Made by a program: the position numbers and the translations under genes. Below are positions 1 through 64,000 of a stretch of 64,000 bases of DNA, one piece after another (within the stretch, counting starts at the first letter, position 1; each line of letters begins with the position of its first letter). Below the pieces are notes generated by a model, which was given only the letters and a program-made list of their open reading frames with translations, did no database searches and was not told where the DNA came from. Source of the stretch: Limnochorda sp. L945t (GTDB lineage Bacteria > Bacillota > Limnochordia > Limnochordales > Geochordaceae); contig NZ_CP141615.1 of NCBI RefSeq assembly GCF_035593305.1, positions 3,249,550 to 3,313,549 on the forward strand, in the 5' to 3' direction.

Positions 1-360
1 CGCCTCTTGGTGGACGGCGGCTTCGTCGAGCTCGTGCCGGTGCAGGCGGCCCGGGAGCTCGGGGCCGACGTCGTGGTGGCGGTCGACGTGAGCGTGGAAA
101 AAGCCGCTGCGTCGGTCAAAAGCGGCCTGGAGGCCCTCATCCGGGCGGCGGCCATCTGCTCCCGCCACCACACGGACGCCATCCTGGAGCAGGCCGACCT
201 GATCTTGCGCCCTCGTTTCTCGGTACCGATCGACACGCTCGACTTCGACAAGTCCCGCCAGGCCATCGAGGCAGGGTTGAGAGCGGGCAGGGAAGCGCTC
301 CCCGCCGTCATCGACCTGGTAAGGCGGCGGGCGGCCCTCACCCGCCGATCGCGTACATAG
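1..360 (+). CDS. Patatin-like phospholipase/esterase, C-terminal part (5' end outside window)
   Basis: The frame is open from base 1, so the gene begins upstream and only about 119 codons are visible. LLVDGGFVELVPV holds the DG(G/A) motif that carries the catalytic Asp of the Ser-Asp dyad in patatin-like hydrolases, and GADVVVAVDVS follows as in the bacterial RssA/YlbK group. The GxSxG serine motif would lie outside the window. The family hydrolyses acyl esters of lipids; the true substrate is unknown. The last 23 nt overlap the 3' end of the convergent moaA gene. The family call is fairly secure, the substrate is not. Confidence 0.8.
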   Translation, partial: RLLVDGGFVELVPVQAARELGADVVVAVDVSVEKAAASVKSGLEALIRAAAICSRHHTDAILEQADLILRPRFSVPIDTLDFDKSRQAIEAGLRAGREALPAVIDLVRRRAALTRRSRT

Positions 361-1327
361 CCTTCGCCGGCCGCCGGAACTCCGGCCGGTTAATCAAGTG
401 GCCCTCCCACTTGATCCAGACCGCCTGCGCGATGGCTTCCGCCAGGGTAGCGTCGTCGGCGCCGCTGCGGAGCAGGGTACGCAGGTCGTGCTCCTCGACC
501 GCGAACAGGCAGTTGCGGATGCGCCCCTCCGCCGTGAGCCGGATCCGATCGCAGTGGCGGCAAAACGGCTGGGAGACGGTGGGGATGATGCCGATGACGG
601 CCGGGCGGGCGCCGGGCAGGCCGACCCGGTACAACCGAGCGGGCTCCGAAGGGTCGTTGTGCACCGGCTCGACGCTGCCGACATCGGCCAGCCTGGCAAG
701 GATCTCCTCCGCGGTCACGACCCGGCTCCGATCCCAGCGCTGGTCCCCGTCCAGCGGCATGAACTCGATGAAGCGCACCGCATGACCCGTCTCGGCCGCC
801 CAGCGGGAGAAGTCGCCGATTTCGTCGTCGTTGAAGTCGCGCATGACCACCGCGTTGATCTTGACGGGTAGCCCTGCCGCGTCTGCCGCCTCGATGCCCT
901 CCATGACCCGATCGAAGTAGTCCCTGCCCGTGATCTTCAGGAAGCGATCCCGGCGTAGCGTATCCAGGCTGATGTTGACGCTCGTCAGGCCGGCCTGGCG
1001 CAGCTCCTGCGCCAGGGGCGGCAGGAAGTAGCCGTTGGTCGTCATGCTGATGGAGTGCAGACCTTCGATGCCGGACAGGAGCCGGACGAGGCGCGGGATG
1101 TCGCGACGCGCCAGCGGTTCGCCCCCGGTCAGCCGCACCTTCTCCACCCCCATGCCCACCATGATCCCGGTGAGACGCGTAATTTCCTCGTAAGTGAGGA
1201 GCTGGTGGCGGGGCAGCCATGCGATGGGCCCGGCAGGCATGCAGTAAACGCAGCGGAAATTACAGCGATCGGTAACCGATATCCGAAGCTTGCGGATGGT
1301 CCGACCGAAGCGGTCTACCAGCGGCAT
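338..1327 (-). CDS. moaA: GTP 3',8-cyclase MoaA (molybdenum cofactor biosynthesis)
   Basis: This 329-residue radical SAM enzyme converts GTP to 3',8-cyclo-GTP, the first step of molybdopterin synthesis, in the cytoplasm. CNFRCVYC (residues 22-29) is the CxxxCxxC site for the SAM-binding 4Fe-4S cluster; TGGEPL follows; FCRHCDRIRL and RNCLF near the C-terminus supply the second, substrate-binding cluster. The protein ends in Gly-Gly, the tail needed for MoaA function. I chose the ATG at 1327 because homologues start close to PLVDxFGR and an AGGAGG site lies 13 nt upstream (1341-1346); the frame itself runs further upstream. No other Mo-cofactor gene is in the window. Confidence 0.95.
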   Translation of the reverse strand: MPLVDRFGRTIRKLRISVTDRCNFRCVYCMPAGPIAWLPRHQLLTYEEITRLTGIMVGMGVEKVRLTGGEPLARRDIPRLVRLLSGIEGLHSISMTTNGYFLPPLAQELRQAGLTSVNISLDTLRRDRFLKITGRDYFDRVMEGIEAADAAGLPVKINAVVMRDFNDDEIGDFSRWAAETGHAVRFIEFMPLDGDQRWDRSRVVTAEEILARLADVGSVEPVHNDPSEPARLYRVGLPGARPAVIGIIPTVSQPFCRHCDRIRLTAEGRIRNCLFAVEEHDLRTLLRSGADDATLAEAIAQAVWIKWEGHLINRPEFRRPAKAMYAIGG

Positions 1328-1475
1328 GAACGCTCGCTTGCCTCCTGTACGTAGAAACTTAACACGTTTAACCGTCACCGGCAAGGCGCATCCGCTTCGA
1401 TTCTCGCGCCGGCGGGTCGGAGATCCAAAGGCCCTGCCGGGTCGGCTGGCGAATATCGGGCGTCGGGGATTTGCG

Positions 1476-2702
1476 GTGGGCGTGTGGGAATACCTGGAGG
1501 GCATCACGCGCTGGCCCCATCGGGGTTCGACCTCTCGTTTCGAGCAGGAAGCGGCGCGCTGGCTCGAAGCGACTCTGGCGGGGATGGGCTACCGCGTTCG
1601 GATTCAGGAGTTCCGGGCGCCGGCGGCGACGCTGTATGCCGGGCCGCCGCTGGTGGGGCTGATCGTGGTCTTGATGGCGGCGCTGTCGCTTGCGGCCGGC
1701 GCTTCCTGGGTGCGGGCCGTCGCCGCCCTGGTAGCCCTCGCGGCGGTGGCCGTTCTCATCGAGGAGGCCCGCCTGGGCAGCCCTGCCCTCGACCTGCTCC
1801 TGCCCCGGCGGCCGAGCCAGAACGTCCTGGCCGACGAGCCGGACCGGCCTGACGGGGAGAGGCCGCCCGGTGGTCCGCAGATCGTGGTGGTGGCGCACTA
1901 CGATACCCAGCGAGGGAGCTGGCTCTTCTCGCCGCCCATGCGGCCGTTCCTGGCGCTCTTCTTCCGCGTCGCTTACGGGGCCCTGGCGCTGGTGCTGGTC
2001 GGGCTGATGGCCGGAGCGGTGGCGGGGTGGGTGGCGCCGGGCTGGGGCGCGTGGCGGTGGATCGTCGGGATCGGGCTCGGCTTCTCCGTGGTATGCCTGG
2101 GGTTCCTGGCTCTGTCGGGGCTTTTCGGCCGGCCCGTCAACGGGGCCAACGACAACGGTTCGGGGGTCGCGGTCGCCCTCGCCCTGGCCAGGCGTTGGGC
2201 CGGGCGGGGGCTTCCCGGGGTGAGGCTTCGTTTCCTTTTCACGGGCTCCGAGGAGACGGGCACCCGAGGGATGTGGGCGTACCTGCGGGCCGAGGGCGCC
2301 GCCAGAGGCGACAAGGCGGCGCAGAGCAAGGATGAGATTTTCTTCGTCAACGTGGACAACGTGGGAGGGGGGCGCCTGCGGGCCCTCCTCAACGAGGGCA
2401 TGCTCGTGCCCCTGGGCTGCGGCGATCGCATGAGGGCCGTGGCCGAGCGGCTGGCCGGCCCGCAGACGTGGAGTCTGTGGCCGCGGATGCTGCTGCTCAG
2501 CACCGACGGCGGGCCGGCGGTGCAACACGGATACGAGGCGCTCACCTTCATCGGCCTGGAAGATGGGGGAGGGATCCCCCATTACCACTGGTTTTCTGAT
2601 ATCATCCAGCACGTGGACCGTGCTCACCTCGAACGCGTATCGTCGGCGGTCGCGTTGTACGTCGAGGCGCTTGCAGCCGATGTAGGTCGGGATAGGGGCT
2701 AA
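1476..2702 (+). CDS. Membrane-anchored M28-type zinc aminopeptidase-like protein
   Basis: A predicted 408-residue protein with M28 peptidase signatures: VVAHYDTQ (first metal ligands), NGANDNGSG (bridging Asp), FTGSEETGTRG (catalytic Glu pair), NVDNVGGG, and a C-terminal HWFSDIIQHVD with the last His ligand. Hydrophobic segments lie between the N-terminal region and the first motif (residues about 52-85) and again after the AHYDT motif (about 155-215), so the catalytic domain is interrupted by membrane spans, an arrangement known for some M28 proteins. The GTG at 1476 is a guess: the frame is open upstream, and it has only a weak ribosome site. Substrate unknown. It is divergent from moaA and followed by an ABC exporter 7 nt downstream. 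Confidence 0.75.
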   Translation: MGVWEYLEGITRWPHRGSTSRFEQEAARWLEATLAGMGYRVRIQEFRAPAATLYAGPPLVGLIVVLMAALSLAAGASWVRAVAALVALAAVAVLIEEARLGSPALDLLLPRRPSQNVLADEPDRPDGERPPGGPQIVVVAHYDTQRGSWLFSPPMRPFLALFFRVAYGALALVLVGLMAGAVAGWVAPGWGAWRWIVGIGLGFSVVCLGFLALSGLFGRPVNGANDNGSGVAVALALARRWAGRGLPGVRLRFLFTGSEETGTRGMWAYLRAEGAARGDKAAQSKDEIFFVNVDNVGGGRLRALLNEGMLVPLGCGDRMRAVAERLAGPQTWSLWPRMLLLSTDGGPAVQHGYEALTFIGLEDGGGIPHYHWFSDIIQHVDRAHLERVSSAVALYVEALAADVGRDRG

Positions 2703-2709
2703 GAACGCG

Positions 2710-3693
2710 TTGAGCGAGTGGGCCATCCGGACAGACGGTCTGACCAAGCACTACGGCAGGGTGCGAGCTCTCGAGGAGATCCACTTACGGGTACCGGCCG
2801 GCCGGATTTACGGATTCGTGGGGCCCAACGGATCCGGCAAGACGACGGCCATCGCCTCGGTGTTGGGGCTCATCCGCCCGACTCGGGGCTCGATCGAGGT
2901 CCTGGGGGTGTGCCAGGGCAGCCGGGACTTTCCGGCGGCACTGGCCCAGGTGGGAGCACTGGTCCAGGCGCCTGCTTTCTATCCCTACCTCTCGGGCCGC
3001 GACAACCTGCGGGTGCTGGGATCGACGCGGTCGATGGTCTCCGACCGCGACATCGACGAGGCGCTGTCCATGGTGGGCCTCACCGAGCGGGCCAACGACC
3101 GCTACCAGTTCTACTCGCTGGGGATGCGCCAGCGGCTGGCGATCGCCCTCGCCCTCATCGGGCATCCTCGACTGGTCATCCTGGACGAGCCCACCAACGG
3201 CCTCGATCCCTTCGGCATCCAGGAGGTCCGGCAGCTCATCCGGGGTCTGGGCGCGCAGGGGTTGACGGTGTTCTTGTCGAGCCACCTCCTGTACGAGGTG
3301 GAGCAGGTGTGCGACGAGGTCGGGGTGATCGTCCAGGGGCGCCTGGTGGCTCAGGGGCCCGTGGAGGAGCTGCTGCGGACCCGGGGCATCCGGATCCGGG
3401 TCAGCCCCGGGGAGCGCCACAACGGGCATCCGGAGGGTGTGGACGGCCACAACGGGGCACTGGCCAGGGCGGCGGCCCGCCTCATCGAGCAACTGCCCTG
3501 GCGGCCGCGAGTGCAGGTGCAGGGGGAGAGCGTCTGGGTGGACGCCCCACCCGACAAAGGCGCCGAACTGACCCGGGTGCTGGCCTCTCAGGGCCTCTGG
3601 ATCAGTGAGCTCGTGCCCGTCCGCAGCACGCTGGAACAGTATTTCATGGAACTTGCTACCGGCCGCCAGGCCGAGGGCGGGGTGCGCTCGTGA
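2710..3693 (+). CDS. ABC transporter ATP-binding protein (exporter, bacitracin/lantibiotic-resistance type)
   Basis: A 327-residue cytoplasmic ATPase. Walker A is GPNGSGKTT (residues 38-46), the signature is YSLGMRQRL (a GMxQR variant common in BcrA/CcmA-type exporters), and Walker B is LVILDEPTNGLD, followed by SSHLL with the switch His. A C-terminal extension of about 100 residues ends in TLEQYFMELATG, as in BcrA-like subunits. The start is a TTG at 2710, 7 nt after the peptidase gene. The next gene, the membrane subunit, starts in a GTGA overlap, so the two are translationally coupled and should form one two-gene exporter. Substrate unknown. Confidence 0.9.
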   Translation: MSEWAIRTDGLTKHYGRVRALEEIHLRVPAGRIYGFVGPNGSGKTTAIASVLGLIRPTRGSIEVLGVCQGSRDFPAALAQVGALVQAPAFYPYLSGRDNLRVLGSTRSMVSDRDIDEALSMVGLTERANDRYQFYSLGMRQRLAIALALIGHPRLVILDEPTNGLDPFGIQEVRQLIRGLGAQGLTVFLSSHLLYEVEQVCDEVGVIVQGRLVAQGPVEELLRTRGIRIRVSPGERHNGHPEGVDGHNGALARAAARLIEQLPWRPRVQVQGESVWVDAPPDKGAELTRVLASQGLWISELVPVRSTLEQYFMELATGRQAEGGVRS

Positions 3694-4622
3694 GCGAGCT
3701 CGTCACGGCGCTTCAGGTCGAACTCTTCAAGACCCGGCGGCTACGGCTCGTCTGGGCGCTTCTCGGGCTCATGCTGGTGTTCCTGGTGCTCAACTCCGTG
3801 CTGTCGTACCAGGCGTACCAGGACGTGCGCCGGTTCGCCCGGTTGGAGACGGGTGCGGCGCAGCCCGAGGATCGCCACGCCACGGCCATGCAACAGGAGA
3901 TGCTGGCCGTGGCCCTGCGGAGCAACCTCGTCATGCCCTCGGCGTACGCCGGCGTGACGGGCGTGCTTTACTTCCCCGGATTCGTGCTCATCACGATTGC
4001 GGCCGGCTCGCTGGTGGCCAACGAGTTCGGATGGGGCACGGCCCAGCGGGTGCTGGCCCGGGGGCGCCGCCGCTGGGCGTGGCTTGGGGCCAAACTCGGC
4101 ACCGTGGCGGTGCTGGCGGCGGGGGCGGTGGTCATCGGCCTCGCTGCCGGCAGCGTGGGAGGTTTTGCGACGAGCCAGGCCCTGCACGCCTGGCGTCCGC
4201 AGGCGTTTTCTGCGGAGACGTGGCAGTCCCTCGGCGTCATGACGCTGCGTCTGTGGGCCGTGCTCACGGTGTACGGCGTGGTGGCGGCCGCCGCGGGGTT
4301 TTACTTCCGCAACACGGGGTTGGCCGTGGGCGGGGCCCTCGTCTACTACTTCGTCGAGGCCCTCGTGTCGGGGCTCATCGTCCAGACCCGGGGGTGGCTC
4401 TCCGAGATCCGCCCTTACTTGCTGGGCAACGTGGCCCACTCCCTCGTGGTGACCCACAACCCCTTCGTGTCGGCGATGATGGGAGGTCAGGGCGAGCGCG
4501 CGCTCGAGGCGGCGGCCAGGGGCCTCGACCCGGGCGCCGCATGGGTAGCGCTCGCCGGATGGGGACTTCTCTTCTCCGCCGTGTGCGTGGCCTCGTTCGC
4601 CCGGCGCGATTTACCCGTCTGA
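3690..4622 (+). CDS. ABC-2 type transporter permease
   Basis: A 310-residue membrane protein, the partner of the preceding ATPase. It starts with GTG inside the stop of the ATPase gene (4-nt overlap). A first membrane segment (about residues 17-36) is followed by an extracytoplasmic stretch and then about five further hydrophobic spans, the ABC-2/BcrB arrangement. The motif NEFGWGTAQRVLARGRRR after the second span matches the 'E(F/Y)..GT.r..l..p.sR' element of these permeases. It probably exports a lipid, peptide or drug; nothing in the sequence narrows this. Confidence 0.85.
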   Translation: MSELVTALQVELFKTRRLRLVWALLGLMLVFLVLNSVLSYQAYQDVRRFARLETGAAQPEDRHATAMQQEMLAVALRSNLVMPSAYAGVTGVLYFPGFVLITIAAGSLVANEFGWGTAQRVLARGRRRWAWLGAKLGTVAVLAAGAVVIGLAAGSVGGFATSQALHAWRPQAFSAETWQSLGVMTLRLWAVLTVYGVVAAAAGFYFRNTGLAVGGALVYYFVEALVSGLIVQTRGWLSEIRPYLLGNVAHSLVVTHNPFVSAMMGGQGERALEAAARGLDPGAAWVALAGWGLLFSAVCVASFARRDLPV

Positions 4623-4708
4623 GGTAGCGACGGTGGCCGGTGCCCGTTTACGGGCTCGAGGCCCGGCGCGCGCGGTCGCAGGGCGCCCCGGACGGCCCCG
4701 AACGCCCG

Positions 4709-4737
4709 TTGCTCCCCGACATGTCGGGCAGTATAAT
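4709..4737 (+). promoter_or_regulatory. Promoter of the ribonucleotide reductase gene with a palindrome in its spacer
   Basis: TATAAT at 4732-4737 is a perfect -10 element, with a weaker TTGCTC at 4709-4714 and a 17-nt spacer. The spacer contains CCCGACATGTCGGG (4715-4728), a perfect 14-bp palindrome placed where a repressor would block polymerase. It does not resemble the NrdR box as I know it. The promoter lies inside the longest possible frame of the reductase, which argues that translation begins downstream at 4781. Confidence 0.65.
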
Positions 4738-4780
4738 GCCAGTGCTCTCAACATCTAGTGGCGGGCAGGTGTTCGGTATC

Positions 4781-7700
4781 ATGGAGGCCGAGTCCAGGAG
4801 CTATCGCTGGGGACCCGTGCAAGAGCTCATCTTCCTCGATCGCTACAGCCCGAAAGCTGCCCGAGACGAGATCGCGGTGGGCGACATTGTCGTGGTCATG
4901 ACCAGCGACGACCGGCGCCACCCTGCCAAGGAGGTAGGGGTCGTCGAGGCGGTGGAGGGCGGCGAGGTCGTCGTGCGCCTCAAGGTGAGCGGCGAGGTGA
5001 TCCGCCGTCCCTTGAGCCGGTGCGACAAGCCCGTCGAGACCCGACCGGAGCAGATGTGGGACCGGCTGGCCCGGGCGGCCGCGAAAGTCGAGGCGCCCGA
5101 GCTGCGGGAGAAGCTACGGGACGAGTTCCGGTGGCTCCTGGACGGGTTCCGTTTCGTGCCCGGCGGGCGCATCAACCTGCTGCTCGGCTCGGGGCAAAAC
5201 CTGACCGCGTACAACTGCTACGTCATCCCCGTGCGGGGCCGCACGCCGGATGTGCCGGCCGACTCGCGCCACGCCATCATCGACACGCTGGGCAACATGG
5301 TGGAGACCATGGCCCGCGGCGGCGGGGTCGGGATCAACCTCTCCGTGCTGCGGCCGCATCTTGCGTCCGTGAAGGGCGTCAACGGCAAATCGTCGGGATC
5401 GGTCTCGTGGGGAGCCCTCTTCAGCTTCGCCACGGGGCTGGTGGAGCAGGGAGGCAGTCGCAGGGGCGCGTTGATGCTCATCCTCAACGTCTGGCACCCC
5501 GACATCGTCGAGTTCATCAATGCCAAGCGCGACTTCTCTGCCATCACCAATGCCAACATCAGCGTCGGCATTACGGAGGAGTTCGAGCAGGCACTGGAGC
5601 AGGACGCGCAGTGGGAGCTGGTGTTCCCCGAGACGACCGACCCCGACTACGACCGGGTGTGGGACGGCGATTTGAAGAAGTGGAAGGCCATGGGCAAGCC
5701 CGTGCGGGTGTACCAGCGGGTGCGGGCCCGGGACCTCTTCCGCCAGATCGTCGAGTCGGCGTGGGCCTCGGCAGAGCCGGGCTTCGTCCGGCTCGACTAC
5801 GCCAACAAGATGTCCAACTCGTGGTATTATGCGCCGCTCATCTCCACGAACCCCTGCTTTGCGGGGTCCGTGCGCCTTGCCACGTCGAAGGGATACCTGA
5901 CGTTCGAGGAGCTCTACCACAGCGAGGAGCCCCTACAGGTTCTGACGGATGCCAGGGTGCGGGCCGTGGCCATGGCTCCAGTGGCAGGCAATTCCCGGGG
6001 CCGGATATCGGCCCAAGCGTTGAGGCAACTGCCCACAGGCGTCGAGGTTCGCCCAGCGGTTCACGTCTTCCTTACCCGTCGCAACGCGCCGGTGTTTCGG
6101 TTGAAGACCGTTCACGGGTACGAGGTGATCGCCACTGCCGATCATAGGTTCCTGACCCCGGCCGGTTGGGTCGAGCTGAAAGACCTGACTCCTGGCCAAA
6201 CCCTCTTTCTGCAATCGGGACCGGGCGCGTGGTCCGACGAGCGCCGCTTGCCGCCCTGGATTATCGATGAGCCGGCTGTACTGGGCAAGCTAAATGCTCG
6301 AATTCGTCGAGGCGACGCCCATCCACCTGAGGAATGGAGCGCCGAGTTAGGTCAAGTACTTGGTTGGTTAACTGGAGACGGTTATACGTACGACGACAAT
6401 GGCAAGCCTGTTGTGACATTGGTCTTTGGCCCTGGAGAACGGGCTCGTCTACCCCGCTTTAGAGAGTTGCTCAAGTCGTGGTTTGGAGTCAGTGGAAACG
6501 TTACGACCCGTAATCACACGGCGGCTTTGCAGCTCGAGGGGATACCCGCACGTTTCTTCAGGAATCTAGGCATGAGGCCTGTCAAGGCAAGTGAAAAGAG
6601 GGTACCAGACTCGATCTGGCGGGCACCCAAAGACGCGGTCGTCGGATTTTTGCAGGGGCTGTTCACGAGTGATGGCACGGTCAACATCTCATGTCACGGG
6701 AAATCGTGCTCAATTCGGCTGACCAGCAGCTCAGAGCAGCTTCTCAAGGACGTGCAGTTGCTCCTCCTCAATCTGGGGATCGTCTCACGGGTCTATAAGC
6801 GCCGTGATGCGGCGAAACGACCCCTCCCGGGCAGCGATAGGAGTCCTGCGTGCTATCCGGTTCAATCACAGTGGGAGCTTGTTCTGGACAAGGAAAACAG
6901 GGATCGCTTTGCCCGATCCATCGGCTTCCTGGAGGTGGAGAAGCAGAAGAAGGTCCGTCGCTATATTGAATCGAAGTTGCGGGAAACTCATTTGGAACGA
7001 TTTGTGACGAAGGTAGCGTCAGTGGAGCCTGCTGGCTTCGAGGACGTCTATGATACAACGGAGCCGGTGACTCATTCAATCATCGCGAATGGCCTTGTTG
7101 CCCATCAGTGCGCGGAACAGCCGCTTCCGGCATGGGGCGTCTGCCTTCTGGGGCACCTCAATCTGGCGCGGTTTGTTGAAAACGGGGAAGTCAAATGGGC
7201 AGAACTGGGCAAGGCCGCCAGGCTGGGCGTACGGTTCCTCGACAACGTCATCGACATCACTCCGTATTTCTTCGAGGAGAATGAACGCCAGCAAAAGATG
7301 GAGCGCCGGGTCGGCATGGGCACGATGGGCCTGGCGGAGATGCTGATTCATCTGGGCATTCGCTACGGGAGCCCGGAGGCGATCGCGTTCGTCGACCGGC
7401 TGTACGGCTTCATCAGCCGGGAGGCGTACCTGGCCTCGGTGGAGCTGGCGAAGGAGAAGGGCCCCTTCCCGGCCTTCGACGCGGAGAAGTACCTGCAGTC
7501 GGGCTTCATGAAGACGATGCCTGAGGACGTACGGGAGGCGATCCGGGCGCACGGGATCCGAAACGTCACGCTCCTCACCCAGGCGCCTACCGGGACGACC
7601 GGCACCATGGCAGCCACTTCTACGGGCATCGAGCCGTATTACGCCTGGTCCTACTGGCGTCAGGGGCGGCTCGGGCGGAAGGAGATCTTCGAGCCGGTCG

Positions 7701-8887
7701 TGCAGGAGTACCTCGACGCTCACCCCGAGCTCGGGGGTGACGTGAAGAGGCTGCCGCCCTACTTCGTCACGGCTCTCGAACTGACGCCCGAGGAGCACGT
7801 CCGGATGCAGGCGGCGATCCAACGGTGGGTGGACAGTGCCCTGAGCAAGACGGCCAATTTACCGTCCCACTATACCGTGGACCAGACGCTCGAGCTGTAC
7901 GAGCTCGCCATCAAGCTGGGCTGCAAGGGCGTGACCATCTACCGGGACAAGTCGCGCGACGAGCAGGTACTGGTCGCCAAAGACGAGGGCACCCCCGGCT
8001 CGGAGCAGACGGGCGTGACGTCGGAGCAGGTGGCGAGCGTGCGGCGGGAAGCCGCGACTTCGGGCTCTCCGCTGGACGTGGAGCCCAGGGCCGTCATCGG
8101 CGAGGTGCCGGAAGAGGTGGAGGGTTTCACGTACCGGCAAAAGACGCTGGTCGGTACGGCCCGGGTGGTGGTCAACGAGTACCCGAAGGGGCAGCCGTTC
8201 GAGACCATCATCGTATTGGGCAAAGGCGGCATGGACATCACCGCGGACGCCGAGGCCATCGGCCGGCTCATCTCGCTTTACCTGCGCACTCCCAGCCCCA
8301 TCAGCAACCTGGAGAAGCTGGCGCTGGTAGTCGAGCAGCTGCGCAACATCGGTGGGGCACAGCCGTTCGGCTTCGGCCCCAACAAGGTGCTTTCCATGCC
8401 GGATGCGCTGGCCAAGGCCCTGGAGCGCTACCTGCATACGCGGCGACACGAGCCCGGCGAAGAGGGCTCGAGAGAAAAAAGAGAAGAGCTGCCACCGGCA
8501 TCCACCGGTAAGGGACAGCATGGCCCTTCCGAGCCGGGCGCGTCCTCCGGGCGGCACGAGGGTAGCGGGGCCAAGGCGGAAAGCACCCTCTCTGCCTCTG
8601 GTGCTGCCGGCTCAGGGACCAACCCTGGAGGCCCTGAGCGGGCAGCCGGCGGCCCGGCCACGCGGGATGCCGCGGCACGAGAAAGGCCCGGCCAGGGTAG
8701 CGATGCGCCGGCGATGACCCTCTCGCACCGGCCCGGGGACTTGCATGCGGCCGAGGAGCCCCTCCACCGCAACGGCCACCGCCATGCGACGGCAGGGGCG
8801 GACATCTGCCCCATGTGCGGCCAGGCCCAGTACGTGCGGATCGAAGGGTGTGGCTATTGCCAGAACTGCGGCTACTCCCGGTGCTGA
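4781..8887 (+). CDS. nrdJ: Vitamin B12-dependent (class II) ribonucleotide reductase, interrupted by an intein
   Basis: The precursor is 1368 residues; removing the 418-residue intein leaves about 950. Class II reductases make deoxyribonucleotides with adenosylcobalamin and need no oxygen. Visible signatures are GRINLLLGSG, NCYVIPV, ARGGGVGINLS, and GTTGTMAATSTGIEPYY of the active-site barrel. The intein interrupts NP/CAEQPLP, directly before the Cys that matches the thiyl-radical Cys of the NPCGEQ motif. A disordered Ser/Gly/Pro-rich linker (about 100 residues) leads to a C-terminal zinc ribbon CPMCG...CGYCQNCG and a final Cys pair suited to thioredoxin-type reduction. ATG at 4781 is chosen because it lies just after the promoter and has an AGGTG site; the frame opens earlier. 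Confidence 0.93.
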   Translation: MEAESRSYRWGPVQELIFLDRYSPKAARDEIAVGDIVVVMTSDDRRHPAKEVGVVEAVEGGEVVVRLKVSGEVIRRPLSRCDKPVETRPEQMWDRLARAAAKVEAPELREKLRDEFRWLLDGFRFVPGGRINLLLGSGQNLTAYNCYVIPVRGRTPDVPADSRHAIIDTLGNMVETMARGGGVGINLSVLRPHLASVKGVNGKSSGSVSWGALFSFATGLVEQGGSRRGALMLILNVWHPDIVEFINAKRDFSAITNANISVGITEEFEQALEQDAQWELVFPETTDPDYDRVWDGDLKKWKAMGKPVRVYQRVRARDLFRQIVESAWASAEPGFVRLDYANKMSNSWYYAPLISTNPCFAGSVRLATSKGYLTFEELYHSEEPLQVLTDARVRAVAMAPVAGNSRGRISAQALRQLPTGVEVRPAVHVFLTRRNAPVFRLKTVHGYEVIATADHRFLTPAGWVELKDLTPGQTLFLQSGPGAWSDERRLPPWIIDEPAVLGKLNARIRRGDAHPPEEWSAELGQVLGWLTGDGYTYDDNGKPVVTLVFGPGERARLPRFRELLKSWFGVSGNVTTRNHTAALQLEGIPARFFRNLGMRPVKASEKRVPDSIWRAPKDAVVGFLQGLFTSDGTVNISCHGKSCSIRLTSSSEQLLKDVQLLLLNLGIVSRVYKRRDAAKRPLPGSDRSPACYPVQSQWELVLDKENRDRFARSIGFLEVEKQKKVRRYIESKLRETHLERFVTKVASVEPAGFEDVYDTTEPVTHSIIANGLVAHQCAEQPLPAWGVCLLGHLNLARFVENGEVKWAELGKAARLGVRFLDNVIDITPYFFEENERQQKMERRVGMGTMGLAEMLIHLGIRYGSPEAIAFVDRLYGFISREAYLASVELAKEKGPFPAFDAEKYLQSGFMKTMPEDVREAIRAHGIRNVTLLTQAPTGTTGTMAATSTGIEPYYAWSYWRQGRLGRKEIFEPVVQEYLDAHPELGGDVKRLPPYFVTALELTPEEHVRMQAAIQRWVDSALSKTANLPSHYTVDQTLELYELAIKLGCKGVTIYRDKSRDEQVLVAKDEGTPGSEQTGVTSEQVASVRREAATSGSPLDVEPRAVIGEVPEEVEGFTYRQKTLVGTARVVVNEYPKGQPFETIIVLGKGGMDITADAEAIGRLISLYLRTPSPISNLEKLALVVEQLRNIGGAQPFGFGPNKVLSMPDALAKALERYLHTRRHEPGEEGSREKREELPPASTGKGQHGPSEPGASSGRHEGSGAKAESTLSASGAAGSGTNPGGPERAAGGPATRDAAARERPGQGSDAPAMTLSHRPGDLHAAEEPLHRNGHRHATAGADICPMCGQAQYVRIEGCGYCQNCGYSRC
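5855..7108 (+). other. Intein with LAGLIDADG homing endonuclease inside nrdJ
   Basis: Coordinates cover the in-frame intein of 418 residues (precursor residues 359-776). It begins with Cys1 (CFAGSVRLATSKGYLTF), has an N-splicing block B like TADHRFLTPAGW, and ends SIIANGLVAHQ followed by Cys+1 of the extein. Two dodecapeptide blocks, LGQVLGWLTGDGY (from about 6350) and VVGFLQGLFTSDG (from about 6640), mark a LAGLIDADG endonuclease. The terminal residue is Gln rather than the usual Asn; Gln-ending inteins are known to splice through a modified cyclisation. Codon use in the endonuclease part is visibly less GC-rich than the flanks, consistent with later arrival. Confidence 0.92.
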
Positions 8888-8993
8888 GGAAGCTGGCGCC
8901 GCGGCCGACTAGCCCGCGAGCGCCGGTGCAGACTAGGCCTGGAGCCGGCTCCGGCGCCCCACGTGGAGCTTCCCATGGGAAGGGGGGATGGCC

Positions 8994-9149
8994 ATGGCAA
9001 GAGACGGCTATCTCCAGATGCGCCGGGAGATGGAGCGGTCGCCGCTGCGGCCCGTGCTGCAGCAGCTCGACCTGCCCGAAAACTTCAAGGCGTACATCCT
9101 GGCGATGGCGACCATGGCCGCATCCAACCCGAACCGGGGCCGGCGCTGA
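8994..9149 (+). CDS. Small hypothetical protein (51 aa)
   Basis: A short frame with ATG at 8994 preceded by a strong purine-rich site (GGAAGGGGGG, ending 8 nt upstream); an in-frame ATG at 8988 is too close to it. The product is basic and partly helical (RREMERSPLRPVLQQL, then FKAYILAMATMAA). It sits 106 nt downstream of nrdJ on the same strand and is followed at once by a hairpin resembling a terminator, so it may be the last gene of that transcript. I do not recognise the family. The good ribosome site and the terminator placement are the case for a real gene. Confidence 0.5.
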   Translation: MARDGYLQMRREMERSPLRPVLQQLDLPENFKAYILAMATMAASNPNRGRR

Positions 9150-9357
9150 GGGGTGGGCGACGCCCCGCCCCTCTCGTTTCGAGAGCGCCTGGCGAGCGGA
9201 TCGTGGTCGCGCGTTGCCGGATCAGGACCCGGCAGGCAGGGCACAGTTGCCACGAGCCGAGGGCCGCGCTTCCGGAGGAGCCGACCGGGCGGCCGCACAC
9301 GAAGCAACGTCCGGGAGCGAGGCCGGCGGGCGGGGCCCATTGTCGATACGCCTGCAC
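9085..9357 (-). CDS. Possible small two-CxxC zinc protein (Gin-like?)
   Basis: A GTG-started frame of up to 90 residues lying 71 nt downstream of the RND pump on the same strand. Near its N-terminus are two Cys pairs, CFVCGRP and CPAC, 17 residues apart. This layout resembles the short anti-sigma-G factor Gin of spore formers, but the match is by pattern only. The C-terminal third (rich in Gly/Arg/Pro) runs antisense through the terminator and the end of the small + strand gene, so the functional part may be only about the first 60 residues. Third-position GC is high. Treat as tentative. Confidence 0.3.
   Translation of the reverse strand: MQAYRQWAPPAGLAPGRCFVCGRPVGSSGSAALGSWQLCPACRVLIRQRATTIRSPGALETRGAGRRPPLSAGPGSGWMRPWSPSPGCTP
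9148..9173 (+). terminator. Hairpin terminator after nrdJ and the small gene
   Basis: A 10-bp GC stem (9148-9157 with 9164-9173, one G-U pair) closes a 6-nt loop (CGACGC). It starts within the stop codon of the small gene. The following bases (TCTCGTTTCG) are only moderately T-rich, so termination strength is uncertain. Confidence 0.45.
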
Positions 9358-9428
9358 AGGTATCCACCAGCCCTATCTTATCACCGGCCCGGCGAGTCTG
9401 CCCGCGGCGGCTTCGACCGGCGACGGCC

Positions 9429-12400
9429 TCAGAAGGGAAAGGCAGCGCTCAACTCAGCCTTGCGCTCGGCTGCTTGCCAGGCCGCGAGCAGCCGTACCTG
9501 GCGGACCGGGCGGCCTGCCATCTCCCACGACACGGGCAGGGTGAGCGTGGCCAGGATGTCCGGAGAGAGGGCCAGGGGTGACGATGAAGCGACGGCGTCG
9601 CTTCCCGCCGGTACGGGTGGAGTCCGCAGGCCGACGGCCACCACGGGCCCCGTTGACGTGCCCCCCTGGAGCATGACGGTAGCGGCTACGGGGGCGTGCC
9701 GCACGCCGGGCGGCGCGTCGGAAGCGCCCACGTCTGCAATCACGTCGACACTCGCCGAAAGCGTCCTGGCAACGTTGAGGGTCACCCCCGCGGAGAGCTG
9801 CATGACCCAGTACTGCAGGGCTTCAGAATAGCGAGCGCCGCCCCCGGCCTGGATCGCGGCCCATGGAAACCCGCGCCACTCGACGCCCGCCCCCATCCTC
9901 GGCCCATCCAGGGGTGTGTCCACCACGTTCGCGCCGCCGGGAGCGGCGTTGTTGGGCGGATCCGGACGCTTGTGCCATCCTGCGCTCGCCGCCACGGACC
10001 AGGTACGGTTGAACCGGAAGCGGCCCATCGCTCGCCCGCCCCACCCGGGGCCTGGGTCGTCCAGCCACAACGCCATGCCGCTCGCATCGAGCAGCAGCGC
10101 CTGCTCCCGAAATCCCGTGGTGGTACCCTGGACGGTGGCGCCCAGCATCACGTTGCCTGCGGCCACGGAGCCCGTAAAGCGTCCCATGGCTTCGACCGTC
10201 GAGGGAGCCACGCGCGGCAGCCGTCCCTGAAGCCACACGCTCCCCATCGTCGACGAGTACCCGAGCAACCCCAGCGCCCGGCTCCTCACCATGCGGCCGC
10301 CTACCTGGGGCATCCACGTCGGGCCCTCAGGGCCTCGTTCGATCCCCAGAGCCACCTGCAGGTCGGCCGCCGAGACAGCGCCTCCCGCCTCGATGCGGCT
10401 CGCTTCTACGAGGCCGCCCGCCCATCCCCCACAGATACCCCCGTCGCGAGCCTCCTCCTGGCTGGAACCGCAATAGGTCGCGCCCAGGCCCACCGCACCG
10501 CCCTGGAGCTTCCACGCATCCGCCGGCGGGGCCGCTGCCCGGGCCGACGAGGCGGCGAGCAGGGTCATGAGGGCGGCTCCCGCCACCGCCGGGGCCAGCC
10601 ACCCTGGCTGAGCCGGCAGAGCCGATGCCGGGACCCGGTGCGAGAGCTTCACGCCATGCAGCGACAGCTTGAGGGCCGGCACGACGAGCAGCGTGAGCCC
10701 CGTCGCCAGCACCATGCCACCCACGACGGTCACGGCCAGTGGCACCTCCAGTTCGGCGGCTTCTCCCCAACCCAGCGTCAGGGGCACGAGGCCGAAGATG
10801 GTGGTGAGCGCCGTCATCAAGACAGGCCGCAGGCGCACCACCGACGCCTGCACCACCGCCTCCTCGAACGACGCCACCCGCCCCGCTACCTGGTTGACGT
10901 AATCGATGAGCACGATCCCGTTGTTGACCGCAATGCCGGCCAGGACGACTCCGCCCAGGATCGACGTGATGCCTACCTGATGGCCTGTGAGCCACAAGGC
11001 CAGGACGCCCCCGGCGAGCCCCAACGGCACCGTGATCATGATGATCAACGGATCCAGAAGCGACTCGAACTGCGCCGCCATCACCATGTACACCAGCACC
11101 ACGGCCAGCGCCAGCGCGAGCCACAGGTCGGCGAACGCCTCGCCCATCAGCTCGTGCACGCCGGCCAGGATGACGTCGTGCGCCGCCGGCACGGTGACGT
11201 CCCGGATGGCCGCCAGCGCCCGCCGCCCTGCCTCGCCCAGCTGCACTCCCTGGAGTTCGGCCGTGACCACCACGACCCGGCGCCCGTCGCGGTGCTGGAT
11301 GGCCGGTTCTTGCAGGACGTTCTCGGGAGAGGTGACGCGTCCTACCTGGACCTGAGGGGGCTTGGCGCCGGGCAACGCCAGGCCGCTCACCGGGTAGCGC
11401 ATCAGCCCCTCGAGGCTGTTCACGGACCCGGGCTCTGCCCGCACCACCACAGGAAGCTGGCGGCCGTCGGCGAGCACGAGCTTCCCTGCGGGAGCGCCCG
11501 TCACCGCCTGGCGCAGGGCCCCACCCACCTGGCCGGCGACGAGGCCGCCGAAGAGGGCTCGCCCTGGGTCGACCCGGAGCAGCAGGGCCGGGGCGCGCTC
11601 GTCGAGCGAGGTCGACACGTTGACGAAGCCGGGGACCTGCCTCAAGCGGGCCGCCACCTCGGAGGCGACGCGCTGCAGGGTGGACGGATCACGGCCCGTG
11701 ACCTGTAGGGTCACGCGCCGCGCAAGGAGTTCGCCCACCAGTCCGAGCGTCGGCGTATCCGTGACCGTGCCTTGTGCACCGGGGACGTCGTGGAGCACGC
11801 CGCTCACCGCTTGCCGTACCGCCCGGGCGATTTCGGACGCCCGGTGACGGCCGGTCGAGCGAGGTGCGAGCAAGACGTAGAGGTTGGCGGCGTTGGCGGA
11901 CTCCCCGCCCATCACCGACAGGAGATCCCCCGTCCCGGCGCTGCCCCCCTGCGTCGCCACGGCTGCCACGCCGGGCACCCGGGCGACGGCCTGCTCGACC
12001 CGCCGCGCCACCTCGTCGGTGCGCTCCAGGGGTGTGGCGCCGGGCATACGCACGGTCACGCCGAGCAGGCCCGCGTCGACCGGCGTGAGCAGTTCCACGT
12101 CGAGCTGCCCGTACGCGGCGACCGCCGCCGCCAGGATCAGCGCGACCGCACCCCACAGCGCCGTGCGGTGGCGCAGCGACCAGCGCAGCAGCCGTTCGTA
12201 AGCATCCCGTACCGGGCCGAACCAGTGTCGCCCGCGGCGCCGGGCCGCCAGTTGCGACACGGCAGCGGCGAGCGACCCGTTGGAGGCCAGCCCGAGCCGG
12301 GCGGCCATCATCGGGACCACGGTGAGGGAGACGGCCAGGGAGGCGAGGAGCGAGAAGCTCACCGTCAAGGCCAATTGGCGGAAGATGCGGCCCGCCAGCC

Positions 12401-13802
12401 CGCCCACGAAGACGACCGGCAGGAAGACCACCACGGTCGTGAAGGTCGAGGCCGAGATGGCGAGCCCCACTTCGGCGGCGCCCCGTCGCGCCGCGACGCC
12501 GGGCGGCTCCCCCGCGCGGGCGTGGCGGAAGATGCTCTCCAGCACGACGATGGAATTGTCGACCAGCATCCCGATGCCGAGGCCGAGCCCGCCCAGGCTC
12601 ATCAGGTTGAGGGTCATGCCGTCGAGGAACATGAACGCCACGGTCGCCACGATGGAGATCGGAATGGCCAGAGCGATGGTGAGCGTGCTGAGGATGTCCA
12701 GCAAGAACAGGTAAAGCACCGCGACCGCCAGCACGCCGCCGATGATGCCGCTTTGCGTGACGCTCCGGATCGAGCGCACGATGAACTCCGCCTGCTGGAA
12801 GACCGGGACGAGCTCCCAGCCTTCCAGAGCGTGCCGGGCCGACGCCAGCGCGCCGGCGATCCGGCGGGCGACGACCACGGTGTTGTACCCGGCCTCTTTC
12901 TGGACGGCGATGAGCAGCGACGGCCGCCCATCGATGCGGGCAAAACCCTCGGGCGGCCGGTGGACCAGCTCGACGCTGGCGACGTCCCCGAGGTGCACGA
13001 GCCGGGGAAGCAAGCCCGGAGCTCCTTCCCCGGGCCGCTGGATGGCGACCGGGAGCTCGCGCAGTTGCTCGACCGATCGTAGGGGTGCTCCGGCCCGCAC
13101 CTGGAGACGCCGCCCGCCCTCGGTGATCGCCCCGACGGGCACCTCGACGTTCTGGTAGGTGAGCAGCTGCACGAGCTGCGCTGCCGAAAGGCCGGCCTCG
13201 GACAGGGCGCCGGGGTCGTAGCGCACCTGCACTTCGTCCGTGGTACCGCCGGAAACGACCACCCGCCCGACGCCTTCGACCCGGTCGAGCAGGGGCACGA
13301 CGACCTCGCGGGCCACCTGGGTGAGCTTCGGCAGCTCCGCGGCGCCGGCGGGAGCGTCCCGGGCCGCCGTCAGGGCGTACATCGCCATCGGCATCTGCGT
13401 GGGGTCGAATCGCAGGACGGCAGGGGGCTGAGTGTCCGAGGGCAGGGTCAGCCGGATGCGCTGCAGCGCCTCGTCGACGTCCTGCACGGCCAGGGGCACG
13501 TGAGTGCCCCAGCCGAACTCGGCGACGACCAGCGAGACGTTTTCCAGGCTGAGCGACGTCGTGCGGCTGATCCCGGGCACCAGGGTGAGCGCCTGCTCGA
13601 TGGGGTTGGTGACCTGCTGTTCCACGGCGTCGGGCCCGGCTCCCGGGTAGACCGTGACGACCGCAACCACGGGCACCTCGATGTCCGGGAGCAGGTCGAG
13701 CCCCATGCGGGTGACGGCCGTGCTGCCTACGACAATGACGGCCAGCACCAGCATGCTGACCAGGACGGGACGACGGATGGCTTGCTCGACGAAGCGCTCC
13801 AT
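9429..13802 (-). CDS. RND-family efflux permease with a fused exported C-terminal domain
   Basis: Residues 1 to about 1050 are a full HAE-RND pump of AcrB/MdtB type: MERFVEQAIRRPVLVSML at the first span, MGLDLLPDIEVPVV, porter domains, GLGLGIGMLVDNSIVVLE with the proton-relay Asp in TM4, and a second half ending LTLLVVPALKL. It would export drugs or lipids with proton motive force. Instead of stopping, the frame continues about 400 residues: a hydrophobic segment (about 1064-1090, ending ASSARAAAPP like a signal-peptidase site), then a Gly-rich, beta-strand-like domain finishing LSAAFPF. The last-residue Phe is typical of outer-membrane barrels. No membrane-fusion gene is adjacent; the upstream gene is LolA-like. 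Confidence 0.88.
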   Translation of the reverse strand: MERFVEQAIRRPVLVSMLVLAVIVVGSTAVTRMGLDLLPDIEVPVVAVVTVYPGAGPDAVEQQVTNPIEQALTLVPGISRTTSLSLENVSLVVAEFGWGTHVPLAVQDVDEALQRIRLTLPSDTQPPAVLRFDPTQMPMAMYALTAARDAPAGAAELPKLTQVAREVVVPLLDRVEGVGRVVVSGGTTDEVQVRYDPGALSEAGLSAAQLVQLLTYQNVEVPVGAITEGGRRLQVRAGAPLRSVEQLRELPVAIQRPGEGAPGLLPRLVHLGDVASVELVHRPPEGFARIDGRPSLLIAVQKEAGYNTVVVARRIAGALASARHALEGWELVPVFQQAEFIVRSIRSVTQSGIIGGVLAVAVLYLFLLDILSTLTIALAIPISIVATVAFMFLDGMTLNLMSLGGLGLGIGMLVDNSIVVLESIFRHARAGEPPGVAARRGAAEVGLAISASTFTTVVVFLPVVFVGGLAGRIFRQLALTVSFSLLASLAVSLTVVPMMAARLGLASNGSLAAAVSQLAARRRGRHWFGPVRDAYERLLRWSLRHRTALWGAVALILAAAVAAYGQLDVELLTPVDAGLLGVTVRMPGATPLERTDEVARRVEQAVARVPGVAAVATQGGSAGTGDLLSVMGGESANAANLYVLLAPRSTGRHRASEIARAVRQAVSGVLHDVPGAQGTVTDTPTLGLVGELLARRVTLQVTGRDPSTLQRVASEVAARLRQVPGFVNVSTSLDERAPALLLRVDPGRALFGGLVAGQVGGALRQAVTGAPAGKLVLADGRQLPVVVRAEPGSVNSLEGLMRYPVSGLALPGAKPPQVQVGRVTSPENVLQEPAIQHRDGRRVVVVTAELQGVQLGEAGRRALAAIRDVTVPAAHDVILAGVHELMGEAFADLWLALALAVVLVYMVMAAQFESLLDPLIIMITVPLGLAGGVLALWLTGHQVGITSILGGVVLAGIAVNNGIVLIDYVNQVAGRVASFEEAVVQASVVRLRPVLMTALTTIFGLVPLTLGWGEAAELEVPLAVTVVGGMVLATGLTLLVVPALKLSLHGVKLSHRVPASALPAQPGWLAPAVAGAALMTLLAASSARAAAPPADAWKLQGGAVGLGATYCGSSQEEARDGGICGGWAGGLVEASRIEAGGAVSAADLQVALGIERGPEGPTWMPQVGGRMVRSRALGLLGYSSTMGSVWLQGRLPRVAPSTVEAMGRFTGSVAAGNVMLGATVQGTTTGFREQALLLDASGMALWLDDPGPGWGGRAMGRFRFNRTWSVAASAGWHKRPDPPNNAAPGGANVVDTPLDGPRMGAGVEWRGFPWAAIQAGGGARYSEALQYWVMQLSAGVTLNVARTLSASVDVIADVGASDAPPGVRHAPVAATVMLQGGTSTGPVVAVGLRTPPVPAGSDAVASSSPLALSPDILATLTLPVSWEMAGRPVRQVRLLAAWQAAERKAELSAAFPF

Positions 13803-13824
13803 GAGCGGTACCCGGCCAAGGCTC

Positions 13825-14682
13825 CTACCTGGACGGGACGACTTCGGCGTCGGCGGGGAGCTGGCGCAGCGCGGCGATCTTCAGGCCGGAGTTGACGCGC
13901 AGCTGGGCAATCGTGATGGTGGAGACCGCCTGCCCTGCCTGGTTGAGCGCCTCGACACGGCTCGGGAGCCACGTGCGAGCGTCGACCCACACCTTGAGCG
14001 ACTCCACGTCGCTCGACAGGGGCGCCAGCCCCTCGAGCGGGCCGGCGGCCGGCGCGCCGGAGGGGTTGGCCGCGCGCTGGAGAGCGGCGCGGTCGACGGG
14101 CGCTTCGAGAATGTAAAAGGTGGTGCCTTCTGACCGTTCGGTGCCGGCGAACTTCAAGCCTTTGGGGGTCTCCTGCGGCAGCGCTCCAAGGAACGACTCG
14201 AGGAGAGGCGCCGCTGCGCCCTGGCCGGACGGGTTCGCCCCGGACGCCATGGTCGTGGGGGAGAATTCCCGTACGACCACCTGGTTGGTCACGGGCAGAT
14301 AGACCTGCATCTGCTTCTTCTCGGCATCGAGGATGTAGACCTGGTCGGCCAGGGCGGACGGTTCGACCACTTCCAGGCGCAGGATGCCGGGCGTGCGCAG
14401 GTAGTACACGTCGGAGACGGTCCGGGTGCGCCGGCCCTTGGCGTCGACGAGGACGGTGGTGACGCGGGCGGATAGATCCTGGATGCTTTGAGCGGCCTGC
14501 CGGGAGCGCTCCAGGATCTGCTGAGCGGTGAGCGTCTCGGCTGCGTGCACGCGCGTTGGCTGTGGCACGAGGCTTGCGACCAGCGCCAGGGCGAGGGCGG
14601 CTGCGGCCCGGCGTAAAGCGCCGTCCCTGTGGGCGGTGTGGCTCCGGCGAAGGAGAGGGGTGAGGGAGAGATACCTGCTCAT
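13825..14682 (-). CDS. LolA-like outer-membrane lipoprotein-sorting superfamily protein
   Basis: A 285-residue exported protein. After an N-terminal signal peptide (hydrophobic AAAALALALVASLV, cleavage near VHAAET) it shows the LolA/LolB-like pattern: AQQILERSRQAAQSIQDLSARV, then VYYLRTPGILRLEVVEPSA, and VYILDAEKKQMQVYLP. These half-barrel proteins bind lipids or lipoprotein acyl chains in the periplasm; related proteins also occur in single-membrane Firmicutes, so it is supportive rather than proof of an outer membrane. ATG at 14682 was chosen for its GAGGTGG site. It is first in an operon with the RND pump (22-nt gap) behind a good promoter. Confidence 0.75.
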   Translation of the reverse strand: MSRYLSLTPLLRRSHTAHRDGALRRAAAALALALVASLVPQPTRVHAAETLTAQQILERSRQAAQSIQDLSARVTTVLVDAKGRRTRTVSDVYYLRTPGILRLEVVEPSALADQVYILDAEKKQMQVYLPVTNQVVVREFSPTTMASGANPSGQGAAAPLLESFLGALPQETPKGLKFAGTERSEGTTFYILEAPVDRAALQRAANPSGAPAAGPLEGLAPLSSDVESLKVWVDARTWLPSRVEALNQAGQAVSTITIAQLRVNSGLKIAALRQLPADAEVVPSR

Positions 14683-14761
14683 CGCTCGCGATCCCACCTC
14701 TGGTAAGGGCGCAACGAGTGCCGGCCGGGGTGCCCGAAACGCTCTGCCGAAGGCCGCCCTC

Positions 14762-14790
14762 ATTGTAGTCTCGCTGCTCGGGGGTGTCAA
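14762..14790 (-). promoter_or_regulatory. Promoter of the LolA-like/RND operon
   Basis: On the minus strand TTGACA (14785-14790) and TACAAT (14762-14767) are separated by exactly 17 nt. Transcription would start near 14755, about 70 nt before the start codon of the LolA-like gene. Confidence 0.75.
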
Positions 14791-14845
14791 CGAGAGGGGC
14801 GGCCGGGCGGCCGGCAGGGCGGTGGTGCGGCGAGGCCGGGAATGG

Positions 14846-14851
14846 TATAAT
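14846..14851 (+). promoter_or_regulatory. -10 element for the tRNA-Ser pair
   Basis: A perfect TATAAT 29 nt before the first tRNA-Ser base. The matching -35 region is not recognisable, as is common for GC-rich tRNA promoters. Confidence 0.45.
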
Positions 14852-14880
14852 GGTCGCCGCACCGGCGGGTGCGGGGCCGC

Positions 14881-14972
14881 GGAGGGGTGCCGGAGCGGTC
14901 ATAACGGGGCGGTCTCGAAAACCGTTGAGGGGCCTAGCTCCTCCGAGGGTTCGAATCCCTCCCCCTCCGCCA
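14881..14972 (+). tRNA. tRNA-Ser (anticodon CGA)
   Basis: A 92-nt class II tRNA with acceptor arm GGAGGGG/CCCCTCC, discriminator G and encoded CCA. The anticodon loop CTCGAAA gives CGA (reads UCG). The long variable arm expected for serine tRNAs is present, and the T arm holds GGTTCGAATCC. Confidence 0.95.
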
Positions 14973-15007
14973 CGCGCGGCACGTGCCGGCCGGGAGCGTC
15001 ACGGCGC

Positions 15008-15099
15008 GGAAGGGTGCTGGAGCGGCCGAACAGGCACGCCTGGAGAGCGTGTGAGGTCCTACCGGGCCTCCGAGGGTTCAAATCCCTCCCCTTCCGCCA
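15008..15099 (+). tRNA. tRNA-Ser (anticodon GGA)
   Basis: A 92-nt class II tRNA with acceptor arm GGAAGGG/CCCTTCC, discriminator G and encoded CCA. The loop CTGGAGA gives anticodon GGA (reads UCC and UCU). It lies 35 nt after the first tRNA-Ser. An integrase remnant starts 29 nt beyond its 3' end, so this tRNA is the probable attachment site of the decayed island. Confidence 0.95.
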
Positions 15100-15127
15100 T
15101 TCCTTGCACGTATGCCATATACCCCTG

Positions 15128-15452
15128 TCATATACCCCCGGGCGCGGCCCTCGAAGCCCGCAGCCGTTCGTCATGGCCGACGTCCTGCTCGGCCAGCCAG
15201 GTGATGCAGGAACGGCGCAGGTCGTGCAGGCGCAGGTCGTCGGGAAGTTTTGGCTTTTCCCGGATGTCTGCCCATGCATGATCCGGCTCCGCCGGCGCGA
15301 TGGGCTTGCCATCGCCCCGGTCGAACACCAGCGGCCCAAGCCCCTGTGCCTCCTGCGTCCCCTTGTGGGCTGCCAGGACGTCCGCGAGCGGCGCGGGAAT
15401 GGGCACGCCTGACCCCGTTTTCACAGCCCTGGTGGCAAAAGCGCCAGTGGCG
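15128..15452 (-). pseudogene. Tyrosine recombinase (phage-type integrase) remnant
   Basis: Only the start of the catalytic domain survives: TRAVKTGSGVPIPAP with the beta-strand Lys region, then LRLHDLRRSCITWLAEQDV, which carries the HxLRR (His-Arg) box. The N-terminal core-binding domain is missing, cut off by the adjacent RHH gene, and the frame degenerates after WLAEQDV, so the last His and nucleophilic Tyr are gone. The C-terminal end points at the 3' end of tRNA-Ser(GGA), the classical position of an island integrase. Inactive. Confidence 0.75.
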
Positions 15453-15770
15453 TCAAGTCCGCTCCCTGTCCCGGCGCTCAGGGGGCGCAGCGTTGAGCAC
15501 CGGGGCGAGGCTTTGGGCCTCCTGGGGCGGCAGGGCAGAGAGGATCTCTTCCACCTCGGCGAGGGGCTGCTTCAGGCGCTGGACGCTCTGATACCAGAGC
15601 TGGTCATGCAGGGAGCTGGCCTGCGCCCGGTCGTCTTGCTGTTCCCGGACGGCCTGTTCGAGCGTGTGGGCAGCGGCCCGGCCCACGGGCAAGCGGTGCT
15701 CTCGGGCCATTGCCCGCAGCCTATCGGCTATAGCCGGGTCCACGTAGACCTGCAGTTTCACCTTCGGCAT
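15453..15770 (-). CDS. Ribbon-helix-helix DNA-binding protein
   Basis: A 105-residue protein whose first 45 residues (KVKLQVYVDPAIADRLRAM, then a second helix to HTLEQAV) fit the RHH/CopG fold: one beta strand followed by two helices. The remainder is helical and Glu/Gln-rich, probably for oligomerisation. Such proteins regulate plasmid or integrative-element genes and antitoxin operons. It sits directly upstream of the integrase stump, so it probably belonged to the same mobile element. No partner toxin remains next to it. Confidence 0.6.
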   Translation of the reverse strand: MPKVKLQVYVDPAIADRLRAMAREHRLPVGRAAAHTLEQAVREQQDDRAQASSLHDQLWYQSVQRLKQPLAEVEEILSALPPQEAQSLAPVLNAAPPERRDRERT

Positions 15771-16136
15771 GATCCCATCGTACCAGTGCGCGCATACAAG
15801 ATGTGCGCGTGGCGTTCAGGGGAGCGGGGTCCCGGGTGCGGCACACGGCGGTGTCGATGAGACTACCGAGCAGATGGTTCCGACTACCGGGAGTGGGCGC
15901 GCGAAGAGGCTGCACGTCGGCCTTCCTCTGTCGGTGCGGGGACCTTCCGCTGCGAGGGGGGGGCCGCTCCCCCTGCGCCGCAGACTAACCGTTCTCCGAT
16001 GGGTTGCAGACGTGCGGAGTTTCGGAGAGCGTATCCGGCGGGGCTACCGCTGTAACAGCCCCTTGACGGAGAACCGAATGCCCGATTTCGACAGGAGGAG
16101 CATAGGACGAAGCCAGGAAAGGGATGAGCGACGAGA
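15771..16136. other. Non-coding stretch in the decayed island
   Basis: About 370 bases between the RHH gene and the DUF2442 gene. I see no convincing gene, RNA or repeat; open frames here look like composition artefacts. Confidence 0.4.
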
Positions 16137-16379
16137 CTATCCCTTCAGGAGGCCCTCGATGGAGACGTCCTCGTCAAGGTCCTCCCAATGAATGCCAATG
16201 CCGCCGCCGATCCAGCGCCAGTTCCTTCGCTGCTCGGGCGTGGCACGGCTCAGCTTCGGGAACCACTCGAGCGGCACGCTGATCCGGCGTCCGTCGAGTA
16301 GGTCCACGTGCATCATTGCGTCGTCGAACTCGACTCGGACGCCCACAGCATCGTGTAGCTTAGTGGCCAAAGTGCTCAC
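16137..16379 (-). CDS. DUF2442 domain protein
   Basis: An 80-residue protein that fits DUF2442 closely: VRVEFDDAMMHVDLLDGR, ISVPLEWFPKL, and GGGIGIHWEDLDEDVSIEGLL. DUF2442 proteins are usually the second gene of a pair with DUF4160, a toxin-antitoxin-like arrangement of unproven function. Here the upstream DUF4160 gene is only a C-terminal stump that overlaps this start by 20 nt, so DUF2442 is intact but orphaned. Confidence 0.85.
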   Translation of the reverse strand: MSTLATKLHDAVGVRVEFDDAMMHVDLLDGRRISVPLEWFPKLSRATPEQRRNWRWIGGGIGIHWEDLDEDVSIEGLLKG

Positions 16380-16474
16380 TCCATTGCCTCAGAAACTCGC
16401 TCTCGTGTTCTTCGACTATCTTGCGCAGCCGGGATAGCTCCTGCGCAGAGAAGCCGCGACATTCCTGTGTAGAA
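16360..16474 (-). pseudogene. DUF4160 C-terminal fragment
   Basis: The frame ending at 16360 encodes CRGFSAQELSRLRKIVEE and ends FLRQWSEHFGH, the typical C-terminus of DUF4160 proteins, the usual upstream partner of DUF2442. Its N-terminal half is missing: at about 16474 the sequence runs straight into the HepT-like fragment in another frame. This marks a deletion joining two different modules. Confidence 0.6.
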
Positions 16475-16627
16475 CCCATGGAGGTTGAGAGCGACCGCAT
16501 CCCAGTGAGCGTCGTCCCCAGTGGCTTTCGCCTTTCGCATGATCGTATCTGCACGCTCCGCGACGCGGCCGACTTCAGCCAGCTCTTCCCTCATACGGCC
16601 CGCCAGAGCCACGAGGTCGGGTGTCAT
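16475..16627 (-). pseudogene. HepT-like toxin, N-terminal fragment
   Basis: About 50 residues starting MTPDLVALAGRMREELAEV and continuing to DDAHWDAVALNLHGFYTG match the start of HepT-like proteins (the AVALNLHGFY(S/T)G helix is characteristic). The rest, including the RxxxxHxY-type region, is lost at the fusion with the DUF4160 remnant. The preceding MntA-like gene is truncated too, so this was once a HepT/MntA pair. Confidence 0.6.
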
Positions 16628-16642
16628 GGAGGGATTCCTTCC

Positions 16643-16801
16643 CTACTCCCCGTGCAGGATGGCAGCAGCCTCGCGAGCAACCGCCATCGCCTGCTTTGCC
16701 GCCTGCCTCGCCTCCGCCTGCCTGGACTCACGCAGGCTGAGCCACGCGTGGCGGTAAGCTGCCTTCTCTTGCTCTGTGAGCTCTCTTGCGGTACGCCCCA
16801 T
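16643..16801 (-). pseudogene. MntA-like nucleotidyltransferase antitoxin, N-terminal fragment
   Basis: A 52-codon frame (GRTARELTEQEKAAYRHAW, then ARQAAKQAMAVAREAAAILHGE and a stop). This helix is the usual lead-in of minimal nucleotidyltransferases that pair with HepT; intact relatives continue into a GSLAR-type active site. Here a TAG follows the helix and the HepT start is 15 nt away, so the catalytic domain has been deleted. Confidence 0.5.
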
Positions 16802-17492
16802 GGTGACCGGTATACTGCCTCCGTCGTCTTGGGCCGGCTGCGGTTCCTGCTGGCGCGTCGCCACCGAACAGCCGCAGGATCGCCGCACCAGCGCCTGCCT
16901 TGGATGATACGAACATGCGATCGGTCAGTCAATCAGCCTCCTGACCCGACCAGGGGTCGCGCCAATGATTACCAGTAAAGGATTGTCATCCTCCTGCACA
17001 AGCACGCCCGGGAGCGAGAAAAAAGGCCGGGCGTCCTCTCCGCTTCCGGGGGACCCGGCTGGTTGCCAAAAAGAAGGCTTCCCTGGTCGGCTTCCTGCAC
17101 CCGGCGGCCGCCGGGTCAGCTGGTGTTAAAGAGGTAGGAGTCCAGCGGCGCCTCCCACACCAGAAGCTCCTCTCGCAACCGCTCCGCTAGCCCCCGGTCC
17201 GTCTTCCGATATGAACGAGGCCGTCAACCCCCGTCGTGATCCGCCGGGGTGGAGCCGGGCCGGGGATGTCGTCGACGGTTGGCACCCTGATATCCGCGGG
17301 TTGGCTACCGCACTTTACGCCGTCCGTCGGGGAGCTGCCTCGAACTAGGGACGCCACGTGCGGCTTCAGGCGCCGTGTGCAGAGGATCCGCGAGGATTCC
17401 CCCCACCGGTCCCCGGTCGGTTCCGGCTCACCCGGTCGGCCGGATCTTTGTTGAGACCTCGAAACGCCTGCTGTCGCCCTCTGGTCGTCCGG
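16802..17492. other. Degraded intergenic DNA in the island
   Basis: Nearly 700 bases with no intact gene. On the minus strand a short frame ending at 17116 (ERLREELLVWEAPLDSYLF) looks like the C-terminus of a lost protein, but I cannot identify it. The rest holds nothing I can support. Confidence 0.4.
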
Positions 17493-18340
17493 TCAGGCCG
17501 CTACCCGACTCCGCTGCGCCTCGACGTGGCATGCAACGGCCCAGGCAAACCCCAAGAGCTCGCGGGCGACCGCGGTCGCCGCCACGGTGGATGGTTGACC
17601 CCGGCCGAGCAAGTACCAGTATTTGCGATGCAGCCGTTGTTGCGCCTTGAGGGAGATGCGCAAGACTTCGGGATCGACCCCCTGTTGGCGGCTCCGCAAG
17701 GGAGCCTTCACGGCGGGGCGGTGGCGGTACGCCCAGGCCGCTTCCCCCAGCACGAGCCGGACATGCGCATGGCCGGTCTTGGTGATCCCGCCTCGGCGGG
17801 TCTGGACGCCGCTCTAGTGCTCTCGGGGCACCAGACCCGCGTACGCCATCAGTTGGGCCGGGCTGCGAAAACGGGAGAACTCCCGGATCTCAGCCACCAG
17901 CGTCACCGCCGTGACCTCCCCGACCCCTTTGAGGGCCTGCAACGCCTGGATGACCGGCGCTTGGCGGCTTTCCGTGTCCAGCGCATGGATCTCCGCCTCC
18001 AGCCGATCCACCCGGGCCTGTAGCTCTTCCACCGCATGCAGGTATTCCTGAAAGGCCACCTGGGTGGCCCGGTGGGGGAAGCTCAGCGTATCCAGCTACC
18101 GCAGGATCATCCGGGACCACCGTTTCGTGCCTTTCGGCGCAGAGATGCTGTGACGCAACAGGAAACTCGTGAGCTCCTGGCGAGCGCGCCCGAGGTCCCG
18201 CTTGGCGCTTTCCCGGGCCCGCACCAGGTCTCGCAGCGCCTCGTCCCCCTCTCCGGGCACCCAGACCGGGGTCAGCTCTCCTGCTCGCAGCAACTGGGCC
18301 AGCCGGAGGGCGTCGCGTCGGTCGCTCTTCACCTGGTCGC
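17493..18340 (-). pseudogene. IS110-family (IS1111-like) transposase remnant with two in-frame TAG stops
   Basis: Three consecutive pieces lie in one frame. VKSDRRDALRLAQLLRAGEL is the end of the DEDD domain; ALKGVGEVTAVTLVAEI and FRSPAQLMAYAGLVP form the C-terminal Transposase_20 domain; GGITKTGHAHVRLVLGEAAW is its last motif. The pieces are separated only by TAG at 18096-18098 and TAG at 17814-17816. The N-terminal part with the first catalytic Asp is missing, lost where the sequence joins another transposase fragment near 18380. Inactive. Confidence 0.8.
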
Positions 18341-18381
18341 CCGGCCGGACTTCGCTCGTCGTGAATGGGGGCCGGTCTCGT

Positions 18382-18533
18382 TCATCCTAACCAAGGGCTG
18401 CGCCGACGGACGCGGCGGGCCACGAAGCGCTGAAAGAGATTAAACCCCGCCGCCAACAGCGCCCTCAGCACCTGCATGCCGGTCGGGTGGTGGAGGAAGC
18501 CGTGATCCAGGTGCCATCTGTGCTTGAGGCAAC
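18382..18533 (-). pseudogene. C-terminal fragment of a DDE-type transposase
   Basis: LKHRWHLDHGFLHHPTGMQ followed by LRALLAAGFNLFQRFVARR resembles the end of IS4/IS1634-like transposases (His-rich segment, then the hydrophobic 'lAfnlfq' helix). About 50 residues only, abutting the IS110 remnant. Family assignment is tentative. Confidence 0.45.
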
Positions 18534-18575
18534 GAAGGTCGCTCGGGCAATTTCTTCTTGAGGCAAGGCGACATC

Positions 18576-18604
18576 TTGACACCGGTTTCGATATCCGTTA
18601 CCAT
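18576..18604 (+). promoter_or_regulatory. Promoter of the TrmB-type regulator gene
   Basis: TTGACA (18576-18581), a 17-nt spacer and TACCAT (18599-18604). The start point would be near 18611, 24 nt before the proposed TTG start, and the promoter could serve the whole catabolic cluster. Confidence 0.65.
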
Positions 18605-18634
18605 GAGGCTAACTACTACCCGGGTGGTGTAGCC

Positions 18635-19480
18635 TTGCTTCCGGACCTGAACGGGGATCCGATTGTTCTGTTGCAGGAGCTCGGTCTCACCGATTACGAG
18701 GCCCGGGTATATATGGCCCTTTGCCGGCGCAACCCCCTCAACGGCCATCAAGTTGCCCGGCTCAGTGGGGTCCCCTCGGCCAAGGTGTACGCCACGCTCG
18801 AGAAGCTGGTGACGAGGGGGCTGGTCGCCCACCGCGAATCGAAGCCGGTCACGTACGTTCCCTTGCCCATCGAGGAGTTTCTCGCCCACCGCAGGCGACG
18901 GTTGGACGTCGTGGCCGACCAAATCCGAGCGCTGCTTGCCACCGACTTCACGGCTGCCCAGGCAGAGGCACTGTGGCATCTCAAGGGGTTCGACACCCTC
19001 ATGACCCGGGCCGCGGAACTCCTTGCTCGGGCTTCGGCGGAGGTGCTCCTTAGCCTCTGGGAGCCCGTTGTTTCCACCATCCGACCGCGTCTTGCCGAGG
19101 CTGCCTCCCGGGGGGTGAGGGTGGCTGCCATCTACTTTGACGGGCAGGGGCCCGGCGTGGGGTTTGCCATTCGCCACGTAGACCTCCCCTCAGTCAAGGC
19201 GCGCCACGGCGGGCAAAGCTTCCTGGTTGTGGATCAGCGGATGGCGCTCTTCATCAGCCACGGAACGTCGCCGGAGCAGTGGCAGGGGTTGTGGACCTCC
19301 AACGCGGCCATGGTCCGGGCCATCGCCAACTACATTCGGCATGACATTTACGTTAACAAAATCGTGCGGCGCTTCCCCGAGGCGGTAGGCGCCGCCTACG
19401 GGGAACACCTGGACTTGCTATTGGACGTGTTTGACGACCGGGTACTGGCGACCGGGCAGCTTAAACTGCCCGGACCATAG
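18635..19480 (+). CDS. TrmB-family transcriptional regulator
   Basis: A 281-residue protein. The N-terminal winged helix reads LLQELGLTDYEARVYMALC, then GHQVARLSGVPSAKVYATLEKL and GLVAHRESKPVTYVPLP, the classical TrmB pattern. A linker helix EEFLAHRRRRLDVVADQI leads to a ligand-binding domain (GFDTLMTRAAELLARASAEVL). TrmB relatives sense sugars or other small metabolites. The TTG at 18635 is preferred: it follows the predicted transcription start and a GGTGGTG site, whereas the longer frame would begin upstream of the promoter. The lyase/ABC cluster starts 17 nt downstream on the same strand, so it probably controls that cluster in response to its substrate. Confidence 0.85.
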   Translation: MLPDLNGDPIVLLQELGLTDYEARVYMALCRRNPLNGHQVARLSGVPSAKVYATLEKLVTRGLVAHRESKPVTYVPLPIEEFLAHRRRRLDVVADQIRALLATDFTAAQAEALWHLKGFDTLMTRAAELLARASAEVLLSLWEPVVSTIRPRLAEAASRGVRVAAIYFDGQGPGVGFAIRHVDLPSVKARHGGQSFLVVDQRMALFISHGTSPEQWQGLWTSNAAMVRAIANYIRHDIYVNKIVRRFPEAVGAAYGEHLDLLLDVFDDRVLATGQLKLPGP

Positions 19481-19497
19481 GGGAGAGGAGGAGGTTT

Positions 19498-20799
19498 GTG
19501 ACCCAAGCAAACGGCCGTTTGGAGCCGGCATTTGGCGTGGTCCTATCGGGTCCCTATTTCGGGGAGAAGCGGTGGGTGTCGCCCCTCAACTACCGTGATG
19601 AAGTGCGTGAGGCCTGGACGGTACCGCAGCGGGTCGAGATCCATGACGTGACCCTGAGGGACGGCGAGCAGACGCCTCGCGTCGCCTTTACTCCCCAGGA
19701 GAAGGTCTTCCTTGCCCAAGAGCTTGACGCTCTCGGGGTGGCCTCCATTGAGCCGGGGCTTCTGGCAACCCCAGAAGACAGAGAGGTTGTGGCTACCCTT
19801 GTGAAGATGGGGCTGCGCGCCCGCATCAAACCTCTCGTCCGGGTGCGCGAGGAGGACGTAGCGCATGCCATCGAGTTGCGGGTGCCGGCCATGGTCCTCG
19901 AGTTCGGGATTAATCCGTACCTCGTCAAGTACGCTTACAACACGACGCCTGAACGATTGACCGACCAGATCATCGAGTTCTCCAACGCGGCGAAGAAAGT
20001 AGGCATGGAGGTGGAGTTCATGGGCTGGGATGCCTTTCGCATTCCGGACATGCAATACCTCCAACGCTTTTTCGGTACAATCCTGGAAAAGGGCTCCATC
20101 GACCGCATCACGGTTAGCGATACCTTCGGGATGGCTCACCCGGACTCGGTACGGCTTATGTTTCACCGCCTGAGGGCGTGGTTTCCCGAGGTGGCCCTGG
20201 GGCTTCACATTCACAACGACTACGGGCTTGCTACTGCCAATGCGCTGATGGCCTTGACGTCCGGGGCAACGTCCGTGCACTCGTCGGTCAACGGGCTCGG
20301 CGAGCGAGCCGGTAACGTGGCCACCGAGGAGGTCGCGGTGGCCCTGCAGCACTTGCTCGGCATCGATGCTGGCATCAAGTTGGAGCGGCTGTACCACGTC
20401 TCCCGGTTGGTCACGGAAATCTCTAAGAAACCGGTCGCACAGAACAAACCCATCGTCGGGCCCGGGCTGTTTGAGGTCGAGAGCGGCATCGTCGTCCACG
20501 TTCTGAGGCAGTTCCAAAAGACGCCTCTCGGCTCACTGGGGCTGCTCCCGTACTTGCCTGAGACTGTAGGGCAGGCGGGGCCGACCGTGGTGGCCGGACG
20601 GGGCACCGGACGCAACGCAGTGCAGATGCTGCTTGAAGCCATCGGTATGACGGCCACGGACGAGCAAGTGGCCGCCATCACTGAGCGGGTAAAGCAGACG
20701 GGACTGGTACTGAAAAACGCTCTACCCGAGCAGGTGTTCCGCCAAATCGTCGACGACGTTCTGGGGCGTAACGAAGCCGCGCGCTCGCCGACGGTGTAG
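19498..20799 (+). CDS. HMGL-like (DRE-TIM) acyltransferase/lyase, isopropylmalate/homocitrate synthase-like
   Basis: 433 residues. EIHDVTLRDGEQTPRVAFT is the metal-binding DRE motif at the start of the TIM barrel; GLHIHNDYGLATANALMAL carries the HxH metal ligands; VNGLGERAGNVATEEVAVAL is the LeuA-type signature. A C-terminal region of about 120 residues follows, but there is no LeuA allosteric domain. Members condense acetyl-CoA with a 2-oxo acid or cleave 3-hydroxyacyl-CoA compounds. Neighbours (cyclase-type hydrolase, Liv importer, TrmB regulator) suggest a role in catabolism of an imported acid rather than leucine synthesis. GTG start with an AGGAGG site 6 nt upstream. Confidence 0.85.
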   Translation: MTQANGRLEPAFGVVLSGPYFGEKRWVSPLNYRDEVREAWTVPQRVEIHDVTLRDGEQTPRVAFTPQEKVFLAQELDALGVASIEPGLLATPEDREVVATLVKMGLRARIKPLVRVREEDVAHAIELRVPAMVLEFGINPYLVKYAYNTTPERLTDQIIEFSNAAKKVGMEVEFMGWDAFRIPDMQYLQRFFGTILEKGSIDRITVSDTFGMAHPDSVRLMFHRLRAWFPEVALGLHIHNDYGLATANALMALTSGATSVHSSVNGLGERAGNVATEEVAVALQHLLGIDAGIKLERLYHVSRLVTEISKKPVAQNKPIVGPGLFEVESGIVVHVLRQFQKTPLGSLGLLPYLPETVGQAGPTVVAGRGTGRNAVQMLLEAIGMTATDEQVAAITERVKQTGLVLKNALPEQVFRQIVDDVLGRNEAARSPTV

Positions 20800-20809
20800 G
20801 GGGCATGCC

Positions 20810-21610
20810 ATGCGCATCATTGACTTATCCGATACCTTGCGGCCTGAGACGAGCCCGTTTGAGGTGAACCGGCATGAGATCTCGTATGTGAGCCACGAGG
20901 AAGGGCTCAGGATGGCGGAGCAGGTGCTGAAGGTGCCGAAATCCCTGGAGCAGGATCTGTTCCCGGAAGGTCATGCTTGGGCTGTTGAGAACATCACCCT
21001 TTCCACCCACTCCGGAACGCACGTGGACGCACCCTACCACTACGGGCCGGTATCCGGAACTGCTCCGGCACGAACCATCGACCAGCTGCCGCTCGAGTGG
21101 TTCTTCAGCGACGGGGTCGTGCTCAACATGACCCATAAGCGGCGGGGAGAGCCCATCGGCGAGCGGGATGTCGAGAAGGAGTTGGGCCGCATCGGGTACA
21201 CTCTCAAGCCGCTTGACATCGTGTTGGTTCGCACCGATACGTCCGAGCACTTCGGCGAACCGGGCTACGACCTCATGCATCCGGGGCTCACCAGGGGAGC
21301 AGTTCAGTTTCTGGTCGAGCAGGGCGTACGTGTCGTCGGTATCGACGCGTGGGGGCTGGATCGGCCGTTCGATGTGATGGTCGAGGAGGTGAAGGCGGGG
21401 CGGAAGGGAGCATTTTGGGAAGCGCACTTTTTCGGCAAGGAGCACGAGTACTGCCAGATCGAAAAGCTCAGCAACTTGAAGGCGATTCCCCGGCCGTTTG
21501 GGTTCAAGGTGGCCTGCTTTCCGGTGAAGATCGCCCGGGCCAGCGCGGGCTGGACCCGGGCCGTCGCCATCATCAACGACGCGGCCAGTGAAGAAAGACC
21601 CGGGCGGTGA
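20810..21610 (+). CDS. Cyclase-family metal-dependent hydrolase (kynurenine formamidase-like)
   Basis: 266 residues. STHSGTHVDAPYHYG is the HxGTHxDxPxH metal-binding signature of the cyclase/KynB family; VLVRTDTSEHF and GIDAWGLDRP are further conserved stretches. Family members hydrolyse N-formylkynurenine, isatin or other amide and lactam bonds. It follows the HMGL-like gene by 10 nt and so is very likely cotranscribed. The pair suggests a ring- or amide-opening step next to a C-C bond step, but the substrate cannot be read from sequence. The ATG start is supported by GGGGGCATGCC spacing. Confidence 0.85.
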   Translation: MRIIDLSDTLRPETSPFEVNRHEISYVSHEEGLRMAEQVLKVPKSLEQDLFPEGHAWAVENITLSTHSGTHVDAPYHYGPVSGTAPARTIDQLPLEWFFSDGVVLNMTHKRRGEPIGERDVEKELGRIGYTLKPLDIVLVRTDTSEHFGEPGYDLMHPGLTRGAVQFLVEQGVRVVGIDAWGLDRPFDVMVEEVKAGRKGAFWEAHFFGKEHEYCQIEKLSNLKAIPRPFGFKVACFPVKIARASAGWTRAVAIINDAASEERPGR

Positions 21611-21683
21611 TGCACCGCTTCCGACAACCACTGACTGCGTTACCAGGCCAAATCTGGCTTGCGATGGGAGAGGACGGCGAAAA

Positions 21684-22892
21684 GTGGAGCGTGGAGCTCA
21701 TAACCGGCTCGTTTCGGTTGCCATGGGCATGCTGCTGGGGGCCGCGGCGATGGCCGTCCACGCGAGCATCGCTGTCGCAGCGACACCCATCCGAATCGGC
21801 GCGACGCTGCCACTCACCGGGCCGTTTGCGGATACAGGCCAGTGGGTGGCCCGCGGCTACCAGAAGTGGGCCCGGGACGTCAACGCCCGCGGTGGGTTGC
21901 TGGGCCGCCCCGTGGAGCTGACCATACTAGACGACGCCAGCGTCGCTGACCGGGCCATCAGCCTACTCGAACGCCTCATCACGGTCGACCGGGTCGACCT
22001 GATTCTGGGCGGGTATCCGGGGACGGCAGCCGCGGCCCAGATGGCTGTCGCTGAACGGTATCGCAAAGTGTACGTATCCATGGGCGGCCACATGGCCTCG
22101 TTCCAGCGGGGCTTTCGCTACTCGTTTGGCGCCCCGCCGCTGATGGGCGAGTGGTGGTACGAAGGGGTCTGGGAATGGCTGGCGACCCTTCCGGCCGCAC
22201 AGCGGCCCCAAAAGGCCGCCATGATCACAATCAACAACCCCGTAGGCGCCGCCGTGCGGAGCAGCGCCATCGAAGGGCTGCGGAGAGTCGGCATCCTGCT
22301 CGTGATGGACGAGCGATACGACGTCCCGCTGGCCACTGCCGAGCCCTTGGTGAGCCGAGCCATCGCGCTTGGGGCCGACCTGTTCATCGCCAACGGCTTC
22401 TTTCCGGATGGCGTGCAGACCATCCGGGCCATGAAGGCTCTCAACTACAACCCGAAACTTGTTCTCCAGGGCATCGGCTCCATCATCCCGGAGTGGGTGC
22501 AGGAACTCGGCGCCGACGGCAACTATGTGGTGTCGGGGACCCCCCTGCACGACCGGTTGCCGTTTGCGGGCATAGCCGAACTGGCGGAGGCGGCCCGGCA
22601 AGAGTTTGGCGTCGGCACGACACCCCAGTACTACTTGTTCGGATACGCCTGGGCTCAGGCGCTCGAGAAAGGGGTCCAGGGGGCGGGTACCCTCGACCAG
22701 GACGCCGTTGCGGCCTACCTGCGTTCCCACATTATTGAGACCATCGCGGGGCGGTTCACGTTTGACGCACGGGGGCTGCCGCCTCCCTACCGGTACACGA
22801 CGCAGGTCATCGAAGGGCGGGTGGAGCTTATCTGGCCGCCCGAAGTTGCCACCCACGCGCCGGTGTATCCCAAGCCGTCGTGGGGTAAGTAG
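21684..22892 (+). CDS. Branched-chain amino acid-type ABC transporter substrate-binding protein
   Basis: 402 residues. A signal peptide (AMGMLLGAAAMAVHASIAVAA) precedes PIRIGATLPLTGPFADTGQ, the standard start of LivJ-type type I periplasmic binding proteins; GGLLGRPVELTILDD is the next conserved element. There is no lipobox Cys, so the mature protein is predicted to be soluble, which fits a periplasm. GTG at 21684 is chosen for its distance to the signal peptide and its GAGAGG site. It is the first of four transporter genes. Such receptors bind amino acids, urea, aromatic or dicarboxylic acids, so ligand identity is open. Confidence 0.88.
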   Translation: MERGAHNRLVSVAMGMLLGAAAMAVHASIAVAATPIRIGATLPLTGPFADTGQWVARGYQKWARDVNARGGLLGRPVELTILDDASVADRAISLLERLITVDRVDLILGGYPGTAAAAQMAVAERYRKVYVSMGGHMASFQRGFRYSFGAPPLMGEWWYEGVWEWLATLPAAQRPQKAAMITINNPVGAAVRSSAIEGLRRVGILLVMDERYDVPLATAEPLVSRAIALGADLFIANGFFPDGVQTIRAMKALNYNPKLVLQGIGSIIPEWVQELGADGNYVVSGTPLHDRLPFAGIAELAEAARQEFGVGTTPQYYLFGYAWAQALEKGVQGAGTLDQDAVAAYLRSHIIETIAGRFTFDARGLPPPYRYTTQVIEGRVELIWPPEVATHAPVYPKPSWGK

Positions 22893-23014
22893 AGAAGATG
22901 GTCGGGCGGTTGGCAAGCCACGGCTCTGTACGGGCATATCGGGTGGCTCCCGTGAGAACATCCGGTATGGTTTTCGTGACCGCGGTCGGGGCGGCCCCAG
23001 GGGATGTGTAACCC

Positions 23015-23881
23015 ATGGTGCTGTTCGTCCAAAGCCTGGTCGCCGGAAGCCTCGTCGGACTGGTTTATGCACTGGTGAGTGCTGGGTTCAGCATGATATG
23101 GGGGGTGGCCAGGGTCATCAACCTGGCCCACCCCGTCTTTGCGGTGCTGGCCGCTTACATTGTCTACTGGGCCGCCGGCCAGGGTCAAGCGGCGCTCGGA
23201 GCCGCGCTGGCGTTGCTGGGGCCCGCGTCGTTTGGGCTCGGATGGCTCTTCTACCGATGGGTGGTAGTGCCGGCCGCCCGGCGAAGCCCTGACCTCAACC
23301 TCACGTCCATGATCCTGACGTTCGGGCTGGCTGTAGCGCTGGAGAACATGCTAGCCATGGCCTGGGGCCCAGGACCGCGGGCCCTGAGCCTGCCCGTGCA
23401 GGGGCTCTCCCTTTTCGTGGGGCCCGTGGGGGTGCCGCTACCTTCCCTGGTTGCTGCCGGAGGGTCGCTCGTCGTTATAGCAGGACTCATGTGGTTTCTG
23501 CACGCAACGCTGTCGGGGCGGGCGGTGCGCGCCGTCTGGCAGGATCCGGAAGGGGCAGCCCTAAGCGGGATCGATTTGGACCGTGTCACCGGACTGACCT
23601 ACGGGCTCGCCTTCGTGTCGGCAGCGGCGGGCGGCGTGGCCATGGCGCTCATCTATACGTTTAGCCCGGCGACACAGATGACGTGGCTCGTTTACGTCTT
23701 CTTGGTCACCATCGTAGGCGGCGTGGGTAGCTTATGGGGGGCAGTGTTGGCGGGACTCGCCGTAGGGAATTTGGCGAGTCTGACGGGGCTCGTCATGCCG
23801 TACTCGTGGACGCCCCTGGTGCTGTTCGGTTCTCTGATTGCCCTGCTTCTGTGGAAGCCGGAGGGCCTCGTCCAGAGGTGA
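23015..23881 (+). CDS. livH: Liv-type ABC transporter permease (LivH)
   Basis: 288 residues with about eight membrane spans. LVGLVYALVSAGFSMIWGV and ARVINLAHPVFAVLAAYI are the diagnostic LivH N-terminal motifs (G.iyaL.a.Gl.liyGv..vinfAhG.f). It is preceded by a 122-nt gap after the binding-protein gene with no obvious terminator, and the next permease gene starts 8 nt after its stop. It forms the membrane pore with the permease half of the following fusion protein. Confidence 0.9.
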   Translation: MVLFVQSLVAGSLVGLVYALVSAGFSMIWGVARVINLAHPVFAVLAAYIVYWAAGQGQAALGAALALLGPASFGLGWLFYRWVVVPAARRSPDLNLTSMILTFGLAVALENMLAMAWGPGPRALSLPVQGLSLFVGPVGVPLPSLVAAGGSLVVIAGLMWFLHATLSGRAVRAVWQDPEGAALSGIDLDRVTGLTYGLAFVSAAAGGVAMALIYTFSPATQMTWLVYVFLVTIVGGVGSLWGAVLAGLAVGNLASLTGLVMPYSWTPLVLFGSLIALLLWKPEGLVQR

Positions 23882-23889
23882 AGGGGCGC

Positions 23890-25767
23890 ATGAGCAGCGT
23901 GCAATCCGCAACGATCCCCTGGACCAGCCGAGCCCGGCAAGCCGCTCTCGCGGCGGTTACAGTCGGGTTAGCGGCGATACCGCTGGTCTTGCGGAGCGAA
24001 TACGCGCTAGGGCTTGGCGGGTCAATGGCCATGTACGCAGCACTGGCAACAGCATGGAACCTCATCGGCGGTTACGGCGGGTACCTGTCCTTTGGACACG
24101 CCGCCTTTTTCGGAATCGGCGCGTACACGTCGGCACTGCTCATGGGGCGGTATAACCTATCGCCGTTCGTAACGTGGCCGGCAGGCGCAGTGGCGGCCAT
24201 GGCGTTTGCCGCAGCGTGCGGGTATCCGGCGCTGCGGCTGCGGGGCCCGTACTTCGCGGTCACGACGCTCATCCTTGCGCTAGCGGCCCATACCGTGGTG
24301 GCCAATGTCGGCTTCACGGGCGGAGGGTCCGGGTTGTGGCTGGCGGTACCGCCGTGGTCGCCGCTGGTAACCCGGGCCTTGTTCTACGGATTCGTCTTGG
24401 TGGTGCTGGTAGCAACGCTTGGGTTGGCTAGGCGATTCGAGGCCGGTCGCCAAGGCCTGGAGCTGGCGGCGCTACGTTCCGATGAGGAGGCAGCCCAGGC
24501 GCTCGGGTTTAACACGCCCCGGGTGAAGCTGGTGGCGTTCGCCGTGAGCGCGGGCGTGACGGGTGCGGTGGGGTCGGTCTACATCTTCGACCGGGTGTAC
24601 CTGTATCCCGAATCGGTCTTCGATACGAACCTTTCCGTAATGCTCGTGCTGATGGCCCTGTTCGGCGGGCGAAAGCGATGGTTCGGCCCCGCGGTGGGGG
24701 CCGGCGTGGTGCGGGGCCTGGAGGAGGCGCTGACGGTCTGGATTGGAGCCGAGGCGGCGCGCATCGCCTTCGGATTGCTGCTTGCCGTGATCATCGTCCT
24801 GCTGCCGGAAGGCCTCGCGGGGCTGGCGGCGAGCAGGCGAGCACCCGGTCGCACGCGGTTGCTGGAGGACCGCGGCGAGCCCCCTGAGGGGTTCGGGACC
24901 TCGCCTAGCCGCGACAGGCTCTCGAGTATGGTCAGGAGCGAGCCTGCTGCCTTGCCTGCAAAGGCTCTTCGCTCGGTCGGTGGGCGGGAAACAATGGGGC
25001 CGGGCATGGCGAACGAACCGGGAGCCGCGAATCTACGAGTCGAGGGCGTGATGAAGCGGTTTGGCGGCCTTCAAGTGCTGAATGGGGTGTCATTCGAGGT
25101 GAGAAAGGGGGAGATCCTGGGGTTGATCGGTCCCAACGGAGCCGGTAAGACCACGCTGTTCAACCTAATCACTGGGCTTCAGCGCCCAACCCAGGGGCAG
25201 GTGAGCCTTGAGGGACGCCCCCTGACGGGGTTGCCCCCCTATGCCATCGCCAGGCGAGGGGTTGGCCGCACTTTCCAGATTCCGAGGCCGTTTTCAGAGC
25301 TTCACACGACCGACAACGTGACAGCCGTCCTCATTGCTCGAGAGCCAACAGTCGGGCGGATGGAGGATGTCAGAGCGCAGGCTCGCCGCCTCCTGGTCGA
25401 GGTCGGGCTCGGGCATCGGGTGGACGCGCCGGTGGGTGTGCTGACCGTGCAGGAGAAGAAGCGCCTCGAACTTGCCCGAGCGCTGGCGGTAGAGCCTCAG
25501 GTGCTGCTCCTTGACGAGATCTTCGCCGGGTTGAACCCCGTCGAGACCATGGAGTTGACTCAACTGCTTGAGCGTATTAACCGGGAGCGTGGCCTTGCCA
25601 TGGTGCTCGTCGAGCACGTCCTACAAGCGGTCATGCGGCTGTCACACCGGGTGGTTGTGCTGGCGTATGGAGACGTCATCGCGGAGGGCACGCCGGCGGA
25701 GATCTTGGAAAACGCCGAGGTACGGCGGGTGTACCTGGGGTGGGACTACGATGCTGTCGCTGGCTGA
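23890..25767 (+). CDS. Fused Liv-type permease-ATPase (LivM-LivG)
   Basis: 625 residues. Residues 1 to about 315 are a LivM permease ([40 protein letters not shown]). A linker of about 55 residues leads to a LivG ATPase from about 375: Walker [10 protein letters not shown] (414-422), Q-loop [10 protein letters not shown], a diverged signature [15 protein letters not shown] and Walker [14 protein letters not shown]. LivM-LivG fusions occur elsewhere, and here they tie one ATPase to one permease. An internal ATG with a ribosome-like site (about 24993) could also release a free ATPase; this is inference. The last 17 nt overlap the LivF gene. Confidence 0.92.
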
Positions 25768-26521
25768 TATCCACTTCGGGTATGGCGACCAGCCGGTTCT
25801 TCGGGGTGTCAACCTCGAAGTGCAGGCTGGTGAGATGGTCGTGCTCGTGGGGTCCAATGGAGCGGGCAAAACCACTACACTGCGGGTCATCAGTGGGCTG
25901 GTCAAACCGTGGAAAGGGATGGTGACGCTTGACGGTGATCGCCTTGACGGGCAACCGCCTCATCGCATCGTCGAGGCCGGCGTCGTCCAGGTGCCTGAGG
26001 GACGCCACGTCTTTCCGAAGATGAGTGTTCTCGACAATCTGCTATTGGGGGCGTCGAGGCCAGAGGCGTGGCGGCAGCGGCGTGAAACCCTGGACGAAGT
26101 GTTCGAGGTGTTGCCCCTGCTGCGAGGGCGGCTCCGGCAAATGGCCGGGACGCTCTCCGGAGGCGAACAGCAAATGCTGGCTATCGGGCGGGCGCTGATG
26201 GCCAAGCCGGCGTTGCTGTTGCTCGACGAACCCACACTAGGGCTAGCGCCGTTGGTCGCCAGCGAGATTCTGGAAGTCATCGGACGATTGAACAGTGGCG
26301 GGTTGGCGGTGTTGCTGGTCAGCCAGCAGGTGACCGAAGTGCTGCGACGGGCCCATCGCGCTTACGTGTTGTCGGGCGGCACCGTCGTCCGGCACGGAGC
26401 ACCCGCCGAGCTGCTGTCCGACGCCAGCCTTATCGAGGCCTACTTTGGCCGGGCGCACGGCTCGAGTGCCTTGACCGGTAAACCCTGTCGGCAAGCTCCT
26501 CACGTACCCCACCAGGCTTGA
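25751..26521 (+). CDS. livF: Liv-type ABC transporter ATPase (LivF)
   Basis: 256 residues. Walker A is GSNGAGKTTT, the LivF-specific stretch VPEGRHVFPKMSVLDNLLLGA is present, the signature is LSGGEQQMLAIGRAL, and Walker B is LLLLDEPTLGLAP. It completes the importer with a binding protein, LivH and the LivM-LivG fusion, so no component is missing. The start lies inside the LivM-LivG gene (17-nt overlap), indicating translational coupling. The C-terminal tail after YFGRAHG is not conserved. Confidence 0.92.
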   Translation: MLSLADIHFGYGDQPVLRGVNLEVQAGEMVVLVGSNGAGKTTTLRVISGLVKPWKGMVTLDGDRLDGQPPHRIVEAGVVQVPEGRHVFPKMSVLDNLLLGASRPEAWRQRRETLDEVFEVLPLLRGRLRQMAGTLSGGEQQMLAIGRALMAKPALLLLDEPTLGLAPLVASEILEVIGRLNSGGLAVLLVSQQVTEVLRRAHRAYVLSGGTVVRHGAPAELLSDASLIEAYFGRAHGSSALTGKPCRQAPHVPHQA

Positions 26522-26908
26522 GGCGAAAGCGGGCATCAGGATCTGCAGTGACCCAGGCCCAGAACATGTGTGTGCTATTGGTGTTGCGTTGGTCATTATT
26601 TTTGACCGCCATTGTCGCGTACTGGATGAGCGGGAAAGCGCGTAGCTCGCCCGACGTCCCGGGCGACCATGCACATCCGTGAGCGGGTATGGCCCTGTTC
26701 TACGAGGAGAGCCACTCTTGCCGGCCGCGAGACCACCGGCTCGTTCCCGCTGCTACGGGAGGTGCCATGTCAACAAGCGGGGATTCGTGAATCTGACGTT
26801 CGATTGGGCGGAAGTTCATCGTTCCCCAATTCCCTCACATCCTCGTAGTGACGGGGCTGAGTCATGATGCAAGTGCCTTGACCGCCATCGCCTGGTCCCC
26901 GACGCCGT
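26522..26908. other. Gene-free interval after the importer operon
   Basis: About 390 bases. A short AT-richer stretch (near 26575-26610) breaks the usual composition. I see no supportable gene, RNA or terminator. Confidence 0.4.
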
Positions 26909-27820
26909 TCACCGCTGCTTGACGGGTGCCCGGTCCAACTCGTGTCGGGGCGTGTAATGCCAGAAGTTGAGGGGTAGCGAGGGGCGATAGGTGACGAAGT
27001 AGCCCTGGGTCTCTAAGCTTACGGGCATTCGGTGGGAGGCTATCAGTTCGTTCAGCCGATGCACGAGCTCGAAGCGGGCCTTCGCGCTGCTGGATAAAGG
27101 AGGCTCGCTGGGATCGTCTAGCCCCGGCAGCGCAAGCCCGAGCTGCAGGCTGCGGGATTCAGTGCCGGCTCGCCACGCATGCCAGGCCAGGTAGTTTGAA
27201 GCCTGTTCCCGAAGGTAACGTCCCATGCCCGCGAAGAGGTCGGCCACCCGCACCAGCAGCTCGTCGGAAGACTTGACGGTCTTGACGGACGCCTGAAACG
27301 TGCGTCGCTCATGCATCATCTCCAGGTGAAGCTGGGGGCCCAGCTTGACGACCCGGGTGCGGCCCACGAAGCCGGCGATATGCTCCCAATCCAGCGCGGT
27401 GTTTTCGTCGGCCGTGACGGCCCAGTTCGGACGGCCCCATTGTCGGGCGGCATGGATGAGCACCCGGTAGTACATGCGGGCGAGGTTGGCCACGTCGTCG
27501 CGTCCGGGCACCTGGTGGCGACGGTCATGCTTGTCCCAGACCAGGACATCAACGCGCACGCGATGTTCCAGGACTGCCTTTACCGCGCAGCTCAGCATGC
27601 ACCAGGCTGCCTCCTGGTGTTTCCGATCACCGCTGATGTCTTTCCATTCTGTCAGGGGCATGCCTCCGTAGGCGTGCTGAATCGTTCCCCGAAGGTATAG
27701 AGCACCATCAGCAGGGCCGCTCACTACGGCCACCGAGCCGAATCGATCAGGTCCGCTGCCCGATTCGTCGGTAAACGCATGATAGGGCTCGGCTTGCGGC
27801 CTGTATGACCCTTGCAGCAC
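26909..27820 (-). CDS. DUF3800 domain protein
   Basis: 303 residues. YHAFTDESGSG at the N-terminus is the DUF3800 hallmark (a D-E-S motif of an RNase H-like fold), ALYLRGTIQHAYGG with TEWKDIS follows, and VRVADLFAGMGRYL supplies the later Asp. DUF3800 proteins are scattered through phages, plasmids and defence-rich islands; their biochemistry is little known and a nuclease role is only inferred from the fold. The gene stands alone behind its own promoter, between a catabolic operon and a pseudogene. Confidence 0.8.
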   Translation of the reverse strand: MLQGSYRPQAEPYHAFTDESGSGPDRFGSVAVVSGPADGALYLRGTIQHAYGGMPLTEWKDISGDRKHQEAAWCMLSCAVKAVLEHRVRVDVLVWDKHDRRHQVPGRDDVANLARMYYRVLIHAARQWGRPNWAVTADENTALDWEHIAGFVGRTRVVKLGPQLHLEMMHERRTFQASVKTVKSSDELLVRVADLFAGMGRYLREQASNYLAWHAWRAGTESRSLQLGLALPGLDDPSEPPLSSSAKARFELVHRLNELIASHRMPVSLETQGYFVTYRPSLPLNFWHYTPRHELDRAPVKQR

Positions 27821-27856
27821 GGTCCCCCGCCCCCTGGACGGTGCCTGCTCGACTCA

Positions 27857-27885
27857 CCTATATCGACCAAACGTTCGCCTGTCAA
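27857..27885 (-). promoter_or_regulatory. Promoter of the DUF3800 gene
   Basis: Minus-strand TTGACA (27880-27885), a 17-nt spacer and TATAGG (27857-27862). Transcription would start near 27850, about 30 nt before the ATG at 27820. Confidence 0.65.
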
Positions 27886-27970
27886 GAAACTCGTTCTTGG
27901 TTGGGCACGGCCTGCAGAGCTCCGGGTACGACAGGCGGGTGGAGGAGGAGTTGTCTTGCTCCGGGTATAA

Positions 27971-28406
27971 CGCCAAGGACAAGCACCGCACGTCGATCCG
28001 AGCGCCTACGTGGCACCCACTGCCGTGTTGTCCGGTAATGTGGTGGTCGGTGCAGGCGCTCGGGTTCTGTATGGAGCAGTGCTGACGGCGGTGGGGCCCG
28101 GTGCCCGTGTGGAGATCGGGGCCGATTACGTGGTGATGGAGCACGCGGTGCTGCGCGGCACGGGGGGCCGCAGGCCGTTCCCGTTGATCCTCGGCCGTCG
28201 CGTGCTGGTGGGTCCGCACGCGTACTTGACCGGTTGCAGGGTGGGGCATAATTGGGGATAATTGCTTCATTGCCACTGGGGCCATCGTCTTCAACGGGGC
28301 CGAAATCGGCGAAGGTTCTACCGTGGCTCTGGGCGGCCAGGAGCAGCCTGACGTGGTGGCGGAAATGGTCGGCAAATACGCGCGCACTGGGCCAACGCCG
28401 GGATGA
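27971..28406 (+). pseudogene. Gamma-carbonic-anhydrase-like hexapeptide-repeat protein, frameshifted
   Basis: Left-handed beta-helix repeats are clear: VDPSAYVAPTAVLSGNVV, then GARVLYGAVL and ILGRRVLVGPHAYLTGCRVG. After GHNWG (about 28258) this frame stops; the next frame continues at once with NCFIATGAIVFNGAEIGEG and ends at 28406. One indel therefore breaks the coil. The 5' side has an in-frame TAA at 27968-27970 and no start codon with a ribosome site, so the N-terminus is also damaged. Intact relatives are about 170-180 residues, either carbonic anhydrase-like or acyltransferase-like. Probably non-functional. Confidence 0.75.
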
Positions 28407-28774
28407 CCGGGTCATCGCGGACTCGCGCTCCGGCTGAGGGCCCCTTCGATCACGCCCCTGACCGGACGGCGTCTCGTCGCGGCCCTACGCTGCCCGTAGA
28501 CGGCGGCGCAAGGTGGGGGCCGTAGGAGAGGTGGGCCCCGCATCGCCGCGGCCATGCCGCACCTGGCTCAACCGGGGCGCCTGCCGGGCGGCCCGCCGGT
28601 GAAGGTCTGGTTCGACGGAGGGTTCGACCCCGAACGAAACGATTTCGCTGCCGGGTGGCCGGTGAGCGAGCCCCTGCCGAAGGGCGACTCGCGCATCAAG
28701 GCGAGCGGGCTGCGGGTGAGGGGGCCGCCCGGGGAGTGGAATTCCCCGTCGAGTAGAGAGAAAGGCGAAGGGAA
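28407..28774. other. Interval with no confident gene
   Basis: About 370 bases. A plus-strand frame containing KVWFDGGFDPERNDFAAGW is open here but has no recognised relative and no clear start signal, so I do not call it. Confidence 0.35.
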
Positions 28775-29299
28775 GTGGCGCGTTCGGCGAGCCCGGCGAC
28801 CGCAATGGAGGCGGCCCTGCGGCTGCGGGCCGCCGTCGCGTCGTTCGCCTCATACATCACGGGACTTCCCGAATCGTTCCTGCAGCCCGGCGAGTGGGGC
28901 CCGAGAGAGGTGCTCGTCCACCTCGTCTTCTGGCATGAGACCCATGCTGCCACCATCGGCGCCTTGCTCCGGGGCGAGGAGCCGGCGCTGCCGGTGGGCA
29001 CCTTCGCGCAGCTCAACGCCCGAGCCGTGCGGGCCAACGCGGATCAGCCCATTACCAGGCTCATCGAGCGCCTCGAGGCGGCGCAACGCGAGCTCGAGCG
29101 ACTGGTGGTCGCAGCCGGCGGGCGGGATCTGCCCGGCATCCGCACCAAAGCCGGAGCGAAACCCCGCGACCTGCGTGCCGCCCTGCTTCGCATGGAAGCC
29201 CACGTGCGCCATCACGAACGCAAGCTTGCGCGAGAAACTGCTGGAGGTAATGGAAGTCGCAAACCGCGGTCGCCCGTACCAAGAGGTCGGGGCGAATGA
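28775..29299 (+). CDS. DinB-like/ClbS-DfsB-type four-helix protein
   Basis: 174 residues. ALRLRAAVASFASYITGLP, then PGEWGPREVLVHLVFWHE and MEAHVRHHERKL match the DinB/ClbS-DfsB superfamily of four-helix bundles, in which His residues of 'HLvfWH' and of a C-terminal HxxxH bind a metal. Superfamily members include thiol transferases and, in ClbS, a colibactin hydrolase; which role applies here is unknown. The GTG at 28775 has a GAAGGGAA site; an ATG at 28805 is possible. It has no obvious operon partner. The C-terminal 25 residues (Arg/Gly-rich) are poorly conserved. Confidence 0.65.
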   Translation: MARSASPATAMEAALRLRAAVASFASYITGLPESFLQPGEWGPREVLVHLVFWHETHAATIGALLRGEEPALPVGTFAQLNARAVRANADQPITRLIERLEAAQRELERLVVAAGGRDLPGIRTKAGAKPRDLRAALLRMEAHVRHHERKLARETAGGNGSRKPRSPVPRGRGE

Positions 29300-29435
29300 T
29301 ATCATGAGGGGGCACACCACGGAGCGGTTGCTGTCTCCGGAGTTCCTGCAGGGCTTCGCCAGGGGCCTGCTACGGGGCTGATGGTTGGAGCATTCCTCCT
29401 CGGCGTGGCCTTCATCGCCTGGCTATCCCTTGCGC

Positions 29436-30038
29436 TCAGGTCGGAGGGCGGACGCCCGTCGCGCAGAGCGCGCCGACGGGCCGCATCGACCTCGAGGCCA
29501 GCCGGACGTCAGCGAATCCCGCGCCCGCCACCAGGGCGACGAGTTGCTGGCCGACACCTGCGACCGTCGATTCGGCCTCAGCCCACCTGGGCTGGAGCGT
29601 TACCGCGACCAGCCCCCCGGGCCTCAGAACGCGCTGTACCTCCCTGAGGTTGTCCTGCGGGTCCGGCCAGAACTGGATCGAATTGACGCAGAACGCTTTG
29701 TCGAAGGAGCTGTCGCCGAACGGCAACGCGGACACGGACGCCCAACGCAGTTCCACTCGCCCCTCTTGAACAAAGGCGGCGTTGCGCCGCCGCGCCTGCT
29801 GGACCATGAGCGGTGAGTGGTCGACGCCGGCGATGAAGGCGGCCCGGGAAGTCCGGGCGAGGTGCTCCACCCCGATGCCGGGCCCGAAGCCTACCTCCAG
29901 AACCCGCTCGCCATCCTTCACCCCCAGCAGTTCGACGGTCCAAGCGTTCAGCTCCCGGTTGGAATGGGCCATGAGCGCGCCGACCAGTCGGCCCGCGAGC
30001 CCGGAGGGCCGGCCAAACTGGCGATCCAGCCAGCTCAT
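29436..30038 (-). CDS. Class I SAM-dependent methyltransferase
   Basis: 200 residues with a Methyltransf_11 core: motif I VLEVGFGPGIGVEHLA, motif II FIAGVDHSP, then ALPFGDSSFDKAFCVNSIQF and VLRPGGLVAVTL. It should methylate a small molecule or lipid in the cytoplasm; the substrate is not evident. Its start overlaps the tetR stop by 4 nt (ATGA), so it is the second gene of a TetR-controlled operon and presumably belongs to the stress or toxin response sensed by that regulator. Confidence 0.88.
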   Translation of the reverse strand: MSWLDRQFGRPSGLAGRLVGALMAHSNRELNAWTVELLGVKDGERVLEVGFGPGIGVEHLARTSRAAFIAGVDHSPLMVQQARRRNAAFVQEGRVELRWASVSALPFGDSSFDKAFCVNSIQFWPDPQDNLREVQRVLRPGGLVAVTLQPRWAEAESTVAGVGQQLVALVAGAGFADVRLASRSMRPVGALCATGVRPPT

Positions 30039-30775
30039 GTCACGCGCCCCCCTTGTCCCTTGCCATCACGGTGCGCTCCCATTAAAGGGCTTGCCGCACG
30101 TCTCGAGGACGGGTCTGGGAAGATAGCGTGAAAGATCATGTGTGCCAGCGCGTCGCGCCGGCGGCTGAACTCTTCGGCCGGTAGCGTGGCGGGATCTAAC
30201 TCCGTATGCCAGACCCTGTCGACGAGGATGAGGACGGCCCAGCAAGTGGCCTCGGCGTCAAGGTCGGGGCGCGCCAGGCCACGGGCTTGGGCCTGGCGGA
30301 CGGCCGCTAGCAGCTTGTCGTACAGAAAGCGGTGGATCTGCTCGCCACAACGGGCGACATCCGGGTCGCGGACGGTTAGACCCACCCAGGCCCGCTGCAG
30401 GGCATAGTGCGCCGCATCGTAGGGCAGGACACGGGCCAGCAGCGCGCGGATGGTCTCGAGAGGATCGGGCGAGAGTAGCGCTCCGGCGATGTCGAGGCCG
30501 CTCAAACTGTCGAGGGCCGATGCATACAGGCTCAGAAAGATCTGACGCTTGTCGCGGAAGTAACTGTACAACGTTCCGATGCTGACGCCGGCTTCAGCGG
30601 CGATATCGCTGGCGGTGGTGGCTTCATACCCGCGCTCCCCGAAAAGACGGGCGGCAGCTGCGAGAATGGCGTCGCGCTTGGCGCGGCTTCGCGCCTGCCG
30701 GGGCACCCGTCGGAGGCCGGTAGCCTGGAGGAGTGCCGGAAGGCGGAGCTCGGAAGACCTGTCTGACACAGCCAT
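30035..30775 (-). CDS. TetR-family transcriptional regulator
   Basis: 246 residues. ILAAAARLFGERGYEATTAS followed by EAGVSIGTLYSYFRDKRQIF is the TetR helix-turn-helix (about residues 33-78), preceded by an Arg-rich N-terminal arm. The ligand domain (about 90-205) ends in a TetR_C-like helix, and the last 30 residues are a low-complexity tail. ATG at 30775 is chosen because it lies downstream of a clear promoter and has a GAGAAGAGGG site. It likely represses itself through the inverted repeat between promoter and start, and perhaps the divergent ABC exporter. Confidence 0.9.
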   Translation of the reverse strand: MAVSDRSSELRLPALLQATGLRRVPRQARSRAKRDAILAAAARLFGERGYEATTASDIAAEAGVSIGTLYSYFRDKRQIFLSLYASALDSLSGLDIAGALLSPDPLETIRALLARVLPYDAAHYALQRAWVGLTVRDPDVARCGEQIHRFLYDKLLAAVRQAQARGLARPDLDAEATCWAVLILVDRVWHTELDPATLPAEEFSRRRDALAHMIFHAIFPDPSSRRAASPLMGAHRDGKGQGGRVT

Positions 30776-30808
30776 CCCTCTTCTCCGGCGTGGGTGAAGC
30801 CAGAAGGC

Positions 30809-30826
30809 GAATACGACGTCACATTC
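30809..30826. promoter_or_regulatory. Candidate TetR operator
   Basis: GAAT-NN-GACGTC-NN-ATTC, an 18-bp inverted repeat with 14 of 18 positions symmetric. It covers the predicted tetR transcription start (about 30821), which suits autorepression. Assignment to this TetR is inference from position. Confidence 0.55.
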
Positions 30827-30827
30827 A

Positions 30828-30856
30828 CTTATAGGGCTCGGTCTATCGGGTGTCAA
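30828..30856 (-). promoter_or_regulatory. Promoter of the tetR-methyltransferase operon
   Basis: Minus-strand TTGACA (30851-30856), a 17-nt spacer and TATAAG (30828-30833), one of the best sigma-A-type promoters in the window. Confidence 0.75.
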
Positions 30857-30908
30857 GGGCCGACAGAGGTGAGTGTGTGTCAAGGACGCCCCGAGCCACT
30901 GCAGCGAC

Positions 30909-31040
30909 TTCTTCAGGCCTTCCGAGGCTAACCGGGATGCCATCGAGGCGCCGTTCGCGGCGATGGGTGCGCTCGTAATGGGACGACGTACGTACGACGT
31001 GGTCGAGGGCTGGGGTGGGCTGCCCCTCTTGCTCCAATGA
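30909..31040 (+). pseudogene. Fragment of a dihydrofolate reductase-family (RibD C-terminal-like) protein
   Basis: About 43 codons: EANRDAIEAPFAAMGALVMG followed by RRTYDVVEGWGG, the core motif of the DHFR/RibD-C family often annotated 'deaminase/reductase'. Both ends are missing (intact members are about 190 residues) and a TGA at 31038 closes it. It lies in the tetR-ABC interval and is a relic. Confidence 0.6.
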
Positions 31041-31196
31041 TGCCGATTGGCCCGCCGACCTCGTGCGGTGCCTCGCCTGGCGAAAGCGACGTAGAGCAGG
31101 CCTCCGCGGCTCATGACCCCGGTCACTGGCAGGCTCCTCGGGAGCATCCGTATACTCAACCCCACGGCGCCGGAGAGCGCCGGAGGAGGGATGTGC

Positions 31197-32194
31197 ATGT
31201 TGCGGGAGGCCGATACCTCCACGCCTCGGACGGGCGTGGGCGAGGCGGTCGTCGTCGTCCACAATCTGGTGAAGCGGTACGGTTCGACGACCGCCGTCGA
31301 TCATGTCTCCTTTGACGTCTTGCCGGGTGAGGTGTTCGGGCTGCTCGGTCCGAACGGGGCCGGCAAGACCACGACCCTGGAGATCATCTCCGGGCTCCGC
31401 CGCCCCGAGAGCGGGGACGTTCGGGTGGGCGGCATCTCCGTGCGGGACGACGTGCAGCGGGTGCAGAGGATGCTGGGCATCGTCCCTCAGGGGCTCGCCC
31501 TTTACGAAGAGTTCACGGCACGGCAGAACCTCTCGTACTTCGCCAGCCTGCGGGGCCTCTCCCGGGCCGAACGCAAGCGCCAGATAGAAGAGGTCCTGGC
31601 GGTGACGGGCCTCGAGGAGGTAGCCGGGAAGCGGGTCGCAGGCTTCTCCGGCGGCATGAAGTGCCGGCGAACGTCGCCATCGCTCTGCTGGGTCACCCGA
31701 AAGTGCTGTTGCTGGACGAGCCTACCGTGGGCATCGATCCCCAGTCGCGCCGCCACATCCTCGACTCGGTGCTGCACCTGGCCGAGCAGGGCATGACCAT
31801 CCTCTACACCAGCCACCACATGGAGGAGGTCGAATCTCTCTGCACCCGGGTAGCGATCATGGATCACGGTCGCATCATCGCCCAGGGACCCCTGGACGAG
31901 GTGCGGGCCCTGGCCGGAGAGAGCGCGGTGCTGCGGGTTCCGGCGAGCGAGGAGTCACTGCCGAAGGGTTTCGACCTGGCGGCTTTGCGAAGTGCGGCAG
32001 GCGTTCCGGTGGAAGCGACGCGGGGTGAGCTCCGCCTCATGCTGCCCGAGGGCCCGGCGCAGGCGCCGCGGGTGTTGAACGTGCTGCAGGAGCACGGCGT
32101 GCCGCTGGGCGGCATGCGGCTCGAGACGCCGAACCTGGAGACCGTCTTTCTCGCCTTGACCGGGAAGACGTTGCGGGACGGTCAAAACCTGTGA
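31197..32194 (+). pseudogene. ABC exporter ATPase, frameshifted inside the signature motif
   Basis: The first frame carries LVKRYGSTTAVDHVSFDV, Walker [11 protein letters not shown] and Q-loop GIVPQGLALY, up to GFSGGMK. At about 31660-31670 the frame breaks: expected is FSGGMKRRLNVAIALLGHP, observed is FSGGMKCRRTSP. The remainder, NVAIALLGHPKVLLLDEP with Walker B and ETVFLALTGKTLRD, continues in another frame to 32194. One missing base explains it, so it is either a real inactivating mutation or a sequence error. Together the parts make about 330 residues, normal for a DrrA/CcmA-like subunit. ATG at 31197 follows GGAGGAGGG; a TATACT -10 lies at 31151-31156. Confidence 0.8.
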
Positions 32195-32220
32195 GGCGCC
32201 GGAAAGGGAGGGCCAAGTAG

Positions 32221-33351
32221 ATGCGATGCGGTCGAAGCATCGGGGTCATCGCGATGAACCTGGTGCACCGCCTGCTCCTCGAGGGCGCCCCGCTATGGCT
32301 TTTCGCCTTGCCCATCGTGATCATCTTCATCCTGGGCGTCAGTATGCGAGGAGCCTTGTCGGGCGAGTTCATTCCCGCGGAGCCGTACCGGGTGGCTGTG
32401 GCAGGGGACCGGTCGGCCCCGGCTCAGGCCGTGACCGAAGCGCTCGGGGCGAAGCCGGAGCTTTTCACGGTGGCCCGTGCCGCCGGCCCGGCCGAGGCCC
32501 GGCGGAGCGTCCTGGCCAGGGAAGCCGACGCGGCGCTCATCGTACCCGCACGCTTCCCCGATGAGCCCATCGCGGTCGTCGCACCACCGGGCGGGATGGT
32601 CGCCGAAATCCTTCAACCCGTGGTGCGCGCCGCCGCTGCACAGGCCAGCCTGGCGGGCACCGAGATCGTGAATATGGCGGTGACCGAGGTCGTCACGCCG
32701 GAGAAGACCGGCAAACCCGGCCGAGCCGACTTCCCCTGGAGCTCCGCCGGGTCCTTCCAGTACTTCGGCATCGGCCTGACCGTCATGTTTGCCATGTTCG
32801 GCAGCCACGCGGTCATGACGTATTGCGCCCGCGACCGGGCCTCGGGCGCCTACGCTCGCATTCGGGCAAGCGGGCTCTCTCTCCCCGCTTACCTGGTCGC
32901 CGGGTTCGTTGGCGCTGTGCTCATGGGATCCCTCTTCATCGCCTTCATGCGGGTCGCCACCGCGCTCCTGTTTGGAGTGGTCTGGGGCCCGCCGCTGGCC
33001 TGTGCAGCTCTGAGCGTCGCCGGCGCGGCCGGGACAGCCGCCATGTCGTTCGTCGTGATGAGCCTGGCGCCGCGTAACCCCAGGCTGGTCGATCAAGCGG
33101 GCGGCGTGCTCTTCATGCTTCTGGCGTTTGCCGGCGGATCCAGCCTGCCCCTGCCGCTCATGCCGGACTGGTTCGCCCGCGGCTTTGCGTGGCTGCCCAA
33201 CCGAGCGATGCTTGACGGATACTTCGAGCTTGCCACGGGCGGAGGTCTTTCCGCCATCGCGGATGAACTGCGGATCCTGGTCGTCGCCACCCTCACCCTC
33301 TTCGCCGTCGCATGGGTCATCTCCAGCTGCCGGGCCGCGGAGGAGGCGTGA
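32221..33351 (+). CDS. ABC-2 type exporter permease (first of two)
   Basis: 376 residues: one N-terminal span (LWLFALPIVIIFILGVSM), a long extracytoplasmic domain of about 150 residues, then five spans beginning SSAGSFQYFGIGLTVMFAM. This is the ABC2_membrane_3/YhgE-like layout of two-permease exporters. GYFELATGGG near the end matches the usual 'd.f..l..gg' element. It follows the ATPase gene by 26 nt and precedes a similar permease, so the complex would be one ATPase dimer with a permease heterodimer. If the ATPase is truly broken, this subunit is idle. Confidence 0.85.
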   Translation: MRCGRSIGVIAMNLVHRLLLEGAPLWLFALPIVIIFILGVSMRGALSGEFIPAEPYRVAVAGDRSAPAQAVTEALGAKPELFTVARAAGPAEARRSVLAREADAALIVPARFPDEPIAVVAPPGGMVAEILQPVVRAAAAQASLAGTEIVNMAVTEVVTPEKTGKPGRADFPWSSAGSFQYFGIGLTVMFAMFGSHAVMTYCARDRASGAYARIRASGLSLPAYLVAGFVGAVLMGSLFIAFMRVATALLFGVVWGPPLACAALSVAGAAGTAAMSFVVMSLAPRNPRLVDQAGGVLFMLLAFAGGSSLPLPLMPDWFARGFAWLPNRAMLDGYFELATGGGLSAIADELRILVVATLTLFAVAWVISSCRAAEEA

Positions 33352-33353
33352 TC

Positions 33354-34439
33354 ATGGGTGTTCTCAAGCGGATTGCGACGATGGCGGGCTGGACGGTTCT
33401 TCGCACCTCTCAGTCGGTGGCGGACCTGGTGTGGCTCGTGGTCATGCCCATCGCATTCGGCGTCATCATCTCGTTGATCCTGGCAGGCGCGGGCGCCGTA
33501 AAGCCTCCGCGTGCGGTGGTGGTCAACGAGGATGGTACGGAGACGGTGGAGCGGTTGATCCGGGCACTGGCAACGACGCCTTTCGATGTCCAGCTGGCCG
33601 GCCGGGACGAGGCGATGAAGCAGATCGCCGGTGGCCACGTGGAGACGGCGTTGGTCGTTCCCGCTGGCTTCGCCGCCTCCATCGCAGCCGGGGCGCCGCG
33701 CCTGGAGGTGCTGCAGGCCGGCGGCTCCGCCGGAGGACTCCTGGTCACGAGGGCGAAGGCGATCGCGGCGGCGCTGGCACGAGGCGAGGCGCTGCCGGAG
33801 ACGCTGGTGGCCATCGAAACCCCGAGGCCAACTGGGGACGCCAGCCCGTTCACGCGGGTGCGGGTCGTTTTCGGTGTCTACCTCCTCTTCGGGCTGACAG
33901 CGTCCATCCAGCGGACGGCCGCGCTTCACAGGGAGAGGAAGGCCGGGCTGCTGCAGCGAGTGTTGAGCACGGGAGTTCCCTACGGCGAGGTGATCGCAGC
34001 CTTCATGGCCAGCATTTTCCTGATCGGCCTCCTGCAGGCTGCGGTGGTGCTGGCGGTCACCGGCTTACTGGGGACGCCTTGGCTTGCCGCCGGCCCGGGT
34101 GCCATCGCACTGCCGGTGCTGGGAAGCCTCTTCGCCGGCTCGGGCCTGGCCGTGGCGCTCTCGGGTTTCGTTCGCAGCGAAGCCCAGGTCCAGCTGTTGG
34201 GGAGCGCGCCGCCTCTTCTCGCCGTGCTGGGGGGCGCCGTCATGCCCCTGGAGCTGACGCCGGCCGGTGTGCAGAAGCTGGCCGTGTTCAACCCATTCTA
34301 CTGGGCGATGGAGGCTCTGGAGGGCGGGTTCGTCTATCGGGGCTGGGAGAGTCAGGCCGGGCCGCTGGCCGTGCTGCTCCTGGTGGGCGTCGTCGGTATG
34401 GTGGTGGGCGTCCAGGCGCTCCGCCGGAGGGCCGTGTAG
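33354..34439 (+). CDS. ABC-2 type exporter permease (second of two)
   Basis: 361 residues with the same plan as its neighbour: N-terminal span (DLVWLVVMPIAFGVIISLIL), an exposed domain with VVVNEDGTETVERLIRAL, then five spans ending VVGMVVGVQAL. NPFYWAMEALEGGFVYRGW is the conserved periplasmic re-entrant region. ATG at 33354 lies 2 nt after the previous stop and has AGGAGG at 33341-33346, inside the previous gene. It is probably exported with and dimerises with the first permease. The TetR gene divergent to this operon is a candidate regulator. Confidence 0.85.
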   Translation: MGVLKRIATMAGWTVLRTSQSVADLVWLVVMPIAFGVIISLILAGAGAVKPPRAVVVNEDGTETVERLIRALATTPFDVQLAGRDEAMKQIAGGHVETALVVPAGFAASIAAGAPRLEVLQAGGSAGGLLVTRAKAIAAALARGEALPETLVAIETPRPTGDASPFTRVRVVFGVYLLFGLTASIQRTAALHRERKAGLLQRVLSTGVPYGEVIAAFMASIFLIGLLQAAVVLAVTGLLGTPWLAAGPGAIALPVLGSLFAGSGLAVALSGFVRSEAQVQLLGSAPPLLAVLGGAVMPLELTPAGVQKLAVFNPFYWAMEALEGGFVYRGWESQAGPLAVLLLVGVVGMVVGVQALRRRAV

Positions 34440-34451
34440 GGACGTTGCACG

Positions 34452-35147
34452 GTGAGCGCGCGTGACGAGGAGACGAGGCAGTTCGAGGAGCTCTGGCCGT
34501 TTCACGTCCTGCGCTGGGGGCTGGTCACTGCCGGAATCATGGCCTGGCTGTGGGCGGGTTCGGAGGGCCTGGCGCGGTGGGCCCTCCTCGTCGCCGCGCT
34601 GGTCGCCCTGGACCTGGCTCTCTACGGTCCGGGCCAGGGCCGTGCCCGCCCCCTATGGGGGAGCCTCCAGATCGCCCTGGGAATCGCCGTCTTCCTCGTT
34701 GCCCCGGGGCGCGATTTCCAGGTGACCGCGGTGACCAACGGCCGGGAGGCGGTGGAGGTAGCCCGCCAGGACCCGCCGAGTCTGGCGGTGATCGATGTAC
34801 GGATGCCCGTCATGGGGGGCGTGGAATGCACCAGGGTGCTCAAGGCAGAGCATCCGGGCATGCCCGTGTTGGTCCTCACCACCTTTGACGACTACCGCTT
34901 GGTGGAGGCCTGTCTGGAGGCCGAAGCGAACGCCTACCTCCTCAAGGATATCCACCCCGATGATCTGGCCAACGCCATCCGGCTGCTGCACGCTGGTGAG
35001 CGGCTGATTCCGGGCGACCTGGCCGAAAGGGGCGAACTATGGCCCGAGCTGGCGCGAAGCTCGCAGGGCCGATTGACACGATACGACGGGGCGGCTCTCC
35101 CCCGCAGGAGAGGGCCCAGGGCGCCAGCGTTGCCAGCTACGGGGTAG
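34452..35147 (+). pseudogene. Deletion fusion of a sensor histidine kinase N-terminus and a response-regulator receiver domain
   Basis: A 231-codon frame made of two unrelated parts. Residues 1-85 are a membrane input region (VLRWGLVTAGIMAWLWAGSE and two further spans) as in kinases that accompany ABC exporters. At about residue 88 it jumps into a receiver domain without its first strand: FQVTAVTNGREAVEVARQDP, then SLAVIDVRMPVMGG with the phospho-Asp, and LVLTTFDDYRLVEACLEAEA. The kinase catalytic domains, the acidic pair of the receiver and the LuxR-type HTH are absent. The simplest reading is one deletion across a kinase/regulator pair (junction near 34715), plus loss of the 3' end. Function unlikely. 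Confidence 0.75.
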
Positions 35148-35331
35148 CGTGGGCCGACCGGTAGAAGAACGCCATGAGGTGGGCCCAAAGTATGATGAGG
35201 GCGACCACCGGGATCTCGCGCCACACGGCGCGGCGGAAAGGGACGCCCCGGTACTTGTGCTCCAACGATGCGAATCCAGTCACCAACGCGGCGCCCAAGA
35301 GCACCTGGCCTACCACCGCGGTCCAGTCCAT
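35137..35331 (-). CDS. Small membrane protein (64 aa)
   Basis: MDWTAVVGQVLLGAALVTG starts a first hydrophobic segment; HKYRGVPFRRAVWRE is a polar loop; PVVALIILWAHLMAFFYRS is the second segment. The composition, with aromatic and charged loop residues, looks like a real two-span protein rather than a shadow frame. ATG at 35331 follows a G-rich stretch only. It converges with the kinase/regulator fusion, overlapping it by 11 nt. I do not recognise the family. Confidence 0.45.
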   Translation of the reverse strand: MDWTAVVGQVLLGAALVTGFASLEHKYRGVPFRRAVWREIPVVALIILWAHLMAFFYRSAHATP

Positions 35332-35528
35332 GCCCCCATGTGCCCCCGTTTCGTGGTGGGCCCAGCGCAGCCGGAGCCCAGCTAGACCCGCCGAGGCACC
35401 TCCGGTGCCGAGCCCGACGTCCGTTGCGCCGACGCAGCAAGCAACCACTCCACAACCTGGAAGGTACCCGACCAGGTGGGCCGCGCTGCGGGGACGACCC
35501 TGGCCAGGGAGCCGGCCCCCGCAGCCCG

Positions 35529-37295
35529 TTACACCCTGAATACTTCCACCGCCTTCACCATCTCCTGCGCCAGGCTCGCCAGGCTGCCGGCGGCGCTGCC
35601 GATATGCTCCATGGCCGACGACTGTTCCTCGGTGCTCGAGGCGATCTCCTCGGTCCCGGCCGCATTCTCCTGGCTGATGGCGGCGATCTCCTCGGCCGCC
35701 TTGACCGCTTGTTCGCTCGCCCCCGCAATTTGCTGGGCCGAGGCGCTTACCTCCTGGACTTGCTGAACCATCTGCTCCACCGCCCGCGCGATGGCCTCGA
35801 AGCTCTGGCCGGACGTCTCGATAGACTGAACCCCTTCGGCCACTGCGCTCTGCCCGGCCGCAGAGTTGCGAATCGCCCGGTCCACCTCCTGGCGGATCCC
35901 CCCGATGAGCGTGGCGATCTCCGAGGCCGCCTGGCGGGACTGTTCGGCCAGCTTCCTCACCTCCTCGGCCACCACCGCAAAGCCCCGGCCTTGCTCCCCG
36001 GCCCGGGCTGCTTCGATGGCTGCATTGAGCGCCAGCAGGTTGGTCTGTTCGGCGATGCCGGTGATCACGTCCACGATCTGCCCAATCCGCTGGGAGCGCT
36101 GGCCCAGGTCCTCGACGGCCTTGCCGGATTCGCCCACGGTGGACCGGATCTGGCTCATCTGCTGGAGCATGGCGGCCAGGGCGTTGCGCCCCTCCTTCGC
36201 CAGTTGGGCGGTCTGGGCGGTGCCTTCGGCGAGGCGCCGGGCGGTTTCGGCGAGCCGGTGCACCATCTCGCCGGTCTGCCGGGTGGCGCCCGCTGCCGTC
36301 GTGGCAGCTGCCGACTGGCGTTGGGTGCCTGCGGCCATCTGGTTCACCGTTGCCGCCACCTGTTGAATGGCCCGGCCCACTTGCTCAGAAGACCTGGCCA
36401 GCTCCTGGCTGGACGAGGCGACCTGTTGGGCTGCTCTTCGAGTCTCGCCGATGAGCCCCCTGAACGTGTGCACCAGATGGTTGAACGACGCAGCCGCCTC
36501 GCCCATCTCGTCAGAAGAGCGCACGGGCATCCGTTGCGTCAGGTCGGCCGCCTGCGCGGTGGTGCGCAGGCGGTCGCGGAGCAGGATGACGTGCGCTGCG
36601 ACAGAACGGCCTGCGAGCCAGACCACGAGGGAGGAGAGCAAGAGGCCGCCCACCAGCAGAAGCCACATGGCCTTCTCGCTCGCGGCGTGGTTGGCCTCAG
36701 CGCGTGCCACCTGGGCGCGCGTGGTCTCGTTGAACCGGTCCTCGAGCTGGTCGATCTGCGCGCGTGCGGGTTCGAGGATCTCCTGGCGAACCGAATCGGC
36801 CTCCCTGACGGCGTCTGCCGCGCTGAGGGCTCCACTTTCGTGCTGGGCGAGGATCTGGCTCGCTCGTTGCTTCCACTGCCCCACACCGGCCACGAAAGCG
36901 TCAATCCGGGCTTTGTCCTGCGGGTCGGCGAGCAATGCCCTGGCCTGGGTAGACCTCGAGAGGGCCTGGGTCGCGTTGTCCTCCACGTCCTTGCGCAGCG
37001 ACGGGTACTTCGGGTCGGCAGGCGAGCGGGCGAACAACTCGTTGAAGGCCGACAGAGCCTGGTAGAGGTCCCGGTCCGCCTGGAGGACGAGGTCAAGGGC
37101 AACGATCCGGCGAGTGCCGAGCAGCTCGAGCTCGGAGAAGACCTCCCGGGATGTCCTCACGCCGTTCAACCCGATCATCGCGGCCGCAACGGTTGGTATC
37201 AAGATGATGAACCCGAGCCGGACCTTGATCGACCAGTTGGTGGGATTCCACCGCGACACCTGCAGCGATCCCGCCTGCTCGACAGCCACTGGCAT
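35529..37295 (-). CDS. Methyl-accepting chemotaxis protein
   Basis: 588 residues. TM1 lies at about 24-44 ([20 protein letters not shown]), then a mostly helical sensory domain, TM2 at about 210-232 ([20 protein letters not shown]), a HAMP-like region and a long coiled-coil signalling domain. The hairpin tip [20 protein letters not shown] with [16 protein letters not shown] is the universal CheA/CheW-binding site. The C-terminus ([13 protein letters not shown]) has no NWETF-type CheR tether. It senses an unknown ligand and signals to a CheA kinase outside the window. The start ATG abuts a GGAGGG site, so the GTG at 37289 may be the real start. Confidence 0.93.
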
Positions 37296-37877
37296 CCCTC
37301 CTGGAGGGCACCATGGATACCGCTTTCATTGCCGCGCTACGCGAAGGCCCGTCCTCCCCTGAGGACGGTACTGGGGGCCGGAGCCGGTGCCCGGGCTGAG
37401 GGCCCGTGATACTGCGAAGGGCCGCCTCCGCCTGCGCCGCCAGCAGGGCCAGCCCGCCCCGTGGAGTCCGGAAGATCTTGGCTACCCACCGCATCGGCCG
37501 CCGTCACCCGGGACTTTATGCCCACGCGTGCGGGACCTGGGTCTCACGATCCTTTTGGCCCGCCCGCCGGTTGCCATCCCCGGCCGGGTCGACCACCGGA
37601 CGCACCACAGGACCGCACATGGCCCGGTCACTACCCGTCGGCCTGTGCCGATGCGCTTCGGGCGCATCTCATGAGGGCGGACAGGCTATGCATCCCGGGT
37701 CTACCCAAGATCTCGGAGGTCGGCGCCAACCTTGGGCAGGCGGACGCCCTTGCCGACGTCTTGACGGTGGTGACCAGCCTCCCCGTGCTGCTTGACGTCC
37801 TGCAGGGCAACCTAACAGCCTGGCGAATGACGCCTCGCTCGCCCACCACGGCACGGTTCGAGAGGTGAGTGGCCAAC
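37296..37877. other. Gene-poor interval upstream of the HXXEE gene
   Basis: About 580 bases. An open plus-strand frame ending at 37868 (GQADALADVLTVVTSLPVLL) could be a protein relic, but it matches nothing I know. No RNA or repeat recognised. Confidence 0.35.
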
Positions 37878-38261
37878 ATGGGGCGCGTCCTGGCCCTTTA
37901 CCTGCTCGCGGTGGCAGTTCAGGCGCTGCATGTGCTCGAGGAGTTTCGAACCGGGTTTCACCGCGCCTTTCCTGCGGCACTGGGGTTCAAGCCATGGTCG
38001 GATGAGTTTTTCCTCACCCTCAACCTCGTGGCGCTCTCCGTCTTCATCTCGAGCGCCGCCGCCTGGGGCGTGGGATGGAAGCCAGCTGTGGCCGTGATCT
38101 GGGCGTTCTCCGTTGCCATGCTCGGAAACGGCATCGTGCATCCCGTGCTCGCCGTCCGTCGGCGCGCCTACTTCCCCGGGATGTACACCGCACTGGCCCA
38201 CCTGGCGCTGGCCTTGCTGCTCCTACAGGCGCTCCTGCAGGGAGAAACGCACCCCTGGTAG
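37878..38261 (+). CDS. HXXEE domain membrane protein
   Basis: 127 residues with four hydrophobic segments. ALHVLEEFRTGF near the N-terminus is the HxxEE motif that names the family, and GNGIVHPVLA in the third segment supplies the second conserved His. The family is of unknown function; the conserved His/Glu set in membrane helices hints at metal binding or a membrane enzyme. ATG at 37878 follows GAGGTGAG by 6-7 nt. It stands alone between a chemoreceptor and chrA. Confidence 0.75.
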   Translation: MGRVLALYLLAVAVQALHVLEEFRTGFHRAFPAALGFKPWSDEFFLTLNLVALSVFISSAAAWGVGWKPAVAVIWAFSVAMLGNGIVHPVLAVRRRAYFPGMYTALAHLALALLLLQALLQGETHPW

Positions 38262-38456
38262 TCTCCGGCGAGCCGTCGCAGTACGGCCCATGTCGAGAGG
38301 CTTGCAGCGGCTCCTCTCCCGTCGCTCGAAGGCCCGGTGCGCAGCGAGCGCCAGGACGGCGTAGACGCCCGGTACCGCACTGAGCCGGGACGCCGAGGGC
38401 CAGGCTCCGCTGGAGGAGGGGCCAGGGTGGCATGGCGGGGAACGGTGCCGGCCCCC

Positions 38457-39701
38457 TCAATGCCCCAGCATGCGTGTCAGCACGCCCAACAGGGCGCCGC
38501 CCGCGATCAGCCAGGCCGAGTTGAGGCGAAAGCGGGCCAAGGCGACCAGGGCCGCAGCCGCGACGGCCACGGTCAACGGGTCGACCAGAGCCGTCCCGGC
38601 CAGCTGCAGGGTGACCCCGGCCATCAAGGCGAGGGACGCTGCGTTGACCCCGTCCAGGACGGCCGAGGTCCACCAAGAGCGCCGGAGCCAGACCCCAAGG
38701 GGGTGCACAGCCGCCACGAAGAGAAACGACGGGAGGAAGATGGCTACGGTCGCCAGGATCGCTCCCGCCAGGCCTCCCAGGATGTAGCCCACGAAGGTGG
38801 CCGTGGTGAAGACAGGGCCCGGGGTGAACTGGCCCACCGCGATTGCGTCCAGAAGCTGGCGATCGGTCAGCCAGCCCAACCGTTCTACCAGGTCCCGGCG
38901 CAGGAAGGCGAGCAGGACGTAGCCGCTCCCGTAGAGGACGGCGCCCACTTTCAGGAAGACCCCGAGCAGCCCCGGTAGGGTAAGAGGAGCCGCAGTTGCC
39001 GCCACTCCACCCCCGCCCGCTGCCGCCTGGGCGCTGCTTAACCCCAGTCCTGCCGCGACGGGAGACCCCCCGATAGAACGGAGGGCGACGGGACGCCCGC
39101 GGGGAGGCCGCTCCCAGAGCCTCTTGGCCAGGGCATAGGCAACCCCGCCGCCGAAGAGCAGCACCAGCTCATGGACGCCCAGCAAGTACAGCGCCAGCAC
39201 CAGCGCAGCCCACCCAGCGGCCAGCGGAGTGTCCAACGCCGTCCGGCCAAGCCCGAGCAGCGCCTGGAGCACGATAGCGATGATGACGGGTTTGATACCG
39301 TACAGCACCCAGTCAGCTTGAGGCGTGGAGCCGTAGGCGACATAGGCGGCCGCCAGGGCGCCCACCATGAGGGCGGCAGGCAGGATGAAGCTCAGGCCAG
39401 CCACCACCAGCCCCGGCCAGCCCGCGCGCAGGTAGCCCAGATGGATGGCCATCTCCGTGGAGTTGGGACCGGGGATGAGGTTGGTGAGGCCGATGAGGTC
39501 GACGAAGCGCTGCTCCGGGAGCCATTTGCGCCGCTGCACCACTTCTTCGCGCATCATGGCGATGTGGGCGGCCGGGCCACCGAAGGCGATGGTCCCGAGC
39601 TTCAGGAATACCCGTGCAACTTCGGCAAGCGATCCGGCAGCCGCCCCGGCAGAGCGTGATGCGGCCGGTTCGCGGTCGGGTGGCATCGCGGGCCCGTTCA
39701 T
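38457..39701 (-). CDS. chrA: Chromate efflux transporter (ChrA, CHR family)
   Basis: 414 residues in two homologous halves, each about six spans. The first half begins VFLKLGTIAFGGPAAHIAMM with RRKWLPEQRFVDLIGLTNLI; the second begins GVFLKVGAVLYGSGYVLLAF with ERLGWLTDRQLLDAIAVGQF and TPGPVFTTATFVGYI. These repeated GG(P/Y)..h and 'PGP' motifs define long-chain CHR transporters, which export chromate by proton antiport. The ATG has a GGAGG site 13 nt upstream. No chrB regulator is adjacent. Confidence 0.93.
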   Translation of the reverse strand: MNGPAMPPDREPAASRSAGAAAGSLAEVARVFLKLGTIAFGGPAAHIAMMREEVVQRRKWLPEQRFVDLIGLTNLIPGPNSTEMAIHLGYLRAGWPGLVVAGLSFILPAALMVGALAAAYVAYGSTPQADWVLYGIKPVIIAIVLQALLGLGRTALDTPLAAGWAALVLALYLLGVHELVLLFGGGVAYALAKRLWERPPRGRPVALRSIGGSPVAAGLGLSSAQAAAGGGGVAATAAPLTLPGLLGVFLKVGAVLYGSGYVLLAFLRRDLVERLGWLTDRQLLDAIAVGQFTPGPVFTTATFVGYILGGLAGAILATVAIFLPSFLFVAAVHPLGVWLRRSWWTSAVLDGVNAASLALMAGVTLQLAGTALVDPLTVAVAAAALVALARFRLNSAWLIAGGALLGVLTRMLGH

Positions 39702-39772
39702 GGAGTGCTGGTCGCCTCCTTGCCCTCGTGCGCGTGTTCAACGCGCGTGTTCAAGTTGGGGCAGAGAGCGGT

Positions 39773-40369
39773 TCATGGCGCCGGCGACTCCTTACCGGTG
39801 AGTACTGGTGCGACACGTGCGGTCGGCAGGCGTACCGTTCCAAGGATCAGCCACGGCTCGATGAGCACATGGATGAGGGCATGGGTGAGCCCCACCGGCG
39901 TAAGGCTCCGCCGGCCGGCGAGGTAGAGGGCGGCCAGCACCGTTCCCAGGACGAACGTGAGGATGATCCAGCTCAGTTCCGTTGCGTGACCGCCGAAGAT
40001 CGGCGAGGCGAGGGTCATGGCGGAGTAGAGCATGGCGACGAGGATGCCGGCCACGATGGGACGCTTCGGTGCCGGCCGTCCCCACACGAGGTCGGCAAGC
40101 GAACGCCCCGCGTGCTGGAGCCGTGCGAGCGGCGACACCAGGACGGCGAGCTCCGCGAGGAGGAATCCGCCAAGCAGGACTGCGGTCTTGCCGCGCAGGT
40201 CGAGCGGCGCCGCGATTCGCAGTGCGAGCGGGAACAACAGGGCGAGCAGCAGGTTGTACAAGACGGTGGGTCCCATGCCGGCGACCCAGGCAAGTCCCCT
40301 TGACCGTCTCCGAACAGGTCTCGGGCGCGGGTGCCGAGCGGCTCCGGGGCCCGACCAGCTCTGGAGCAT
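39773..40369 (-). CDS. CPBP-like membrane protein lacking the catalytic EExxR motif
   Basis: 198 residues with about five spans. The C-terminal part (ALYLAGRRSLTPVGLTHALI) matches the last conserved His-containing motif of CPBP (CAAX protease/bacteriocin-processing) membrane proteins, and the N-terminal layout fits. The expected EExxxR pair, which should precede it by 40-60 residues, is absent: the stretch GHATELSWIILTFVLG has no such motif. So it is either an internally deleted copy or a non-proteolytic relative. ATG at 40369 has GGAGGG 9 nt upstream. Divergent function unknown. Confidence 0.5.
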   Translation of the reverse strand: MLQSWSGPGAARHPRPRPVRRRSRGLAWVAGMGPTVLYNLLLALLFPLALRIAAPLDLRGKTAVLLGGFLLAELAVLVSPLARLQHAGRSLADLVWGRPAPKRPIVAGILVAMLYSAMTLASPIFGGHATELSWIILTFVLGTVLAALYLAGRRSLTPVGLTHALIHVLIEPWLILGTVRLPTARVAPVLTGKESPAP

Positions 40370-40867
40370 GTCTCATCCCTCCGTGACAAGCTTGGCATCC
40401 GTAGAAGTATACGCAAGGGCATGACTTCGGCGGGCCCCCGCGGGGTGTCCGCACACACCCGGAACCTGAGCCGATAGCTCAGCCGCCTCGATGAAGGGCC
40501 TGACCAACCTCAGAGCCGCAAACGTAGGGCAACCGGCTGTTCGTTCGGGGTCGCGAAGAGGCCTTTCCGCCCGGCACGACAAAGCCTTTCAGGCCGGCCG
40601 TGCGTGGCTGGCACGTAACTGCTCTGGATGGCACGGAGGTACTGCGGACCGAAGCTCTCGCTGCGCTGGGGCAACGTGGGGATGGAGCGTAAGCGTGGAC
40701 CCGCTCCCTGAGTCCACTTGGGCTCGCCCCACGGACCGCGGTGGTGACGAACGGTCATCTCCGAAGCCGGGCGAGAAACACCCAATGGGCCTTGGTGGGG
40801 CCGTGGAGCCGCATCACAGGTGTGAGACGCAGCTCCCCGGCCCCGGAGCACGGTCTGCGAGACTCCA
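40370..40867. other. Interval without a gene
   Basis: About 500 bases between the CPBP-like gene and the second chemoreceptor. I see no supportable coding region, RNA or repeat. Confidence 0.4.
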
Positions 40868-42583
40868 CTAGACCTTGAAGACCTCCACGGCTTTCATGAG
40901 TTGCTCGGCCATGTTGGCCAGGCTGGCAGCGGAACTGGCGATCTCCTGAACTGCCGAAGACTGCTCCTCCGTGCTGGAGGCCACCTCTTCGGCTGCGGCC
41001 GCATTCTCCTCCGTAATGGCAGCGATCTCGTCGACGGCCTTGACGACCTGCTCGCTGGACGCCGCCATCTGCTGGGCAGCAGCGCTGACTTCCTCGATTT
41101 GGCGAACCATCTGCTCGACGGCTTGAGCAATGGCTTCGAAGGTTTGGCCCGAAGCTGCGACCGCCTGCACGCCCTCTGTCACCGCACCGGAGCCGGCCTC
41201 TGTGTTGCGAACCGCCCGATCGACCTCCTGCCGGATTTCGGCGATGAGCGCGGCGATCTCGGATGCCGCCTGGCGCGATTGCTCGGCCAGCTTCCGCACC
41301 TCTTCGGCCACCACGGCAAAGCCGCGACCCTGGTCACCGGCTCTCGCCGCCTCGATGGCGGCGTTGAGCGCGAGCAAGTTGGTTTGCTCCGCTATCCCCG
41401 TGATCACGTCGACGATCTGCCCGATCCGCTGGGAGCGCTGGCCAAGGTCCTGCACGGCATGGCCCGACTCGCCCACGGTCCTTTGAATTTGGTCCATCCG
41501 TTGAGTGATGGCGCCCAGGGCGACGCGGCCGTCTTGCGCGAGCTTGGCCGCTTGGTCGGCCGCTTCACCCATCCGCTGGGTGGCCTGGGCGACCCGGCGT
41601 ACCATTTCGCCCATCTGCCGGGCGCTTTCCGACGTGGAGCTGGCAGCGACCGACTGGCGCTGGCTACCCTTGGCCACCTGATCCACGGTCTCGGCCACCT
41701 GCTGTACAGCCTTGCCCACCTCCTCGGAGGAACTGGCCAGCTCTTCCGAGGACGAGGCCACCTGCTCGGCGCTTTGCCGTACGGTGTGGATCAAGCGCCG
41801 GAGCCCGTCGGACGCCTGTGCGAGAGCCCGGGCTGCCAGGCCGACCTCGTCATGGCTGTTGTGCTCGACCCGGTGGGTCAGGTCGCCTTCGGCCAACCTC
41901 TGAGCACCACTGACCATCAAGTGTAGAGGGCCGGTGATCATCCGGGCGATGACCATGCTGAGGGTAAAGCCCAGCAAGGCGCCCGCCGCGATGACGGCAA
42001 TCAGGGAGAGGCGGGTGCTCGCATAAAGCTGTTGGTTGGTTACATGCGTTGCCTTGGCCATCTTCACGTTGATGTCCACGAGTTCTTCGATATCCTGGTT
42101 GAGCTGCTGGCGGACAGGAGCTACTTGCTGGTTCAACACTTCGTTGATCCGTGTCACACCCGGATTGGCTCGGCTGACTGTCAGGAATGTGTTGACCGCC
42201 TGCATGTAGTTTCGCCAGGTTGCCTGCACCCGGGTAATGACCCGACGCTCGTCTTCGAGAACGATGGTAGGCATGTAAGCCTCGATCGCCTGGCCGAAAT
42301 CCGTCTCATAGCGGCGGATGTTCGCCTCGATAGCCTCCTTGTCGGGGACAGTCTCGGCCAGCGCATGGTTAGATACTTCGACGGCAATGCGCCGAGCCGC
42401 CCGCTCCGCGTCCGCGGCGGCCTGAATGCTGAGGACGTTTCCTTGGTACATCTTCTCAATGGCTCGATCCATCTTGCTGAGACTGTAGATCGACCAAATG
42501 CCCAGAACGACCATGATCAAAACGTTGAGGAAGGCGAGCAGGCTCAGCTTTGTCGAGATTCTTAGGTTTCGGACGGCATTCAC
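40868..42583 (-). CDS. Methyl-accepting chemotaxis protein with 4HB sensor
   Basis: 571 residues. TM1 ([19 protein letters not shown], about 13-32), a four-helix-bundle sensor of the 4HB_MCP type ([20 protein letters not shown]), TM2 at about 190-213, a HAMP domain ([20 protein letters not shown]) and the signalling coiled coil with [20 protein letters not shown] at its tip. The signalling half is nearly identical in sequence to that of the other receptor here, so the two share the same CheA/CheW array but differ in sensor. A GGAGG site precedes the ATG. It is downstream of cheW on the same strand (85-nt gap) and probably cotranscribed. Confidence 0.93.
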
Positions 42584-42668
42584 TTGGGTGTTGCCTCCTT
42601 ACGACGCGAGATGCCCGGACGAAGAGAAGCGCCGGGAGATGGCCCCGGCACGACAGCCAGGGGTCGTG

Positions 42669-43190
42669 CTAGCCGGCCGGAGGAGCTGGAACCTCGCTCT
42701 CCGACGTGTTGCCGGTCTTCAGTGGTTTCAGAGGCTGTCGTTCCTTCGCCTGGAGCAGCTGCTCCAGGTCGAGCAGGATTACGAGCCGCTGATCCAGCTT
42801 GGCGACGCCCTGCAAGAACTCCACGTCCACCCCGACCGTCAACTCATGGGGTGGCTCCAACGTCTCTGCAGGCACCCGGAGTACCTCCGACACGGCGTCT
42901 ACCACCAACCCCAGTGTGCGGCCGGCCACCTCCACCACCATGATTCGCGTGTCCCGCGTAGCCTGCGTCCAAGGCAGGCCAAAGCGGCGGCGCAGGTCCA
43001 TGACCGGAATCACGTGCCCCCGCAAGTTCAAGATGCCTTCCACGAAGGTCGGGGCTCCTGGCACGCGGGTGATGGGTTGCAGGGCGATGATCTCCCGAAC
43101 GGTGACAATGTCTACCCCGTATGTCTCGTTTCCCAGCTTGAAGACTACAAGCTGTAACTCGCCCCGGCGGGTTACACCACGGGACTCCAT
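42669..43190 (-). CDS. cheW: Chemotaxis coupling protein CheW
   Basis: 173 residues: a complete CheW domain (LQLVVFKLGNETYGVDIVTV, REIIALQPITRVPGAPTFVE, then ILNLRGHVIPVMDLRRRFGL and a final VILLDLEQLL). CheW links chemoreceptors to CheA in the polar array. A 15-residue Pro/Glu-rich tail follows. It is the first gene of a cheW-receptor unit; no cheA, cheY or cheR lies in the window. Confidence 0.93.
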   Translation of the reverse strand: MESRGVTRRGELQLVVFKLGNETYGVDIVTVREIIALQPITRVPGAPTFVEGILNLRGHVIPVMDLRRRFGLPWTQATRDTRIMVVEVAGRTLGLVVDAVSEVLRVPAETLEPPHELTVGVDVEFLQGVAKLDQRLVILLDLEQLLQAKERQPLKPLKTGNTSESEVPAPPAG

Positions 43191-43880
43191 GACACGCCCC
43201 CTCGTCTGTACCAGCTCAACTCTCGCTTGCCGCCCGCTCCCGCCGGCCTAGTGATGCGGGCCGTGTGCAGGCGTCCCCGCCCTGGTCGGGTTCAGGCAGG
43301 CGGCCAGGTACCGGTCCTCGTTCGTCTGAAGATAGGACGCCTGTGAGGGGGGGACCAGCGGGGGATCGCGGCTTGTCCGCTTGGGCAGGCGTACCCGGCT
43401 CCAAGCGTTTGTGACGGAGACGAGAGGGAAGACCCGAGACGGGCAGCGGGCCCCACGGAGAGCTGCAGGGGTCGGGAAGTTACACCACGAGAGGGCTGAT
43501 ATGTACCAACTCCAGGGAACGCAGGCCGGAGGTGTTAGGCGATGGGAGCTAGGACCTTCGCCCCCCCCCCCCCCCCCCCGAACGCGCGTGCGCAGCTTGT
43601 TAACCAGCGCCCTCGATCCTCGACTTCGCTCCTACTCCCCCACACCGGACCCACGGCGCTCCACCGCCCTGCCACGGACTGATCGCGAGGTACTTCCAAC
43701 AGTTGGCATCGACCCGCTTCCCGTTCACCTTTAGGCCCTTCCTCCCATGACCTCCGGTTCCCTCATGAGGCCGGCCGGACCATCAACCCTGCCACGTGCT
43801 GGCAATCTTCCCGGTGATGAACGTCCTCCCGCTACCGGGGCCCCACGGACACGCACGCCACCCCTGTTGACCAGAGCCCA
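43191..43880. other. Intergenic region with a 19-base poly-C tract
   Basis: Nearly 700 bases before the repeat cassette. 43561-43579 is an uninterrupted run of 19 C. An open plus-strand frame crosses it (Pro run) but is unlike any known protein. Otherwise nothing supportable. Confidence 0.45.
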
Positions 43881-43995
43881 TTGACCTCACGACAGCAACT
43901 ACAGATCATTAGCGATAGCAGAACCTGGAGACAGGAGGAAACTCCTCGTCGCCGAGCCGGGCTGCGTCCAGCCGGGCGTCCGCGAGCCCGGCGAG
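43881..43995 (+). repeat. Promoter-leader repeat cassette, copy 1 (mutated -10)
   Basis: Matches 53600-53714 at 113 of 115 positions, with weaker similarity for about 25 nt further upstream. It holds TTGACC (43881-43886), 17 nt, then GATCAT (43904-43909), where copy 2 has TATCAT. The transcribed part contains AGGAG-GAAA-CTCCT and GGCTG-CGTC-CAGCC hairpins; the second difference lies in the loop of the latter. No gene follows on the plus strand; an IS110-family element lies just beyond. Confidence 0.85.
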
Positions 43996-44156
43996 ACGTA
44001 CGGTGTGAGTGTCAAGCGGGAATGGGTGTTCGGTGTACCTTGACAGGCGAATAACGTCCGTGGCCCCCGGAGGTGCTTGCGCGCGTCGGGAGCGGTTCAT
44101 GCAGCGGGCTTGTGGCCGGCCGGAGAACGTTATCGGGGTGGCCGGCGGAGCCCCGG

Positions 44157-45401
44157 TCAGGCGGAGCGGGCCTCCTTTCGGGTTCCGGTATAGGCCTGTC
44201 CCGTGCGCAGCAGAGCATAGACAAGCCGGACCAACTTCCGCGCGGTCAGCACGATGGCTCGCTTGTGATGGTGCCGGGTGGCTTCCCGGAACTTGCGCTC
44301 GCAAAAGGCCTGGTATTCGGGCGCGTACCTCCGCACGCTGTTAGCTGCCTCCACCAAGTAGTAGCGCAAGTAGGGGTTGCCGGTACGGCTCAAGGGCTTA
44401 TCTTCCCCTTCGAACTCGCCCGAGGCATGCTCCCGCCAGGTGAGGCCGGCGAACTTGGCGACGGCGTCGTCGTTGGGGAAGTTGCGCACGTCCCCGATCT
44501 CGGCCAGGATGCCGGCCCCAAAGACCGGCCCGATGCCTGGGACGGAGAGAAGCGGGCAGGTAACGCCGTGCATCTCCCGTTCGATGGCCCGGGAGGTCTG
44601 CCGGATCTCCCGCTCCAGGTCCCGGATGATTTGGAGCGTGGAGGCGAGGATGCGGTTGACCGGGTCCTGTAAGCGTTCGGGCAGCCGGTAGGAGTGTTTG
44701 GCGGCCGCTTGGAGGGCTTTGGCGACGTCGTAGGGGTTGTAGAACTTGTTGCGGCTCTTGTCCACGAGAAACCGGGCCAGCTCGTCCAGGGACGCGGCGG
44801 CCAGCTCTTCGGCCGAGGGGTAGGCCAGGATCAGCTCCCGGCCGGCGGCTCCCAGGGGGTCGGAGATGGGGCAGGCCTGCACCAGGCGGCTGCATTTGAG
44901 GAAGAGGTAGCCCAGAAAGTAGTTCTTGTGGCGCACGAGCTGCTTGACGAGAAAGTAGCGGTGCCGGGTCAGGCGCTGCAGGGGGAGATACCGGTCGTCG
45001 TAAGCAAACGGCCGCGGCAGCCGCCCGATGCGGACCCGGTCGGCCAGCACGTAGGCGTCGACCCAGTCGGTCTTGGGCAGGTCGGGGTAGGTCTTCTTGT
45101 ACGCGTCGATGGTGCGGGCATTGAAGAGGTAGACCTCGGGAGCGAAGGGTTCAAGCTCCGGCGCTTTGGTGAGGTAGAGGGCCAGATGCCAGCCGTAGAA
45201 GCTCGTGGCCTCCAGGCCGAAGCGGACGTGCGGGATGGCGTGGCGGGTGAGCAACCGGCAGGTTTGGGCCACCAGACTGACGGCGTCGCCGGCATCGTTG
45301 GCAAAGGCCAGGCGGCCATGATCGGCCTCGGTGTCGTCGACAAAGCGCGCGCGGTTTTGCTTGAGGGCCACGTCGATCCCGACGCACAGCCGTTGGGCCA
45401 T
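44157..45401 (-). mobile_element. IS110-family transposase (intact)
   Basis: 414 residues. The N-terminal DEDD domain has CVGIDVALKQNRARFVDD, GLEATSFYGWHLALYL and KTDWVDAYVLADRV, with the acidic residues typical of this RuvC-like recombinase; the C-terminal Transposase_20 domain has LLSVPGIGPVFGAGILAEIG and TGNPYLRYYLVEAANSV with the catalytic Ser region. No stop or frameshift is seen, so the element may be active. ATG at 45401 has AAAGGAGGT 9-10 nt upstream. IS110 elements lack inverted ends and are guided by a bridge RNA encoded in a non-coding end; the 400-base non-coding region upstream of this gene is the place to look. Confidence 0.93.
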
Positions 45402-45822
45402 GGACGCAAGACCTCCTTTCGAGGAAAGGTGGCCAAGGTTTGGGGCCCCAGTCGCCCGGGCGTCAAGCCGCAGCCTTGCCAGCATCAGCCCTGTTTCCCG
45501 GGCTCGCGGAGGTACCCGGGCTGCTGCACCCGGTCGAGCCGGGGAACGGGCAGCGTACGGGTCAGCGGTCTTCCGCTCGGCGTGGGGCGTGCAGTCTCTC
45601 GAAGCGGTTAGTGGCCCCAAGGGGGAGCAGCACCGCCCCAAAACCTGGCTTGCGCCAGGCTTCGACTGGGACGCCCCAAATACTTGCTCAGTTATCCACA
45701 GGGCTGTGGACAGAGGGCCGCGCGCCGGGGCGGCAGGGAGCCGGATCGCGGGAGCGATCCGCTGCCTCTACCGGTCGCGGGGGATCTGTCCGGGAACAAA
45801 CATACAAGGGGGATGGTGTAAC
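45402..45822. other. Non-coding region upstream of the IS110 transposase; candidate bridge-RNA end
   Basis: About 420 bases with no gene. It includes strong small hairpins: CCTGGC-TTGC-GCCAGG (45644-45659) and TCCACAG-GG-CTGTGGA (45695-45710). In IS110-group elements the bridge RNA is transcribed from the non-coding end next to the transposase start, so part of this region (roughly 45402-45700) is a candidate. The exact IS end cannot be fixed from one copy. Confidence 0.4.
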
Positions 45823-46992
45823 GTGGCTTTCCGTGAAACCATCGTTCGCCTGGGGACTACTTGTGCTGCTCTGGTGGCTTTCATCCTGACATTCGGTTCT
45901 CTCACCGCGGCCGCCCAGGACGGCATGACCATTGCAGCAGAACCTCTTTATGTGTCGTTTACGGGTGCCGACATCCACATCCTCGACGAGGTCCTGGACT
46001 GGCAGAAGCCAACTCCCGAAGGGGTCGCCTACTCTCGGGAGGTGACTCCCCGCTGGTTCCAGCCGGGACCTTCTCTGGTTCCGCGCTTGACCGCCTCCGT
46101 GGGCTTGACGCCGGACTTCACGCTGGCGGCCGAGGGGTTGTTCGTCGACTGGGGCGATAGCGAGAGCAGGCACTTCGAGGCTCCCCCCTCCGTATCAGGC
46201 GACGTCTCGTACCGAAACGCTGTCTTTCTCTGGGACGGCAACTTCCGGTTGCCCGACGAATCCCAGTTCGCCATGCCGAACGACCAGCACCCGAGCGGCT
46301 GGAGCCCCATCGACTGGAGCGCCGATGCCGGCATCCGGCTCGCTTCGGGTTCCGTCGGTGCGCGCATCCGGCTCTTCAGCGGGGGCGGCTTCGAGGTCGC
46401 CGCGGAAGGGGGCCTCAGCATCTTCCATCTCGACCACCATTTCAACCGCAGAGTAGCGATGACGTTTCAAGGAGCGACGGACTGGTACACAGAATCCGAG
46501 GGCACCCAGACAGTCTTGGAGTACGTTCGCAACCGCATTACGCTCGACGAAAAAGCTTCGAGCACGGGGACAGTCTTCGGCCCGAACGTGGGGCTTCGCC
46601 TTTCCGCCTACCTGGGGGACGCGTTCATCGAAGCGTCCGCGAGCCAGGGGATCCTCATGGGAATCCTGCAGACCAGCAGCCGCTTCGTGGACGTGGACGA
46701 TGCCTTGGTCGATACCGCGAACCCTCCGGACGGCATATGGGATTATCACGACGTGCTGCGAGGCGACATCCCGTTCGAGGAGGACGTCCGCACCACCATC
46801 CCCGCGACACGGATAGCACTCTCGGTGAGCTACCCCGTAGGGCCGGCACAGATCGGTGTCGGGGCCTTCTACTCCCTGTACCGTAACGTCCCCGTTTCTC
46901 CTGGGCTGAGCTACCGAGACATGACCTTCAAGCGGCGCACGCAGGACATGGGGTTGTCCGGGATTGGGGCTTTCGCGCGACTGTCTTTCTAG
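45823..46992 (+). CDS. Exported beta-barrel-type protein (outer-membrane-like)
   Basis: 389 residues. A signal peptide (LGTTCAALVAFILTFGSLTA, cleavage after AAA before QDG) is followed by a domain rich in alternating polar/hydrophobic strands: LVPRLTASVGLTPDFTLAAE, SADAGIRLASGSVGARIRLF, FGPNVGLRLSAYLGDAFIE, TRIALSVSYPVGPAQIGVG. The last strand ends GIGAFARLSF with terminal Phe, the beta-signal read by the BAM complex. This looks like a porin-like or Lpg1974-like outer-membrane protein. GTG at 45823 follows AAGGGGG. It stands alone beside the IS110 element. The fold call rests on strand pattern, not on a recognised family motif. Confidence 0.65.
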   Translation: MAFRETIVRLGTTCAALVAFILTFGSLTAAAQDGMTIAAEPLYVSFTGADIHILDEVLDWQKPTPEGVAYSREVTPRWFQPGPSLVPRLTASVGLTPDFTLAAEGLFVDWGDSESRHFEAPPSVSGDVSYRNAVFLWDGNFRLPDESQFAMPNDQHPSGWSPIDWSADAGIRLASGSVGARIRLFSGGGFEVAAEGGLSIFHLDHHFNRRVAMTFQGATDWYTESEGTQTVLEYVRNRITLDEKASSTGTVFGPNVGLRLSAYLGDAFIEASASQGILMGILQTSSRFVDVDDALVDTANPPDGIWDYHDVLRGDIPFEEDVRTTIPATRIALSVSYPVGPAQIGVGAFYSLYRNVPVSPGLSYRDMTFKRRTQDMGLSGIGAFARLSF

Positions 46993-47490
46993 TCTAGTGC
47001 CGCCTAACGCAATCGCATTACTGGGCGCACCACGGCGGGGCCGGGGTCGGGGGTTGCTCTTCGACTCGCTCGGGTGAGTGGATGCTGAGGGTTTGGAAGA
47101 CGGCCGAGGCAGTACGCTCCAGCTCCGTAAGGAGACGAGCCGTTACCCGAGCCGGCCCGTGGGCTGGTCGAGATCGACCCGCAAGCTTGGCTTCAGGCGC
47201 ATTCACCGATGCTAAGCCACCCTTACGCCCGTCAGACGGCCACGGGTGCGGCCTTGCGCAGCCGTCCGGCCTGGGCTGTGCCGTGGGGAGCCCGGCTACA
47301 GGGAGACTGCCGGGATCTTGGACGACCCTACTGGACGGGCCACCCCAACGGGCCATTGATAAGGTTGAACCACCGTGGTACGGTACGCACAACAATTGTT
47401 GTTGCAGGACCTCGGGGAAACCAGCTGGAGAGTCGGCGAAGAAATGCGGAGAGGGGCGGGAAACAAGGGAAGACGCCGGAATGGAGTCCC
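46993..47490. other. Interval without a recognised gene
   Basis: About 500 bases between the barrel-type gene and the lipoprotein. Nothing I can support beyond a short AT-rich spot (CAACAATTGTTGTTG, near 47391). Confidence 0.4.
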
Positions 47491-47491
47491 C

Positions 47492-48023
47492 ATGCACTTA
47501 ACCGCCTGCGTTGGTTGACCTGTTTGCTGCCCATCCTGCTGGTCGCGGCGGGTTGCCGTGCGATCGCATCAGGCGGTGGGGGGTGCCCGGGTCGCGGTGA
47601 GTCCGGCTCCGCCGCCGCACCCGCGCAGTCCACAGGCTCGGGCTACGACGTGAGGCGGTCCTGCTCGATGATTACGGTGGCGGAGGTGTCGAGCATCCTC
47701 GGGTTCCCTGTCACCACGAAGGACTTGGGGTGGGAGTGCAGCTTCGTCGATGGGAAGGGCGGCTGGGTGGAGCTTAGTTTGATGGACTGGACCTTGCGCA
47801 TAGTCAAGGATACATGCGAGTACGGGGGAGACAAGCGAACAGTGATGCCAGGGGTCGGCGGCTCGGCGTCGTGTTTCGGCAGGAAGTGCGCGTGAAAGTC
47901 GGTGGTGTCGCGATCATCGTCAACGACGCGAACCTCGCGGAACATTCGGCCGCGCTGCGGAGGTCGGGAGCCGGGAGGCCGGAGGTCCGGGTGGCGAAGC
48001 TCGTTGCGTCGCGCATTCCCTGA
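47492..48023 (+). pseudogene. Lipoprotein gene with frameshifts (DUF3558-like)
   Basis: One frame gives LRWLTCLLPILLVAAGCRA, a lipoprotein signal with lipobox VAAGC (Cys codon at 47554), a Gly/Ser/Ala linker and a domain CSMITVAEVSSILGFPVTT...WECSFVDGKGGWVEL that resembles DUF3558-type lipoproteins. It ends early at SCFGRKCA. A second frame carries the missing C-terminus, VRVKVGGVAIIVNDANLAE to VAKLVASRIP (stop at 48023), so an indel lies near 47880. The ATG at 47492, with its GGAATGGAG site, is also out of frame with the lipobox. At least one and probably two indels break the gene; its product would be a surface lipoprotein. Confidence 0.6.
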
Positions 48024-48416
48024 CCGATGGGGTCAAGCGGACGCGAACACGTGCGGGATCGCGTACGTCGCCAGCGCTGATGGGGACGCGGCCCGGTGGA
48101 CCTCGACGTCGAACACGATGTCGCGCGGTGCACGGCGAAGTGACGCTGGCAGGAGATCAGAATCTCGCCGCGCGCTGGGTCGAACGGAGCGAACGGGCCA
48201 TGGTGGCGGATCGCGCCGGTGGACTCGACGCGTGGGGCTTTGAAGCGCGATGGTGGGAGAGTGCCCGAGCGCGCGACTGAGGTGCGGCGACGCGATCGGG
48301 GGTTGAGGGCGCGGGAGCGTGATGGCACGAGAGTTGGCGTTCGGGGTCCGGCGCGGCGAAGGCACACGTCTTGAAGCGAAGCCCGTAGCAACGAAGCCGG
48401 TTCGTCCCGGCGACGC
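48024..48416. other. Interval between the lipoprotein relic and the gas vesicle cluster
   Basis: About 390 bases with several overlapping open frames on both strands, none with a recognisable product or start signal. No terminator for the gas vesicle operon is obvious. Confidence 0.4.
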
Positions 48417-48689
48417 TCACGACACGTCCGTGGCGTACGGGTCGACGTCACCCCTGTGCCGGAGCCCCTTGCGCTCGAATGCCAGCACGTGCCCCTGCGC
48501 GTCCGTATGAACCTCATAGAGTCCAAGCACGTCCATGGTGTCTGGAACGCCACGCCGCTCCACCAGCTCGACCTGAAGTAACCATCCCTCCGGTTGCGAG
48601 AGCGCTCCGGTGACGCCGGAGAGTTCGAGGCCCGTCAATGCCTTGAGCTCTTTGATGGCGGCGTTCAGGACCTCGCGAAGGTGTGGCAC
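48417..48689 (-). CDS. gvpO: Gas vesicle protein GvpO
   Basis: 90 residues matching the GvpO family: LTGLELSGVTGALSQPEGWL, then VELVERRGVPDTMDVLGLYE and VHTDAQGHVLAFERKGLRHR (family pattern 'GW.v.vE..E..riPdt.DvL..YEv..D..G.l..y.R..RY.Rg'). GvpO is an accessory gas vesicle protein whose role is regulatory or assembly-related in other prokaryotes. GTG start at 48689 with a GAGGAAGGG site. It is the last gene of the cluster in the direction of transcription, 2 nt after the coiled-coil gene. Confidence 0.85.
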   Translation of the reverse strand: MPHLREVLNAAIKELKALTGLELSGVTGALSQPEGWLLQVELVERRGVPDTMDVLGLYEVHTDAQGHVLAFERKGLRHRGDVDPYATDVS

Positions 48690-48691
48690 GG

Positions 48692-49057
48692 CTAACCCTT
48701 CCTCATCCGTTGGCGGCGCGCCAAGCTCTCACGGCGCCGCAATATCGAAAGTGCCCGATTGCGGACGAAGCTCTCGGCCAGGCGCTCCCGCGCCTGGTGC
48801 AATCGTGACCGCTGGCGGAGCACCTCGTCCTCCTGGCGGATCAGCATGGCCCGGAGGCTCTCCTGGTGGGAAGACATGTCCGTCATCGCCAAGCGGCTTG
48901 CAGTGGCCTCGAGCCTGGAACTGCGGAGCGCCGGTGGACGCCCGGTGTCGCCAAGCGTGGCGCGCGGCCGCGTCACCATGAGGTCGAGCGCTCCTGCCAT
49001 GTCCAGAGGGGTTGGGCGCTGGAAAAGGGACTCGGGCGGGTGGCGTGACCCAGGCAC
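48692..49057 (-). CDS. Coiled-coil small protein in the gas vesicle cluster
   Basis: Up to 121 residues from a GTG at 49057 that has an excellent GAGGAGG site. The N-terminal half is unremarkable; the C-terminal half (SSHQESLRAMLIRQEDEVLR, then LHQARERLAESFVRNRALSI) is a highly charged helix likely to form a coiled coil. Gas vesicle clusters carry small helical accessory proteins, but I cannot match this to a named Gvp. It overlaps the preceding gvpA/J-like frame for over 300 nt in another frame. Of the two, this frame has the more protein-like composition here. Internal ATGs at 48886 and 48877 are alternatives. Confidence 0.5.
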   Translation of the reverse strand: MPGSRHPPESLFQRPTPLDMAGALDLMVTRPRATLGDTGRPPALRSSRLEATASRLAMTDMSSHQESLRAMLIRQEDEVLRQRSRLHQARERLAESFVRNRALSILRRRESLARRQRMRKG

Positions 49058-49286
49058 CTTGCCGCTCCTCCTCGTCCTGTCGAGCCGGTTGGAGCCAATC
49101 CCGCATCACACCGTACCGGATCATGGTTTCGACGCTGGCGAGCATCAGCCGCAGGTTGAGAGCGATGAGCGGCACGCCGGACAGGGTGACGACCAGGTCG
49201 GCATTCACCACGAGGCCCTTGTCCAGGGCGCGTTCCAGCAAGTCTGCGACCCCGCCCTTGACGACTCGGGGCCGGGCCGGCTTCAC
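48729..49286 (-). CDS. gvpJ: Gas vesicle protein, GvpA/GvpJ family, with an anomalous tail
   Basis: The first 75 residues are a clear GvpA/J-type shell domain: GGVADLLERALDKGLVVNAD, LVVTLSGVPLIALNLRLML, ASVETMIRYG. Such proteins are minor shell or nucleation components. The start GTG overlaps the gvpL stop by 4 nt. After about residue 80 (QPARQDEEERQ) the frame runs on for 105 residues of Pro/Gly/Arg/His-rich sequence that looks like a shifted frame, while the coiled-coil gene begins in another frame. Either the tail is disordered and real, or an indel fused the end. The domain call is firm, the C-terminus is not. Confidence 0.75.
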   Translation of the reverse strand: MKPARPRVVKGGVADLLERALDKGLVVNADLVVTLSGVPLIALNLRLMLASVETMIRYGVMRDWLQPARQDEEERQGAWVTPPARVPFPAPNPSGHGRSARPHGDAAARHAWRHRASTGAPQFQARGHCKPLGDDGHVFPPGEPPGHADPPGGRGAPPAVTIAPGAGAPGRELRPQSGTFDIAAP

Positions 49287-50362
49287 CCGGCTTCACCCCG
49301 CTGCGGTTGCAGGTTGACGAAACTATAGGGCGGCCAGGGCCCGGTGACTCGTACCGAGTAGCCGTCGGAGGACTCGAAGGAACGGAGCGCGTCCAGGAGG
49401 TCTTCTATCGCCTCGTTCGGCACGAGACAGGAGAAATTCGCCACCATCTCGGTTTCGCCCTCTGGATCTCGAAGTTTTTCCGATCGCACGGCCCGGGCGT
49501 GCCGGTGAAGTGCCTGTTCCAATGCCGCGGTACGCTGAGTCGCCTCGTCTTCGAGGAGGCTCCGCACCTGCCGGTCCATATCCTTCTGGAGCAGGTAGGC
49601 TACGGATGCAGGGGCTCGACTGAGGCGAACCTGCAACTCTTTCAAGTCAGGCCGTGTGGCCAGAAGATGTGAGCGGGCAACCCCTGGCTCTCGCAGTAGC
49701 TGGACCCCATACTCTCGACATCCGCTCACCAGGGCCAGGATCTGTTCGAGCTGAGTCGTGTTATCCGACACCCATTGTTTCAGGGCCGCGAGCGCATCCA
49801 CGCCGTCCTTGTGGATGATGGTGTCAAAGGCCACCGGAATGAGATCCCCGGCACATTCGGCTGCTTGCTCTACCACGGCGTGATGTTGCTCTATCCAGCG
49901 GATGACCTGCTCTCGGTCATCGGAAGCGTAAGGTTGTGGCTCGCATTCGTGCACCAATGCAAACCACCCGTTGACTCTCGTGACCGTCACGGGCTGGCCT
50001 TCGATTCCTCGGCACGCGAGGCCGTCGCATCCGTCACCGCGGCCGATGGCATACAGGTAAAAGGCCTGCCCGGGTGGCGTCACACGGTCTCGTCGGGGGT
50101 TGACCTCGGGCTCGGCCTCTACCGGCGCGCTTGGTGCTGCTTCTGGTTGGGTGGGAACGGCAGGTTCGTTGGTAGCGAGGCGCCACACACCTTCCAGGAT
50201 CCACGGATCGGGGGCCGAGACGCCCAGTAATTGAACGGCCCTCGTCAACGAATCCCTCGACACCCGGACACCGGCAGCCTTCAACCCCAGCGCCGCGAAG
50301 AGGGCAACCATAGCGCACCTGGCCTGCTCCTCTGCATGCGGGACCTGTCCGGCGGGAGTCAT
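49283..50362 (-). CDS. gvpL: Gas vesicle protein GvpL/GvpF family, with N-terminal extension
   Basis: 359 residues. From about residue 100 it is a GvpL/F protein: FYLYAIGRGDG, VNGWFALVHECEPQPYASDD, EQHHAVVEQAAECAGDLIPVAF, and the C-terminal NFSCLVPNEAIEDLLDALRS with VTGPWPPYSFVNL, the family's closing motif. GvpL/F proteins help nucleate and assemble the vesicle. The first 95 residues (RCAMVALFAALGLKAAGVRV and a Pro/Glu-rich linker) are extra compared with standard members of about 250 residues. ATG at 50362 overlaps the gvpK stop by 4 nt and fixes the start. Confidence 0.88.
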   Translation of the reverse strand: MTPAGQVPHAEEQARCAMVALFAALGLKAAGVRVSRDSLTRAVQLLGVSAPDPWILEGVWRLATNEPAVPTQPEAAPSAPVEAEPEVNPRRDRVTPPGQAFYLYAIGRGDGCDGLACRGIEGQPVTVTRVNGWFALVHECEPQPYASDDREQVIRWIEQHHAVVEQAAECAGDLIPVAFDTIIHKDGVDALAALKQWVSDNTTQLEQILALVSGCREYGVQLLREPGVARSHLLATRPDLKELQVRLSRAPASVAYLLQKDMDRQVRSLLEDEATQRTAALEQALHRHARAVRSEKLRDPEGETEMVANFSCLVPNEAIEDLLDALRSFESSDGYSVRVTGPWPPYSFVNLQPQRGEAG

Positions 50363-50664
50363 GCGTCCTCCCACTGCTTCGGGTCGACGAAACGGGTGAG
50401 CGTGTCGTCCACGAGGTCGTCCAGGGCCCGTCTCGTCTTGCGAACGATCTGGTGGAGGCCGTTCTCCGACTTGAGTTGCTCGATGGCCTGGTCCAGGTCC
50501 ATCAAAGCCTGCCCCAGTCGACCGGCTTCCACACTCGACAGCGAGCCGCCTTTCATCCGTTTGACGGACTCTGCGACCAGCACGTCCCGGATGACCTCCA
50601 CCAGCGTGACAACGAGTCCCAGGAGCCCCTTCTTCAGGTTGTCTGCGTCAACTTCGAGAGCCAT
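50359..50664 (-). CDS. gvpK: Gas vesicle protein GvpK
   Basis: 101 residues spanning the whole family: DADNLKKGLLGLVVTLVEVI, then KRMKGGSLSSVEAGRLGQAL and MDLDQAIEQLKSENGL, ending RRALDDLVDDTLTRFVDP. GvpK is an essential small assembly protein in several systems. ATG at 50664 with a GAGGTGG site; it lies within the 3' end of the upstream zinc-ribbon gvpJ gene (31-nt overlap), showing tight packing. Confidence 0.93.
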   Translation of the reverse strand: MALEVDADNLKKGLLGLVVTLVEVIRDVLVAESVKRMKGGSLSSVEAGRLGQALMDLDQAIEQLKSENGLHQIVRKTRRALDDLVDDTLTRFVDPKQWEDA

Positions 50665-51044
50665 GTGTCCACCTCGGTTCCATACGCCCGTGACCGTTCC
50701 GCTCCCCCGGCTCGCCTCTTCGGGGGCTCCCAACCGCACCACGGGCACCCCGTCGAGAGGAGCTCCATCCTGGGTTCCTTGCGCCCGCACTGCGGGCAGG
50801 GTTCACGCTTGCCGGCCTCCTCCTTCCAGCCCCTGGAGTCGAGATTCGTGCCGCTGGGAAATTCAAGCCCGTACCTGGCCGCGGTTTCGAAGGATGCCAG
50901 GGCGGCCCGGATCTTGATGCCGAGGAGTTCCACCCCGGCGACGGAGATCGTGATGTCGGCGTTGATGACCAGCCCTTTATCGAGGACACGGTCGATCAGG
51001 TCTGCCAGCGTATCACCTCGCCTCGGATTGTCGAGCACCGGCAT
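50634..51044 (-). CDS. gvpJ: GvpA/GvpJ-family protein with a C-terminal zinc ribbon
   Basis: 136 residues. Residues 1-65 are a GvpJ/A shell-type domain: TLADLIDRVLDKGLVINADI, TISVAGVELLGIKIRAALAS, FETAARYGLEF. A linker then leads to four cysteines in two pairs, CPQCG and CPWCGW, 15 residues apart, a zinc-ribbon pattern I do not associate with standard GvpJ proteins. The ribbon could bind another Gvp, metal or nucleic acid. ATG at 51044 with an AAGGGGGG site; it overlaps gvpG by 32 nt and gvpK by 31 nt. Confidence 0.85.
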   Translation of the reverse strand: MPVLDNPRRGDTLADLIDRVLDKGLVINADITISVAGVELLGIKIRAALASFETAARYGLEFPSGTNLDSRGWKEEAGKREPCPQCGRKEPRMELLSTGCPWCGWEPPKRRAGGAERSRAYGTEVDTWLSKLTQTT

Positions 51045-51273
51045 CGCCCTCGCGCCCCCCTTCGTCCAGCGCCCGGAGGTACTCCATCTCGGTGATCTCT
51101 CCCATTTCATATGCCGCCTGGAGGTCGGCCAGTTCACCGGGAAGCCTTCGGGCTTCCTCGTACTCCCGCTGGGCGAGAGCCGTCGCCTCCTCGATGGCGA
51201 TCCACGCTGTCTTGAGCGGCAGAGAGACCGGCAGCGCGAAGAGGTCCAGCAAGCCCATCCGCAGCTCGGGCAC
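51013..51273 (-). CDS. gvpG: Gas vesicle protein GvpG
   Basis: 86 residues. MGLLDLFALPVSLPLKTAWI, then AQREYEEARRLPGELADLQA and AYEMGEITEMEYLRALDE match GvpG (amphipathic N-terminus, then a charged helix with GEI(S/T)EEEY). GvpG works with GvpF/L in assembly. The GTG at 51273 has GGGGAGGTG 8 nt upstream; the ATG at 51258 is less well placed. It lies 36 nt after gvpF. Confidence 0.88.
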   Translation of the reverse strand: MPELRMGLLDLFALPVSLPLKTAWIAIEEATALAQREYEEARRLPGELADLQAAYEMGEITEMEYLRALDEGGREGDAGARQSEAR

Positions 51274-51309
51274 AGTCAGTCACCTCCCCTATCCGCTCCA
51301 TTCCTTCTC

Positions 51310-52083
51310 CTACCGGCCGGCGACCTCGATGTCCGAAGGGACCCGGAGCGCGATGTTGGCGAAGCTGAACGCCGGAAGCGGCATGGTGAGTCTGAAGCGC
51401 AAGCGCCCCCGCAAACTCTCCTGGAGTCTCGCGACGATCGCACGGATTGTTTCCTGCTCTGTTTCTGGCACGAGGAGCGCGAGGTTGATGAGCATGCGAA
51501 CCCCGATGAGACGGCCCTCCTGTAGCTCGACGACGTGGCTCATCAGGCTTCGTCGCGCGAGCAGCTCACACTGCTCGCGCCAGGTTTGCACCACACGTTC
51601 TGCGAGGCTTCCCAGTTCCACACGCGCCGCGTACTCGCTTCCGGGGGACACACGCGCCGCCGCGACGCACCGGCGCACTGCCGGTGTCCGGAGCAACGCT
51701 TGCCGGAGCGCCTCCCGTTCCCAAAAGGCCACAAGGGATGCCTCGACTCGCCCTCTCAGGTAGTCCAGCTGTCGAACCAGCGCCCGCTCGTTGAGCTCTA
51801 CCAGCCGGCGGATGGCCTGCTGCGAGGGCGCCGTCACGCCGAACCGGAACGGTAACACGGTCGCTCCTTGGTCCAGGAACCAGCGTGCCACTTCGGCGTG
51901 CGCGGCGAGCTCCTCGGGTGTCGGTCGCTCGACCTGTTCGGCAAGGTCACTGGCAGCTACCACCAGCGGGCCGCACTTCACGAGGTGCACGGCAGTTCCG
52001 CGTATACCGGGAACGGGGAGCGCGAGGTTCCTCGGGTTCAGCGCATCCGGATCAGCGGCGGCGTACACGTGCCAGTTGGACAT
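51310..52083 (-). CDS. gvpF: Gas vesicle protein GvpF/GvpL family
   Basis: 257 residues, standard length. WHVYAAADPDALNPRNLALP opens the family, followed by EELAAHAEVARWFLDQGATV with LPFRFGVTAPSQQAIRRLV, and the C-terminal LRFRLTMPLPAFSFANIAL with the conserved 'P.psF' closing motif. GvpF contacts GvpA during vesicle nucleation. ATG at 52083 with GGAGGG 8 nt upstream; the start lies within the 3' end of the small upstream gene. Confidence 0.9.
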   Translation of the reverse strand: MSNWHVYAAADPDALNPRNLALPVPGIRGTAVHLVKCGPLVVAASDLAEQVERPTPEELAAHAEVARWFLDQGATVLPFRFGVTAPSQQAIRRLVELNERALVRQLDYLRGRVEASLVAFWEREALRQALLRTPAVRRCVAAARVSPGSEYAARVELGSLAERVVQTWREQCELLARRSLMSHVVELQEGRLIGVRMLINLALLVPETEQETIRAIVARLQESLRGRLRFRLTMPLPAFSFANIALRVPSDIEVAGR

Positions 52084-52258
52084 TCCCACGACCCTCCTGG
52101 AGGAAGGAAACCCTGGCCCCAGCATCGACCCGGAGCTGGCCGGAAACGAATTCGACCAGATACACGTTCTCGCGCTGGCCTGCCTCCAGGTCCTTCACCA
52201 CTCGGGTCACCCACCGCAGGAGGTTTGCGGGGCGAGCGGTACGTCCATCGTGTTTCAC
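52052..52258 (-). CDS. Small unknown protein between gvpN and gvpF (68 aa)
   Basis: The GTG at 52258 overlaps the gvpN stop by 4 nt (GTGA), the same coupling used elsewhere in this operon, and the frame runs to 52052, overlapping gvpF by 32 nt. The product has a helix LLRWVTRVVKDLEAGQREN and a strand-like YLVEFVSGQLRVDAGARVSF, and ends in basic residues. It does not match a named Gvp known to me. Without it there would be a 171-nt gap in an operon where other genes overlap or nearly touch, which supports it being real. Confidence 0.6.
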   Translation of the reverse strand: MKHDGRTARPANLLRWVTRVVKDLEAGQRENVYLVEFVSGQLRVDAGARVSFLQEGRGNVQLARVRRR

Positions 52259-53103
52259 CCGACCATCTCTCCTTCTCGTGCCTCGCCGGTTTGCCCCGAG
52301 AGGCCCACCAGATCGGCCGCGATCGACCGCAGACGTGCATCCGCCGGATCCACCGGGATACCCTCGGCCACCACGATTCTCGCTGCCATGAGTACGGCTC
52401 GTAGCAGTGAACCCCGCGGCCTCGCGCCCGGCCGCGCGGCCCAATGCGCGATGGTCTCGACCAGGGTATGAGCTTGATCGGGCGTGATCCCCGTACGGGC
52501 GGCGGCGATCGAGACCATTTCGTCCAACCCGTAGCCCGGCAGCGTCAGGGTGACCACCCGGTCGAGCAACGCTTCCTGTACTGCGTGCACGCCTGCTTGC
52601 TCGCCGGGATTGCTCGTCAGAATGAGCCGGAACTCCGGATGAACCCGGAGAAACGTCACATCCCCATGGGCGGTCGGCAGGGGCAGGATCCGTTCTTCCA
52701 AAACGGGCAGGAGCACGTTGTTGGCCTCCGGCCGGGACCGCGTGAACTCGTCGTAAACCATGACGCCTCCCGAGCGGCACGCGATGGCCAGTCGGTTCGC
52801 CACCCACCGCTCCGTCAAAGACTCCTCGCGCCGGTGCACGGAGCGGATGAATTCGTCGACCACCAAGCGCCTGGTGAAACCGAGCGGTGCGCCTACGAGT
52901 TCGGTAGTGGAGAGTACCTCGTCACCGTGTAGGAGGTGTACCGAACGACCGAGCCGGTGCGCGAGGTGCAGCGCCAGGGTGGTCTTGCCTACTCCGGGCT
53001 GCCCGCTGAGATGCACGGGTATACCGTTTGCGAGGTACATGAACGCCCGCTCGATGAGACCGGCAATGGAAGGAGTGACGACGACTCCGGCGTGCTCCTG
53101 CAT
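52255..53103 (-). CDS. gvpN: Gas vesicle protein GvpN (AAA+ ATPase)
   Basis: 282 residues. Walker A is SGQPGVGKTTLALHLA (P-loop 34-41), followed by the GvpN stretch HLLHGDEVLSTTELVGAPLG, Walker B GGVMVYDEFTRSRPEANNVL, and FRLILTSNPGEQAGVHAVQE with the sensor Asn. GvpN is a MoxR-type ATPase that promotes vesicle growth after nucleation. ATG at 53103 with a GAGGAG site. It follows gvpA by 113 nt, a gap that may hold a processing or attenuation site to make gvpA more abundant; I see no strong hairpin to prove it. Confidence 0.95.
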   Translation of the reverse strand: MQEHAGVVVTPSIAGLIERAFMYLANGIPVHLSGQPGVGKTTLALHLAHRLGRSVHLLHGDEVLSTTELVGAPLGFTRRLVVDEFIRSVHRREESLTERWVANRLAIACRSGGVMVYDEFTRSRPEANNVLLPVLEERILPLPTAHGDVTFLRVHPEFRLILTSNPGEQAGVHAVQEALLDRVVTLTLPGYGLDEMVSIAAARTGITPDQAHTLVETIAHWAARPGARPRGSLLRAVLMAARIVVAEGIPVDPADARLRSIAADLVGLSGQTGEAREGEMVG

Positions 53104-53216
53104 ACCATCGCTCCTCGTGCTGCTCGAGGCGGTTCCGGTGCCCGGGAATCGCGGCGCCGCCGAGGGCCTTGCCCGGCCACTCCCGGCGGCGCCGGGCGAA
53201 GAAAGCGCCGTTCTGT

Positions 53217-53438
53217 TCACGCCGGAACCGGAGCCGGCGTCGGCTGGAGCAGGCCGACAGCGTCGGCATACTTCAGCCAGGTGTCAACTGAGGCAATGAC
53301 CACACGGGCTTCAACGGCGAGGAGCTCAATCCCTACCAGGGAGACCTTCGCCCAGAGGTCGACGACGACTCCCTTATCGAGAACCCGGTCGAGCACCTCA
53401 ACAAGACTGGACGGCTGCGTGCTCGTTCGGATAGACAA
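53217..53438 (-). CDS. gvpA: Major gas vesicle shell protein GvpA
   Basis: 73 residues, the canonical length. [20 protein letters not shown], then [20 protein letters not shown] and [14 protein letters not shown] follow the GvpA consensus almost residue by residue, including the beta-hairpin that forms the ribs. It polymerises into the gas-permeable, water-excluding wall. The start is a TTG at 53438, preceded by AGAGGGGGG; upstream codons are not conserved. It is the first gene of the operon, as expected for the most abundant protein. Confidence 0.95.
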
Positions 53439-53599
53439 TTTCGACCCCCCTCTGCCGCAATGGGTGATTTGCCCTACCGGTATATGCCCCTCGAAACCCG
53501 GCGTTGTTAGCGCTGCGGAGCCATTGCCCGGGATCCGCCCGTTCTCCACTGGCTCCTGGGGGTGGCTCCCGGCAGGCGAACCCTGCCGACCAGCGCCTG
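53439..53599. other. Upstream region of the gas vesicle operon
   Basis: The gvpA promoter should lie here on the minus strand. I see GCATATACC-like sequence (about 53480-53490) but no convincing -35, so the promoter may use an alternative sigma factor or an activator. Confidence 0.35.
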
Positions 53600-53714
53600 T
53601 TGACCTCACGACAGCAACTACATATCATTAGCGATAGCAGAACCTGGAGACAGGAGGAAACTCCTCGTCGCCGAGCCGGGCTGCGCCCAGCCGGGCGTCC
53701 GCGAGCCCGGCGAG
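53600..53714 (+). repeat. Promoter-leader repeat cassette, copy 2 (drives padR operon)
   Basis: 113 of 115 positions match copy 1 at 43881-43995. TTGACC (53600-53605), 17 nt, TATCAT (53623-53628) is a strong promoter, with a start near 53635. The leader has AGGAG-GAAA-CTCCT (53652-53665) and GGCTG-CGCC-CAGCC (53679-53692). CCGGGCT (53676-53682) can instead pair with AGCCCGG (53704-53710), which would exclude the second hairpin, an attenuator-like choice. The cassette ends just before the padR ribosome site. Confidence 0.85.
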
Positions 53715-53725
53715 GGGGATGGCCG

Positions 53726-54190
53726 GTGGCACGCAGCGGCCTCATCGACTTCTCCAAGCTCTCCGGCGGCTTGCTGCTGACGCGAGGGTTGCTGCCGTAC
53801 TTCGTGCTGAAGCTCCTGGACGAGCGGGCGCCCCTGTGCGGCACGGAGCTCCTCGACGCCATCTACGACCTCACCGGGGGCCGTTGGCGGCCGTCGCCCG
53901 GCGCCATGTACCCCTTGCTGCGGCGGCTGCGCCGCCAGGGCCTCGTCAAGGCCACCCCGGCACGGCGGGGCGGGCGGCTCGTGCAGGAGTACGCCCTGAC
54001 ATCCGAGGGCCGAGCGGAGCTACGCCGGTTCCTGCACGAGATCCGGCCGCGTCTCGAACAGACCGTCGCACTGCTCCAGGTGCACCTGCACAGCCTGGGA
54101 GGGACATGGGATGACAGAGCCGGTCACAATGCCCCGGGCCCCGGGAGGGACTCCGGTCCCGGCGGCGGGACGAGGACAGCAGCCCGTTAG
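53726..54190 (+). CDS. PadR-family transcriptional regulator
   Basis: 154 residues. LLTRGLLPYFVLKLLDERAP, GTELLDAIYDLTGGRWRPSP, then GAMYPLLRRLRRQGLVKATP and VQEYALTSEGRAELRRFL are the complete PadR winged helix (the SPGxxYPxLxxLxxxGLV motif). PadR proteins repress exporter or detoxification genes in response to ligands. GTG at 53726 has GAGGGGG 7 nt upstream. The last 80 nt overlap the ATPase gene, so the C-terminal tail (Gly/Arg-rich) may be an addition. It is the first gene of the padR-drrAB operon and likely autoregulates it. Confidence 0.88.
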   Translation: MARSGLIDFSKLSGGLLLTRGLLPYFVLKLLDERAPLCGTELLDAIYDLTGGRWRPSPGAMYPLLRRLRRQGLVKATPARRGGRLVQEYALTSEGRAELRRFLHEIRPRLEQTVALLQVHLHSLGGTWDDRAGHNAPGPGRDSGPGGGTRTAAR

Positions 54191-55274
54191 CGACGGTGAA
54201 GCAGGGTCACTGGCCGTCTGGGCCCGGGGGCTGGTCAAGACCTACGCCAACGGGGCCGTTCGGGCGCTCGACGGCGTCGACCTCGCCGTTCCGGCCAGCG
54301 CCATCTACGCCGTCGTCGGGCCCAACGGAGCCGGCAAGACGACCCTTCTGAGCATCCTGATGACGCTGGCCCGTCCTACTGCCGGCGAGGCCCGGGTGCT
54401 GGGGTACGACGTCGTCGCCGAGGCGGATGCGGTACGGCGGAAGATCGGGGTGGCGTTCCAGGAACTGAGCGTCGACCTCGACTTGCCGGGACGGGCGGTG
54501 CTGGAGTTTCACGCTCGACTCTATGGGATGGGCGCCCAAGAGCGCGAGCGCCGCATCGCCGAGCTGGCAGAGCTCGTGGGGCTCGGGGCGGGGCCTGAAC
54601 GACGAGGGGCCGGGCGGGCGCCCGGCGGCGTGCTCGACCGAAAGGTGGGCACGTACTCGGGCGGGATGAAGCGCCGCCTGGAGCTCGCCCGGGCGCTACT
54701 CTCCCGGCCTCGGTTGCTGTTCCTTGATGAGCCCACGGCCGGCCTCGACCCGCAAAACCGCGAGGCTCTGTGGGACGCCATCCGCGACCTGCGCCGGCGG
54801 GACGGCGTCACCGTGGTGCTGACCACGCACTACCTCGAGGAGGCCGAACGGCTGGCCGACCGAGTGGCAGTCATCGATCGCGGGCGGATTCTCCAGGAGG
54901 GCACCCCTGGCGAGCTGGTGCGGGCACTCGGGGAGGAAGTCATCTACGTGGGCGGAGAGCGGCGGGGCTCTGGGGGAGCTGGCGCCACCCGCGACGAGGA
55001 TGAAGGTGCGCTTCGGGCGCTGGGGGAGGTCCTCGTGAAGGCGGGCCTGGCCCGATGGTTCTCGATGGACACCCGGTTGCAGCTGGGCGTGGCGGCATCG
55101 GAGCCGGTTCTGCCGGAGCTCGTGCGGCTCGCACAGGAGCAGGGGGTTCGTCTGCGAGAGCTCAGCGTCAGGCGCCCCTCGCTCCACGACGTGTTCCTCA
55201 AGCTGACCGGGCGGGCGCTGCGTGACGAGGCGGGAGACGAGGCCGGAGATGGGCATGGAGGCGAGGCCGGGTGA
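54111..55274 (+). CDS. DrrA-type ABC exporter ATPase
   Basis: 387 residues. After a 35-residue variable N-terminus come LVKTYANGAVRALDGVDLAV, Walker [12 protein letters not shown] (70-80), Q-loop IGVAFQELSVD, a Gly/Arg insertion, signature [16 protein letters not shown] and Walker B LLFLDEPTAGLDPQ, with TTHYLEEAERL. The C-terminal ACR-like domain (SVRRPSLHDVFLKLTGRALR) is typical of daunorubicin-resistance DrrA proteins. It overlaps padR upstream by 80 nt and the permease by 4 nt. Predicted to power export of a drug-like or lipid substrate. Confidence 0.9.
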   Translation: MTEPVTMPRAPGGTPVPAAGRGQQPVSDGEAGSLAVWARGLVKTYANGAVRALDGVDLAVPASAIYAVVGPNGAGKTTLLSILMTLARPTAGEARVLGYDVVAEADAVRRKIGVAFQELSVDLDLPGRAVLEFHARLYGMGAQERERRIAELAELVGLGAGPERRGAGRAPGGVLDRKVGTYSGGMKRRLELARALLSRPRLLFLDEPTAGLDPQNREALWDAIRDLRRRDGVTVVLTTHYLEEAERLADRVAVIDRGRILQEGTPGELVRALGEEVIYVGGERRGSGGAGATRDEDEGALRALGEVLVKAGLARWFSMDTRLQLGVAASEPVLPELVRLAQEQGVRLRELSVRRPSLHDVFLKLTGRALRDEAGDEAGDGHGGEAG

Positions 55275-56110
55275 GCGGGTTTACGGCGCTTTACGCAAAG
55301 CAGATGTACCGGTTCGTGCGAAGCCCCATGGAGATGATGAGCACGCTTTTCATGCCGCTCATCCTGGTGGGGCTGTTTGGGGTGGGAATGGCGTCGGCAC
55401 TGGGACGAGTGGCAGGCGGGTTAGCGGGCGGCGCGACGGTAGGGGGGCTGGCGGGCGCCGGAATGACGAGCGGCGGCGCAGGAGCAGGCTTCGGTGCCGC
55501 GTACCTGGCGTTCATGACGCCGGGGGCGGCGGCGCTCACCGTGCTCTCGTCGTCGGTCGTGGGCGGAGCCACGCTGCTTCAGGAGCGCCTCAACGGCGTC
55601 ATCCGCCAGTACCTCGTCGCTCCGATCCCGAGGCTCGCGATTCTGGCCGGCAGCGTGTCGAGCTCCGTGACGAAGGCGGTCGGCCAGGCCGTGCTGATCG
55701 TGCTGCTGGCGGCGGTGCTCGGCGCACACATGCAGTTGCAGGGCCCTGCAACGCTGGCGGCGATGGCAGGAACGCTTGCGTTCGCGATAGGGTTCGCCGG
55801 GCTTTCCGCCTACTTTGCGTCCATCACGTCGACGATGGGCGCGTACCACGCGGTGATCAACATCTTCAACGTTCCGCTGCTGTTCGCAAGCAACGCCCTC
55901 TACCCCCTGAGCGTGCTACCGGGGTGGCTCCGGGCGCTGGCGCTCCTCAATCCCACGTCCTACGCTGTAGAGCTCGTGCGACTGGCGACCGGCGCCGGTG
56001 CGCCGGAACTGCTGGGGGTCGCGGGCGACCTCGCCGTGCTGGCGGGATTTGGGGCCGCCGGGCTCATGGTGGGGCTGAAGGGCGTCCGCCTCTGGGCCAC
56101 GCCGCTATGA
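55271..56110 (+). CDS. DrrB-type ABC-2 permease
   Basis: 279 residues with six spans. FRSP-type N-terminus (YRFVRSPMEMMSTLFMPLIL), then a Gly/Ala-rich loop (GRVAGGLAGGATVGGLAGAG), TLLQERLNGVIRQYLVAPIP (the 'ERe.Gt.r.ll..P' loop of ABC-2 permeases) and FNVPLLFASNALYPLSVLPG with LALLNPTSYAVELVR, the closing motif. The start GTGA overlaps the ATPase stop. With DrrA it forms the PadR-controlled exporter. Confidence 0.9.
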   Translation: MSGFTALYAKQMYRFVRSPMEMMSTLFMPLILVGLFGVGMASALGRVAGGLAGGATVGGLAGAGMTSGGAGAGFGAAYLAFMTPGAAALTVLSSSVVGGATLLQERLNGVIRQYLVAPIPRLAILAGSVSSSVTKAVGQAVLIVLLAAVLGAHMQLQGPATLAAMAGTLAFAIGFAGLSAYFASITSTMGAYHAVINIFNVPLLFASNALYPLSVLPGWLRALALLNPTSYAVELVRLATGAGAPELLGVAGDLAVLAGFGAAGLMVGLKGVRLWATPL

Positions 56111-56199
56111 GCGCGGCGGCCCCGCATCGCTCGGCCGCCCGGCGTCGCTCGGCCGCCCGGCCCTCCCGAGAGCCGGAGAGCACGCAGGCCCGCATACCG

Positions 56200-57657
56200 T
56201 CACGCAGGCTGGCGTGCCAGGACCGCGAACTCTCGGGCGCGCGTCGCCTCGGGCCGGGTCAGCAGGCTGACGCCCACGAAAAGAGCGGCCGACACGGTGA
56301 GCCCCCACACGCCCGGCCACAACCCCAGCGGGCGCAGGCCGGTGAACTGCATCACGACCACCACCGCACCGCCCGCCACGATGCCTGCCAGTGCCCCTGC
56401 TGCCGTGCCCCGCTGCCAGTAGAAGGCCCCGATGAGCGCCGGGACTGTGACCAGCAGCCCGGCAGACGAGGCGACGGACAAGACTGCTACGAGGCCGGCC
56501 CGCAGGTTCGCAAACAAGAGGGCCAGCACCCCGATCGCGAGGATGGCAACCTTGCCCACGACCAGCTGCGCCCGGTCGTCGGCCTGCGGCCGCAGGGGGC
56601 GGAACAGGTCCCTGGCCACCATCGAGGAGAGGGTCAGCAGGATGGGGTTGACGGTGTCGATGGCGGCGGCCATGATGCCGACCATGGCCAGAAGGGCCGC
56701 AACCGGCGGGACGTACCCCGACCCCAATAGTTGCGGCGTTACCAGGTCAGGGTTGTCAAGACCCGGCAGCAGCACCCGGCCGGCAAATCCCCAGAGGATG
56801 GAGGTCAGGGTGTAGATGAAACCAAAGGCCAGGAAACCCAGGAGCATGCAGCGCATGACGCCGAGGTCCCTGGGCGCGAACAGTCGCTGGGACACCTGGG
56901 GATTGGACAGGGCGAAGAAAAACCATGGCAGCGACAGCCCGAGGAAGGTCTGCCATGAGAAATAACCGTTGCCCGGCACGACCAGCAGCTCGGGCGCATC
57001 CTGCGCCAGCCTGGCAAACAGCCCGCCTAACCCGCCGACCCGGGCGAGCACTACGCCCGTGACGAACAGCGCCGTCCCCATCGTGAACAGGGCCTGAACG
57101 GCCTGGGTCCACGCCACCGACTTCAGCCCGCCCATCCACGCCCAAGCCACGGACAGGGCCGCGGCCAACAGCAGCCCCACCTGGAAGGGAATGGCTCCGT
57201 GGCTCATCCCTTCCATCAGCAGCGCCACCCCCGTCAGCTGCGCGGAGCTGTAAGGGATGAGGAAGAGCACCGAGGCGCCGGCAACGACCATCCCGAGAAC
57301 GGGGCTGGCGTAGCGAACCGCCAGCAGTTCGGCCGGGGAGACGAGCCTCCACCGGTGGCCGGCCCGCCAGAAGTGCGGCCCGAAGAAGGCCACCAGCGAA
57401 AGGCCTGCAAGGTAGATGAATTCGAAGCCCAGGGCGCCGACCCCGCCCCGGTAGGTCAGCCCCGCCAGGCCCACCATCATGAAGGCGCTGTAGGTAGCGG
57501 CGGCATAGCTCAGGGCCGACACCACCCCGCCCAGGCGCCGGTTCGCAAGAAAGTACGACTCCACCTGCCCCGTGACCCCGCGGCGGGCCATGGCAGCGAC
57601 GAGGGTCCCGAACAGGCCGTACAGGGCGAACGCGCCGTAGAGCATCGCGGGGCTCAT
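56200..57657 (-). CDS. Sodium:solute symporter family protein
   Basis: 485 residues, about 13 spans, LeuT-like fold of the SSS family. YFLANRRLGGVVSALSYAAA is the family signature after TM1, ATYSAFMMVGLAGLTYRGGV follows, and NPQVSQRLFAPRDL and AAIDTVNPILLTLSSMVARD are conserved inner motifs. SSS proteins import sugars, vitamins, proline or organic acids with sodium. Its start overlaps the preceding small gene by 4 nt. Divergent from niaR across a short region with a possible NiaR operator, so a nicotinate-type substrate is conceivable but unproven. Confidence 0.9.
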   Translation of the reverse strand: MSPAMLYGAFALYGLFGTLVAAMARRGVTGQVESYFLANRRLGGVVSALSYAAATYSAFMMVGLAGLTYRGGVGALGFEFIYLAGLSLVAFFGPHFWRAGHRWRLVSPAELLAVRYASPVLGMVVAGASVLFLIPYSSAQLTGVALLMEGMSHGAIPFQVGLLLAAALSVAWAWMGGLKSVAWTQAVQALFTMGTALFVTGVVLARVGGLGGLFARLAQDAPELLVVPGNGYFSWQTFLGLSLPWFFFALSNPQVSQRLFAPRDLGVMRCMLLGFLAFGFIYTLTSILWGFAGRVLLPGLDNPDLVTPQLLGSGYVPPVAALLAMVGIMAAAIDTVNPILLTLSSMVARDLFRPLRPQADDRAQLVVGKVAILAIGVLALLFANLRAGLVAVLSVASSAGLLVTVPALIGAFYWQRGTAAGALAGIVAGGAVVVVMQFTGLRPLGLWPGVWGLTVSAALFVGVSLLTRPEATRAREFAVLARQPA

Positions 57658-57902
57658 GGCCCGTTACGCCCCTCATGCCGGTAGCGGGCCTCGCTGCCGG
57701 CGGCGACGTCCGCGTCGGCGGGGCCGGCGCCCCACGAACGGGTCAGCCACGCGACCACGGCGATGGCCGCCAGGGCGAACAGCACCCAGTACAGAAAGCT
57801 GCCATACCACGCTTTGACCTCCGACAGAGCGGCGTAGGGCACCAGATAAGCCGAAAGCACCAGGATGGCGACAAGGATGGCCCCCAACCGGGTTTCGTGC
57901 AT
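57654..57902 (-). CDS. Small two-span membrane partner of the symporter
   Basis: 82 residues: MHETRLGAILVAILVLSAYL and FLYWVLFALAAIAVVAWLTR are two hydrophobic helices, followed by a polar tail. Small two-span proteins (DUF3311/DUF997-like) commonly precede SSS symporters and act with them; the exact family is not certain. The stop overlaps the symporter start by 4 nt (ATGA). ATG at 57902 is used; a TTG at 57914, closer to AGGAGGGG, is an equally good start. Confidence 0.65.
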   Translation of the reverse strand: MHETRLGAILVAILVLSAYLVPYAALSEVKAWYGSFLYWVLFALAAIAVVAWLTRSWGAGPADADVAAGSEARYRHEGRNGP

Positions 57903-57937
57903 GGCGCTGCCCAAATCCCCTCCTCGCGCTTGACTTA

Positions 57938-57945
57938 ACAGGTGT
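57938..57945. promoter_or_regulatory. Candidate NiaR operator
   Basis: ACA-GG-TGT inverted repeat within TTAACAGGTGTCTTG, between niaR and the divergent symporter operon and just upstream of the niaR -35 element. 3H-domain repressors in Firmicutes bind short palindromes of this general kind; assignment is inference. Confidence 0.4.
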
Positions 57946-57946
57946 C

Positions 57947-57975
57947 TTGTCAGCTTCCTACCGCTATTGTAAAAG
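57947..57975 (+). promoter_or_regulatory. Promoter of niaR
   Basis: TTGTCA (57947-57952), a 17-nt spacer and TAAAAG (57970-57975). Transcription would start near 57982, a few bases before the GTG start at 57995, so the leader is very short. Confidence 0.5.
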
Positions 57976-57994
57976 TAACCGGAGGGATGGCAAG

Positions 57995-58570
57995 GTGGTT
58001 CCTTCCGGCATCGCCGCACATCCGAGCGGCGCCGTCCCGGAGCGGGGCCCCGCGGCTCGGCGCCAGGCGCTGGTGCAGATACTGCGGCTGGCGGGCGCGC
58101 CCGTTGCCGGAGCACGGCTCGCCGAACGCCTGGGCGTCAGCCGGCAGGTGATCGTGCAGGACGTGACAGTGTTGCGCGCCTCCGGCGAGCCTATCGTCGC
58201 TACCCCGAGAGGCTATCTTTGGACCCTGCCGGCACGGCCGGAGCCTCAGTACGGCTGCCGCCAGGTCGTGGCCGTCAGCCACGGCCCTGACGATATCGAG
58301 GCAGAGCTCAACGCCGTCTGCGAGCTGGGTGGCCGGGTCGTCGACGTCATCGTGGAGCACCCGGTGTACGGGGAGCTCCGGGGGCTGGTGATGACGGCGA
58401 GCCGGGCTGACGTGCAGGAGTTCGTTGCCAACCTCAAAGACAGCGGGGCCGCGCCGCTCCTGACGCTCACGGGCGGCCCGCACCTGCACACCATTGAGGC
58501 GCCAAGCCAGGCCCGGCTCGACACGATCGCCAGCCGCCTGCGGGAGCTGGGGTTCCTGATGGAGGGCTGA
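57995..58570 (+). CDS. niaR: NAD-biosynthesis/niacin-uptake repressor, NiaR (3H-domain) family
   Basis: 191 residues. The N-terminal HTH_11 domain reads RRQALVQILRLAGAPVAGAR then AERLGVSRQVIVQDVTVLRA and EPIVATPRGYLW. The C-terminal 3H domain has the three His motifs that bind metal and nicotinate: V(S)HGPDDIEAELNAV, VEHPVYGELRG, GGPHLHTIEAP. NiaR represses nicotinate salvage and transport or de novo NAD genes when niacin is plentiful. GTG at 57995 has GGAGGG 8 nt upstream. No nad gene is in the window; the divergent symporter is the only nearby candidate target. Confidence 0.9.
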   Translation: MVPSGIAAHPSGAVPERGPAARRQALVQILRLAGAPVAGARLAERLGVSRQVIVQDVTVLRASGEPIVATPRGYLWTLPARPEPQYGCRQVVAVSHGPDDIEAELNAVCELGGRVVDVIVEHPVYGELRGLVMTASRADVQEFVANLKDSGAAPLLTLTGGPHLHTIEAPSQARLDTIASRLRELGFLMEG

Positions 58571-58709
58571 GTGCGCCGGGTAGCCCGGTTTAGCCGGACG
58601 ACTGGCTCGTAAAGATACCGGAGGTGGCTCCCCGGGGCCGAGGGTTCGTCTCAGGGGCTTCCGGACAGGGCGGAGAATCGGGCGACGCGTCGAATGGCCT
58701 TTACCCGTC

Positions 58710-59510
58710 ATGCATCGCGATCTCGTTGTGCGCACAGGCATGCAGGCGGTCGAGCTGCCTTTGGTCCGGCAGGCTCGGTGGTGGCCCGTGGATGCCCTTC
58801 GGGGCATCGCGGTGGCCGGGATGGTCGCCTATCACTTCATGTGGGACCTGAACTTCTTCGGGCTCTCTTCCGTGGACGTGACCCGCGGCGCCTGGCGGGT
58901 GGTCGCGCGGGCCGGAGCCGCGATCTTCCTGCTCCTGGTGGGCGTCTCCCTGAACCTCGCGGCTTCCCGCAGGCCGTCACCGGCCTATGAACGGCAGTGG
59001 CGAGCACGGGGCCTGAAGCTGTGGGGGTGGGCGTTGCTCATCAGCGTTGTCACCCGGCAGGCGCTGGGCGAGTGGTTCGTGCTCTTCGGCATTCTGCATC
59101 TCATCGGCACTGCCCTGTTGCTGGCTCCTCTGCTGTGGCGCTGGCGGCACCTGAGCGCGGTCCTGGGCGCAGCCATGATAGCCGGCGGGCAGGTGGCCCG
59201 CCACATCCCCGTTTCCGGACCCTGGCTCGTCCCCCTTGGTCTGGCTCCCGCCGGCTACCAGACGGTGGACTACTTTCCCGTGCTGCCCTGGCTCGGTGTG
59301 GTAGTCGCCGGCCTGTACCTCGGGCAGCGGCTGGACCTGGTGGGCCGGTGGCTCGCTGCTCATGGTCGAGCGCCTTTGCTCCTCGTCGCATCGCCCCCCG
59401 TTTGGCTACGGCCGGCTTGCTCGATGGGGCGGCACTCGCTCGCCATCTACCTTCTCCACCAACCGCTCTTGTTGGCCGGTTTCTGGATATGCGGGTACTC
59501 CATCTGGTAG
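58710..59510 (+). CDS. DUF1624 (heparan-alpha-glucosaminide acetyltransferase-like) membrane protein
   Basis: 266 residues with about seven spans. VDALRGIAVAGMVAYHFMWD is the family opening (D.lRGia...M..yHf..Dl), IFLLLVGVSLNLAASRR follows, and FVLFGILHLIGTALLLAPLL is the third motif; MGRHSLAIYLLHQPLLL near the C-terminus matches the acyltransferase_3-like end. Members are membrane acyltransferases or of unknown activity. The start has only a weak ribosome site; ATG 58740 is possible. It precedes the carboxypeptidase gene by about 80 nt on the same strand, hinting at a cell-envelope role. Confidence 0.85.
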   Translation: MHRDLVVRTGMQAVELPLVRQARWWPVDALRGIAVAGMVAYHFMWDLNFFGLSSVDVTRGAWRVVARAGAAIFLLLVGVSLNLAASRRPSPAYERQWRARGLKLWGWALLISVVTRQALGEWFVLFGILHLIGTALLLAPLLWRWRHLSAVLGAAMIAGGQVARHIPVSGPWLVPLGLAPAGYQTVDYFPVLPWLGVVVAGLYLGQRLDLVGRWLAAHGRAPLLLVASPPVWLRPACSMGRHSLAIYLLHQPLLLAGFWICGYSIW

Positions 59511-59593
59511 GTGTTTCGCCGGCAGCGAGGTGTCCTGCCGTCATGGAAGCGACTCCTGGTCTCTCACGGCGGAAGGGTGGGTCCCCATAACCC

Positions 59594-61099
59594 GTGCGTA
59601 CGTACACGGCGTTCGTCGTCTCCTTCCTGCTGGCCATCGCTTGGCCGCTGGTGGTGACCCCGGCCTTCGCCTCGCAAGGCAAGGCCTCCCAACTCAAGGA
59701 CAGGGCGGACGTGCAGCTCCAGGCCCTGCGGGAGCGCCTCGACCAGATCCTGTCCGACCCCGGCCTTTCCGGAGCGTGGATTGGCGCCAGGGTGATCTCC
59801 GTCGACACAGGGCGGGTGCTCTACGCGATCAACCCCGACAAGCGCTTCGTGCCGGCCTCCAACATGAAGCTCTTCACGGCCGCAGCGGCCCTCGACGTGC
59901 TCGGGCCCGATTTCCGCTTCGTGACCCGGGTGGTCTCGGGTGGCAGGCCGTCCGGCGGCGTGCTCGAAGGCGACCTGTACCTCGTCGGCGGGGGCGACCC
60001 GACGGTCCTGCCGCAGACGCTGGAGGAGCTTGCTGCGGCGTTCGCCCGGACGAGCGGCGTCCGCAAGGTGACCGGGCGACTGGTGGCGGACGATACGTGG
60101 TTCGACGACATTCGGCTGGGCGAGGACTGGCTCTGGGACGACGAACCGTCGTGGACCACCCCCCAGATCAGCGCCCTCACCCTGGCGCCCAACGAGGACT
60201 TCGACGTGGGCACCGTCATCGTGGAGGTGCGGGGCACCACCCCCGGACGGCCGGCCGAAGTGCACCTCGTGCCGGACAACGCGTACGTCACGCTCGACGC
60301 CCGCGTGGTCACCGGGGCCGAAGGAGGCGCCCGGGACGTGAGCTTCACCCGCGAGCACGGCACCAACCGCATCATCGTATCGGGCACCCTTCCGCCCGGC
60401 GCCACGGCGCGCCAGTGGGTCACCGTCTGGGAGCCGACGCTGTACGCCGCCGACGTCTTCCGGCTGGCGCTGGAGCGGGCGGGAGTCCGCGTCGAGGGCC
60501 CGACGGTCCGGGGACACGCCCCCGAAAAGGCCCGCCAGGTGGAGTGGGCCAGGCGCCAGTCGCCTCCGCTCTCCGATATCCTCGTCGTCATGCTGAAGCT
60601 GTCCAACAACGGCATCGCCGAGACCCTGGTCAAGACGATGGGCGCGGTACGCCGCGGCGAGGGTAGCTGGAAGGCCGGGTTGGACGTGATGCGGGACTCT
60701 CTCCGCTCCATGGGGATCGACCCGAGCGCCATGCTCCTCCGAGACGGGTCGGGCAAGTCCCACTCCGACCTCGTCACCCCGGCGCAGGTCACGCAGCTCC
60801 TGGCCGCCATGTGGCCCCACCCTCACAAGGAACCCTTCTACCGCGCGCTTCCCGTGGCCGGCGCCCCGGACCGGCTCGTCGGGGGAACCCTGCGCAGCCG
60901 CATGAGAGGGACGCTCGCCGAGGGTAACGCCCGGGCCAAGACCGGGAGCCTCACGGCGGTGCACAGCCTGTCGGGCTACGTGCGAACGCGCAGGGGCGAG
61001 CTGCTGGCCTTTTCGATGCTGTTCAACCACTACCTGGGCCCCGATCCCGTCGCCGTAGAGGACGGCGTGGTGGCGGCCCTGGCGGCGTTCGACGGCTGA
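59594..61099 (+). CDS. dacB: D-alanyl-D-alanine carboxypeptidase/endopeptidase, PBP4 (DacB) family
   Basis: 501 residues, peptidase family S13. A signal peptide (FVVSFLLAIAWPLVVTPAFA) exports it. Active-site motifs are SNMK (Ser89-Lys92 within VPASNMKLFTAAA), SNN at about 337-339 (LKLSNNGIAE) and KTG at about 449-451 (NARAKTGSLTAVHSLSGYV). The large insert between SxxK and SxN typical of PBP4 is present (LVGGGDPTVLP, WLWDDEPSWTTPQISALTL). It trims or hydrolyses peptidoglycan cross-links outside the cytoplasmic membrane. GTG start. Confidence 0.95.
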   Translation: MRTYTAFVVSFLLAIAWPLVVTPAFASQGKASQLKDRADVQLQALRERLDQILSDPGLSGAWIGARVISVDTGRVLYAINPDKRFVPASNMKLFTAAAALDVLGPDFRFVTRVVSGGRPSGGVLEGDLYLVGGGDPTVLPQTLEELAAAFARTSGVRKVTGRLVADDTWFDDIRLGEDWLWDDEPSWTTPQISALTLAPNEDFDVGTVIVEVRGTTPGRPAEVHLVPDNAYVTLDARVVTGAEGGARDVSFTREHGTNRIIVSGTLPPGATARQWVTVWEPTLYAADVFRLALERAGVRVEGPTVRGHAPEKARQVEWARRQSPPLSDILVVMLKLSNNGIAETLVKTMGAVRRGEGSWKAGLDVMRDSLRSMGIDPSAMLLRDGSGKSHSDLVTPAQVTQLLAAMWPHPHKEPFYRALPVAGAPDRLVGGTLRSRMRGTLAEGNARAKTGSLTAVHSLSGYVRTRRGELLAFSMLFNHYLGPDPVAVEDGVVAALAAFDG

Positions 61100-61222
61100 C
61101 GGCGGGGCCGGGTTGGACGAGAACGGGGTCGTGCCGGCGTGCTATCATACTGCGCGCCCGCCGTAGCGGGGCGGGGGACCGGGGCTCCCTCTCGTTGGGG
61201 CGGGCGCCGGTAAGGGCAGGGA

Positions 61223-62188
61223 GTGGGTAGCGTGGGTCAACTCAAAGAGGCGACGTTCGCAGGCGGCTGCTTTTGGTGCATGGTCCATCCCTTCGACGAA
61301 CTGCCGGGCGTGAAACGGGTCATCTCCGGGTACACCGGCGGGCACGTCGAGAACCCCACGTACGAGGAGGTGTGCACGGGCGAGACAGGGCACTACGAAG
61401 CGGTCCGCATCGTCTACGACCCCGACGTGATCAACTACTCCACGCTGCTCGAGCGCTTCTGGCGGCAGATCGACCCCACCGATGCCGGCGGGCAGTTCGT
61501 GGACCGCGGCCCCCAGTACAGGACGGCCATCTTCTACCACGACGAGACCCAAAAGGCGCTGGCCGAGGCTTCCAAGCGGGCCCTGGAGGAGAGCGGGCGC
61601 TTCGACCGGCCGATTGCCACCCAGATCCTCCCGGCCGGCCCGTTCTACCCGGCGGAGGAGTACCACCAGGACTACTACAAGAAGAATGCCTTTCGCTACG
61701 TGCTCTACCGTGCGGGGTCGGGCCGCGACGAGGCACTGCGAAAGGTCTGGAGGAAGAAGGAGCCGGCGGAGGAGCTGCGCAAACGCCTCACGCCGCTGCA
61801 GTTCGCCGTCACTCAAGAGAACGCGACCGAACCGCCTTTCCAGAACGCGTATTGGAACAACACCCGCGAGGGCATCTACGTCGACGTCGTCTCGGGCGAA
61901 CCGCTCTTCAGCACGCGCGACCAGTACGACGCCGGTTGCGGCTGGCCGAGCTTCACCGCGCCCCTGCACCCGGAGAACGTCATCGAGCTGGTCGATACGA
62001 GTCACGGCATGCTTCGCACGGAAGTGCGAAGCCTCAAGGGTGATTCGCACCTCGGGCACCTGTTCGACGACGGGCCGCCGGAGGCTGGCGGCCGGCGCTA
62101 CTGCATCAACTCCGCGGCGCTTCGCTTCATTCCCAAGGAGGACCTCGAGAAAGAGGGCTACGGCGAGTACCGCAAGCTGTTTGACTGA
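61223..62188 (+). CDS. msrAB: Bifunctional peptide methionine sulfoxide reductase MsrA/MsrB
   Basis: 321 residues. The MsrA half starts [20 protein letters not shown], with catalytic Cys16 in GCFWC, and contains [20 protein letters not shown] and [12 protein letters not shown]. The MsrB half begins [20 protein letters not shown] and has [25 protein letters not shown] and the catalytic Cys at about 294 in [10 protein letters not shown]; the CxxC zinc pairs of many MsrB are absent. It reduces both diastereomers of methionine sulfoxide in oxidised proteins, fitting the peroxide-defence genes next door. Codon start is GTG at 61223 or 61232. Confidence 0.95.
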
Positions 62189-62339
62189 ACGGTACCGCTG
62201 CCCGCCCTCGGCGAGCGCCGGTCGCAGGGGACGAGCCCGGGCCCTCGTGACGGCCGCATACCCGCGACAACCGGCTCTGGAGCCCGCTTTTCCCGTTTGA
62301 CGGACAGCCGGCGGCGCCGGTACGCTTTGTCCGGCGCCC

Positions 62340-62352
62340 CATAATCATTATG
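62340..62352. promoter_or_regulatory. PerR-type box upstream of manganese catalase
   Basis: CATAATCATTATG is a perfect 13-bp palindrome matching the core of the Bacillus PerR box (TTATAATNATTATAA: here ATAAT-C-ATTAT). It ends 21 nt before the catalase ATG and overlaps the probable -10 region (TATGAG at 62349-62354, TTGTCC at 62327-62332), so a bound repressor would block transcription. The perR gene lies just beyond the catalase gene. Confidence 0.75.
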
Positions 62353-62373
62353 AGTATAGGAAGGAGCGGGGCG

Positions 62374-63258
62374 ATGTTCCTTCGTGTCGATAGGCTCCAG
62401 GTCGCGCTACCGCAGCCAAAGGAGGCGGACCCCAACGCCGCGGCCGCTGTCCAGGAGTTGCTGGGCGGGCGGTTCGGCGAGATGTCCACCCTCATGAACT
62501 ACATGTACCAGTCCTTCAATTTCCGGGGCCGGGAGAAGCTGAAGCCCTACTACGACCTCATCGCCAACATCGCTACCGAGGAGCTGGGCCACATCGAGCT
62601 GGTCTCTGCCGCCGTCAACATGTTGCTCTCGGGTTCGACCCGGCCGGCTCCGCCGGAAGAGGCGCCCCTCTCGCCGGCCACATCCCTTCGCAACACGCAC
62701 CACTTCATCGCGACCGCCCAGACCACGTTGGTGGGCGATTCGATGGGCGCCGCATGGAGGGGAGATTACGTCTTCTCCAGCGGTAACCTCGTGCTCGATC
62801 TGCTCCACAACTTCTTCCTGGAAAACGGCGCCCGCCTCCAGAAGATCCGGGTCTACGAGATGACCCGCAACCCTGTGGCCCGGGAGATGCTCGGATATCT
62901 CCTGGTACGTGGGGGAGTGCACGCCATGGCCTACGCCAGGGCCCTCGAGACCCTGACCGGCGTCCAGGTATCCCGGCTGCTGCCCATCCCCAACGTCGAG
63001 AACGCGAAGTTTCCGGAAGCAAGGAAATTCGAGCAGGCCGGCGTTCACCGCAACCTGTACCGGTTCAGCCCGGAGGATTACCAGGACATCGCCCGGATCT
63101 GGCGAGGTCCTGCGCCCGACGGGAGCGGAGAGTTGCACGTGGTCGACGGGCCCCCTGAAGGCGGGCCGGTGCCGGTCTTGCCGGAGATCCCCGAGTCGTT
63201 CGCGCCCGGGGTGGATCCTGGCGTGATCGCCGAGCTCGCGCGCAAGCTGGCTTCGTGA
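62374..63258 (+). CDS. Manganese catalase
   Basis: 294 residues. MFLRVDRLQVALPQPKEADP opens the family; the dimanganese ligands are visible as Glu36 (GGRFGEMSTLMNYMYQS), Glu70 and His73 (IATEELGHIEL), and a second Glu/His pair in the C-terminal helices (FFLENGARLQKI and VRGGVHAMAYARALETL). It dismutates hydrogen peroxide without haem. ATG at 62374 with GGAAGGAG upstream. PerR box directly before it, MsrAB before that and perR after it make a peroxide-response neighbourhood. Confidence 0.95.
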   Translation: MFLRVDRLQVALPQPKEADPNAAAAVQELLGGRFGEMSTLMNYMYQSFNFRGREKLKPYYDLIANIATEELGHIELVSAAVNMLLSGSTRPAPPEEAPLSPATSLRNTHHFIATAQTTLVGDSMGAAWRGDYVFSSGNLVLDLLHNFFLENGARLQKIRVYEMTRNPVAREMLGYLLVRGGVHAMAYARALETLTGVQVSRLLPIPNVENAKFPEARKFEQAGVHRNLYRFSPEDYQDIARIWRGPAPDGSGELHVVDGPPEGGPVPVLPEIPESFAPGVDPGVIAELARKLAS

Positions 63259-63283
63259 GGGGCACCGGGCCGGCTTTGCCAGG

Positions 63284-63802
63284 TCACCCGGTGAGGCGCG
63301 GACGGCGCCGGCCGTTGCCGTCACCGGGCAGCGGGCCCCGGTTGGCGGCGGGGCCCTCCTCGGACCGCCGGGAGCCCGCGCATTGCGGGCACAGCCCGTA
63401 GAACTGCACGTGCACGGACACGACCTCCCAACCCGCCAGGTCACCGGCGTGCGGCGCAACGGGCTTCGTGGCGATGGGCCCTGAAAGCTCGACGTCGACC
63501 AACCTGCCACACCGCTGGCAGACCAGGTGGTGATGGGGCGCCAGGTTGACGTCGTAACGAAGTGCGCCATCGGGGCCGACGATACGCTTCACGAGCCCGC
63601 CCCGGGAGAGCGCCTGCAGGTTCTGGTAAAGGGTGGCGATGCTGATCGGCCTGCCGGCCGCGCGCAGCCCCTCGAAGATCTCCGCTGGGGTGAGGTGTTC
63701 GCCTCGGGCCCGGAGGAATCCGAGGATGGCGAGGCGCGGGCCGGTGGGCCGCAGCCCGTGTGCCTGGAGCCACTGCCTCAACTCCGAGCTACCCGCTGCC
63801 AT
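63284..63802 (-). CDS. perR: Fur-family peroxide-responsive regulator, PerR-like
   Basis: 172 residues. LRQWLQAHGLRPTGPRLAIL with EHLTPAEIFEGLRAAGRPIS and IATLYQNLQALSRGGLVKRI is the Fur winged helix. Metal ligands of PerR all have counterparts: His in EHLTPAEIF (H37-like), Asp in LRYDVNL (D85-like), His pair in PHHHLVC (H91/H93-like) and Asp in GRLVDVE (D104-like). The structural zinc site is CQRC plus CPQC. A low-complexity Arg/Gly tail is extra. ATG at 63802 is preferred because a TATAAT on the minus strand overlaps the upstream ATG. Convergent with the catalase gene it probably controls. Confidence 0.85.
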   Translation of the reverse strand: MAAGSSELRQWLQAHGLRPTGPRLAILGFLRARGEHLTPAEIFEGLRAAGRPISIATLYQNLQALSRGGLVKRIVGPDGALRYDVNLAPHHHLVCQRCGRLVDVELSGPIATKPVAPHAGDLAGWEVVSVHVQFYGLCPQCAGSRRSEEGPAANRGPLPGDGNGRRRPRLTG

Positions 63803-63885
63803 GTCTGGCGGCATTATAAAGCGGGAAGCGGCTCCGTAGCCAGACTGGGGGCGGCTGCAACGGCCCGCCGCGGTGTCAAGGGACA

Positions 63886-63898
63886 GTGACTTTGTCAC
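63886..63898. promoter_or_regulatory. Inverted repeat in the perR upstream region
   Basis: GTGAC-TTT-GTCAC, a perfect 5-bp inverted repeat with a 3-nt centre, between perR and the gene that starts at the right edge. It is a possible operator; the protein that binds it is unknown. Confidence 0.35.
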
Positions 63899-63972
63899 CC
63901 TTTCGCACGTTCATGGGGACCGAGATTATGTCATCCCGCTAAGTGTACAGAGCGGGGGAGCGTGGGACGCGC

Positions 63973-64000
63973 ATGTCCTTGAAGGGCCGGCGCCACGGGT
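63973..64000 (+). CDS. Start of a gene cut by the window edge (possibly rubrerythrin)
   Basis: Nine codons are visible, beginning MSLKGRRHG, with a GGGGGAG stretch 15 nt upstream. Rubrerythrins very often begin MSLKGT, and a rubrerythrin would suit the peroxide-defence setting, but nine residues cannot decide it. Confidence 0.3.

Follow-up and report, generated by a model that had tools for sequence, protein, structure and literature searches.

A duplicated promoter and leader with a candidate PadR operator, one copy likely severed by RNA-guided IS110 insertion at its Shine-Dalgarno sequence

Duplicated or transferred regulatory regions are known, both as mobile promoters and from horizontal regulatory transfer. 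As in those cases, a promoter region recurs here before an unrelated gene, but the two copies lie in one genome, and their source and recipient are proposed from the operator. For the regulator itself, the nearest studied analogue is LmrR of Lactococcus lactis, a PadR protein that represses itself and the ABC drug exporter LmrCD (PMC4534193). As far as the accessible part of that paper allows a comparison, the two systems share a PadR-family regulator, its own promoter as target and an ABC drug exporter under control. They differ in the operator, which reads TATC-N6-GATA here, and in that a second gene, for a predicted barrel, was joined here through a duplicated promoter and leader. cdPadR1 of Clostridioides difficile is likewise a PadR protein whose own promoter contains inverted repeats, and it has sites at other promoters too; its repeat is TACT/AGTA, with about 200 predicted sites in the part of the paper available (PMC5050560), whereas the palindrome here has one exact place, one-mismatch places being extra. 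IS621 and other IS110 elements with a bridge RNA or seekRNA resemble the element described below in their IS110-family transposase, in their CT core and in left-end noncoding guides that match the insertion site (PMC11208160, PMC11187229, both from the portions accessible). Unlike theirs, the left guides here mostly have an end close to the anti-Shine-Dalgarno sequence, and the insertions lie at ribosome-binding sites. ISPpu9, another IS110 element, sits in REP sequences according to the accessible text of PMC8450116.

In this study, we analysed a stretch of 64 kb, hereafter the window, in which the same 115-bp noncoding segment occurs twice. We consider it probable that this repeat is a sigma-70-type promoter whose -10 hexamer lies over a likely PadR operator, followed by a leader, likely untranslated, that runs for some 80 bases to the Shine-Dalgarno sequence. 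Copy 2 stands before padR with its ABC exporter and, until an IS110 element inserted, copy 1 likely stood before the gene of a predicted outer-membrane barrel, both likely repressed by the same PadR. Promoters of PadR-type autorepressors are a known kind, to which the cassette adds a new instance; its history is uncommon, and the likely guided insertion is the more surprising part. Read this way, the duplicated leader becomes a legible history, in which the promoter of an autorepressor was likely recruited by a second gene and then severed. The features are collected in Table 1.

Table 1. Features of the two copies, their genes and the IS110 element (window positions)
Feature	Position	Strand	Basis or remark
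Weaker upstream homology, copy 1	43853..43880	+	28-mer scan of the window
Cassette copy 1, now severed	43881..43995	+	-10 GATCAT; palindrome GATCATTAGCGATA
IS110-family element	43996..45808	-	CT core (AG on +) at 43994-43995 and 45807-45808
IS110 transposase, 414 aa	44157..45401	-	ATG start inferred from Shine-Dalgarno AAGGAGG; PF01548 and PF02371 on longer frame 44157-45641
Putative right target guide of bridge RNA, CGAG	45598..45601	-	right target CTCG
Putative left target guide of bridge RNA, CTCCCCCT	45620..45627	-	insertion site reads ATCCCCCT; guide rules from PMC11208160
Copy 1 cassette continuation beyond IS110	45809..45816	+	GGGGATGG, same in copy 2
Predicted outer-membrane beta-barrel gene, 389 aa	45823..46992	+	structure model and fold matches; GTG start
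Weaker upstream homology, copy 2	53572..53599	+	20/28 identical
Copy 2 promoter, TTGACC-17-TATCAT	53600..53628	+	no second promoter-like site in 53400-53800; shuffled sequences gave a mean of 0.0
Likely PadR operator, TATCATTAGCGATA, over copy 2 -10	53623..53636	.	pattern match; related palindromes at other padR starts
Likely untranslated leader of copy 2	53635..53714	+	transcript start inferred; hairpins 53645-53673 and 53675-53711 predicted
Shine-Dalgarno AGGGGGA of padR	53713..53719	+	word shared with the site in copy 1 where IS110 inserted
padR, PadR-family regulator	53726..54190	+	GTG start inferred from Shine-Dalgarno; PF03551, E 1.1e-15, on longer frame 53504-54190
DrrA-like ABC exporter ATPase	54111..55274	+	PF00005; TIGR01188 (drrA) 311 bits, cut-off 312.45
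DrrB-like ABC exporter membrane subunit (ABC-2 permease)	55271..56110	+	PF01061; TIGR01247 (drrB) 109.8 bits, cut-off 223.05

The two copies and the genes behind them

The earlier note had counted 113 identical positions in 115, and re-comparison gave the same figure, with G in copy 1 against T in copy 2 at 43904/53623 and T against C at 43967/53686. A whole-genome search of the 3.31-Mb genome at E ≤ 0.001 returned these two places only, the second with E 4.7e-52, and no other match up to E 10 is longer than 47 bases. The homology exceeds 115 bp: directly upstream, from 43853/53572, 20 of 28 bases are identical, and across 63,000 starts in the window this 28-mer reaches 20 or more matches only with itself and at one other place. 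The upstream edge is graded, with 14 of 50 agreeing in the 50 bases further upstream. The search for further copies that had been proposed gave no more than these two in the genome itself and none in 197 other genomes. The exact 22-base core of the leader is absent from the genome contigs searched and the exact 20-base core from the viral contigs searched, and weak pieces of the cassette occur in 13 plasmid and 2 phage records, none of which covers 80% of the query.

The -35 hexamer, 17-nt spacer and -10 hexamer described for each copy were recovered by a promoter scan, with 10 of 12 consensus matches in copy 2 and 9 of 12 in copy 1 (TTGACC-17-GATCAT), where this is the sole site in its region. 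The G/T difference falls, as had been observed, on the first -10 base, which is also the first base of the palindrome, and it is copy 1 that departs from consensus. The second difference, placed earlier in a hairpin loop, lies instead in a predicted stem.

Behind copy 2, a PadR-family regulator is directly followed by ABC exporter genes, the arrangement of a PadR autoregulated exporter operon, and the families PF03551, PF00005 and PF01061 bear out the assignment of this copy to padR and an exporter. The drrA score is just short of its cut-off (TIGR01188) and the drrB score well short (TIGR01247). On the minus strand, gas-vesicle genes at 49283-53450 diverge from the padR operon, with a GvpA-like match (PF00741) to the frame at 53217-53609 and, at 52255-53220, an AAA protein; we take the latter to be GvpN, and the remaining frames of 49283-53450 are presumably gvp genes. 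The gap between gvpA and the cassette is about 160 bases.

Directly right of copy 1 lies an element of 1.8 kb with DEDD_Tnp_IS110 and Transposase_20 domains and a CT core at both junctions, as in the IS110 family. A genome from the same bacterial family as ours, G001, carries a 90% identical element that matches 43991-45812 of the window, and another, G002, has a left-end remnant of the same IS110 with no transposase match. Because the flanks of the G001 element are unrelated to the cassette, the cassette lies outside IS110, and the possibility that it is an IS end is ruled out by the element ends mapped with G001. When the flanks are joined without IS110, copy 1 reads CCGCGAGCCCGGCGAG followed by GGGGATGGTGTAACGTGGCT, and its counterpart in copy 2 reads CCGCGAGCCCGGCGAG followed by GGGGATGGCCGGTGGCACGC. 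The eight further identical bases, GGGGATGG (a word that occurs 5 times in the window), lead up to the GTG start codon of the barrel gene. The abrupt end of copy 1 was made by the insertion of IS110 at its Shine-Dalgarno. Given this continuation and the GTG at 45823, both copies were likely the promoter, leader and Shine-Dalgarno of a gene before the insertion, and copy 1 likely stood before the barrel gene until then. The earlier gene assignment is right for copy 2 and incomplete for copy 1, which likely also led a gene before IS110. The description as a promoter plus leader is supported, and so is that of a regulatory cassette of two genes.

The 389-aa product of the gene formerly behind copy 1 is predicted to be an outer-membrane barrel. 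It has no Pfam family above cut-off, with Legionella_OMP at E 0.16 only. Its structure model (pLDDT 77.8, pTM 0.74) has a signal-like helix at 2-24 and 13 strands, and the best 20 fold matches in the PDB are all outer-membrane barrels (top E 1.9e-9, TM 0.46 by query length). Limnochordia have an outer membrane, according to the part of PMC11456536 available. Two paralogs occur in the genome, 52% and 43% identical, making three members in total; neither has the cassette before it. Elsewhere, G025 has a weak match, and a protein search added a single distant relative, from a Fidelibacterota MAG.

A candidate PadR operator over the -10 hexamer

What the comparisons below show to be conserved is a DNA palindrome across the -10 hexamer. 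The TATC/GATA palindrome is likely the PadR operator, a prediction from pattern and position. An inverted repeat at the regulator's own promoter, as in PadR autoregulated operons, is found at 53623-53636. The only exact match of our genome to the pattern TATCRNTNNYGATA lies across the -10 hexamer of copy 2, and a reversed control has no exact match; the copy 1 palindrome GATCATTAGCGATA has one mismatch to it. With up to one mismatch, the genome holds 18 forward and 12 reverse matches, copy 1 included, against 2 and 5 in the control, so that the single exact place may understate the extent of the regulon or overstate the specificity of the motif. A second and weaker PadR relative in the genome (E 1.5e-5) could be an alternative binder of the palindrome. 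As ATGT is absent from 53600-53714, there is no ATGT-N8-ACAT box in the cassette; the palindrome is TATC-N6-GATA, unlike the ATGT/ACAT box of other PadR proteins given in the accessible part of PMC5050560. Judged by its sequence, the cassette seems to work like a PadR autoregulated exporter operon while standing outside the ATGT/ACAT subgroup.

Related palindromes occur at padR starts in six other genomes, G004 and five more. PadR relatives were matched in 83 of 397 genomes, and 30 loci around them were scanned. The palindrome pattern is present in 10 of the 30 and the reversed control in 2; in seven, among them our locus and that of G004, its position is immediately before padR or at the padR start. 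Five of these seven have tandem TATCG-N4-CGATA boxes about 22-25 bases behind TTGACA. The copy 2 palindrome is imperfect (TATCAT/GCGATA) and stands alone, whereas each of these five loci carries two or three boxes in tandem. TATCG-N4-CGATA over the -10 is a candidate operator for an exporter-linked PadR subgroup. At L139, L145 and L146, the palindrome is not directly before the padR match. Downstream of the PadR relative of L146, at 1941-1990, are two palindromes, TATCACTAGTGATA and TATCAGTAGTGATA, possibly the operator of the neighbouring gene. The two nearest genomes, G001 and G002, have no padR match, and a scan of genome contigs for PadR relatives gave no confirmed locus.

The padR ortholog of G004, a genome from another family of the order, encodes a protein 50% identical to our PadR, and the ABC ATPase gene after it is kept. 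Its start carries TTGACC-17-TATTAT, then TATCGCTAGTGATG and TATCGCTGGCGATA. The sole exact TATCRNTNNYGATA match of the G004 genome and a one-mismatch place 16 bp upstream both lie at this start. At L032:1424-1440, the -10 occupies 1424-1429 and an ATG is possible at 1438; the mRNA of this ortholog is possibly leaderless, its start codon falling at about the start of the transcript.

Leader fold, mobility and coding potential as other readings

Another reading is that the leader is a structured cis-regulatory RNA for both genes, be it a riboswitch, an attenuator or a protein-binding leader, and that the fold rather than the promoter is conserved. We regard this as unlikely. The 80-base leader folds better than its shuffles (-43.4 kcal/mol and z -3.74 in copy 2, z -2.79 in copy 1), and the CCGGGCT/AGCCCGG pairing, formerly taken for an alternative, belongs to this best fold. 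The two leaders agree at 79 of 80 bases, the sole change, T/C at 43967/53686, keeps its stem pair as U-G in place of C-G, and both copies extend to the start codon. However, longer versions of the leader fold otherwise and stand out less (z -2.57 for 96 bases, z -2.11 for 106 bases), the second hairpin alone reaches only z -1.55, and the DNA is GC-rich; two sequences with one change can give no covariation signal. The Shine-Dalgarno starts just behind the second hairpin in the 80-base fold and is partly paired in the 96-base fold. No intrinsic terminator was found in the leader. Rfam at gathering score returned two tRNAs only for the whole window, so the leader matches no described RNA family at that score, and at E up to 10 the region 53500-53800 gave five matches, all below cut-off and from unrelated families, the top one being an animal IRES model with 20.7 bits against a cut-off of 110. 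By reading of the sequence, no such leader was seen at the padR starts of G004 and the five other genomes. Together with the absence of copies and of exact core words described above, these negative results speak against the riboswitch or attenuator of the earlier note. The identity over 80 bases goes beyond what a duplicated promoter would need and may reflect recent copying or a function of the leader; a function of the predicted fold is possible. The two tRNA genes of the window lie at 14881-15096, with 89 bases each and 38 bases between them.

We find it quite improbable that the repeat moves as a single unit, whether as a mobile promoter or as one end of a MITE or other transposable element. 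It is nearly identical at two places before unrelated genes, and one of its edges coincides with IS110. Yet there are two copies only in the genome and none in the 197 others, the plasmid and phage matches are short and weak, no cassette sequence lies beside the IS110 of G001, and the upstream edge fades instead of ending. The term mobile promoter suits the repeat loosely, as a duplicated regulatory region; no terminal repeats were noticed, and the right edge was made by IS110.

That the repeat is coding, either extending both proteins at the N-terminus or giving the two genes a common in-frame leader peptide from TTG 53600, is scarcely credible. In its favour, the frame is open from TTG 53600 to GTG 53726, the two copies differ by three bases in their spacing to the GTG codon, and the T/C change at 53686 is at a third codon position. 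Against it, third-position GC is 0.55 here, compared with 0.87 for padR and 0.78 for the barrel gene; the only start coincides with the -35 and precedes the transcript inferred; and between TTG 53600 and GTG 53726 there is no in-frame ATG, GTG or TTG. We rejected such an extension on its third-position GC and because the inferred transcript offers it no start codon.

Proposed regulation and history of the two copies

With the repeat read as a duplicated PadR-type promoter and leader, PadR would bind the palindrome over the -10 and block RNA polymerase, and a drug-like ligand would release it, so that exporter and barrel would rise together. The cassette would have come from padR and been received by the barrel gene. 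padR is the likely source because in G004, from a different family of the order, the operator is likewise tied to padR, and because the barrel paralogs are without the cassette; this direction of copying, taken from two copies, is likely. IS110 would then have landed in the Shine-Dalgarno of copy 1, most likely through base pairing of a bridge RNA, and the orphaned promoter would have begun to lose its -10 and operator. The first -10 and palindrome base of copy 1 is off consensus, as expected of an orphaned promoter.

Putative bridge-RNA guides and the insertion sites of the IS110 clade

IS110 elements choose their target by a bridge RNA, whose left and right target guides include the core, as stated in the accessible part of PMC11208160. 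In the element here, the putative left guide CTCCCCCT lies in the left-end region, between segments common with the G001 element, which has the guide TGCCTCCT and the insertion site TACCTCCT. The putative right guide, CGAG, fits the right target of the two insertions, CTCG in each case. Read along the strand of the gene, the left target starts with AGGGGG or AGGAGG, which is a Shine-Dalgarno sequence, and the left guides of the clade mostly end CCYCCT or ACTCCT, near the anti-Shine-Dalgarno sequence (L007, L015, L097-L133). We hold it probable that this IS110 clade of the phylum has anti-Shine-Dalgarno bridge-RNA guides that would direct RNA-guided insertion to ribosome-binding sites, where the downstream gene keeps its Shine-Dalgarno and loses its promoter. 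Copy 1 would be one such event, which cut the barrel gene from the PadR regulon.

Transposase matches at E ≤ 1e-60 occur in 44 of 397 genomes, and junctions were counted from 12 of the 44 (our own, G001, G138, G120, G221, G187, G367, G117, G270, G154, G325 and G155) plus the G002 remnant. This gave 33 left-end junctions in 13 genomes, ten of which have transposases 41-50% identical to ours. A fixed rule asked for ATG, GTG or TTG 3-11 bases past a six-base Shine-Dalgarno-like word, with the frame open through the flank read. Of the 33 junctions 29 pass, against 5.4 expected from shuffled flanks; some flanks are only 20-30 bases long, where an open frame means little, insertions inside genes may have been purged, and copies in one genome are not independent. 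With ATG alone, 21 junctions pass against 2.1 expected. The insertions precede genes that read outward from the left end of the element. The junctions that fail are G138a, G120c, G155 and G270c. The rule counts G221c, which by reading sits inside a histidine-kinase-like gene, and rejects G270c, where an ideal Shine-Dalgarno precedes an open frame that is short, so that the total by hand is also 29 of 33. Left out before the count were G187a (rearranged end), G187d and the loci L110 and L131 of G154 (other elements), and two copies of G216.

The guides also follow their own targets. A guide matches its own target at a mean of 6.72 of 8 positions (32 pairs) and the targets of others at 5.86 (352 pairs), a preference reached by none of 5000 label permutations, with junctions and guides picked by eye from alignments and one guide taken per genome, though one G367 copy differs.

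No report of an IS110 element aiming at the Shine-Dalgarno was found among the titles, abstract starts and passages searched, a collection that covers few subscription papers. In the accessible part of PMC11187229, 'ribosome binding site' occurs once, for a cargo gene, and in the main text of PMC11208160 that was available the word 'ribosome' is absent. PMC3196728, in its accessible part, describes insertions too near start codons for a Shine-Dalgarno to fit and does not discuss targeting. If true, a guide that reads the Shine-Dalgarno would open very many gene-adjacent landing sites and leave coding sequence mostly intact, and IS110 elements so aimed would be a general route to rewire expression.

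The IS110 of G216 (L134, L135) has the guide ACATCCT and sits twice in the same repeat, at a site that is not a Shine-Dalgarno. Its guide and target differ together from those of the clade, as the guide model predicts.
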